DNA of 64,000 nucleotides, from positions 102,169,725 to 102,233,724 of the forward strand of contig NC_044277.2 in NCBI RefSeq assembly GCF_004027225.2, read 5' to 3'. The position numbers and the translations under genes are program-made. Of the stretch, positions 1 through 64,000 are shown piece by piece. The notes below the pieces were generated by a model. The model ran no database searches. It was not told the origin of the DNA and saw only the letters and a program-made list of their open reading frames with translations. Position 1 is the stretch's first letter, and every line of letters starts with the position of its first letter. Origin of the DNA: Strigops habroptila. Its lineage: Eukaryota; Chordata; Aves; Psittaciformes; Psittacidae.

Positions 1-1331
1 TTATTACACCCCAAAAGCCAACTTGGTCCTACCATACACTGTGCCTAAATGCCAAGTTTTAAATCAGACACTGAAGGGACAAAGTCTAAAGGATCCGCGC
101 TCATCTGCAACCCAGTACGTTCATCTCCCCAGAAGCCAGCTGAGCCAGGATTATTTAAACACACAGTCCTGCCTGCTGGGGGTGAAGTTCTGCATCATTT
201 TGCCTTTTTACCGGGCAAAATCCTGTCAGATAGTGTATTTATCTATCTGTGCACTTATAAAGAAGAGAGAAACCCTGATGCAAGTTACAGAAACCCTCCG
301 ATTTCAATGAGCATACCCCTGCTAAGTGAACACAGAAAAGGCAAAGCTGTATCTCTATGTATAAGATAAAAGCCAGTGCAGAAGTGCTGTACTTTCTTCC
401 TCCTGCAGGTTTTTGTGGCCTTATTTTTCTGTTTCTCCTCAAGTGACTGAAGACTTGGTGGAAGGGAAATTAAAACAAAAAAGCATATCTGGAAAAGTGA
501 GGCTTCAGGCCTCTTTCTTCCATGTCCCTGGGAAAAACAAGAAGGAGCAGAAACCAAAAAGGAGCAATAGATACTAAGAGTTTCAGATTAAATATGCCCT
601 CAGAAAAACATTTGTCTCAGAGCAGACTCTTTCCTGGGAACAGCAATTGGGAGAAAAGCATCAGCACAGTGCCGATCTGCTACCTGGCACCAGAAATTAA
701 GTGTCTCTATGAATGAAGCTTTACACTGAAGAGCTACAAAGCCAAAAGCTGTGCAATAAAGAACCTGGCCTGAGAAATGGCTCGTCCACCAGGGACCAGG
801 ACACCCAGTTCTCCATGAGGATAATGGCAGGCAGGAACCAACCCTGCCTCTGTAGCTTTGACTTCTATGCATTATGAACTTTAGGAGTGGGCCAACATGC
901 TCTAACAGGGAGGTTAACACTAAGTGACCAAGCTTTGGAGAAGGACTGAGGGAGGTCCATCCTATCCCCTAAGTGAGCAGCAAGGCCTTGTGGCAGGATC
1001 ACGGCTCTGAAGCCACTGTGCCATCTTCTATGCTCATCCCACCTTCTGACCCACTTTCTCTCGCTTGCAATATCCTGCTGACAGCATACAGGGATACAGC
1101 CTGTATCTCCTTTGTATGCCTCCTGTTACCCTCAACTGCTGCAATCAATAGCCCCTCTCGCAGCCATCCCCCCGCACAGCTTCCTCTTTAACAAGCCGCA
1201 GCCTCACGCCTGCAGCCTGTCTGGATTTGATTGATCACAACTCAAACTTCCCGATCGACTGCGAAGCCAAGGGCTGAGAGCTAATTGATCACTTTCTGCT
1301 CCCTCAGCAGCTACCTGCTTATTTTGCTCAT

Positions 1332-1345
1332 AAAAAAAAAAAAAA
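1332..1345. repeat. A14 homopolymer
   Basis: Fourteen consecutive A residues. There is no retroposon body visible directly upstream to make it a retroposed tail. Confidence 0.8.
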
Positions 1346-3423
1346 GCACGCATGAAAAAGCATGAGCTCCACAGCACGTGGGGAGACCAGGCCCCCAAGA
1401 GCCACCACAGAATTTGTAAGGTCCTTTTCTTACTCATGCCACTTCCATGCAATTCTGGATGGAGATTAGATCAGGAAGCAGAGCTCCACAAGTGCTTGGT
1501 GGCAAGCAAAGGTTAAAAGACATGCTGCGGCTTTGGGCAGAAGGACCATGTTTCTGTATAGCCCCAGGACACTGCTGTCTCCAAAAGTTGCTGGCTTATG
1601 TATGCTGTCAGTGGGGTGGTGATGGGATTATGAAACGGAAACACACTGGTCAGCTTTCACAGAAGTTTTGTTCTCCTTGACCTCTTGACTTGTAGCATCA
1701 CATGAACTCAAGTACACTTGCCTTCATGTGTGACTGAATACACATGACAAAAAATGAGCCATCAACAGGGCAGGAACCAGTCTGGGCAGCACATGGCCAT
1801 ATGCTGATGCAAGCTTACAGGTCTGTAGAGCATATGTATTGCCCAGGGCCTCCTAGGTCTACCCTGGCTCTCCTGCCAGCCCTTCACCATCCAATTTTCA
1901 TGCAGCTGTGTCTCTGCAGAAACATGTCTCTAGCACACGCAAGGCAGCTTCTTCTGGAGAAGAAGCAGCAACCTCTAGTTCCCCAAACTGCACCACCTAC
2001 AGCCGTCATGGAACTGTGACCTGCTCCCCCAGTGCAAGGCGCCAGGTCGTGGCTGCTGCACTGACTCTCCTTCATTCTCCAAGCCCAGTGGAGGGAAGAA
2101 AAGATGAGGAAACTGAGGAAAAGGCAGAACTTGCCTCTACATCTGCTTAGGGCATTGCAGAGTGTAAGGCTGAGAGCATGACAGCTCACCAAGGCCAAGA
2201 CTAGCCTGCAAGGGTGGCAGAGTGATGAGTAATTTCCTCTCCTGCAGCATCCAGCCTAGTGCAATGCAATGGAAAGTCACAGGCAGCAGAAAGCTGTGGG
2301 CTTTTTCAGCCATCTCAAAGGAAGTATGACCTGAAGACTTTGAGAAGCCCATCACCCTCGGGAGACCATGGACCAACCCTGAAACATCAAGGCAGCCACA
2401 TAACACCTCTGAACTGGAAGACTAGCTGCTGAGCTGCTCCAAAATCAAGTCACTTATTATTTCACAGTGGGGAAACAGTCAACTACTTTTAGAAAAAAGC
2501 TCTGGAGAAATACAATTCAACTCAATATTGATTCCCACAGCTCTGTTACAGACAGACAGAATTAATTCCCAGGATGGAAAGAAACATATGCCTGCATATC
2601 AAAACAAAATACAGAAGCCTTTCCAGTTCTTCAGCTGCATTTCAATGGAAACCAGAAGGCTGTCACGATGGAAAGATTTCAGTTTTCTAATTAATCCTCC
2701 CTGCTGAGCGTTTAATGCCACTAATTGATGAGGAAAGGCTGTGTCCAGACAGTGTCTGCAATTGCTTTTTACATCTTTAGACCAAGATTTCTCTAAATTA
2801 AATAATAATAAGGCAGATTTGCTCCCTGCATGCACCGTGGCCTTCTCCAGCGCCCTCCTCACTAGAAGATGTCTGATTGAAGCAAGGGAGCCGAAGCCCA
2901 TGTCAGAGCTCGTTTACAAGTGTTGGAAGTTTTCCCGGAAAACGTCATCTGCGATACTGTCACTTCCACAGAACATGCAAAGAGAAAGACCACTGGTGCC
3001 AGAGACACAGTCTGTGCCATGAAACACCCAGCCCCTAACCTCCATGGATCTAGGGGATAGCTTCTCCCAGTTCAACAGAGCAATTGCTCAGCCAAGAGAT
3101 GCCCTGTAACACCTCCAGAAAACTACACAAAATGCACCATGTCAGGAAACAGGTCATCACACCCCACACACAATGCCATCACCAGCAAAAACATCCCATT
3201 GGTGACAGAACAGGTCGGTTGCTCACCTGCACCACAGAACGGTACTGATTTCTAATCCTAAATATTTATCTCACACTGACGTTGACCAGAAGACATCTCT
3301 GGGGCCAGCAGAGAGATCCTAAATGCAAAAGCCAACACAGTCTCAATAGGAGAAGGCAGTTCAGCACATGCCTGGATATGAAATTTCTGCTTCCACCCCA
3401 TGTGAGCACATGCCGTACCTCTT

Positions 3424-3500
3424 CCCTGAATTATTATATTTATTAATAGGCTGTCATTATATTTTATTATATTTATATAATATATATATTTATATATATT
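3424..3500. repeat. AT-rich simple repeat
   Basis: An almost pure A/T stretch of TATTTATTA and TATATATAT units within otherwise mixed-composition DNA. Confidence 0.8.
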
Positions 3501-4194
3501 AAGGACAGAATCTGTCCCTTTATACTCAACACTCAGCAATTTCAATCTGGGAGATGCCGAGTACTCTGAGCTGCAAATGAGATCGGGGAGTGCAAAAGGG
3601 AAAAAAATGCACGTGCATGAGGCTGTGCTATGGTTACTGAGGAATAATAAATGAAGCAGTGTTCATGGTCCCCAAGCTCTGGCCTGAAACTCCAGCACTG
3701 ATCTGTTTGTCATAGCAATAGCATTTCCACCTGCACCTTTCTGACATCTCCTCTGGGAGTCTTCACACACACCACTGCCATAGATCATGGAGCCCAGACC
3801 AGCTGTGCAGATGTCTAGCTGGCTGACCTCTCCTTACCAAAAGGCTTCTGATTTTTTCTTTCCCCCTATTAATATTAGTTTTCAAGCCACCTACTCCATC
3901 ATAAAGTAAAATTAGCTTATTCCTAGAGCATTAAAAAAAGACAAGCTCGAGCTGATGCCTGCACAAAGTGAGTTCCAGCAAGTCAATGGGAAGGCTCCAA
4001 GCATGCAAAGAATGTCGAGTCTAGAGCTTTTGGCCCCGTTTCTACAAGATCCTGTTGCTGCAAGCAACTTGTGCACGTGCAAGTCAAGTCACGCACGTGC
4101 AGAGTCCCTCACCTGCACAGGCTGGCTGCTATGCTTCCATAGTACCCAGAGTAAACTACTCCTGTCTGCCCAACAGCCTATTAATAAATATACA

Positions 4195-4275
4195 CTAGGG
4201 AGAAAAATTGCACGCCAGAAGGGAGGTGGACGAGATGATCTAATAGGACCTTTTCCATCTCTTAACTTTTATGCT
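4195..4275 (+). repeat. Degraded CR1-like 3' end
   Basis: The stretch has the 'gaggtggacgagatgatct' then 'aggaccttttccatctctt' wording typical of an old CR1 3' tail in + orientation. Only about 80 bases are recognisable. Confidence 0.4.
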
Positions 4276-6237
4276 TAGTCACAGGATAAATATCTCCCAC
4301 GTTGTAGAGAAACATGCTGGCTTTGCTTGCCTGCTTATGTTGGGAGAGCGTTGCCCTCTGAAGACATCTCGTTTTCCAGCTGCTATTTCACTCACGCTAA
4401 CAGGACTTACCCAGGGAGAGTTAAGCAAAGGAAGGCTTCCATTTTCCTGGCTTTTGGCTTCAGTGAGCTCAGGGGCACCCGAGTGAGACCCATAATTCCC
4501 GTCTCAGCAGCCACAAGCAGTGCAGGAACCTCATTTCTATATTATCAGAGCACTTGTGCTTCTCTGAGCACTCCAGCCTGATCCTGTCCAACGTGGAAAG
4601 GCACTCAAGATACTTCTGCAGAAAGCAGGTTGGCAAGAAAACAAACAGCAAGCATCCCCTCCATCAACCAGCCAGGTCAAGCCTCCCACAACAGCCTGAG
4701 AAAACAGCTTGAAAAACCCAATCCCAACCACCCCACAAAGGGAAATGCAAGGAACCAAAGTGTTTGGGGAGAAGAGTATATAGTACAGCTCAGATAAGAC
4801 ATCTTTCATTGGATTTTGCACTGGCATTGATTGATGTCACTAGCAGCAGCAAGGCCATCTCTTAGTTCTAAAATGCAGAGGAAGGTCCAGCAGCTACATT
4901 ACTCCAGCATCTCCAAAGCATGTCCATGCAAAGCATGTACCAATATGCAAGGTTTCTTCTGCAAGAGACCATCACATGTAATCCAAAGAGCAATTGAGAG
5001 CCTCCGGATCACAGATCTGCAAATTTCACCATGTAAGGAAAAAACCTTTTATCATATAAACTATAACATAATCCATACACCATAAAACGAACCAAAAGCC
5101 ACACAATCTAGATCTCTTGCAACAAGACGGACACCAAGGGATGGAGAAGTAATGCTGAAAGGGGAGTCAGGAGGTTTTGCTTCATTTCAGTTCAGCTGCT
5201 GGACCACGGGATGACCCTGAGCACTGCCAATGCTCACAGGAATCAGTGTTTTTCATGAGCACCCAATTCCTAGAGTCACATGATTACATCAGAATCCACA
5301 CTTCCTTTTTTTTTGTTAAAAAGAAGTACTTGTAGACGTCAATAAAAACTGAGGAAATTAATGTAAATCATGAAGTTTGAAATGCTCAAACAGAAACAGA
5401 AAAAAGATTTAAAACCAAATCACTATTTCAAACTTAATTATTCATTTTTTTTTGGATGAAACAATGTGATCCAGGATTCTTTTCCCCCAACACTATATAC
5501 TGGAAAGCTTAGACTGGGCAGGGAATGATTAATTTGGGGACATCTCCACATCACCATCTGCAAGTTACAGATGAGAAAACACATCTTTCATAGCAACACC
5601 TGCCTAGAAACTAGGTAGCCCCTTTGAGGAACCCCAGTGCTGGCCTCCTTAGTCAAAAGAGCATTATGCATTGGGGAATGATATGAAGGCACAGCAGTTA
5701 TAAAAATTAAAATTAATAATAATACAGCAGAACAGTTTTCCAAATTTTCCTTCCACTTCTTATACCCAGCATCAAGCAGGGTAAAGCCCTGGAAGTCAGC
5801 TATGCCAGCTCATCTGCTGGCATCCTCTGCTCACCAGAACTACTGGATTTACAGCCACTGGTAGGTCTCGCCCAGCAGAAATACCTTATGGCAGTAACTA
5901 GTCTGTAAATAAGGACTTGACCTTCTGAAGAAGCCTTTGTTGGCTCCTACAGACCTCATCCCGTGCTGCTGCTGAGCCGTGGGGCAGTGCTTCAGCCTCC
6001 TGTGCCAGCCACCACAGCACTGCAGGCACATGGGCTGCAGCTAGCCACCACTGAAGAGTAATGAACTCTGGCCCACATTCAAATATCCATGAGCACCATG
6101 AAGACAAGACTGCAGGTCATATTTATTTCCTTCTTTTGCATTGAAGAAAGCTATTAAGATCTACAAGACTTTGATCTAGGGTGTGCTGTGCTAGGCATAG
6201 CATGGAAAAGGAGGTAAACACAACTCTTCTGATTCAA

Positions 6238-6400
6238 TCACAGAATCCTAGAATGGTTTTGGTAGGAAGAGACCTTAAAGCTCATCCAGTTCCAACCCCC
6301 TGCCACAGGCAGGGACACCTTCCACTAGATATGGTCGCTTAAAGCCCCGTCCAGCCTGGCTTTGAACACTGCCAGGGATGGGGCAGCCACAGCTCCTCCT
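6238..6400 (-). repeat. CR1 LINE fragment
   Basis: Reverse complement of a CR1 3' end. It begins with the degenerate terminal octamer repeats (cacagaatcctagaatgg), then 'agctcatccagttccaaccc' and 'ggcagggacaccttccacta', and continues to 'gaacactgccagggatgggg'. It is 5'-truncated, as usual for CR1. Confidence 0.85.
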
Positions 6401-8151
6401 GTGGTCATTAAACTGGTTAGTCACCCATTAAACCCGTGGTCTTTACCCACTATGCCCAAAGCTGAGACACAGGGAAGTTCAGAGGAGGAGGAGAACAGGA
6501 AGGACATGGGAAATCATGGCACACACGGCAGCTTCAGGTGCAGGGTGCACGCACAGGCAGCAACCCCAGAGCCAAGCTCAGGGGGTAGCATCCATCACCC
6601 CGACTTGAGCCCAGCTGTGCCATTCCTCGAGCAAGAAGGATTTGCTTTCATCAGCCGTGCAGGCAGAGACGATGTCAACTCAGCTGTTCCTGCCTCGCAG
6701 GACATGCACAGGGGCAGTAAAAGGAAGCCTCACTGTTCTCGCTGGCAAATGTTTCTGCGTTTCTGTATTATCACATTTTTGAGATTACAAGGAAGTGAGC
6801 ACAAACCTGTTCAGCCACATTGTTCCCACTCACCCCTGGCCAACAGCTGGGCAATTACACTTCTGTGTTCCTGCTGTTCCCAGGACAGATCTGCTGCCCC
6901 TCTGAAGTCTTTGGGCAGCTCTAACCCATTTCCCACAGCACGCAAGGATATGCTTCTGCCTGCCCCAGCTGCAGATCTTAACCACGGCCAAGCACTGGCA
7001 GAGAACATGGACAGCACCAGAGGTCAGTCCACATCTATCAAATTCCTGAACTCGGCTCACATTGCTGTATACACTGTTTAACTAGCCTAACCCTCGCTCC
7101 TACCACCACCTGCAAAGCACAAGCACGCTAAATCCACCACTCCATGTATCTGCCTATTCAAACAATTACCTTCTGCTTGCCAAGGATTTCCTCTCCCTTC
7201 TCTCTGCCTGCTCCCAGGTGCCATCTAAAAGGTGGGAAGCCTTGGGAAGGATACTGCTGAGGCTGCTGCGACCTGGCTGCAGTGGTGGCAAAACACTTGG
7301 GGACCTCCTGCTATCTGAAGTTATCGCACAGCTATCGCTGCTCTGATTTCCTCAGTGATGTGAGTGCTGCTCCCTTTAGACTGCACAGACAAAACCACAA
7401 AGTGAATCCAGAGTCTACAAACACGATTTTTTTTTTAATTACAAAAATAATACCAGATTGACCAAAGTCTAAACCACCTCTTGCTAATACTCTGCCTTGC
7501 AGCATCGCTACAGAACCAGAGTCCTCTATTTGAGCAAACAGTATCCACCAGAAAAAAATTGATGCAGTTATGGTTTTGTTTTCAGAATTTTCTCTGCACC
7601 TCCTTCTCCTTCCCCAGAAGGATTTGCTTTAAAAGCAAAATACTACCCGTAATGTTTTTAAAAGGAGAAACACAGCATACAGCTCTGTAATACTATTAGC
7701 ACCTTTCCCGTTCTTACAGCAAAACGTGATTCAATGAGACATGCTACGAAAATTAAACAGATGTGGAAGTTACAGGGTTTGGGATTTCCCCCCCTCCCCC
7801 TTTTTCAAATGAATTAAGTTATTAAGTGAGCTTAAAAAAACAGATCACACATACAAAGAAACGGGTTTGGAAATCCCCCTCCCTCCACCCCCACTGCTAT
7901 TTGCTAAGGAAACCAGATGCCCAAACCCAGCCAAAAAATGATCTCAGCCATTCTTAAGAGAGCCTACAGTGCATTTTCATGAGTCATGGAAAGCAACAAC
8001 TCGTTGCTTTGGTAATGCTAGGTAATCAACTGGTCACCCATCCACAACCAGGCTTTCAGCAGTAAGTCAAAGAGCAGACCATTTCTTGACAGATTACGTC
8101 AGAGACAGCCCCAAAATAGAGCCTTGTGGCAAGTCTACCTCGCAGGAGGTT

Positions 8152-8183
8152 TTATAGGACATGCCACAAAGCATGTCCTATAA
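8152..8183. repeat. Perfect inverted repeat (13-bp arms, 6-nt loop)
   Basis: The arm TTATAGGACATGC (8152-8164) is followed by CACAAA and by its exact reverse complement (8171-8183). It can fold into a compact hairpin on either strand. The structure is directly visible; its function is unknown. Confidence 0.85.
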
Positions 8184-11100
8184 TAGCATTTAGCAAAGCA
8201 TTCAGCAGACAGGATGCCCCATCGTCCTGATCCCTGCATGCAGGGGTTCCCACCTCCCATTCCGTGCTCTCAGAGCAGGCAGAGATCCCTGCTATGGGCA
8301 GCAAATAGAGAGGGAAGCAACAGATGAAGGCAGGGATTAGCAAGAAGTCCCTTACCCATGCTCTCCCCACGAGCCAGGGCAGACAGGAAACCTGCTGCCC
8401 ACCAGCCCAAAAATTAACACTGGGGCAAGCAAGCTTGTAGTAGGAATTGCAGGATGCTTCATCCACCCAACCTCTTCCAACCATTCCAGCACATACACGC
8501 AGAACTTTATGCATATATGCACACAGGCACATGAAAGATGTACTGAAGCTTTTAACAGTCCCTGACCAAATTGCTTGCTCTTATTTCCCAAGGACTGCAA
8601 GCTAATAACCAGAAGGATGCCAATCTGCAGTTAAGCAGAACACTGCTATGTCTACCACCACCTCAAGACTCATGCAATATACACGCATGCAGGTTACCAA
8701 AACACTGCAAAGGGAGAAGCAGGCTTTTGAAATATGTATTATATATATTCCATTCCCCTACCATCCTCTTTGGGTGAGGGCAGCTACTACAGGGGCACCA
8801 CTCAAAGCCCTCAGTGATCCTCCATGAAGATGGTGGTGTTCCATAATGCAGTTTAGAATCTTTCAACCATACATTTCCAAGGCACCCACCTGAAATCCAG
8901 CCCGAGAGAGATCATGGAGGTGGGAGGTTCCTTTTGCAGCAAGGGGAGATCCTTTCCAACACATCCTATGTTCTTCCGCAAACACCTCCCACCTCCATCA
9001 CCTCTTGGTGACTCCCGCAGCAAACACACAGCCACTGCTGCCGGAGAGGCTCCCACAGAGGTAAGACACCAAACTGCACCTCGCTGGCAATGCATGCTGT
9101 AAAAGGCAAATCAGCTTCCCATGTAATGATGAACCAGGTACTGGAGGCCTTCCTCCATCTCGTCCAAATCCCAACAGCTCTGGGACTCTGGCAGTCCAGG
9201 ACAAAAGTGCAGTATGCCACATCACCTCCCTGGGACAGCCCAACCGGCTTCCTGAGAGGGAAGCTCTCCAGCACAGGATTTCCTGGACATAAGACTAAGA
9301 CTGGAACTAGCTCATCCCCTGCCTTCCCCTCCAGAGACAAAGGACGGTTGCAATCTTCAGTACCTTTTGCTTGGGGTCCAAAAGCTGATTGTTTGGCCCC
9401 ACCTCCTATAACACAAGCTGCAAACAGAAAAAACATCCTCACCCCTTACAGCCCCATCCCGATGCCAACCAGGCATGTACCAGATATTAGTCACACCGGG
9501 AATGTTGCAGGTGAAGCTGCTGAAAGAGCATGATGATTAAACATCTCTTTTTCTTGAGTCACCAGCCAGGAAATACAGCGACACACATCGTGCACATCTT
9601 TAGGACTGCAGCATCTTGGGGAGAGCATTGTGGAGAGCCTCAGCGAGCACCCCCACTCCAAACAAAAATAGGCAGGAGCAGGCCTGCATCCTCAAATCAT
9701 TCATGCTCAAGAGATCATTTCTGCCAACGAGGCGACACCAGACCTGTCTTCGGACGGAGACCATCATCAGGGTATGTAGAAAAAAACACAGGTGCCCTTT
9801 CATCAGAGCCACCCATGACCCAAGTCAGCACCCAGGAGCACTTCCTATTCCCTGGCTGTACAGGCAAAAGTAAGCGTATCGCAAGAAGGGGAGTAAGCAG
9901 ACATCAGCCCAGGCCACCAGTGAAGCAGATCCTCATAGCCACCAAAGCCAGCATGATCTTTCCTAGCAGAAAACCAAAGATGGGGAGCAGGAGAGAGCAC
10001 CAGGCTGTGTGGACCCACATCCAGGCAGCCCTGATGGTCCCCTCCCAGCCTCAACACACAGAAGGCCACAACAGGAGACATTAGCAGGGCTTCCTCTGGC
10101 TGCCACCATCAGAGCAGCAGCTCTTGGGGGCCAGCAGGATCCCAAATGCAGTTTTCCAATGTAGACCCAAGAAATAAGCATGCCAGGACTTGCCCCATCA
10201 TGGTTCTTCCAAGGCACTGTAATTGGCCCCCTGTAGCCACGGTTCAGCAGCAATTCACAGGAAGAGCAGTAAAACACCTTTCCCTAACCATTTCCCTCTG
10301 GCAAAGCACCATACAGCTTGAGAGCAGCTTGCATGCACCCCACCGCTGGGCATATCCCAGGCAGCAACAACCTTCAGAGCTGGACCTTGAACCTTTCAAT
10401 AAAACCAGTGATGCAATAAACTAAGCACAGCTCAACACAGCCTCTGTTTATCTCTTTATTTGCCACCAGGACCATCCAAAGAGAAATAACTGAAATATCT
10501 TGCATATTTCTCTAATGACTCTTGCTACTCTGCTAGCACCCGCACCGAGGGACTAAGACCAAGGAGCAGCAAATGCATTCCACCAGTTTATTAACTGGGT
10601 GCTCAGGTTTCCCAAAAGCCACTCTCCAAGCACGAAGCCAGTAGAAGGATTGCAGCAGAGGGATCACTGCAGTGGTTTTGTGGTAAAAGGCAAACAGGTG
10701 CAGCGTGAGCACCTTGCATGAGCAAGGCAAGCTTCACAGAAGCTTGAGCCAGCCTGGTATCTTTACTGAAGGATGCTTTATCATTTCAGCAACCCAAGCC
10801 CTGCTCCACAACTCCATACTACATCAATGCGTTGACCAACCTCAAGGAAAGTAAGCCCAAATATCTGATTTCCAAGTAGCAGTTATTCATTGCCCGCACA
10901 CTCCCGGACCACTCAGCCCACACACCTCCCTCCAACCACCCGCTTCCACAGTGACCGAGCTATTTTTGCTGCAGATATCAAGGTGAGTTATCAACCCATC
11001 GCTTATAGATAACATTATCAGCCACCCTTTGTGATAACACTGCACTGATCCAGCATACAAAAAAGGGACAGTCCTCCCAAGAGCACGCCCCAGGTAGTGG

Positions 11101-11619
11101 CAGAGAGGACATGGTGAGAGGCTGAAAGGAAGGGTGTATTTAAAACAGGGTTTCTGTGCATGCTCACACACCTTTCCTTCAGTTCACCTTCACCACCAGC
11201 TATTACAGGCCTCACCTTACACTTTCTCCCCAAGCCATGTTCCCCAACCAAGTCTTCCTTATCACAGCACAGGGGATGCCTCAAACCTTTTGCCTGGATC
11301 AGAGACAAGACTTCCCCCATTACTGAGAGCTGGCAAGAGCCAGATATGCCCATCACCCTGTGACCACCACCCTTCTGCAGGACCCTCATTGCCTTGGGAT
11401 GCCACCTTGCAGAACAAAAGGTGCAAACAGCCCACTATGAAGAGATCAAGTATCTGCATGATTCTTTTAGGTTCTTATCATGGAAGGCACTGCACTATTT
11501 CGAGTTTACAACTAGATTATAATGATCTTGTTGCTGCTTAACCACAAAACCCCAAAAAGGTTGTAGCACAAAAGCACTAAGCAACCCAAGTAATCCACCA
11601 TCATGAAGGGCTTCCATGT

Positions 11620-11770
11620 ACATATACAGAACAGTTCAGTTGGAAGGGATCTACAACAATCATCTAGTCCAACTGCGTAACAACTTGAGGGCTGAAGGAC
11701 AAGGACAAGGACAACCTCAACAACGACTGACCTCAACAGGTACCCCAAAGCAGTAACATGTTCCTCTGAA
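11620..11770 (-). repeat. Old CR1 fragment with short GGACAA tandem
   Basis: 'cagttggaagggatctacaa' followed by 'atcatctagtccaactgc' is the reverse-complement CR1 3' signature in a diverged copy. A short run of (A)GGACA units at about 11695-11715 lies within it. Confidence 0.55.
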
Positions 11771-14700
11771 CCACGACAGCAACAGCAGAGCCATAGCACA
11801 ACACAGGGCTCACTTTTGCACGTGATGTTTTAGCTAACAACTGCTACGTGCAAAATTTTCAGTAGTCCCTTGGGAATTTGTGGCCACTTGGAAGCCAGAA
11901 ACACTTTCATGTGAACAAGACAAACACAGGACAGGACAGTCCTAGCAGTGCAAGAGCACTCGAAGCATTGCGGAGGCCACCAACACCCTTCAGCAGTGTT
12001 GGATTTAAGGCATTCCTGCCTCCTTCGCAAAGACTTCTTATCTCACCAATTATTTTCCCAAAGCAATTGTACAGTCATTTTCCCTCCAAACCACCTAGCT
12101 ATCAATCAGGTATCCAGCACGCAAATTCCTGGCCATAGCAGGTTTGCAGGGCACCCCTAATCCACCCAGGGCTATTTTTAATAGCAACTTGGTGTTTAAT
12201 CACTACGGGCACACTCAACCCACCCTCCCACCCACTCTGAGGACCTGGCCTGCACACATGCTGTTTACGCAGCAGCCCACAAGGTAGCTTGGCCAGCTCC
12301 TTCCAGGATCTAGCCTTCACTGCTGGGCACGGCATGCAGCATGCGTTGCCAACCGGACTTTGTCCCGTGCAGTTCTATGGTGCTGAGCCAAACCCTGGCT
12401 CAGCTCCACCCTGAGTTTCATTGCTGTTGTGACTTGTCCTCCCTGGGCTGCCCCGGATCATCTTGCAGAGTGGGGAGTATAAAATTAAGGGAGCTTTCAG
12501 GGAAGTGACAATGAGTTCTGCATAAAATGGTGGCCACTTTGGATTTTAACTCAGGAGAGCCAAACAGGCTCCAGCTCAGGATTTCAGAGTCCCTTGGTCT
12601 CTACTAGCATTTATATTAGATCACCCAGGGTAGGAAAAAAAGTTGGGGGAATGCCTTTGGGAGCTGAATCCCCTCTCTTAGGGGGGTACAAGTATACCTT
12701 TCACCCTTGACTTCTAAAATCCTCAGAAAGTCCAGGTCAACCCCCCAGGGTAGCCCTCACAGATGTCCCAAGTGCTCTGGGAACAGAAGCTGGCACCGGA
12801 GAGCAGACACAGTGATGACATGCAACAACACATCCCCACCCTGGGTCACAGAGACAGGGAAGTAATGCAAAGAGCTGCAAGCAGCCACCACAGGGCTTAG
12901 CTATGAACTCACACCCCCCATCTCGCTGAACCCTTCCACCACAGCCACTGCAGCACCAGGTGAGCTGGCTTTAGGCCAGACTCTTCCACGGGTCCCCACT
13001 ACAGGCCACGCTGATGCTGCATCTTCCATCATCCCCGGCTCAGCTTGGCTGCAAGCCCCGCGGCTCCAGAGAGAGCTCCTGGAGCAATAGCCCCAGCACT
13101 GAAACCAAGCAGGGAGCCACGTACCCCCAGCCTGCAGCCCCAAACCTCTTTGCTAGCCCCACTGCAGCGTGCTCCCCTTACTCTGTTTTCTGCAGGGAAT
13201 AGCTCCCCAGTGGCTTTGAAGAGGAAGGTATCAATTTAAAGGAGATCTTTGCTTTTAAATTCTTGTGTCATTAAAGATGAACTGTGACAGACTGATTTGA
13301 GCTGGATACCAGTAGGCATTTTAGTGAGTAATGGGAAGATTACTTGGCCAGACCAGATGAGAACTGCAGGGACAGACAGAAAACAAACAAAAATGCCCAC
13401 ATACCCATGCTCACACGTGCCCACCCGCGCCTACACAGACAGAAAACCATTCGTCTCATCCGTCTGATGCTCACCACAGCATTCACCACATCACACAATG
13501 GCTCACGCCGCACAGGGCAAGCTCACGGAGACAGCATGTTTTAGGCACAACTGAGACAACCTCTGCATCTCACATAGCACTCTGTAAAGGCAGAAAAGGT
13601 GCCAGGAAGAAACATGGCCCTGAGCTAGCATGCACAGGGAACTGCTCCCCACAGGGACTCGCCACAAACACATGGTCACCCATTTCTCCTTGCGGAGCTT
13701 AAATAGGAAAATAAATAAAGCCCGGGGATTGAGGGTGAACCCTCCAGGTTCAGGATCAGTGGGGCCATTTATAGCCTTTCTAAAATGAGTCTGAGGAAAT
13801 AAAAAATAGTAAGTTGAATTCCATATTCTGCTTCTTATGGCTCTGTAATGCATTTTCCATCTCCCTGGTGCACAGCTGACATTCTGCACATTGCACTTGC
13901 CTGCACTATGTCCAGAGGAGGGAGTGGAAATGACTGAGCCCAGCAGCCTCCTGCTACTGCCAGGCATCAGCATGCACCAGCCCCATCACCCGCAGCTCTT
14001 TGCCGCGGGAGACGGGCTGCAAAGGGCTTGGCCACCTCCCGAGAAAGGCTGGCATGTGGGATGCGTGTCCCCCTCCTGTGCTGGATGTCAGGATCTAACA
14101 GAGTCCAGAGGTTTGTAGAGAGAAAAACCGTGCTTCCTTAGAGCAGATGAAGTCTACAGGCTCAGCTGCAGCTGAATATCTTTTCTTTTTCCTTTCTTTC
14201 AGATGATCTCCTCAATTAGGAGAACCAAGGCAAGCTCAGAGCAATCACTCCCTCCTGATTCTCAGCTCTGAGGTTTGCTGCTTCTATGTGTAGACAGACG
14301 TGTATGCTCCAAAGCCAGCCTGTATTCACAGAGCAGTCTAATAAAAGACATCCCTTCTAACAGCAAACCCTGACTCACTTCCCTCTAGCCTCGACTAGCA
14401 GGTCTCCAACGGCAGGGCCAGATCAGAAGATGCTGCCAGCTTTCACTCTGGTTCCCACATCCATCTGAGGAGAGCAGGGCTGGAAGCACATCACTTTCCA
14501 CGCTGCGGCAGCACACTCCGTCCCGCCACTCTGCCGGGGAGCCGGGCACCCTGTGCGATCCTCACCAGCATCTTCCCTCACCATCACTTCAGGAAACACA
14601 TCGAGTCCAAGCGGCACACTCACACCACAAAGCATCATCAAGCAAGGGTTCGGAAGGGATGGAGAGAGGACCATGCTCCTCCAGCTGCCGCAACTGCTGG

Positions 14701-16503
14701 TTCTTCGTGATGCAGTCTCCCATCCTGGATGAAAATCCAGGCTACATCTCTCTGCATGAGCACACTTCCCTCATAGGCTCCAACAGCCTCCAAAAAAAGA
14801 AATGCAGCACCTATCAGCACACACTGACAGGGCAGAGCTGTGGGGTTTTGATGGAGATTTAAGACCCATGGAAAAAATTGCAGCACCAAAACTCGCTTAC
14901 AGAAGGAAGGTATAAAAGATCCTTTAAATCCACATCCCGCCAGGCTAGCAGCCCATCCAGCCTCATGTCCTGCCTCCAACAGAGGAGCTTTTAGAAACTG
15001 TAAAGCCTTCCTAGGGAAAAGGCTGAGCCCAGCCATGGAGGTGTGCTTCAAGTCCGCAGGAGCCCTGTGAAACCTTGAGCCCCTGTTTATAACTAATGCC
15101 AAATTAGGGGTTCTGGAAACAGGACCTTCTGGCACAGGTATCACGAGACACAGGTAGTCACAGGCAAGCCCCCAAACACAGCCGATCTCCTGCACACCTT
15201 AAGAACAGCTCCCAAGAGCTGCGCTCCAGGCACAACTCCTGCATGGAGCTACATCAAACTGCACGTGTCCAAGTGGAAATAAATTCATGTGGTGCCACAG
15301 AAGGAAATTTCCCCAAATCGATCACACCAAAGAAGCAAAAGAGCTTGACCCTGGATATCCCCAGGATCACACAAACCCCAAGTCTCCAAACCCCAAACGA
15401 GCCCTGTGTTCTCAGTCCACGCACCCGCAATGCATGCAGACCCTGCACCGCGCCAGGAGCGGGTCTACTTCCAATAACCACGGGATTACAAGACAGGAAT
15501 TGAAGAGGAGGATGAAAGCAGCAGCCGCGGGTGAAACCGCTCTCCAGGCTGAGCCGGGCCAGCGACAGCCGCGCTTGGCCGCCGGCGGGCCCTGGCGAGC
15601 AGCCGCCGCACACCCACTGCTGCTGGCGCACAGCTCCCACCTCCGCTCCGCTCCCCGGCGGCTGCGGAGGGCTGAGGTTTGGTGCCGGCAGAATGAATCC
15701 TCCCGGAGCAGCAGCCTGACTCACGGCACAGCTCCCCACGACAGCCTGTCACTCCATCCAGGTGGAAATCCAGCTTCCCAGCTCTGCCAGGAGGCACGGC
15801 CGCTCATGCCATGCGGGTACCGGCTTCCATCGCCCGCCGCTAAGCCTTCCTCCCCGCCGCTCATCCCATCCTCACCACTCAGGACAAGCTGTGCAGGGGG
15901 GACTCTGCTCAGGATGAGGATGGAGAGTGAAGGCCGGGCTGGGCATCCCCACAGCTCACGGGACACGCTGCTTTCCACCGAGGCAGGACCCAAGTGACTG
16001 CAGCCAGCCACGCACCCACCGGCTCAACACTTCAACGCACCCCGAAAGCGGGATCTGACATCAGGGGCTGTCCTGTCAGTCAGCGGCAGCCGGGACAGGC
16101 TTCCAGGTACGCTCATGGCACCGGGCAATAAACACTGGGGAAAACAGTCACCCGAGTGCGCTACCAGGAGGCGAGGGCTGTGCTGGGAAAGGTCAGTGAC
16201 CCAAGGGGAGGCCGGTGCTGCCCGAGCTCCGCACCCCGCACACACCATCCCCCGCCACGGCGAGCCCCTGCTCACCCCCCCGCCTTCCCGAGCCACCTGC
16301 CCGCGGGGACGAGCCCCGCTTGGAGGACTTAAAAGGGGAGGAAGAAAAAGCGACCGAAGCCGGGACCCGGCTGCAAAACTATGGGTCACGGCTGCGAAAA
16401 ACACAGTTAAAAACAAACTGAAAGAGCGAAACGAACCCGCAGCGGGTGCAAGGACCGACCGCGGAGCGCCCCGTCCCCGCGAGTTAGGAGCGGAGGGACT
16501 TAC

Positions 16504-16700
16504 CGGACCGGCGGCGCGGCTACCCGCGGAGGGGCATGGCCGGCGGCTCGGAGCAGCGCGGTGCCCGCGGGTCGGCTCGGCTCGGGTCGGGTCGGGTTTG
16601 GTCGGCTCCGATCCGCTCGGGTCGGGTCGGACAGATTCGGCTCCGCTCGGCGCGGCGACAGCAGCGGGACGCGGGGCGGTGCACAAAAGCAGGAGGAAGC
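16504..16700 (-). other. Candidate non-coding first exon (left-running gene)
   Basis: On the - strand, the sequence ...CCGGTCCG is followed by GTAAGT, a full consensus 5' splice site, at 16503-16498. The last ATG before the donor (the short frame starting near 16537) meets TAG within five codons, so this exon is probably 5' UTR with the start codon in a later exon outside the window. An open - strand frame does run through the exon, but its composition comes from the GGTCG repeat and is unlikely to be protein. The transcription start is not determined, so the upper coordinate is approximate. Confidence 0.45.
16569..16654. repeat. GGTCG/GCTCG minisatellite in the CpG island
   Basis: Imperfect tandem units of five bases (GGTCG, GCTCG, GGTTTG variants) repeat through the core of the promoter. 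On the - strand this lies within or just upstream of the candidate first exon. Confidence 0.75.
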
Positions 16701-17197
16701 AGTGACGCGCGGCGCCGCCGCGGCCAATAGAACGGCGAGGAGGGGCCAGGCTGGCTCCGCCCACACCGAGCGGGATGCCGCGCCACTGGGGGGCGCCACC
16801 GCGGGAGCACCCTCTGGAATAGGGGTGGTGGGACCCAGAGGTCCCACATGGGATTAACCTGATGGAGAGAAACGGTGCTGAGACCTCCTGACCCCGAGAG
16901 ATGGGACTTCGGGGGTTGCAGCCTTGGAGAAGCTGGAGAAACCTTCCCGCAGCAGAGCCTCCACGCAGCCAGGTGGGGTGGGGTGAAGGGATTGCGCTCT
17001 GGTGAATTGGTTTGGATTTGCCACTTCTGGGGGGAACTGAGGCAGGAGCGAGACAGAGATAAGGCCAAAGGGAAGGGGAGGCTCTGGGCTGTTCCTGTTG
17101 TCACAGCCTGCTCACCAGAGCGCCTTAGGGATGCATGGGCAGATCCCTGTGGGAGGTACAGCAGCCTCTGGGCTCCCCCAATTTACACCCACCTGCC

Positions 17198-17690
17198 ATA
17201 GAATCACAGAACGGTTTGGGTTGGAAGGGATCTCAAAGCTCATCCAGTTCCAGCCCCCTGCCATGGGCAGGGACACCTTCCACTAGACCAGGTTGCTCCA
17301 AGCCCCATCCAACCTGGCCTTGAACACTGCCAGGGATGGGGCAGCCACAGCTTCTCTGGGCAACCTGTGCCAGGGCCTCAGCACCCTCACAGGGAAGAAC
17401 TTCTGCCTCAGATCTCAGCTAAATCTCTCCTCTGTCAGTTTAAAGCCATTCCCTCTTGTCTTATCCCTACACGCCCTTGACAAAAGTCCCTCTCCAGCTT
17501 TCTTCTTGTCCCCTTTAGGCACTGGAAGCTGCTCTAAGGTCTTCTTCTCTTCTCCAGGCTGAACAAGCCCAGCTCTCTCAGCCTGTCTCCATAACAGAGG
17601 TGCTCCAGCCCTCAGAACATCTTCATGGCTCCTCAGAACATGCTCCAACAGGTCCACATCCTCTCTTGTGTGTCCAAATCCTTTTGGGCT
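17198..17690 (-). repeat. CR1 LINE 3' end
   Basis: Starts with 'atagaatcacagaacggttt' (reverse complement of the CR1 terminus) and continues through 'ggcagggacaccttccacta', 'gaacactgccagggatgggg' and 'ctgtctccataacagaggtg'. It is about 490 bp, - orientation, 5'-truncated. Confidence 0.9.
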
Positions 17691-19830
17691 CCACTCTCCA
17701 TATGGGGAGAGCCCATGGTGGTGTAAATGCAAAACTGACACATGAGCAAAGGGCCAGCAAGAGCCCTGTGCCTGAAAAGCAGGTCAAAGTGGGACCTGAG
17801 TTTTGTACCTGGTACCACGCAGGCTGGTGGGAAAGAGAGAAAACTCATGCAGACAATGGAAAAAGTGAGAATATTTCTGTGAGTGTTTGCCCGTTTCCCC
17901 ATTTAGTAAATGTGTTGTGGAGAGGAACAGGAACAAAGTCGGTTCAAGATTTGGGGGAGGTGGGTGGGGGAGAGAAAAATGTGCAGAATCCTAAACCCAG
18001 ACCCATTGCCCACAAGTTTTCAAGGACTTGCTGCTGCAAGAAAGTTTGAGCCATTGCCTATAAAGGCAATAGAAACCCCCGTCAGGGACCCCTCCTGAGA
18101 GATTCGGGTCTCACATCCTCATATACAATCGCGTGACCTATTAATAAAATCCATAGAAACCGATTCTGTATATACCAAATAACAGCAGATGGCTCCAGCC
18201 CAAACCGCTCCGGGTTCCCTCACTCCATAAATGATTTTTCCTAGGGCCAGCCATGATCTTGATGTAATTGAATAGGTTTCACTCTTTTCTCTCTCCCTCC
18301 CCCTCCCCAGAATATTTGTGCAGCTTACAGAGAGACATCCAGGGGGACCGAGCTGTTGCTGGAAGGAACCTCTGACTCCAGCTTGCCTCATCCGTTTGGG
18401 AAGCGGCGTAAGTCTATCCTAAGCCACCTGGCTTTGGGAAGGAGATTGCCTTTCTCTGCACCTTCCCTCTGACTCTTAACAGCTTTTAATAAAATCCTGG
18501 TAACTTGGCACATTTGAAATGCTTTGGCTGCTGCCCATCAGGGATGTATGTAATGAATTCTTGTGCTGCAGATGCCTTTCTGAAATAAAGCATATGTGTT
18601 TACCTTGGGAACCAGGCACAGGACCCCAGGATTCCAGGTTCAAGTATTATAAAGCACTGAGAGACAAGCAGCTCTTTTAAAACCCCCTGGGTTTAATGGG
18701 AATCAGTTAGGCAAGCTCCAATTACTGCTGAAAACTTCTTCCAAGTGGGTTCTCCTTTCTGAACATGTTTGATGCCCCGGGAATCCCGCTATAGGGATTT
18801 CAGTTCTAGGGTGTTCCTAAACAATATAAGGATCATGATATGTGTGAAGCCTGTTTCCATTAATGTCAACAGCTCTCTGCTGATGGGCGTGCTAGGTTTC
18901 TGCCCCGGATTCTGCCTCCTCTTGGAAGCATTTAGAAAGCCTGGCAGAAGAACAGGCGGAGATGTGTGGCTCTGCGCGTAGTTTCACGTGTTCTCCTACA
19001 AGTGCTGGCTGACAGCCTTCACCATGTTTCCGGAGAGGAGTGAAACCCTGGTAGAGAGGCACAGAGGAGAGCTCTGGTAAAACCAGTGTGCTGCACACAG
19101 TGATTGTAGTGGCTTTGTACAGGGAAATAAAATAGATGTGGGCTATTCTCTGTCTGTGAGGACAACATGGCATTCCTTGTACCCATGCAGCCAAACCTTC
19201 CCTTCATCTCCAAAACAGTGTCCAAAATGCTCTTAGGAACCATTCTTTGGTGCATGCTGTCCCATGCCGTGTTGGTGTATGTGCCAGTTGGCGAGACGAA
19301 AACAGTGCCACACATAAAACATGTAGATGTGTGCTCTGGTTGTTCCTAGTTGACTGGCATACATGTTGGGGTGGAGATGAAGGACTACATCATCCTGATA
19401 ATATCTTCAGTGAAAAGTTTGATGGCACAAGTGGGTAATAGTGAGCTAGAAGAAAAGCTGATGGCTCATCCGCAGACCAAGAACTTTGCAAATCGCAGCC
19501 CCAGGCTGTTCTTATTTATGCTTCTCCTTTAATGACGTAAGCATTAGTATTTGTTGTGGGGAGAAAAAGGGGAAGATATTTGGCTTTTACCTAACTGCTA
19601 CTATTTTGGGCTATGTTAGGGTTCCTGCAGGAAGTGAACACAGGTCCCAGAGCACCGACCCAATTCTTCTGTGACTAAGTATGCTCTGTCTAACCTGAAA
19701 TTCTCCCATGCCTTCTGTTTGATATAATATCCTTTCTTGCTTCCTGTCCTAAACGGCAGCATAAAGCTGTTGTGTGCTGTGAGACGTCTGTCGGGCTTTC
19801 TCTCCCATCGAGACGGCTGCGTATTGGCGG

Positions 19831-19883
19831 TTGGTGAAATCATTCCTATACTTAGTTTGCAAACCGTATAGGAATGATTCCAA
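19831..19883. repeat. Long hairpin-forming inverted repeat
   Basis: Perfect 14-bp arms AATCATTCCTATAC (19838-19851) and its reverse complement (19866-19879) enclose a second, internal palindrome GTTTGCAAAC (19855-19864). TTGG/CCAA outside the arms (19831-19834, 19880-19883) can extend the stem across a small bulge. Confidence 0.85.
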
Positions 19884-22800
19884 CTTGGTGTAAAGAAACC
19901 GATTTCTTACTCAGGAACTGTACTGCTTCACAGCTGAAGGCTGGAGCTGGTAATGGGCTTGGGTGGGATTTCAGCACGTAGACACAAGCCTGTGATGCTG
20001 AAACCTCTGCATGGCAGCTCCTGGGCTTGGCAGACCTGCGTTGGCTGCAGCTCCTCCTCACCCAAGATTAATCATGGGTCTGCCGTTTGCTGTGGAGAAG
20101 CAGGTGGAAAAAGAGGGATAGAGCTGTCCTATGTCCCACCTAAAGATATTACCCATAGAGAAGTCATATTTATTTTGCTTAAATATTTCCCACCTGTTCT
20201 GTCTGCTGCAAAGCTGAGTAATTTGGGATTACCTGATGGATAAAAAACCTGCTCAGGACGCACAGACCATACATGTCAGTGTTGCTGAGGGGTTTGTGCC
20301 GTTCCCAGAGCATGCCAGAATGTATGCAGAGGTTTGCTGGGGACAGACCTTTGTGGATGGCATTTCTATGTGCAAGAGCCGTGTCGTGGAGCGGTTGAGA
20401 AGGGTGTGAACCAGGTTCAGATCCCTATTGCTGAGGGGCTGCATGCTTCCCGGCTGCCTTTCTCTTCCTCTCCTGTTGCATGAAACACTGCCTGGCTGAT
20501 AGGACCGTATGCTCTGTGCATCAGACGCTGAGATCTGCTGTATGAAAGCCTGCACAGCCAGGCAAGAGCAACAAGTGATCTCTCCGGCTTGGTGGGTTTT
20601 GAAACCTTTCCTCTTCCTTGGCAGAAAACAAACAGTAGGTAACACCTCCTGCCCACACAACGAATTAACCTCGTGGGTTAGAGCCTGGGTTTAAACCTCC
20701 TTGGGCTGAGGAGGAAATGCTGGGCTCCTTCCCAGGCTCTGTGTACGGGATATATCCAGCATCCACTTCAGCCTAAAAGGTAGGTGGCAGCAGCAGCAAC
20801 CGTATTTTAAAAGGAAAGAGACATTCCTGCACTTGGAAGATAAAATGCACAGGCCTCGTCCTAGAGGAGAGGGTTCAGAGCATGAAGACCCAACAGCAGA
20901 ACAGAGGCACACTCTCCATGTGCTGTCACCCATCAACCACTCGGGAATACTGCAACGCCCCATCTTGGGAGTTAGAAAGTTGCTCTGTGAGGGGGTCAGA
21001 GCAAAGGGGTTTCCCCCAGCCCTCTCTGAGGCAGTGTTTATATCCATCCATCTAACTGTACGCAGCTGACAAGATGGGTTTTTCAGATCTCTGAAAACAA
21101 ACACTGAAGGCTAAGTGTGACACACAGAGGAAGATAGCAGCATGCAGCAACCAGCAGCGTCGATCAACTGAAAGGAACAAGTTTTAACTCATACTTCTTC
21201 CAAGCTGGGTGTGACTACAGTGACATTGAGTTGTATGGATGTTTGGGGTTTTTTCCTGGTAGTCATCACATGCACTTTCATAGCTGAAGGTAAGTTTCCA
21301 CACTGCCTGTGTTCCGTGACTCACCTTCTCTGCCCAAACAGAGGGAAAAACGTGTCCAAAAAGGACAAAGTGAAAGTGAAGAGAAGCTGATTTCTGGGTG
21401 AGTTGTGAAGCAAATGTTGTTGGAGAGCATTTCTCTGTGTCGCTTTTTCATGTATGCACGGAGCTTGGAACTCCTGTTACCAAAACAGTATTTGCAAGGT
21501 GAATTATATATCACACTGATGAAAGGTGTGGAGCTGAAAGCCCTGGAGAGTTACACTACCTATCTGCAAACAGAGCCACTTTAGACTTCCTCAGGTAAGA
21601 TCAGAACTACCTCAGAATATTTGTGGGCTCATCTGACACCTGAATATTGTGGAAAATAGCACAAGAAATACTGTCCTTGTGGCATTCACAGCTAAAACCA
21701 CAAGAAAGCCAAAAATTGCAGAGGACATCCTGCATTTCCATCCCACCTTCCCAGAAAGTTCGAAGAAAATCTTGATACTTTTCCTGAAAAGAACCAAAAT
21801 TCCATCCCTTGCAGCTGGCTCCTGTTGAGTAGAGTCTAAGGGATAAGAGAAGGTCTGACAGAGCATGGTCCAGACATGGGTTTAGGTATGTACATCCTGT
21901 CTGTCGCATTCTTTGTTGCCACTGACTTTGATAGGGTTTTGCTGCTTGAACCTATTTCTCCTGATTGTAAACGTAACTGATCTACAGGGGTGTAGTTAAA
22001 GCCACCCATTATAATCAGTGGATTACAGCTGCCATTTCAATTGATTTTGCACTTGTTACTGTATTCTTGACAAAGCAGCTCCTAGCAGAACCCTTCAGGC
22101 ATATTTGTGCTCCTACAGCTGAAAGGGAATCAAAAGCAGCCATCAAGCCTGAGTTTCTTTGTATTTTTGCCCATCCATCCACGTGGAGCTGGATTTTAGG
22201 TGACAGAAATCAAGGGAAGTAGAGACTCATTTACCGCAACTGGGATCTCTCCCATTGGCCATAAACTTATCTGCGTGCATCAAGTGGAAACCTACAGTTT
22301 TTCCTTTACATCTGTCACGAGGGGGAAGAAATCACCGAAACAATCAAAACCTGACTGTTTACACATGTTTTGTTTTATAAATGGACTTGTATAGAAAGTT
22401 GCAGCGCTGTTGCAGAGACAGCTCACATAAATCTCTTATCACAAAAGCCATATGTCCTCATTTCCTCATCTGCGGTAAAATACAAGCAGCAGCGCTTCAA
22501 TAATTAGGAAGCTGGAGGTAAACCACTCAGCATCCAGCAGTAGGAAAGTGTATATGGGTGAAGGTTACAAAACACAAAACAAAGCAGCTCGGTTTTGAGC
22601 GGTGTCACTTGTCCATACAACTTTCCATGGCGTGACTGTTGTTTGTGCATTAACAAGCCAGTTCCTCCATAGAAGTGATACTGGAGAAACTGGAAAGGTC
22701 CGAGAGGTACCTGATCTTCCCCACTCAGTTCGCTCTGAGCTGGCAGCCTTGTTTCTCATCTCTGCTGGGCAGTCATCGTTCCCTTGGAAAGGACTCAAAA

Positions 22801-25800
22801 TCAGACCTGAAAATGTAGTGGGCTAACCTGCTCCCTTTTAAGTGCCTTTGATATGATCTCCAGAATTATGGAGGGGGAGAAGAGTGTCCATGGGTGGCAC
22901 TGTGAAAACCTGCCTCACCGGATGGATGGCACAGTGGGGGATACCCTGTTTCCTGCATGGATCTTAATGTGGTTTCACCTGGGAAGAAGGAGCAGAAGGG
23001 TCCCACAGGACCCATCAGACATTGTTTGCCTTTTCCCTTAACAAAACTTGGATGACTGTCACCTATGGCCCTTGTTCAGCACTGGTAAGCCAAGCCAGTG
23101 ACACTCACAAACTTTTAGCTTCACCCACATACTTCCATAAAGCTACTATGAGGTGGATAAAAACCGAGTGCCTACAATTAGCACAGCTGCCGTTATGGCA
23201 TGCCTGAATCCTTCCAATCTTTTTTTTCTTTTTTTTTCCAAACAACGGGAGACATTTCCTAAATTTCAGGTCAGCCAGCAATGGTGAAATGCCCTTTCGC
23301 CCAGCGTGGTGTGCTTTGTGTAAGGGGTATTTATTTAATCCATCTGAAACTACATGAGAAAGGAGAGAAATATCCCGGCAGCGAGATAAGATGATTATCT
23401 TCCTGGCAAACAATGGGAACAGGGTCAAAATTAAAAATAATTTGATTGCAAATAGGAAGCCTAGTAAAGCAGCAGGGCTAGAGGAAACATGACTAATTTT
23501 TTTTTAGCTTGTCTGAACTCACACAGCAAAGCTTTGCAAGAGCCATAACTTTGAAATATAGATCTGTAGAAAACCCATGGGGGGAGGATGGCAACAAGCC
23601 AACTGCAGTAGTACAATAGGGGCAAGTTAATGTAGCTGGTAGATCCAACCTAAATGACTAAATAGCAACAGACAAAAGCTATTTTAAGTATAATTTGGTG
23701 GAGACTATAGTAAATATGATTTGGGGAGGCAAGGAGAAAGTGAAGGCTTTTTTCTTGACTCTTTTGGTTTCTATTCCTTTGCCATTCTCCTTGGCAAAAT
23801 GTGGCCAAACCATGATGCCAGGGTCACCTGCAGGATCAGTACCAAGCTCCCCATACTGAGCCTGCAGGCCAATGCTTCACATCCTTGGTCAATGTTGGTT
23901 CTTCCCATCTCCAGCAAAGAACCTTACTTTCTGCAGGGGAGAGAGGAGCTGGCTGCAGGACAGTGATGACCTTGGGGTTTGTCTCCAAGAGAAAATTCTA
24001 ATAGATGTGAAACCTATACAGGGGCCCTTATAAAGGCATTTCCTTCTCATAATGATTTCCCAGCAAAAGTGTTCATATGATTCCCAGAAATACTGCATAC
24101 TAAACCACAGTTCCTTAAAAAATAATTCAACATGAACCAACCTCCATCCAGTGGGAATGTGAAGAAGACCATGCTGTACAGGACAGCTGTTCCTCAGCAT
24201 CCATGCCAGGACTCTAACATCTTCCTCTGTCCCAGACAGCGCTTGTATCTGCTGCAGACATGCTCGTGAGCTGGGGAGACACTGAGACTCACCTGGGCTG
24301 CAGTTCTTCTTGTCCTTCCGTCACAGCCTGTGTGTCAGAAATGGCCTAATGACTATTGATTTAACTCCATGGACAGTGACATTTGGATCTGTGTTTTTAA
24401 ATGCCTAAGATTATTTGACTATATCCTTCTGTAAATATTAGTGTCTAGAATATTCTGTGCTTTTATTAGCATCATTAGAGATGGGTCTCTAACATGAAGG
24501 CAGTCAACACTCAAAATGCCCTGAGCGATAGGGAAGTGATGTTGCACCTGTTTTACAGCAGAAGAAATTTTGCTGTAGATACAGGGTTGAAATGATCAGT
24601 TCCAAGAACACAGGGAGAAGCACGGGACAGAACACGACAAAGATATGATGTTCTCAGGTCTAGTTGTGACCACAAAACCACAATTTCTTTTTTGGCTTTA
24701 AAAGCCTTTCGAACTGAGATTTTTAGTCAACTGAGGGTTGAAGCAAATCCTTGGTAAGCTCTATTGAAGCCATGTTGAATTACATCAGCTGAGGCAGTGG
24801 GTACGCTGAAGTGGTATTAAGCTACCTCAGCTGCAGTTACGCATGTCTGACTCTTTACCTGGGTAAATATTTTATTTAGCATTTTGAGGGCATAATGCAA
24901 GTCAGGTGAGAGTGTGTAGCAAACACGCATGACAGCCATAAGCACTAACTGAGACTAGGTGCTAAACAGTATTTAAGCCACTTGGCAAACCTCAGACAGG
25001 TCCAGTTATTGTAGGTGGATGACAGCTTGCAGAGGGTCATTAGGTTCCTGATGGAGGAAATACCGCTGAAAGGCAGAAGAGGAAATGACAGATTTAATGA
25101 ATAGTGGTCACAAGCTGAACTACAAAGAGCAATCGGTCTGTATGTTTTCCTGCAAGAATGATCATAGCAGAACCAAGGCCAGCTGGTCCCTGCACAGTAT
25201 CTGATGGCAAGACCCCTCCAAACTAGAGGGCATGACAAATAACACCAAGGAAAAGTCTCTGACCAGCAAGAAGAGTGGCTGCATATGTGCAGGCAGTGAA
25301 CTGAACTCCTTGAACAGGGCTATGTCATTCTGCTTCCACCACAAAAGAGATTGCCAAGTCTTTTGCAGTCAAAACATCAAAGCATTGTCTCTGGAATGGG
25401 AGGTCTTGCCATTAAAGACAGGTTGCATTAAAGACCTGTTACTAATGGTTTGGAAAACTGAAAGCTCTAGGTGGAGTATCAGATATGCATGAAAAGAAAG
25501 AGGTGTTCCATGCTGGTGGACAGGATTTAGCATGCTACTTAAAGCCAAGAAAATGAGATTGTAGTTGTCATAGTCAAAGAGACATTTAGAGCATATGTCC
25601 GGACGCAGCAGGACTGGTAGCAGAATCACTACAGTCTGTCTCTGAGCAGTGCTGTGCTATGTGTTGATTGTGGAGGTGTCATGCTTTTATGAAAACAGCT
25701 AATGATGACATGATTAAAGATTCTGTAAAGGGCTCAGAAGGACACTCAGTGAAATGTCAAATAATGATGTCAAACTTTTCATGCGTGACAAGCTACATGC

Positions 25801-28607
25801 AAAAGTGTCATTCTCACAGAGTCTTGAAAGAAGCAACAGTTGGGATTTGCTTTCAAAATGAAAGAGGAAATTATTCAGGCCAATTTGTTACTTCAGTCAC
25901 ATGGAACGCCATCTGAATGAAGATCGTGGATTGCATCATGAATGAAGTGGGGCACAGATGCTTATGAACATGGATATTGATGATGCCATGTCAAAGACTG
26001 TAATCAGTGATGCAATGACACAGCAGTGCTGGAGACAAACTGTCCAGCAGATGAAAGCTAGCTGCAGAAAGGGGAGAGGAGGGGAGGAAGCTTAGCCCCT
26101 CTCCAGTTGTTCCGTCACACAAGACTGGCTGCCTTTCTAACAGATTTGTTCTGCATAAGCCATGTAATGACACCTTACTGCAGGGTTGGTGAGGTACAGT
26201 TCTCTGGCTCTGTAACCCAAGATGGATACAACAGACATTTCTGACTGTAACACTCAACTCAAAGAATAAAGAAGAGACCATAAATGGCTTTAACGAGTGA
26301 AAAAGGACACACAAAGCAGCAAGTGGAAGAGTACCACCAAATGATTATTGACTTGTCCAAGACCTGGTGTCCCATGAGGTTGTCTCTGAGAAACAGAGGG
26401 ATCCCATGCTGCTGTTCACATTGCAAGAAGTAATTCCCAGATACTGTCTAGCCTGGTCCCTAGGTTTCTCCTAGGTCTGGGAATCCAATGGCTATCCAAT
26501 TCTTTTATCACAGGTCCTTTGTGTAACTTCATCAAAGTCCACAGACCTCTCTCCATGTCCCATCAATTTCCTAACAACTCCAGGGCTCTAGGAAGGAAGA
26601 CATTTCTTGGAGGATACTTAAAAGAACAAAAATGACAGTGGAAAGCTTGTTCCTCTCAATACAGGCATAAAGATTGCTGGTATTGCTACACCTGTTGGCA
26701 AAGCTTCTCTGCTTCCCAAAGGCAGAATGGAAAGCTGGAACACCGTCTTGGAGTAAAGAGGTGGTGTCAGTGGAAAAAACCCCAAAGCTTTTGTTCTCAT
26801 TGACTGTGTTCATCTGAATGGAAAATCCAGGCAAGAAGACTGGAGAGCCTGCAGTTCACCATGCCAGGTCTCCTGGTTCCTAATTTTAGAACAAAGTACT
26901 CCTCACCACGGCTTTTCCTAAACACCTCTGTTATACGTATTTTCAGAGGATGATTTCATACGGTCTCACAGAAGCAGAGACTGAGCAGAATCTAAGGAGA
27001 AGCAACTGTGTAAGTAAAAAACTCATCCTTTATTATCAAGGTAGACTGCAGAGTGGACGCAATGAGCACTAATTTAGAAAGCAGTGGCTTGAGTGTGCAA
27101 CGGGATTTGTACTCTCCTACAACAGTGTGAAGGAAATAAAACTGACCTCCAACCATGTGGCAGAAAGGATACGGTGTAAGGGTAGGGTGTAAGGAGGTTT
27201 GGGTTCTGGGTGTAAGCAAACTGCTTTTCCTATATGAACCTCTATACAAATAGAAAGCTGGCAGAGACCCACTTGCTTTCAAATCCACTTTTGTTTCCTC
27301 ATTGGCATATCAAGAGTTTCATACCTTCTCTCTTCTCTTTCTTTATGTTGCAGAGGCTTCTGTTTAGTGGAAACCCTCCTTCCTTGCCAATGGGAAATAA
27401 ACCCTTTTTAGGCAGTAGGGCACCTCTCTTTTGCACGCCCGTTAAATAAGACCTCTTGAAGTTGCAATGCAAGTGGGTGGCTGTCCAGCAGCTATGAGTA
27501 AGCTACAAGAGGATGTCATTATTGCCAGACTTGGTCTAGCTTAATGTCAGCCAAGGCACTGTCGGGGAAACCTCACTGCAAAAAAAAAAGCAAAGCCAAC
27601 TGCACAGTTTGTCCTTGTCCAAATGAAGGCAAAGGCAAACAGGGAAGATTTATAGGCTGTATTTGTAAAATCTCTTCATTTTTAATATGATAAAGAGAGG
27701 TGCTGGCTTCTATGACATATGCGTTGCAAGCTGACAACAGTGTTTTCCTTGGGCACAAGCCAAAGTTTTGGCTCTACTTTTCTTTCACCAAACAGGAGTC
27801 CTCTGGGATGAGTCACTGGTTCTTATAGTGGGCCGCAGTCTGTGGAGCCAGGAAAAGGAGCCCTTGTTGCATGGAAAAGGAATCAGGAGATGATGTGTCA
27901 TGTGGGTCACATGGGGAATCAGCATCACTTCCCACAGCCAGCCAATGCAGGTTGCTTGCAGAGGACCTGCAGGCCTGGAAGAGGTGGAAATAAAGCCAGG
28001 ACTCCCCAGGACCCGCTGGGGTTTGGGTACCCCATTTAATTTCTGGTGAGCATCTAAGAGTCCAGGTGGCTCTGCCAAAAGCTCTACTTCAGCAACCCAT
28101 GTACTTAAATGAGCTGCAGCAATTAATTTTTGTAAATCCAGATCCTCAGTCATCACCAACTCCTTGCTGCAACATGCTGACCCCTTCACCATCCTCTCCC
28201 ACCGCAGGAGAGCCAGTGGAGTGACACACTGGGAGCATGTGGCTGGAGACTCTGAGCAAAGCAGGGTTTTGTTTGCATTTCCTTTTAGGAGAGACGTAGA
28301 GTGAACAAAAAAGGATCCCAAGGGACAATTCAGTGAGTAAGGGATGTGTGATCACTGGTGTCCAACGTCGACTTACGGAAACTATAGGGTGAGGTAAGCT
28401 TTTTCACTTCATCCGCCCCTGCTGGTGCTGGGAGTCAAAGACATTACTTATTGCTAACCTACAGCTCACCTCTTGTCTGTTTCTCATGCTAGCAGGCAAG
28501 AGTATGGTCATGTTGCATTCTTGGCACTTGAAGGATAAATACTGACCGATACTAATTTCTGGAGCTGGGTGAGGGGTGCTCCTTGCAGAGAGTTGGTTTC
28601 ACCATGG

Positions 28608-29079
28608 CTGTGCCCCAGCAAAATATGGCCATAGACAGGGTCCAGAGAAAGGCCACAAAAATGATCCGAGGGCTGGAGCACCTCTCCTATGAGGAAAAGC
28701 CGAGAGCTGGGCTTGTTCAGCCTGGAGAAGAGAAGGCTCGGGGGAGCCTTTCAGTTCTTAAAAGGGGCCTATAGAAAGATGGGGAGAGACTTCTTAGCGG
28801 GGCCTGTTGCAATAGGACAATGGGTGATGGCTTTAAGCTAAAAGAGGGGAGATCCAGGCTGGATATGAGGAAAAAATTCTTTACAATGAGGGTGGTGAAA
28901 CACTGGCAGAGGTTGCCCAGGGAGGTGGTAGATGCCCCGTCCCTGGAGACGTTCCAGGCCAGGCTGGATGCGGTTCTGCGCAACCTGATCTAGTTGGAGA
29001 TGTCCCTGCTCTTTGCATGGGGTTGGGCTAGATGAGCTTTGAAGGTCCTTTCCAACCCAAACTTTTCTATGGCTCTGTG
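28608..29079 (+). repeat. CR1 LINE 3' end
   Basis: Plus-orientation CR1. It includes 'ggtccagagaaaggccac', 'cagcctggagaagagaaggc', the degraded 'gttgggctagatgagctttg' and the terminal 'aacttttctatggctctgtg'. It ends about 90 bp before the CRY-DASH CpG island. Confidence 0.9.
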
Positions 29080-29169
29080 CGAGGTGGTTCCCAGCTGCTG
29101 TTACATGGAAGGTGAAGAGATAACCGAGGTTAAAAACCCCTCACAGATTCAGCAGTACGTGTGACCGGC

Positions 29170-29580
29170 TGCGGTAGGGCTCTGGTGAGGGGCTGCCATG
29201 GGCGGGCGCCGGCACCCCAAACCAAGGCAAACGGGCCCCCCGCCCCGCCGCCTCCCCTGCGCGCACACAGCCCCGACCGGCGGCGCGGAGGGCTCGACCC
29301 GGGACGCGGGAAGGGACCTGCCCGCCCCACGGGCCCGCAGGGAGCAGGCGCGGCGGCCGCAGGGATCAGGAGGCGGGACGGCTCCTCCCCGGCGGGGCGG
29401 GCTGAGGGGGCAGCCGGGCGGTGAGGCGGGAGCGGGCCGGGCCGAGCGAGGACGGAGCCAGTGCGGGTGAGGCGGGACCGGCCCCGCGGAGGCACCATGT
29501 CGGTGTCGGCGAGGACGGCCATCTGCGTGCTGCGCTGCGACCTGCGCGCCCACGATAACCAGGTAGGGCCCGCCCGGCAT
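29170..29580 (+). promoter_or_regulatory. CpG-island promoter of CRY-DASH
   Basis: A compact GC- and CpG-rich block with several GGGCGG-type boxes (for example around 29394-29402) surrounds the first coding exon. No TATA box is seen. The extent is judged by eye. Confidence 0.75.
29497..29562 (+). CDS. CRY-DASH: CRY-DASH exon 1 (coding part)
   Basis: ATG at 29497 in GGCACCATGT context opens MSVSARTAICVLRCDLRAHD, which fits the family's 'LLRNDLRLHDN' start; here the usual Asn of LRNDLR is Cys and the Leu before HDN is Ala. It ends in CAG before GTAGGG. The 66 nt leave phase 0. Confidence 0.85.
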
Positions 29581-29693
29581 CACCTCCCTCCGCGGAGTTT
29601 TCAGCAGGAATAACCCGCTGTTGGCTGTGCCGCAGAGAGGAGCGCGCTGCAGCCTGCCCCCGGGAGCTGTCCTGGCCCTTTCTGTGTTTCCAG

Positions 29694-29866
29694 GTGCTCC
29701 ACTGGGCTCAGAGTAACGCCGATTTCGTTGTTCCTCTGTACTGCTTCGACCCGCGGCACTACCTGCGCACCCACTGCTACGGCTTCCTGAAGACAGGGCC
29801 CCACCGGCTCAGGTTCTTGCTGGAAAGCTTGAAGGATTTAAGGGAAACACTCAAGAGAAAAGGAAG
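29694..29866 (+). CDS. CRY-DASH: CRY-DASH exon 2
   Basis: Acceptor 'ttccag' precedes VLHWAQSNADFVVPLYCFDP, and KTGPHRLRFLLESLKDL follows; both blocks are typical of vertebrate DASH proteins. The donor is AG|GTAA. The exon is 173 nt and leaves two bases for the next codon. Confidence 0.9.
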
Positions 29867-31588
29867 GTAATTGAGAAAGCACTGTGCAAATAACACGTCC
29901 ATTTTCATTTCCCATCTTGTTTTCAACACTTATCTCTGCTGTGAGTCAAATCATGTCAAATACTCCAGGCTCTGATGGTGGTTTGTTTCAGAGAGCCACA
30001 GCCCATCTCTTAGACACAGTGAGGTCCCATACATTGCCCCTGTTCAGATGACCTGCTGTGGCATGTGCAAGGGAGCAAAGAGCCATCCAGTCTGCATGCC
30101 ATGCAGGGTTTGGTCTGTTGAACTCAGATATCACAGATGGGCATCAGACTTGAGCCCTTGGCCCAGAGTCCTGATGATTGGAGACATGAAAGGCAGTCTT
30201 CTGAGATGCAGGCAGTGACAGTAGCCACTGTGGCACAATCCTTTCTTGTGCCTACTGAGTTTTCCCTAGGAGTTGGCTTGAGACAGACCAACATGGATCT
30301 TGGCTTGTGAGACCAGGGAGTTAAATTTGCGCATGCCCTGTCTTGCTAAACCCAATCTCCTAGGTAGGTTACGCTGTGGGAAGGTGTCTTCAGAGATTCC
30401 TCCTTCATTATGCCTTTAGAAACCATAACTCAGCTAGACCAGCACCTGAAGGTCTATATGCTGAAGAATCCATTACCAGATAACATCTGGCTTTGCTTAG
30501 CAGATCCGCCTGTCTTCTCCCAGAGCAGCATAACAGTGGTGGTAAAAGCAAGAGGAATGGCTCTAGGTTTGCAGGGCTGTGTGGACCGTGCACATGGTGA
30601 ATGTTATAGGAGACTGAAAGAACTGATCAGTGGGTATCTGCACCCACACTCTGCACTGAACAGGTTCAGAGCTGGTTGAATGCTGCTGTGCTGTTGTGAG
30701 TGGCAGATAAAGAGATTGGTCTTTGCAGTGAGAGATGCATGGTTGTGAAGAGCCATGCTAAGACGTAGTAGTAATGCAGTGACACAAATCTCCTCCATGT
30801 GGTGTTCCTTGTGGGACGTCTGTTCTCTGCTTTTCTGTGGGAAGTAAAGGGAACAGCTCTCACAGTAGCATCCCTTGCTCCTGCCTTCTTCAGACCCAGC
30901 CCATCTTTGAAAGAAACTTCCCAGTTGTGGTTTAAAATATTCTGGCAAAAACAATGTGTTGCCCTTCAAGAAATTCTGCTCCAGCACATGACAGACAGGG
31001 AAAGGGACAGAGTCATGTATGAGGCTCTTCACAGACCTCTGCACCCACCTCTAACCAACTTTCTCACCACAGCTTCTCTTTTGGTATGGTCCCCCGGGTA
31101 CACAGCTGGGCAGTTGGTGAGGTTGCAAGGTGGGAGGGAAGTTTTGTTGACTCTGTTATGAACACAGCGTTCAGAGGAAAGAATTCCTCTGAATACCCCC
31201 ACATGAAAGTGGAGAGGGGTCTGCCCACAGGCCACCACTACTTGTGAAGGGGATTGAAAGAGGAATCACTTCTTGAATCTCAGCCTAAGCATGTGAGGAT
31301 GAAAAGATCTGACAGATTTACTTTTAGGTAACAGCCTGGCTTTCTGCCCAGTCATCCTTTGAAGGCATCCAGGGTGGCAGAAATGTGTGTAAGCCCCAGA
31401 GGCTTAACAAACTGTTCACTGAGTCCTAAAAAATGTAGGCTAGTCAAATCCTGTTTGGCTGCTTTCACACGCTGTCCATGCTCCACAGAGAACTAGTACA
31501 TGTGTTTCTGGGCCGGGACTAGGGCCTCCTGTACACATAAATAACAATAACACCAAACCTACTTCAGGGCAGTATTTTGTATCTGCAG

Positions 31589-31682
31589 TACCCTTGTTGT
31601 GCGGAAGGGGAAGCCGGAAGATGTGGTTCGTGATCTGATTACTCAGCTGGGCTCTGTCAGTGCTGTGGTTTTCCATGAAGAG
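31589..31682 (+). CDS. CRY-DASH: CRY-DASH exon 3
   Basis: Acceptor 'ctgcag', then STLVVRKGKPEDVV and VSAVVFHEE, part of the N-terminal Rossmann-like domain. The donor is GAG|GTAAGG. The exon is 94 nt and returns to phase 0. Confidence 0.9.
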
Positions 31683-32252
31683 GTAAGGGAAATACTTGAA
31701 TGACGCTGTTAAAAGATAAAATTAGGTTGTGGAGGTTTCTTCTACAACCGAATGGTGATGCAGATCCTGTGTGTTCAGAGCCTTTCTTGTCTGTGGAATG
31801 TTAACCTTGGGGCAACTGGCTAGCGCTTGGGATAGGGATGCTGTAGGTGTCTGGGTGGCAGTCCTTGCTGGATGATGGCAGCTATTGGTGATTGATCACT
31901 TACAAGTGCTGTCTTGAGGAAGAAGAGTTTCTGGCAACTGGCATTTTAGGTCAGCTGAGTCCATTTCTCTGTGTGCACCAAGCTGCCTTTTCCTGGCACC
32001 TTCCTTGCACAGGGAGCTAGCTGTCACGGGACATACTGTATTGAGTGTAGAAAAGGCCCACAGCGAGTTGACAGCACCCATATTTAGGCAGTTGCCCACC
32101 AGTGTGTGTTGAAGAACAAAAGACAAGTCCAGTCCTGGCCTGTCAATGGGGTTGGTTTGTCACTGACATTTCTTCACCACGCTGTTTGATCTAGAGCCTG
32201 CTGAGTTCAGTGGAGGGCTCTGGATCCAAACCACCGGATCTGGGGGCTTTGT

Positions 32253-32275
32253 GCACACACACACACATATGTATG
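32253..32275. repeat. (CA)n microsatellite
   Basis: A short CA run followed by TATGTATGTA in intron 3 of CRY-DASH. Confidence 0.75.
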
Positions 32276-32939
32276 TACATAGATGCACTCAGTATTAGCA
32301 AAGTCTGGACCTCAGAACTGCCTAATGCAGGAATTGCTGTGACCTGCACTGCAGGTATTCCTGCTGTCAGGCCTAAGACCCTTGTAACAGCCTACACCTC
32401 TCATAGTGCCTGATTCCATGTAGCTCTAAGAACAACCATAGAGAATCAGACAGAAGACCTCATCTCACTCCGTAACCTTCTTCCTGGCAGTGACCAATTA
32501 CAGATGCCCAGAGAAAACTAGAGGAGCAGCACTAATCTGTAAAGAGACTTTCCCTGAACACCTTCCCAGCCTCCAAGAATCTGTGGCTCAAGGATTTCTT
32601 GAAATAGGAACACTGTCCTTATATCCGATAACCCTCAGTGGATTTCTTTTACATATATTTGCCTAGTCACCTTTCCAGACCATGCAAACTTAAAACATCT
32701 GCAACATTCTACATCAAGGAGTTCCTTATTCTGGCATTGCCACTACTAATGGATAGTGAAAACACGCACTGGGTTTGGCAGAGGGAAATACTTGGAGATT
32801 GTCTGTATGTACCTCTCTCTAAAGGGATGAAGCTAAATGTGGAGATGAGGGAGGAGAGCAAGACCAGGGACCAGGGTCTGTGTGCAGGCAGGAGCTGAGG
32901 CCGCGCAGCCATGGCCTCACTGCATTTTGCTCTCCCTAG

Positions 32940-33070
32940 GCCACACAGGAGGAGCTGGATGTGGAGAAGGAGCTGCGCCAGGTGTGTAGTCAGCATGGGG
33001 TGAAGATTCACACATTCTGGGCATCCACACTGTATCATCGGGATGACCTTCCCTTCAAACCTATTGCCAG
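32940..33070 (+). CDS. CRY-DASH: CRY-DASH exon 4
   Basis: Acceptor 'tccctag', then ATQEELDVEKELRQVCSQHG and TFWASTLYHRDDLPF, a strongly conserved DASH block. The donor is AG|GTGGGC. The exon is 131 nt and leaves two bases. Confidence 0.9.
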
Positions 33071-33938
33071 GTGGGCTGCTCCATGGTATCACTCGCTCTT
33101 CCACTGTCCCATTTGTTTCTCACTCCAGTGAACTGCTCAGGAGGGGTCTTAATCATCTGGTCCTGTAGGGAAGAGACTCATTAGTCCATCTACATTTAAG
33201 GAACAATGCTGCCATGCTCATACACTCCAAGGGGAAGGGGCACTTTCATCCCTCTGTACTAGTAGGATTTACACTTCAATATGCATAAAGCCGAGCGGTT
33301 TGTTTGGCCATTTATTGAGGGACTGGTTTCTCTTTGCCCTTCCACCAGCACGATTTGGATACTCAGTCTGCAGTGCCTAGGGTCCATGTGACATTGGACT
33401 GGATCACTCCATTACCCCATCTGGCTAAATGCAGCTACCTATGACAGTATCCCTTTGCTTGTGGACTCTTCATGGCTCCCTCAATAGTCACTTGAGGTGT
33501 AGTTGATGGAATTGAGTGATTCATGGTATCCTATAGAAAATGCATAATATAGGGCAGAAGAGCCAGGCCATAAAAGTGCCTGTTTCTCTCTATTGACTGA
33601 AAAGGCAGCAGGAAGATGCAAATTTTTACATTGAGGTTAGCAGTGGGTAATCAGAAGTTAGGTGAGGTAAATCTGACCCTTGTGGATTGCCCCATCAGGA
33701 CACATCTTAAATTGAAAAGGCACCATTTGCATCAGAAGCAGAAAGAAACTGTGTGAAGGACCAAACTTCTGGTGGCTGCTAGCCCCAAGGGCATCTAACT
33801 CAATAGTTCCAGGCAATGCACAACAAACCCTCAGGAGAGCGCGGCTGGAAAACTAACCCTCCATCTCATCTGAGGAAGCCATGTGGTGCTGTGTGCCACC
33901 CTGCCCAGGGAGATGTGACTGTGCTGTGATCTGTGCAG

Positions 33939-34087
33939 GTTGCCCGATGTCTACACCCGTTTCCGGAAAGCCGTGGAATGTGAGGCGAAGGTCCGGCCAA
34001 CCCTGCGGGTGGCGGATCAGCTACAGCCTCTGGCTCCAGGGGTGGAAGAAGGGTGTATCCCTACAGTGGAGGATTTGGGGCAGAAGG
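33939..34087 (+). CDS. CRY-DASH: CRY-DASH exon 5
   Basis: Acceptor 'tgtgcag', then LPDVYTRFRKAVE, followed by VRPTLRVADQLQPL and PTVEDLGQK, which form the linker region of DASH proteins. The donor is G|GTAAGG. The exon is 149 nt and leaves one base. Confidence 0.9.
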
Positions 34088-34463
34088 GTAAGGAAGCTTA
34101 CTTTGGCAGTTGCTCCCATGGAATCCTGCTTAGAGGTGTCTCTTACTGAGAATCAAAACATGAAGGCCCCCCAAAGGCAGTGGTTGCCCTTCGAACTGTA
34201 ACTAAGCCTCTGTTCACTCGTACAGCAAATGAAGGTAAATTCCCTGCACGGAGGAGCTGCCCTGCAGCTGGGTAGCAAACATCCTCTTAGTCAGTAATTT
34301 TTAGTATGTTTCATGTGGCCCTTTCTTCTAAAGGAAGACCAGGGCACAATCTTTTATGTCCCCAAAGCAGACAGCTCTGTGCTGAACATCTCTAGGTTTT
34401 GAGCTCCCTACTTTTGAGCTGCTTTCCAAGGGGGTAACAATGTGATGGTGTTTTCTGTGGCAG

Positions 34464-34552
34464 ATCCTGAGACTGATCCACGAACAGCCTTCCCTGGCAG
34501 TGGAGGAGAGACCCAGGCTTTAATGAGACTGCAGTATTGTTTTTGGGACACG
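34464..34552 (+). CDS. CRY-DASH: CRY-DASH exon 6
   Basis: Acceptor 'tgtggcag', then DPRTAFPGSGGETQALMRL and QYCFWDT; the GGE-xx-AL motif is conserved at the start of the FAD domain. The donor is ACG|GTAACT. The exon is 89 nt and returns to phase 0. Confidence 0.9.
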
Positions 34553-35364
34553 GTAACTCTTAGATTTCCTTGTCTACATCCTCCCCCTTATACATACGGC
34601 TGTGCAAGTGGGTGAGGCTGCAATTTCACTTCCTAATAATATTTCCTTAGCTCCTGTATAACACTTTACAAAGGAGGGAATTGCCATTACTTCAGTTTTC
34701 AGAGAGACAAACTAAATCGAAAAGAAGTCATCGAGGAACTGGGACTGTAAGCCAAATACTTACGAACCTAGTTCAATGGCCATCCATCTTAAGTCTTTTT
34801 TTACATCAGCTTTTGGGAATTGGGATGATTTATTAGCTCCTTTACCTTGATTTGTCCTGTCTACTCTCCTGTCCCATGTCATCAGCAACATAGTTCCCCC
34901 ATTTTTGAGGAGTGAGAAGTGGCCTGAAGGGCTGCAGCTGTAACTGGGCTGAGGAACAACCAACCCAAGCTACTGCCACAGTTAAAAACAGTAGGAAGAT
35001 CCTAGTAGTCTGGTTTAAAAACTTACAGTCAATAATTACATTTACTTCTTACTCCCTTGCTTTGGTGGGGTGAAGCTGCTGCTGACTGCGCTTTGTCTGC
35101 GCATCCTGACCTTTTTTGATCCTTTTTCTGGTCTAGTTTGAGGAACTGCCTTAGATTTGGGTCGTGTGAATTTAGACAAAGACACACATGCTGATTTCCA
35201 ACAGCATCAGACCCTATGCAGCTTTGCGTGTAAAGCAGGTAGCATCTCCACAGCTGAGATGGGTTAAGAAGTGTTCTGTGCCCATTGGATCACTGGGACA
35301 GCCCTCAGGGATTCTTTCAGCTGTGCTACAGAAACTCCTGCTTTTCTTTGCTGTTGAGGAGCAT

Positions 35365-35949
35365 TGTCCTGGTTTAACCCCAGTGGGCAGCTCAGCCCCA
35401 CACAGCTGTTCATTTACTCCCCACCAGTGGGAGGAGGGAAAGAGTTGGAAGGATGGAAGTGAGAAAACTCAAGGCTTGGGATAAAGCCAGTTGAATAAGT
35501 AGAGCAAAAGCTGCATGCACAGGCAAAGCAAAACAAGGAATTCATTCACCACTTCCCATTGGCAGGCAGGTGTTCAGCCACCTCCAGGAGAGCCAGCTCC
35601 ATCACACCTAACAGTGACTTGGGAAGACAAACACCATCACTCCAAATGTCTCCCCTTCCTTCTTCTTTCCCAGCTGTATATGCTGAGCGTGACTTCATGT
35701 AGTATGGACTGTCCCTTGGGTCAATTGGGATCAGCTGTCCTGGCTGTGTCCCCTCCTAACTCCTTTTGCACCCCTAGCCTGCTCGCTGGTGGGGCGAGGA
35801 GCAGAAAAGGCCTTGACCCTGTGCTAGCGCTGCTCAGCAGTAACCAAAACATGCCTGTGTTATCAACTCTCTTTCCAGCACAAATCCAAAACACAGCCCC
35901 ATACCAGCTACTATGATGAAAATTAACTCTATCCCAGCCCAAACTAGTA
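35365..35949 (+). mobile_element. Solo LTR of an endogenous retrovirus
   Basis: A 585-bp element starts TGTCCTGGTTTAACCCC and ends near 'cccagcccaaactagta'. It resembles the retroviral LTR type common in modern birds, with the internal 'tgctcgctggtggggcgagg', 'ggccttgaccctgtgc' and 'cataccagctactatgatga' wording. GGAGCAT flanks it on both sides (35358-35364 and 35950-35956), a direct repeat consistent with a target-site duplication. No internal retroviral sequence is present, so it is a solo LTR, in intron 6 of CRY-DASH and in the gene's orientation. A duplication of 6 or more bases would suit a class II (ERVK-like) integrase better than ERVL, but the exact boundary is uncertain. Confidence 0.85.
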
Positions 35950-36618
35950 GGAGCATACATAGCTTCTGCTCTTGGTCAAGCATTAATAGAATCAGTGCTG
36001 GAAAATCTTCTGTTTTGTTATGCACATATTGTCTTCCCCAGTGAGCTAGAACAGCCCTTTAGCAATTGGAACCTGTGCAGCAAAGGGGATCAAGGAGAGA
36101 CCAAGCTTCTCTATATTCCCTGCATTGTGAGTGAAGTGCTCGGAAGAAGGAAGATCACACCCTGCTGTAAATGTGGGTGGCCCAGAAATAATTACGATCA
36201 GGATTCCTACAGCTGAGTTTTGGGAACTGTCAGAGACTGTGGTTCTCAAACTCACACAAGCAGCCTCATGGACAAGGGACCAGGCTGCCAGTCCCACTGG
36301 TGCTTGTAAGTGGATTACTGATCCGCAGTCAGGCAGGGAGCAGCACAGCCAGCTTCACAGTGCTTGTAGAAAGCAATGTGCTACAAGCTGAAGCAGGGAG
36401 CATATCTTGCGACGTGCACCCCAGAGCTGCAGTGAAAACTGCTGGCCTGATTCATTCCTGTGCGCTGGAGGCAGTCATTTGGCAGCTCTGTAATCCTTGC
36501 AGGCGGCCGTGAGAGGGAGCCCAGCGCTGCCAGATTGCCCTAGCCCCAGCGTGAAAGAAAACTTACTTAGCAGATTGCATGTAAAGTATTAAAACCTGTT
36601 GTTCTTTTGCTTGGACAG

Positions 36619-36692
36619 AACCTGGTTGCATCGTACAAGGAGATTCGGAATGGACTGGTGGGAATGGACTACTCAACCAAATTTGCACCATG
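36619..36692 (+). CDS. CRY-DASH: CRY-DASH exon 7
   Basis: Acceptor 'ttggacag', then NLVASYKEIRNGLVGMDYST and KFAP(W). The last codon TG|G of Trp is split by the intron. STKFAPW is the FAD-phosphate contact segment of the family. The donor is TG|GTAAGG; the exon is 74 nt. Confidence 0.9.
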
Positions 36693-38424
36693 GTAAGGAT
36701 TTTTGCTGGGAGGCTGGAAGCTCCTTTTCCACTCCCATCCCAGCCTGATGTTACCAGCCTGCTGAGTGCTCACTGGGCATGGGTAGGGGTCTCAGTGTGA
36801 TTCATTTTGCCCTTTTTGCTGGGGCAGCTCCAGAGCTGTTCTTTGGTGTGCTTCCAGGCAGCATTTCCCTGGGAACATTCCTGCAATTAGGAATTGCTGA
36901 AGCATAGAAGTACTGTGCTAAGAGCCCAGTGTGCTGGGAGCAGCGATGTGGACAGGGCACTGGAGAGACACTCCACTTCTGTTTGGCTTTGTGCTGTGTT
37001 GTGCATCGGGGTGGTTGAGAGCAGCCAGGAAAGAAGCATAACTTCAGCATTTTGACAGGGTTGTAGCAGAACTTGATCCGGCCCTGGTTTGCTGAATGTT
37101 GTGGGGCAAGTCACCTCACCTCACTGCCACTCCCTTCTTCTGTGGGGTGAAGAGACACTTCTGACTTTTCTTGTTGCAAAAAGATCTCTTGGGTAAATGT
37201 GATGATTTCTAATTAGGATTTTTAGTCTCCGGTGCTGGAAGGGAGGAGCAGAGTAACTTCCAGACTGAAGCTGCACCAGAAGAACCCAATTCAGCCGAAT
37301 GCTGAGAGCATCTGGAGTGTTTTCGTGACAGAATTGCAATGTGAAACAGTTTTCTGAGGCTGTTACAGGTCAGGATTTCTTGTTTGCAACCGGCTTTGTG
37401 CTTTAATGGTTGCGGTGGATGGCTCCACCTGCTGGCACTTTGGGATCTCTGACCGCTGGCACTGCAGAAGTTATCTGTGGTCTCTGCTCGAGTTTTTCCA
37501 AGCTGGCATTTGCCCAGAGCAGACAGTCCTGATCTGCCTGCCCCAGAGTGTTCCTCTGTCAGATGATTGAAATTAGACTGTTCCAGATTGCAGCCAGTCG
37601 TTCACATCTCATACTGGCTGTTTCTAAGTGTTAGAGCTGGTCAAGAATTCAGGAAAAACTTTTCAGGCCCTTTCTTCCTGTTTTCCAAAATTCATTAGAA
37701 CATCAAATGTTTCCATGAGCCCTAGTAGGAAATTGCAGTAAAACACATTTCTAGGAAAATCGTACTAAAAATTGTTCCTTATCATCCTTTACAATGGGGT
37801 TGTAGCCTACAACCTCTTTCCTGTCTTGCACAGCACCGATTTGGAACAAATGAAAGGAGCCCAGAGGGTTGAAATGCCAAAGCTGGGTTTGATTCCCTAG
37901 TTTTCCTACCCTGCCTGAGATTTTCAGCAAGTCTCTCACTGTTCGTGGTTGCTTAAATGAGACACTAAGGTGCTGCAGGAAAAAGAGCCCTGGACGTATG
38001 GTAACCACAATAAATAAGTTTGTAGTAAAAGGCGGGCAGTCAAACAGCGAGGGCAGTTTATATAGAGATTGGCATTTGAGATCCAGTTCTGGGTTCGTCA
38101 CTGGTGTGCTGTAACCAGCTGGTTAAGTCTTTTAGACAAAACTTGTCAAACTTGTGTAAGATTATCTCAGTAGCTTGGAAACTCCTGCAACAGTCATACG
38201 CCAGGAAGGGCAGGATTGTGATTCTCAGATGGAAGAGTTGTGAAGAAGTCATACAACTTGACTAAAGCAGTTTGGAAAGTCAGTGGCAGAACTGCAAACC
38301 AAGCAAAACTTTTCAGACAACAACTCCTAGACATAAAACTGCCCCTCCACTCTCCCTATGCAGATATCAAGCTGTCAGTCCTGCGTCACATTCAGGACTG
38401 AAAGCATCATTCTTATGCTTTCAG

Positions 38425-38514
38425 GCTGGCACTGGGCTGCATTTCACCTTGATACATCTATGAGCAGATCCAGAAGTATGAAAAATAGAGAACAGCAAAT
38501 CAGAGCACGTACTG
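38425..38514 (+). pseudogene. CRY-DASH: CRY-DASH exon 8 carrying two in-frame stop codons
   Basis: Good acceptor (tatgctttcag) and donor (TG|GTATGT) bound a 90-nt exon in the expected phase (one base completing Trp259, 29 codons, two bases starting Trp289). The frame reads LALGCISP, stop, YIYEQIQKYEK, stop, RTANQSTY(W). The family has LALGC-SPRYIYEQI-KYEKERTAN-STYW at this place, so the stops replace Arg (CGA to TGA by a CpG transition is the simple route) and Glu or a similar residue. TGA is 38450-38452 and TAG is 38486-38488. Confidence 0.9.
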
Positions 38515-38659
38515 GTATGTGCGTGCATGATCAGTGTGGCTTGTTTTCTCTGAAAAGGAAACTGGCATCTCATGCGGAGGAGTGATTTGTTGACTTCTTA
38601 ATTAATGTTTGTTTTTCCTGTGCCTGCTGTCTGGTTTCTCTAGGTTTGTTGCAGTCCTA

Positions 38660-39119
38660 TTTCAGTATGGAGGGCCATGAGGATGACAAAGGGGCTGGAG
38701 CACCTCCCGTGTGAAGGCAGGTTGAGAAAGTTGGGGCTGTTCAGCCTGGAGAAGAGAAGGCTGCGTGGAGACCTCAGAGCAGCCTTCCAGTATCTGAAGG
38801 GGGTCTATAAGGATGCTGGGGAGGGACTCTTCATGAGGGACTGTAGCAACAGGACAAGGGGTAATGGGTTCAAACTTAAACAGGGGAAGTTTAGGTTAGA
38901 TATAAGGAAGAAGTTCTTTACAGTGAGGGTGGTGAAGCACTGGAATGGGTTGCCCAAGGAAGTTGTGGCTGCTCCATCCCTGGCGGTGTTCAAGGCCAGG
39001 TTGGGCAGAGCCTTGGGCCACATGGTCTAGTGTGAGGTGTGCCTGCCCATGTCAGGGGGGTTGGAACTAGATGATCTTAAGGTCCTTTCCAACCCCAGCC
39101 AATCTACGATTCTATGATT
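38660..39119 (+). repeat. CR1 LINE 3' end
   Basis: Plus-orientation CR1 from 'gatgacaaaggggctggagc' through 'cagcctggagaagagaaggc' and 'gcactggaatgggttgccca' to the terminal 'ctacgattctatgattt'. It begins about 145 bp after the end of CRY-DASH exon 8. Confidence 0.92.
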
Positions 39120-40800
39120 TGTTAGTTTGTCTTTGACATCCAGAGGCTTTAGGCACTTTATAAGTAAAGATTATTAATGCTAGTTGTCATTATTATTGCT
39201 GGGAAGTTGTGGTTCATGATTTTTAAAAATGTAAATCAGCACCATCCCTCTCTGTATTGCTGTTATGGGATAGATGAGAAGGAAGAAGAATGAATTACAA
39301 ATTATTTACAAATAAAAGCCAAAGGGTTTCTTATGCCAAGGATATGAGCAGGGTTTCACCCAAAAAGCTCCATGACTTGTACAAATCACGTTGTGCCAGA
39401 AGGACCTCCAGCCACAGTCCAGCAAATGGCCCTGTGCTTGCTGGGCTGCCTGACTGTGACCACAACCCAGTGCAAAGGGAGAGAGGGGACTAGGAAGTGG
39501 GCTTAATGCATCCTGCTTTGTCACCCATGCTCTTCCTCACCTCACTGCCTGCCTGCAGGTTGTCCTGAAGGAGTCAGTGTGTCCATTGCAGGGCTGGCTT
39601 CGAACTTGCTCACATACTCTGATCTGCGCAGACATTGTGAATTGGAGCCTGGTAGGGAGCTTTCCTGGCCTAGCACTGCACCTGCGTGGGAAAAAACCCA
39701 AACCAGAAAGTCTGTGCAAACTGTAGAACTATGTTTTCACGTTGGTTTGTTACATTTGCAACATGTCAAACAGCACAGTGGTTGATGAAGAACAGGCAGA
39801 ACATTGCCAACAATTCTAGCCAAAATACTCAATTTCATTAGCATTCAAATAACAGACAAAATATCAACCTTTTGCCTGTTGAAGTGTATGCTATTTTTTC
39901 CTTTCTTTCTTTCTTCAAAGACAACTGAGAGAGGGAAAATTTCAGGCAATGAACATACTCCTGTTTTTCTGCCTAACAGCCAGCCAGCCTGCCTGCAGGT
40001 GGGGTGTCAGTGTGATCTGAGCATTTAAAAGTGATAAATAATCATTAAAAAAGAAACTGTCAAGCTCCCAGGCACTGCAGTCAATTCTACAGTGAAGTAT
40101 GGGTCGTGGTGGCTGCACACATTGGGGGACTGGTTGACGCTCAATATCATGACACTAGTTTTAGCATTTGGACAGTGTCCTGTTTTGTAATCAGATTTCC
40201 CAGAATGATCTTTTAAGCCTAAGCATCAGCTGAGCTGATTTCCAATATGCCAGAGAGCTGAAGCAGGTCTCAGACACTGAGGTACCATCATTTTATAAGA
40301 AGCTCTTTTTATATAAAACTATTTTCTGTGGGCCTGGCAGCTGATCTCATGAGCTAGCCACTTAAAGCCAGTTTTGAAAGGTGCCTGTAAGTCCCTTACA
40401 AAGGTTATTGCTTAAATCAACGCAGATCTCTTGGGAATGTGCTGACATGCTTGTTCATGCGGAAGTGTGAAGCTGAATCAGGTCCTCACCCTGCTCTTTG
40501 GAGAATTACATCTCGGTAGGGATGGATGAGAAACAGGTTTCCTGAAATTCTGCTCCTATGGCAAGTTAAGGAAAGCTTCCCAAGTGATTCATGCAAGGTT
40601 TGCTTTCACTGTCGTCATCCAGGTGTAAGCTAGATAAGCAGGCTTGGGGCAAGAACTGGTATCATGGGAAGCTACGGGAAATTGCTCATTGTGAATAAAC
40701 CTCCCTCGCGGTGTTAATGATGGGTGCTGTGGGAGCAAAATCCTCATTCAGCAATTTTATCTGACACACAGTGAAATAGAGACACGCCTTTGTGTTTTAG

Positions 40801-40880
40801 GGTCCTCTTCGAACTGCTGTGGCGGGATTACTTCCGATTTGTGGCCCTGAAGTATGGCAGAAGAATTTTCTCATTAAGAG
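40801..40880 (+). CDS. CRY-DASH: CRY-DASH exon 9
   Basis: Acceptor 'gtgttttag', then VLFELLWRDYFRFVALKYG, the most conserved part of the photolyase FAD domain. The donor is G|GTGCGT. The exon is 80 nt; one base completes Trp289 and one is left over. The exon would also join exon 7 in frame if exon 8 were skipped. Confidence 0.92.
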
Positions 40881-41758
40881 GTGCGTATGGATCACCGTGC
40901 TTGGAGAGAAAAGGTACAGTCTTACAAGAGGGAAAGTTGTGTCACCACCCTGGGATGTTGCTGGGGGCTTACTGTCAGCACAGAAGTGCCTCAACACCAC
41001 GGTGTTGGACACTGCATAGACACTGAGACTTTTTCCTCAAATCTGGCTAGAATGGGGAGGATTGTTAACACACGTCAGTGGGAAGCAACAGCACAGTAAG
41101 AGCACAGATGCTTTTCCTGGAGACATCCCACCTTTGGAAAGAGTCCAGGCTTGCCTAAGTTCACCAGTGAATCTGGGACAGAGCAAGAACTGATCAAGCT
41201 GTGTGAATCCCAAGAAACCAGATATTCTTTTTGCCTTGAACTACATAGGAATCAGATTCAGCTCCAGGCCCAGTGACTTAGTATAGTATAGTCTACACAT
41301 GAAGTGGGGGCCTGAACTCTTGGTGCAACAACAAATATCTAGTCCATATAGTCAGGAAACCCTACAGCTGATGCCTGTGCTGGGTGAGCTGTTCTCTGTG
41401 TGATGTAGCTGCCCACACTTAAGCATGCAGCACTGTTTTAGATGTGCCAGGGCAGTCTGCCTGGCATCCAGCTGTGGCTGTGGAGAAGCACATCTCCCTT
41501 AGAGCTTTTGTTGCATATGCCAGGCCTCTGTGGCTGTTTCAAATGCCCTACAGCATCTCAAATGACACTGGACACCAGTGGTGGGCCTAAGCTTAGATGT
41601 CTGGAGCTAGAGCCAAGTCACCCCTGCTGCCCCCTTCCACTGTACAGAGGACTATAATTACCACTGGTCCCCTGCAAACAGAAAGTCACCCACCTCATCT
41701 GCCCCTACCCCACTGCAGGAGCAAACTGTTACCAGGGGCTTCTGCCAGGGATTTCTGG

Positions 41759-41850
41759 GTTTGATACCTGCTACAGAAACATCAAACCTGCTACAAAGCA
41801 GGTTTGATACCTGCTACAGAAATATTATACAGATACCTGCTACATAAACA
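41759..41850. repeat. Local tandem and inverted repeat built on GATACCTGCTACA
   Basis: GATACCTGCTACA occurs three times (about 41763, 41806, 41832). Between the first two copies, ATCAAACCTGCT (41781-41792) and its exact reverse complement (41797-41808) form a 12-bp stem with a 4-nt loop. It lies in intron 9 of CRY-DASH. Confidence 0.85.
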
Positions 41851-42017
41851 CTGTCCTGGACTGAAACTGCACAAGAAGACAGTAGCTTGGGCCAGAGCAC
41901 ATTGAGTATCTTCATTCTAATGTCTTGTGTCAACTGAAGTGCCTTTGGCTGTCATTGTTTTATTAACTGCCTGTGTCAGCATTTGCCTTCGTTAGCAGCT
42001 AATTTTTTCCCCAATAG

Positions 42018-42077
42018 GGCTTCAAAGTAAAGAGGTTGCCTGGAAAAAGGACCTGCAGCTTTTCGACTGTTGGAAAG
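42018..42077 (+). CDS. CRY-DASH: CRY-DASH exon 10
   Basis: Acceptor 'ccaatag', then GLQSKEVAWKKDLQLFDCWK, matching the family's W-x-x-D-x-x-x-FxxWK segment. The donor is G|GTCAGT; the exon is 60 nt. Confidence 0.88.
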
Positions 42078-43161
42078 GTCAGTAGAAACCACAGTTATGG
42101 CTAAGTGTGCTTCTGGTTTCCATCTGTCTGCATGCTAACATGGGCTCTAACACTGACTCAGGTTTATGCAGGGGCACTGTCAGCACGACCAGGGCCTGTC
42201 ATTTAAACTGTTACCACCAAACAAGAATCCAAACCCTTGCTTTGGTGTGAGAGCAGGACACTTGGCCTCATTTCTGAGACTGAGCATGGTACAGGAGCAG
42301 GCCCTCAGGGTATGTATATATATAATGAACGGCCAGGCTCTGTCCGGCTGGCACACTCTCTGAGGTGCACTGCAGTCAGATTTTCCTGCCCAGCAGGAAG
42401 TGTTTATGACCTGGTGGTCCCTTCTGTTTAGTCACACAGAGGCTGACCACCCCTTCTTACCAATGCTAGATTGCCATGCCTGCTACATTTTGTTCTTCTG
42501 ATTGATTTTGGTTAGAAGCTTAGAACAGCGTTAGAATAAATCACATCTTTTGTTATGCCAATGCCTTTTAATATCCTTGATTTTCTTTATCTTTTATAAC
42601 TTTGTTGTCACATGAATAGTAAGTATAATATCTCAAAACTTGGAGGGACTGACAGATTAAATTATCAGAATCAGTGAAATACACACCTATATATCTTTCT
42701 TCACATTAATGCCATGTGTATCCATTTGTACACAGGTACAATAAATCTTCTCCTTAGCAATAGATAAGGCTGTCTACTTTTCAGGTACTAACCCTCAGGA
42801 CTTGTCCAATACGTCCCTCTCTGCTATTAGTTATCTGTCAAGAATCTTTCTGTTCTTCACCCATCTCACTATTGTCTGTGTTTTTATTTTGCTCTGCAAA
42901 ATTCCAGTCTGAGATTTTTCTGTACCTTGTTCTTTTTCTTGACAAAAATTCTCCTCATTTTAATTTTCAGTATAATTTCCCATTTCGTTTCCAGTGGATC
43001 ATAGTGGCTGCACGCCCCCTAAACCTCACTGAAATCTCTCCCTGCCACTTTACACTGGCACTGTCTTACCTGCTCTGATGGCTGTGAGTGCATGACCACA
43101 GGTTGGTTTATGAGTGCCCAAAAATGTCATCATGTCCCAGCGCTGGCTTTTGTCCCTGCAG

Positions 43162-43319
43162 AGGGCAAAACAGGGGTTCCTTTTGTGGATGCCAACATGC
43201 GAGAGCTGGCTGCAACAGGCTTCATGTCTAACAGAGGGCGGCAGAATGTCGCCAGCTTTCTCACCAAGGACCTGGGTCTGGACTGGAGGATGGGAGCAGA
43301 ATGGTTCGAATACCTACTG
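43162..43319 (+). CDS. CRY-DASH: CRY-DASH exon 11
   Basis: Acceptor 'ccctgcag', then [20 protein letters not shown], followed by [20 protein letters not shown] and [13 protein letters not shown]. This is the photolyase signature region with the family's FAD-binding Asn-Arg-Arg/Gln pattern. The donor is CTG|GTAAGA; the exon is 158 nt. Confidence 0.92.
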
Positions 43320-44089
43320 GTAAGACTGAACCCTTTGTATACCTGGAGTGGTTTGTCCTCCCTGCCCTGAGTGACAGGCAGGAGCTCAGCCCTGCCTGAT
43401 AAGGGATGGTACAGAAGACAATCAGTAATTTTCAGTCTGACAGAAGTGCATGTATAAACTGCTTGGTATGTACTTCCCAAAGCTCATGTAAGAAGAGGGA
43501 ATTTTGCCACAGTGAAGCTGCCATCACATAAGATGTAGTGGGAAGTTTGCAATGATAGTTTTGATCCTCCATGTAGGGTTTTAGCCAGAGTTCTGTCACA
43601 CTTGAGAACACTTTCAAACATCAGTTATGTTAACAGTGCTCTGATTTGCTCACCCCAGAGGCTGGGGAGGAGGACAGCCCAGAAATAGAACATAAAAAGA
43701 AATGTGTTGTGACCACTGATGCCAGTGTTGGCACAGTGTCTTTGCATTGATAACTCTGGACAGGGAAGCCAATCCAGTTAAGAACAGTCAAGTACGGACA
43801 ATAGCTGGGTCTGCTTCCAGACAGCTCCACCCTGGCTGTAGGCATCTTTCTTCATGCTGGGAGTCATGGGTCTCCCTGCCAACTGGGGCACCAATTCATT
43901 GCTCATATGCCAGTCAGCAGCCATGTAAACTCAATTAAATAGCTGGGTTGCTTCTCCATCCTTCAGTCCCCAGTTGGTGTTCCCTCCGGTGATACTGATG
44001 GACAGACTGTCAGTGGCACCATGCTGAGTGGTGAAAACTGAGGCTGAGGAGGTCAATTTGCATGAAAAGAAATAAAATCTGAAACCTCA

Positions 44090-44410
44090 CCATGTTCCAG
44101 TATTTAAAAGCTGGCTACAAAGCAGATGGAGACTCCCTTTGTAAAAGAGTCACATGGAAAAGATGAGGGGTCATGGGCACAAGTCACTCCTGGGGAATTC
44201 TGACCGGACACAAGAGGAAAAATTTTCACACTGAGAACAATCAATCAGCTGTTGGAATAATCTCCCCAGGGAAGTGGTGGGTTCCCTAACACTGGACACT
44301 TTAAAGATTCAGCTGTACATGGTCCTAGGACATCTAGTTTATGTCATGCTTTGCCTAGGAAGATGATCCTTGAGGTCCCTTCCAACGCGGTGTTCTAGGA
44401 CTCTGTGATA
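44090..44410 (+). repeat. Older, diverged CR1 copy
   Basis: Shows 'accatgttccagtatttaaa', 'ccccagggaagtggtgggtt', 'ccttgaggtcccttccaacg' and 'ttctaggactctgtgata', the + orientation CR1 layout with a diverged sequence. Confidence 0.75.
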
Positions 44411-46025
44411 TGTGTGTGTCTGTCCTGCGGAGTGAGCCACTGGGATAGTTCTGAACATTTTGTAATATCTGGGTTTTGATTGCATCTATCAGCTATGGCT
44501 TTCAAAGCAGTTAAGAAGGTGACTTCATTTCACAGAGAGAGCTTCATGTACAGGCAAGCCTTGTGCTCTGATTAAGAGTTGGGAGTCCGGAACTGAGGCT
44601 TTGCTATGACAGGAGGGCAGCCTTGCATTCCTCAGCTAGGAGCTTGGCTCACTTTGCAGTCAGGCAAGAGGGCCAAGGAAAGTTCCAGGTCCTATTCCCC
44701 AAGTGAGGAAGACCTGGGAGGTCTCACACTAGAAAGATGCAACCTGGGTTACATACCTTTATTCATATAGGCATGAATGATACCAGCCTTGCTGGAAGCA
44801 GGATTTAGCCCTCACCTCAAGAAGCCCTAGATGCTGACTGCCACTGTAGGCTGGCGTGGCACATGCTGATCCTTCTGTCCTTTTGTCCCTTCCTTTCAGC
44901 TTGTATCACACTGACACATTGCTAGACAGCTCAGTTACTTTAAGCTGGTGGCACCTCCAGAGTAACATAGAGGAGACATCAATCTGATGGGGGAGATATG
45001 GCTATAGAATGGTAGAGGCCAGTACAGAACTGAAACTGGCCTTGCTTGCCTCTAAGGAGGGAAAGCAATGCATATTTAATCTTTGATACTTCTAGCAAAG
45101 GCCCACTGACTGTGCATACCTGTGAAGAAAAGGGTGTTCGTCATCCACACCAGATGGGCAGGGAGACTAAGGCTCTCTGAAGCCAGGAGAAAGGCTAGAG
45201 ACCTCTGGTGTCCTGAACAGAATAAATCTCAGCTGTGATTTTATGCACAGGGTCAGTCCCGAAGGAAAGGGAGAGAAACAAACAGAAGAGAATGCCAGGA
45301 AGGGGCAAGGCTGAGGGGGAAATGAGCCTGCCTTCTCCAGTCCCCTTAGATTTGCCCTCACCTCCCACAGATGCTTTCCTGAATGCTAATTGCACAATCA
45401 GGCCTCCGATGGCATCTTTCTTCCCCTCTTTATCTGCCCAGCCAGAGGAAGTGCTGTGGGAAGGGAAAGCACAGTGAGCATAGCTGGCTGTGGCTCACCC
45501 TGACCCCAGCTCTTGCTGGCTTTGCAGGGAAAGGGGAAGGGACCTTGGCAGAGCCCATTCCCCTGTGCCTTCTGCCATCTGGGTGCATTGAGCTGCTTGC
45601 TTGGAGGAGTGGCTGAGATTTTGGAAGCATCACCGTGTGGCGTGTCTATTGCTGCAGTAAGGGAGAGCACAGCACTGGACCTGCAGAGTGACGTGTCCTG
45701 CCAGTGCTACGCTTTTGCAATGCTGACAGCCCTCTTGGGAAGGCCCAAAGATCTCACACCCTATTTGCTATCACTGCCACTCCCCTCCCGAGCTAGCTTT
45801 GAATTGTCCTACAGCTGGAAAACTTCTGATGCTGGATTTGAGCCACCCTGTGCAGCTGAGGAGCTCTCAGACTGGGCCTTGTTCTCTCATTTGTGCCTGT
45901 TTCAGGAGTCTTGCTCCAGTTTACATAAGCATCCTTAAGAGCATGTGCAGCCTACTGAGCACGTCATGAGAGCTCAAGTGATTCCCATAGCAAAGCACGT
46001 CTCTCTGCCAAGAGTCGAGGCTTAT

Positions 46026-46285
46026 CATAGAACCATAGAATGGTTTGGGTTGGAAAGGACCTTAAGATCATCTAGTTCCAACCCCTTGCCATGGGCAGGG
46101 ACACCCTGCACTAAACCATGTCACCCAAGGCTCTGTCCAACCTGGCCTTGAACACTGCCAGGGATGGAGCATTCACAACTTCCTTGGGCAACCCATTCCA
46201 GTGCCTCATCACCCTCACTGTAAAGAACTTCTTCCTTATATCTAACCTGAACTTATCCCTGTTTAAGTTTAAACCCATTACCTGA
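46026..46285 (-). repeat. CR1 LINE 3' end
   Basis: Begins 'catagaaccatagaatggtt' and runs through 'gatcatctagttccaacccc', 'gaacactgccagggatggag' and 'taaagaacttcttccttata'. It is in - orientation, 5'-truncated. Confidence 0.92.
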
Positions 46286-46690
46286 TGAAGGTTAAGTATA
46301 GCAGGGAAAAAACTTTAGTGTTTGTATTGATTGCATCTTCATACACTCTGTGTGGTCACTCCATACAGTCCAAATTAGACTTGTCTCCAACCTGCCTAAC
46401 AGGATCTGCAGAGATGATTTTGTTCACCTGTTTTTCTCTGGGTAACTGGTCAGAAAGAATTTTGTCTTGTATTTGGAATGTAGTGGGCTACTGTTTCTTG
46501 GCATATGAGCACTCAAAAGCTAGGGCTAGTTGTCATGAAGTCTGCCATGGCAGATGGCAGAAAGAGAAGGATTTATTTTCCTTTTAAAAAGGAAACTGAG
46601 AAAAAGACTTTGGTTGGACTTTTACCTGTCTCATTGACCTAAGGACCATGAAGTGAAGTAGCCTGGGAAGCTGATCTCAGCTGTGAAAAA

Positions 46691-46806
46691 CAGAATCATA
46701 GAATAGTTTGTGACGGAAGGGACCTTAAAGCTCATCCAGTTCCAGCTCCCTGCCATAGGCAGGGACACTTTCCACTAGAGCAGCTTGCTCCAAGCCCTGT
46801 CCAGCA
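46691..46806 (-). repeat. Short CR1 fragment
   Basis: 'agaatcatagaatagtttg' followed by 'agctcatccagttccagctc' and 'ggcagggacactttccacta'; - orientation, about 115 bp. Confidence 0.88.
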
Positions 46807-46992
46807 GCCATACAGCACAGTCCTCTTCTGAGCCAGGCAGCCATACCTATATGGGAAGGCTCTAACTACCCCAGTGTAACCAGACTGATTCCCATGCAAG
46901 GAATTTTCCCTTTGAGATAAAAGGTGGATGAAGAGAGAAGATCCACCAAGGGCCACCACCTTGTCTTACTGTTTTCTTCCTCTGTTCTCAAG

Positions 46993-47112
46993 GTGGATTA
47001 TGATGTTTGTAGCAATTACGGCAACTGGTTGTACAGCGCTGGTGTTGGCAACGACCCTCGGGACAACAGGAAGTTTAACATGGTTAAGCAGGGCCTGGAT
47101 TACGATGGCAAT
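46993..47112 (+). CDS. CRY-DASH: CRY-DASH exon 12
   Basis: Acceptor 'tctcaag', then [20 protein letters not shown] and [20 protein letters not shown]; the [11 protein letters not shown] block near the flavin is intact. The donor is AAT|GTAAGT; the exon is 120 nt, phase 0 on both sides. Two CR1 copies lie in the preceding intron. Confidence 0.92.
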
Positions 47113-48127
47113 GTAAGTCTTGTTTGGCTGCCTTACAACAAATAGTGCAGCAAACTATCTGTGATAGTTTCAGGGAACAGAGGGGGTCAATCTGCTGTGT
47201 AGATACTGCTGCAAAAGCCATTCTGTGATCTCCTCCTTGCCAACAGTCAGGCAGGTTCCTCGTTGTACAGGAAGATCTGACGTTTATAGCCTGCTGCTGT
47301 CCCCATAGAAGCTGGGCTCTATACGGCCTCCATGCCCTGCTGTTGGTCCATGCTTAGTGTTTCGTCACCACTTCTGTGTAATAGCCACATCCCATCAGTA
47401 TCTCACACGGCCAGTTCCTCGAGCACAGAGCAGCTTCTCAGAGAACTCACAAGTAACAAGAGAGATGGAGCTGCTCCTTGGGAGGTTCTGGAGAGTAGAT
47501 TAAACCTGTGACTCCTCTGACTGTCCTCTGTAAGTGGTGGGAGCAGATAAATCACCCTTTCCATGTGCTTAGCCAGAGTTTACACACTGGGTTGCCTGTT
47601 TCCTCCCTATTCTTTCGTTTCAGGCAAGCTGCGCTGTTGCCTTTTGGCACTGTAGCTGGCAGGACTTAGCAAGGAATCAGAAATTACTCCTAGTAGGAGA
47701 CACAGCAGTAGAGTTAATGGGAGAGATTCAGGGGCAAAGAGGGGTTCATCTTGCCAAGCACAAGAGTGTGCAACTGAGTTTTTTCCTGCAGTCACTGGAA
47801 AGAAGAAAGGACTTCTTGGAAGTGACTTCATATCACTATGTCCTAAACAGGGCAGGGGAACTGTACTCAAAAAGCACCTGTCTCCCTACTCTGCCTGCAG
47901 AGTAAGCTTGGGAGAGGAGCTCCAGCATCCAGGTCTCTGTGTTGAGGCACTAATTTTGGGTAGAGGGTTTAGCAGGAGGGGCTAAGGCAGAGGTAGCTGA
48001 TGCTGTAGTACCGCAGCTTCTTCACGTGGAAACCAGACTTCTTTCTTTCACGTGAAGACAGACCCTTGCCGGGAAGCACTTATAGACTGTAACTGAATGG
48101 ATACTGTCCCTTTGGTTCTGTTTTCAG

Positions 48128-48304
48128 GGGGATTATGTGCAGCTGTGGGTCCCAGAACTACAGGGCATAAAGGGAGCAGATATCCACACCCCTTGGGCAC
48201 TGAGCAGCGCTGCTCTCTCGCAGGCGGGAGTAACTCTAGGTGAGACATACCCAGAGCCAGTTGTGACAGCCCCGGAGTGGAGCCGATACATCAACCAGAG
48301 GCCC
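48128..48304 (+). CDS. CRY-DASH: CRY-DASH exon 13
   Basis: Acceptor 'tgttttcag', then GDYVQLWVPELQGIKGADIH and, at the end, VTAPEWSRYINQRP, the end of the catalytic core. The donor is CCC|GTGAGC at 48305. The exon is 177 nt and in phase 0. An alternative donor 15 nt downstream (AAG|GTTGGG) also leaves phase 0. Confidence 0.85.
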
Positions 48305-50109
48305 GTGAGCACTGGGAAGGTTGGGATGGGGTGGGAGGGCTCCAGGCACCTGCTCTGCACCTGTAGGAGTGTCTGAATTCTAGTCTTCTTTCTCAGGTAT
48401 AATGGGAAAAAATGACTTTAATGCAAAGTAATGTTACCTCACAGCAGAGGAAGGTCCAGCTCTGCACAGGGGCTATTTAGTCCAGCCAGGGCTATTTAGC
48501 AGTGTCTGTCCTACCAAACTAAATAGGGCTGAGGCACAAGCCCAAGCACCAACCCCCTGTCATCCAGACAGTTACACTTAATGTACTCCCCAGCACTATT
48601 TTTGGAGGGCCAACAAGCACCTTCCAGAGCCTTATCCAAGCATAATTTGAGCATACCAAATGCTTAGGACTGCCACAAAATCCAGTCCACCCTACATCAT
48701 ATGGACATAGTGTGTGCCAGGCTGATTGGTTTTGGGGCTGAAGCATAAACCATGCATGTTTTGTTTACTATTTTCTAGGTAGCTTTTCTTAGCCAGGTTT
48801 TTCTTCCTGGACATACAGAGAGCCAGATATACCCACTGGTGGATGATGTAAATTTTACCTGCTTCTTTATCCCATCAGCTTTGTATAGTCAGCAGGGCTT
48901 AGACAGAGAGAGTGTGTCCTTCACAGCGTCCTTCCCTGCCCTCCGGACCTTCCCAATGGCAAGCAGGGAGGAATGGGGCATCTCTAAAGGCCTCCACTGG
49001 CCTAATCACCCCCCGATGCAGACAGACAGAGGAGAGCCAAGGTTGATGCTCGGCTTCTACTCTGTTCATGAGGTCAAAGTAAAACCAACCAACTTCCTAC
49101 CATGCTTGAGGGCATCCACACTGGAGCCAGCAACTCCAGTAAACATGGGGACTGGCTTTTGCACTTTGCTTTTTGGGTTTACCTCCCCTTTAGAATGGGG
49201 ACAGATTAAGATGTGGATCCTGCAATACATCAGGGCTTGTACGTGCTGCCTGGGCTGCTGTTCTTGGAGGAGATGGGTATGGAAGGAAAGTGCTCTGTCA
49301 GTGTGGCAGTGTCAGTGGTGGTGGAGCTGGAAGGGAAGGAGGAAATAGATGTCACCAATGGTTGTGTATGTCATGGGGTTTTCATCACTTTGTCTTCCCC
49401 CATGCATCCTCCCTGCCTCCTCCCCAGTAAGGATACTCTGGGGAGGCTCAAATTTAGTCATCATATACTATATTCAGTGAAGAATGAAGGATGTCTCAGG
49501 TTTCAATCCCAAGGTGCAGTACCACGTTCTCAGACCAGATTTCTTTACCATGAGTGGAATGTTTTGCGGAAGCAAAGCTTTCTGCTTCCAGCCATGCTGT
49601 TGAAGGGCCTGCATTATCACCCTTCTGTTTAAGAGTGCATCTGAGATCAGAGAAAAGATTTGGGAAGGAGCCCCTTGATGAGACGCTGCTTTGAGGCAGT
49701 GATAAAACCTGAACTCAAAAAGCTCCTCTGTCAGGCAGGAACTCTGTTCTGATCTATGTTCCAGCTCACCTTGGGCTCTGTGGGCCTGCGGTGCCACACT
49801 GTGCTTGTGGAACTAACATACTACTGGGAGGGACTGCTGGCCCAGTGTCACTGAGGCCTGGAGAAGCACCCTCCTAGCCCCCCACCAAACAGAGTATCAA
49901 AATACCTTTGCAAATACAAGCTCGCACCTTACCAGAAGCCCTAGTTTCCTCAGTCCAAGCCTAGAGCTGCCAGGCCTCCCTGCCTTTTTAGTTAACTTGG
50001 GAGTAGAAATCCCGCTTCCACATTTTCCTGCATGTCAGGGCTGCTTTGTGATCAGACTCGCTCTGCAGTATGAGTGAATATCTCACTGTTCCTCTTTCAT
50101 CTGCCGCAG

Positions 50110-50216
50110 GGAAGAAGTGCCCATCCCAGGGGCAGGAGAGGACCTGCACGCCCCCAGTGCAGCACAAGGACAGAGGGATAGAGTTTTACTTTTCTCGCAG
50201 GAAAGATGCATGGTGA
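50110..50216 (+). pseudogene. CRY-DASH: CRY-DASH last exon, apparent frameshift before the C-terminal motif
   Basis: The expected acceptor is 'tctgccgcag' ending at 50109. Phase 0 from exon 13 gives GRSAHPRGRRGPARP and then TAG at 50179. The conserved DASH tail, DRGIEFYFSRRKDAW, is present in another frame and ends at TGA 50214-50216. One base missing from the C5 run (50151-50155) would account for the switch. Alternatives are a phase-0 acceptor at 50114 or 50129, which keeps the tail without any mutation, or an unseen small exon. Confidence 0.65.
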
Positions 50217-63410
<13,194 letters not shown>

Positions 63411-64000
63411 TGCAAAGTCACAAGAGCAAGGTGTTCTTCTGCACTCTATCCTGGCTGTGCCTTCGGGCCGCGATGTCCTTCATGCAGGGTCTTGAACCAC
63501 TTCAGAGGCTGGATTCTTGCAGTCAGTGTTTGGAGCCTGCGACCGGGAGCAAATAATTTTCTCTTGCACTTCTTCATAACTCGGAGGGGGAAATAAAGCA
63601 ACTGTGTGGCTGTTCCTGCTCAAGTCAGTGAGCATCCAGCATTTCGTGTAGCAAGCACTTTCACTGAAAATACAGAAAATAGATGTTTGAAGACTGTCTA
63701 ATACAAGAAGGCTCTATTGTGAACATTTAACAAGCCCTCAGAGCCTCAAACAGCAGGCTTTCTTAAACAAGTATTTCTTATTATTTTAAAAGCTGTTTAA
63801 TGGCTATAGTAATGTTTAAGTTTTGAAATTCCATGAAATCCCGCGGCTGCCTGGTGATCTGCAGGAACTGAGCTGTCAGACTTAGTTTCTTGCTCTGTGA
63901 ATGGCCAGTGCCACGAGAATGGCTGGTTTCAGCAGGGAGGCCCAGCCTGCCCCGCTGCTGGGCAGCACCGGGGGAACCCCTCTATAGGCAGTCCCTGGCT
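63411..64000 (+). other. MYD88: MYD88 3' UTR and downstream flank
   Basis: An AATAAA signal lies at 63592-63597, about 180 bp after the stop codon, and is the likely proximal poly(A) site. Nothing else is recognised to the end of the window. Confidence 0.6.
63592..63597 (+). terminator. MYD88: Candidate poly(A) signal of MYD88
   Basis: Canonical AATAAA hexamer. The transcript end could also be further downstream. Confidence 0.6.

Follow-up and report, generated by a model that had tools for sequence, protein, structure and literature searches.

The + strand of the 64-kb window, by which we mean the whole stretch of DNA analysed here, carries an almost complete CRY-DASH gene, of the cryptochrome family and coding for light-driven DNA repair, that extends from 29497 to about 50181 and is composed of 14 exons, in phase and with GT-AG borders. 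Joined at these borders, exons 1 to 13 form 1461 nt read in a single phase from the ATG at 29497 to 48304. The same exon map, in the same order, was obtained by tblastn with the CRY-DASH proteins of the emperor penguin, the black swan and Xenopus. The features of the gene are as follows, exons 1 to 13 being placed by exon joining and tblastn:

29497–29562, + strand: exon 1, with the ATG at 29497
29694–29866, + strand: exon 2
31589–31682, + strand: exon 3
32940–33070, + strand: exon 4
33939–34087, + strand: exon 5
34464–34552, + strand: exon 6, which contains the Y230C change
36619–36692, + strand: exon 7, which contains the T243I change
38425–38514, + strand: exon 8, 90 nt, with equal phase on both sides
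38450–38452, + strand: lesion 1, in-frame TGA at an Arg position
38486–38488, + strand: lesion 2, in-frame TAG at a Glu or Asp position
40801–40880, + strand: exon 9
42018–42077, + strand: exon 10
43162–43319, + strand: exon 11, with a single match in its own genome
46993–47112, + strand: exon 12
48128–48304, + strand: exon 13, which contains the R433Q change
50110–50181, + strand: exon 14, in-frame reading to the TAG; the family tail lies in another frame
50151–50155, + strand: lesion 3, a C run where the family reading frame slips

When read with X at the stop positions, the protein scored 624.2 bits against TIGR02765, the DASH cryptochrome profile, for which the curated cut-off is 317.05, and Pfam recognised both the photolyase (PF00875, residues 10–172) and the FAD-binding (PF03441, residues 291–478) domains. 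In a comparison with solved structures, the top two matches carry the label photolyase, and those ranked third to fifth are cryptochrome DASH. Orthology to the vertebrate CRY-DASH is shown by the best hits, which are bird CRY-DASH proteins, and by a tree built on 30 of 36 rows, in which the window sequence is placed within birds with a fork support of 99; it groups there with five neognath birds, with a support of 90 that lies below the 95 mark. The gene has 13 introns, whose borders are GT-AG or a matching acceptor, and is adjoined by MYD88; it is not a processed copy and probably lies in its original place. The neighbour, which looks like MYD88 from its Pfam death domain and from TIR-like exons recognised by eye, lies downstream on the same strand as five exon pieces without a stop (51544–63410) and served as a control for base accuracy. 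This death domain was the single Pfam match obtained with ten chosen long open frames, none pointing to an upstream gene; a search for ACAA1 upstream with a motif list yielded nothing convincing, and Rfam had no match in the window. The segment 14001–18000 is G+C-rich with raised CpG and resembles the promoter island of an upstream gene.

The first-pass annotation of this DNA had described exon 8 as an exon with sound splice sites and correct phase that reads two in-frame stops, TGA at a conserved Arg and TAG at a position usually occupied by Glu. Each of these points was borne out. The exon is bordered by the acceptor TTATGCTTTCAG/G and the donor CTG/GTATGT (slashes mark the borders), with a codon split TG/G at each end, and it is translated as LALGCISP-stop-YIYEQIQKYEK-stop-RTANQSTY. 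In alignment A1, exon 8 is present in 14 of 15 relatives; the TGA site is Arg in all 14, and the TAG site is Glu in 10 and Asp in 4. Stops aside, exon 8 is identical to that of the emperor penguin at 27/27 scored residues, and 25 or 26 of the 27 are shared with mousebird, swan, ostrich, leatherback turtle and Xenopus. These sequence comparisons suggest that, until recently, exon 8 was probably fully constrained. A permissive search of the 64-kb window with exon 8 of five relatives gave no other convincing exon 8. Stop-codon readthrough was rejected: the two stops are 12 codons apart and the TGA is followed by TACATC, not by CTAG, the readthrough motif.

The twelve other exons up to exon 13 were likewise said to be open, and exons 1–7 and 9–13 (1371 of the 1461 nt) indeed contain neither a stop nor a frame break. 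The further claim that the stops form a striking concentration did not hold up as well. Exon 8 represents 6% of the length of exons 1–13 and 11–14% of their stop-gain opportunity, weighted by the single changes that create a stop, and the probability that two stops placed at random fall in one and the same exon is 0.087–0.105. Because about 9–10% is thus expected by chance, the concentration hardly goes beyond chance and says little for a special role of exon 8.

Confinement of the lesions to exon 8 holds within exons 1–13, but a further one lies outside it, in exon 14, which begins at 50110 and had not been counted. Exon 14 starts with GRSAHPRGRRGPARP, near the penguin GRSPHPRGRRGPAHP, then departs from the family and ends at a TAG (50179–50181). 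The conserved tail PVQHKDRGIEFYFSRRK can be read in a different frame from the C run at 50151–50155 onward, with its stop at 50214, and the frame slip at this run is net −1 or +2. In ten bird models and in three further relatives, the tail passes this place to a common ending; among the compared tails, those of Colius and two songbirds are shorter, and Columba (partial) and Rhea isoform X3 were left out of the comparison for their differing ends. Deeper in exon 14, several AG sites would bring the tail back into frame if they were acceptors, so that taken alone this lesion could be mild. Runs of C are also the place where indel errors are commonest, and given its position the slip could be such an error.

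Relative to intact orthologues, the gene thus carries three disabling lesions, two stops and one slip, and a full-length protein is ruled out by them. We considered how far the remaining exons have kept the constraint of the family. Three replacements affect near-invariant positions among the best 120 of 7990 hits: Y230C, where Y is found in 117 of the 120 listed homologues and F in 3; T243I, with T in 119 and S in 1; and R433Q, with R in 115 of 116 ungapped homologues. Of the columns that are at least 97% conserved, 3/149 are changed in the window as compared to 3/1132 in eight intact birds (one-sided Fisher p = 0.024), and at columns that are 99% conserved the counts are 2/98 and 1/740 (p = 0.038). 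Four models were left out of this bird count: Ciconia (4/140, odd first exon), Columba (15/128, partial), Rhea X3 (14/128) and Geothlypis (0/146, low quality). Three or more changes at the 97% columns are also found in 23 of the 120 listed homologues, many of them distant.

Private changes were counted against 35 vertebrate relatives selected by us among the 120 listed homologues. The window has 9 at the 280 sites on which the other birds agree, within the range of 0 to 12 found in intact birds (Aptenodytes 4, Colius 7, Cygnus 7, Struthio 4, Nothoprocta 12, Poecile 0, Falco 3, Dromaius 2, Geothlypis 5); models with odd or partial stretches gave 8 (Ciconia), 20 (Columba) and 21 (Rhea). The BLOSUM62 severity of these changes carried no signal, the window scoring −0.33 and intact birds −0.67 to 1.00. 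The end branch of the window measures 0.072, compared to 0.070 for Cygnus, 0.030–0.058 for four other neognath birds and 0.025–0.094 for three palaeognaths. With exon 8 set aside, nine of the other twelve exons are 89–98% identical to the penguin, and exons 1, 5 and 6 are less so (18/22, 41/49 and 25/29). Considering the private changes, the end branch and the 23 homologues with as many changes at conserved columns, decay outside the three lesions is slight, and we rejected long-standing decay on the basis of the ordinary end branch and the penguin identity of the nine exons. The slight excess of severe changes on an ordinary branch may reflect either a short time without constraint or chance.

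Taken together, these data are best explained by a young unitary pseudogene: the vertebrate CRY-DASH orthologue upstream of MYD88 has probably been disabled by the two stops gained in exon 8 together with the exon-14 frame slip. A transcript retaining exon 8 would end after 267 codons, ahead of the FAD-binding domain, and would be expected to be removed by nonsense-mediated decay; the bird would consequently be left without a working CRY-DASH. With an ordinary branch length and no other change in exon 8, the loss appears to be recent. A rough neutral dating from the three lesions gave 6–13 My, with limits of 1.3–38 My, under assumed rates of 1.2–2.5e-9 per site and year and, for each substitution, of 0.045 stops and 0.08 frame shifts; the unchanged state of the rest of exon 8 favours the young end. 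The first-pass annotation had proposed either a recent loss of CRY-DASH or an exon no longer in use. The former stands as the best reading, strengthened by the exon-14 slip and by Y230C, T243I and R433Q, whereas disuse is less favoured, as exon 8 is otherwise unchanged and its disuse would leave exon 14 unexplained.

Exon 8 might nevertheless be skipped at present, collecting stops freely while the remaining exons stay under selection. If exon 7 were spliced to exon 9, the frame would be preserved, since exon 8 is 90 nt long with equal phases and both junctions read TG/G, and the protein would lose 30 residues. When the exon 7–9 junction was used as a query, the first hit was isoform X2 of the Poecile atricapillus cryptochrome DASH-like protein (P0010), which is without exactly exon 8, and the second a partial Aquarana model, also without it. 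Of the remaining 102 of the 104 hits, 99 align over most of the junction with no more than 60% identity, as would be expected of proteins that keep exon 8, and three cover just 53–55% of it. The openness of the other exons, with a divergence no greater than that of the swan, also fits skipping. However, the Poecile and Aquarana models may be incomplete predictions, exon 8 is otherwise intact with splice sites that look sound, and skipping would account neither for the exon-14 slip nor for Y230C, T243I and R433Q. Overall, we consider that skipping is unlikely to account for the locus. The specific form in which CRY-DASH is remodelled and not dead appears improbable: exon 8 would be constitutively skipped, giving an in-frame protein minus 30 core residues beside the FAD domain, and the tail would be shortened or rejoined via another acceptor. 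Were this true, the encoded cryptochrome would have lost part of its photolyase core and might have lost its repair activity as well.

Other bird models depart from the full exon set. Those of Falco naumanni (P0014) and Dromaius (P0026) are without exon 12 (40 residues, in frame), so that alternative splicing of CRY-DASH may be common in birds. The Limosa lapponica model (P0164), one of the three low-coverage junction hits, is without a larger exon block (exons 1–2 and 5–8), and the low-quality Geothlypis trichas model (P0006) has several one-residue gaps; each of these could be an error or a further decaying bird gene. In the window itself, a retroposon that we take to be CR1-like lies at 38669–39120, 155 nt past the exon 8 donor, and intron 11 holds an inverted CR1-like copy (46024–46282) that is about 90% identical to it; both could affect splicing. 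The intron 8 element is at best 92% identical to copies in the window and in the 200 kb downstream and is thus probably older than the lesions, and we rejected it as the cause of the loss.

A null allele that is segregating or confined to an individual is a further alternative, in which the stops are real and are carried by one haplotype or part of the population while the species keeps the gene. The little decay of the remainder of the gene agrees with this, and the assembly shows a single haplotype; yet three lesions plus three near-invariant changes is a high count for a single haplotype if the allele is young and under selection, and we regard this explanation as doubtful. A sequencing or assembly error, or a mixture of paralogues, is very improbable: the exon-14 slip does sit in a C run, but both exon 8 stops are substitutions and not indels, the nearby long frames are clean (the MYD88 pieces and an unbroken open frame of 2564 codons, presumably XIRP1, that lies about 155 kb downstream and was used as a base-accuracy control), the window lies within a 155.6-Mb contig of a 1.149-Gb genome in 89 contigs, and no convincing second exon 8 turned up in the window. 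Exon 11 has a single match in the whole genome, and from this genome-wide match count, made for exon 11 only, an intact CRY-DASH copy elsewhere seems unlikely.

The pseudogene reading can be compared to what is known of CRY-DASH in other animals. The intact avian protein ("cryptochrome DASH-like", a cluster of 258 members led by Aptenodytes forsteri) is the same protein, with 91% identity outside exon 8, and shares the residues around the stop sites of the window; the window differs from it by the two in-frame stops, the slipped tail and the three near-invariant changes. Poecile isoform X2, a gene model only, is without the very exon that carries the stops and has an otherwise intact sequence. 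CRY-DASH pseudogenes are described for the cavefish Sinocyclocheilus rhinocerous, S. anshuiensis and Phreatichthys andruzzii (PMC7826195), where the same gene was lost by disabling mutations in one vertebrate lineage; the cavefish loss accompanies life in the dark, whereas the host here is a bird. According to a review, most birds have DASH-CRY, and CRY-DASH repairs cyclobutane pyrimidine dimers, at first in single-stranded DNA (PMC9498864). An earlier survey lists Cry-DASH loss for birds as a whole (PMC4564169), which is contradicted by the intact bird CRY-DASH proteins. Since automatic annotation may omit exon 8, presence or absence taken from gene models can mislead. Among the titles and abstract openings screened, none reports a bird CRY-DASH pseudogene.

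The case looks like a further instance of an ordinary type of event, a gene loss caught at an early stage. A bird seen soon after the loss of CRY-DASH, with relatives in which the gene is intact, would let the role of this gene in birds be asked, and with it which light habits, which tissues and which other photolyases accompany its loss.
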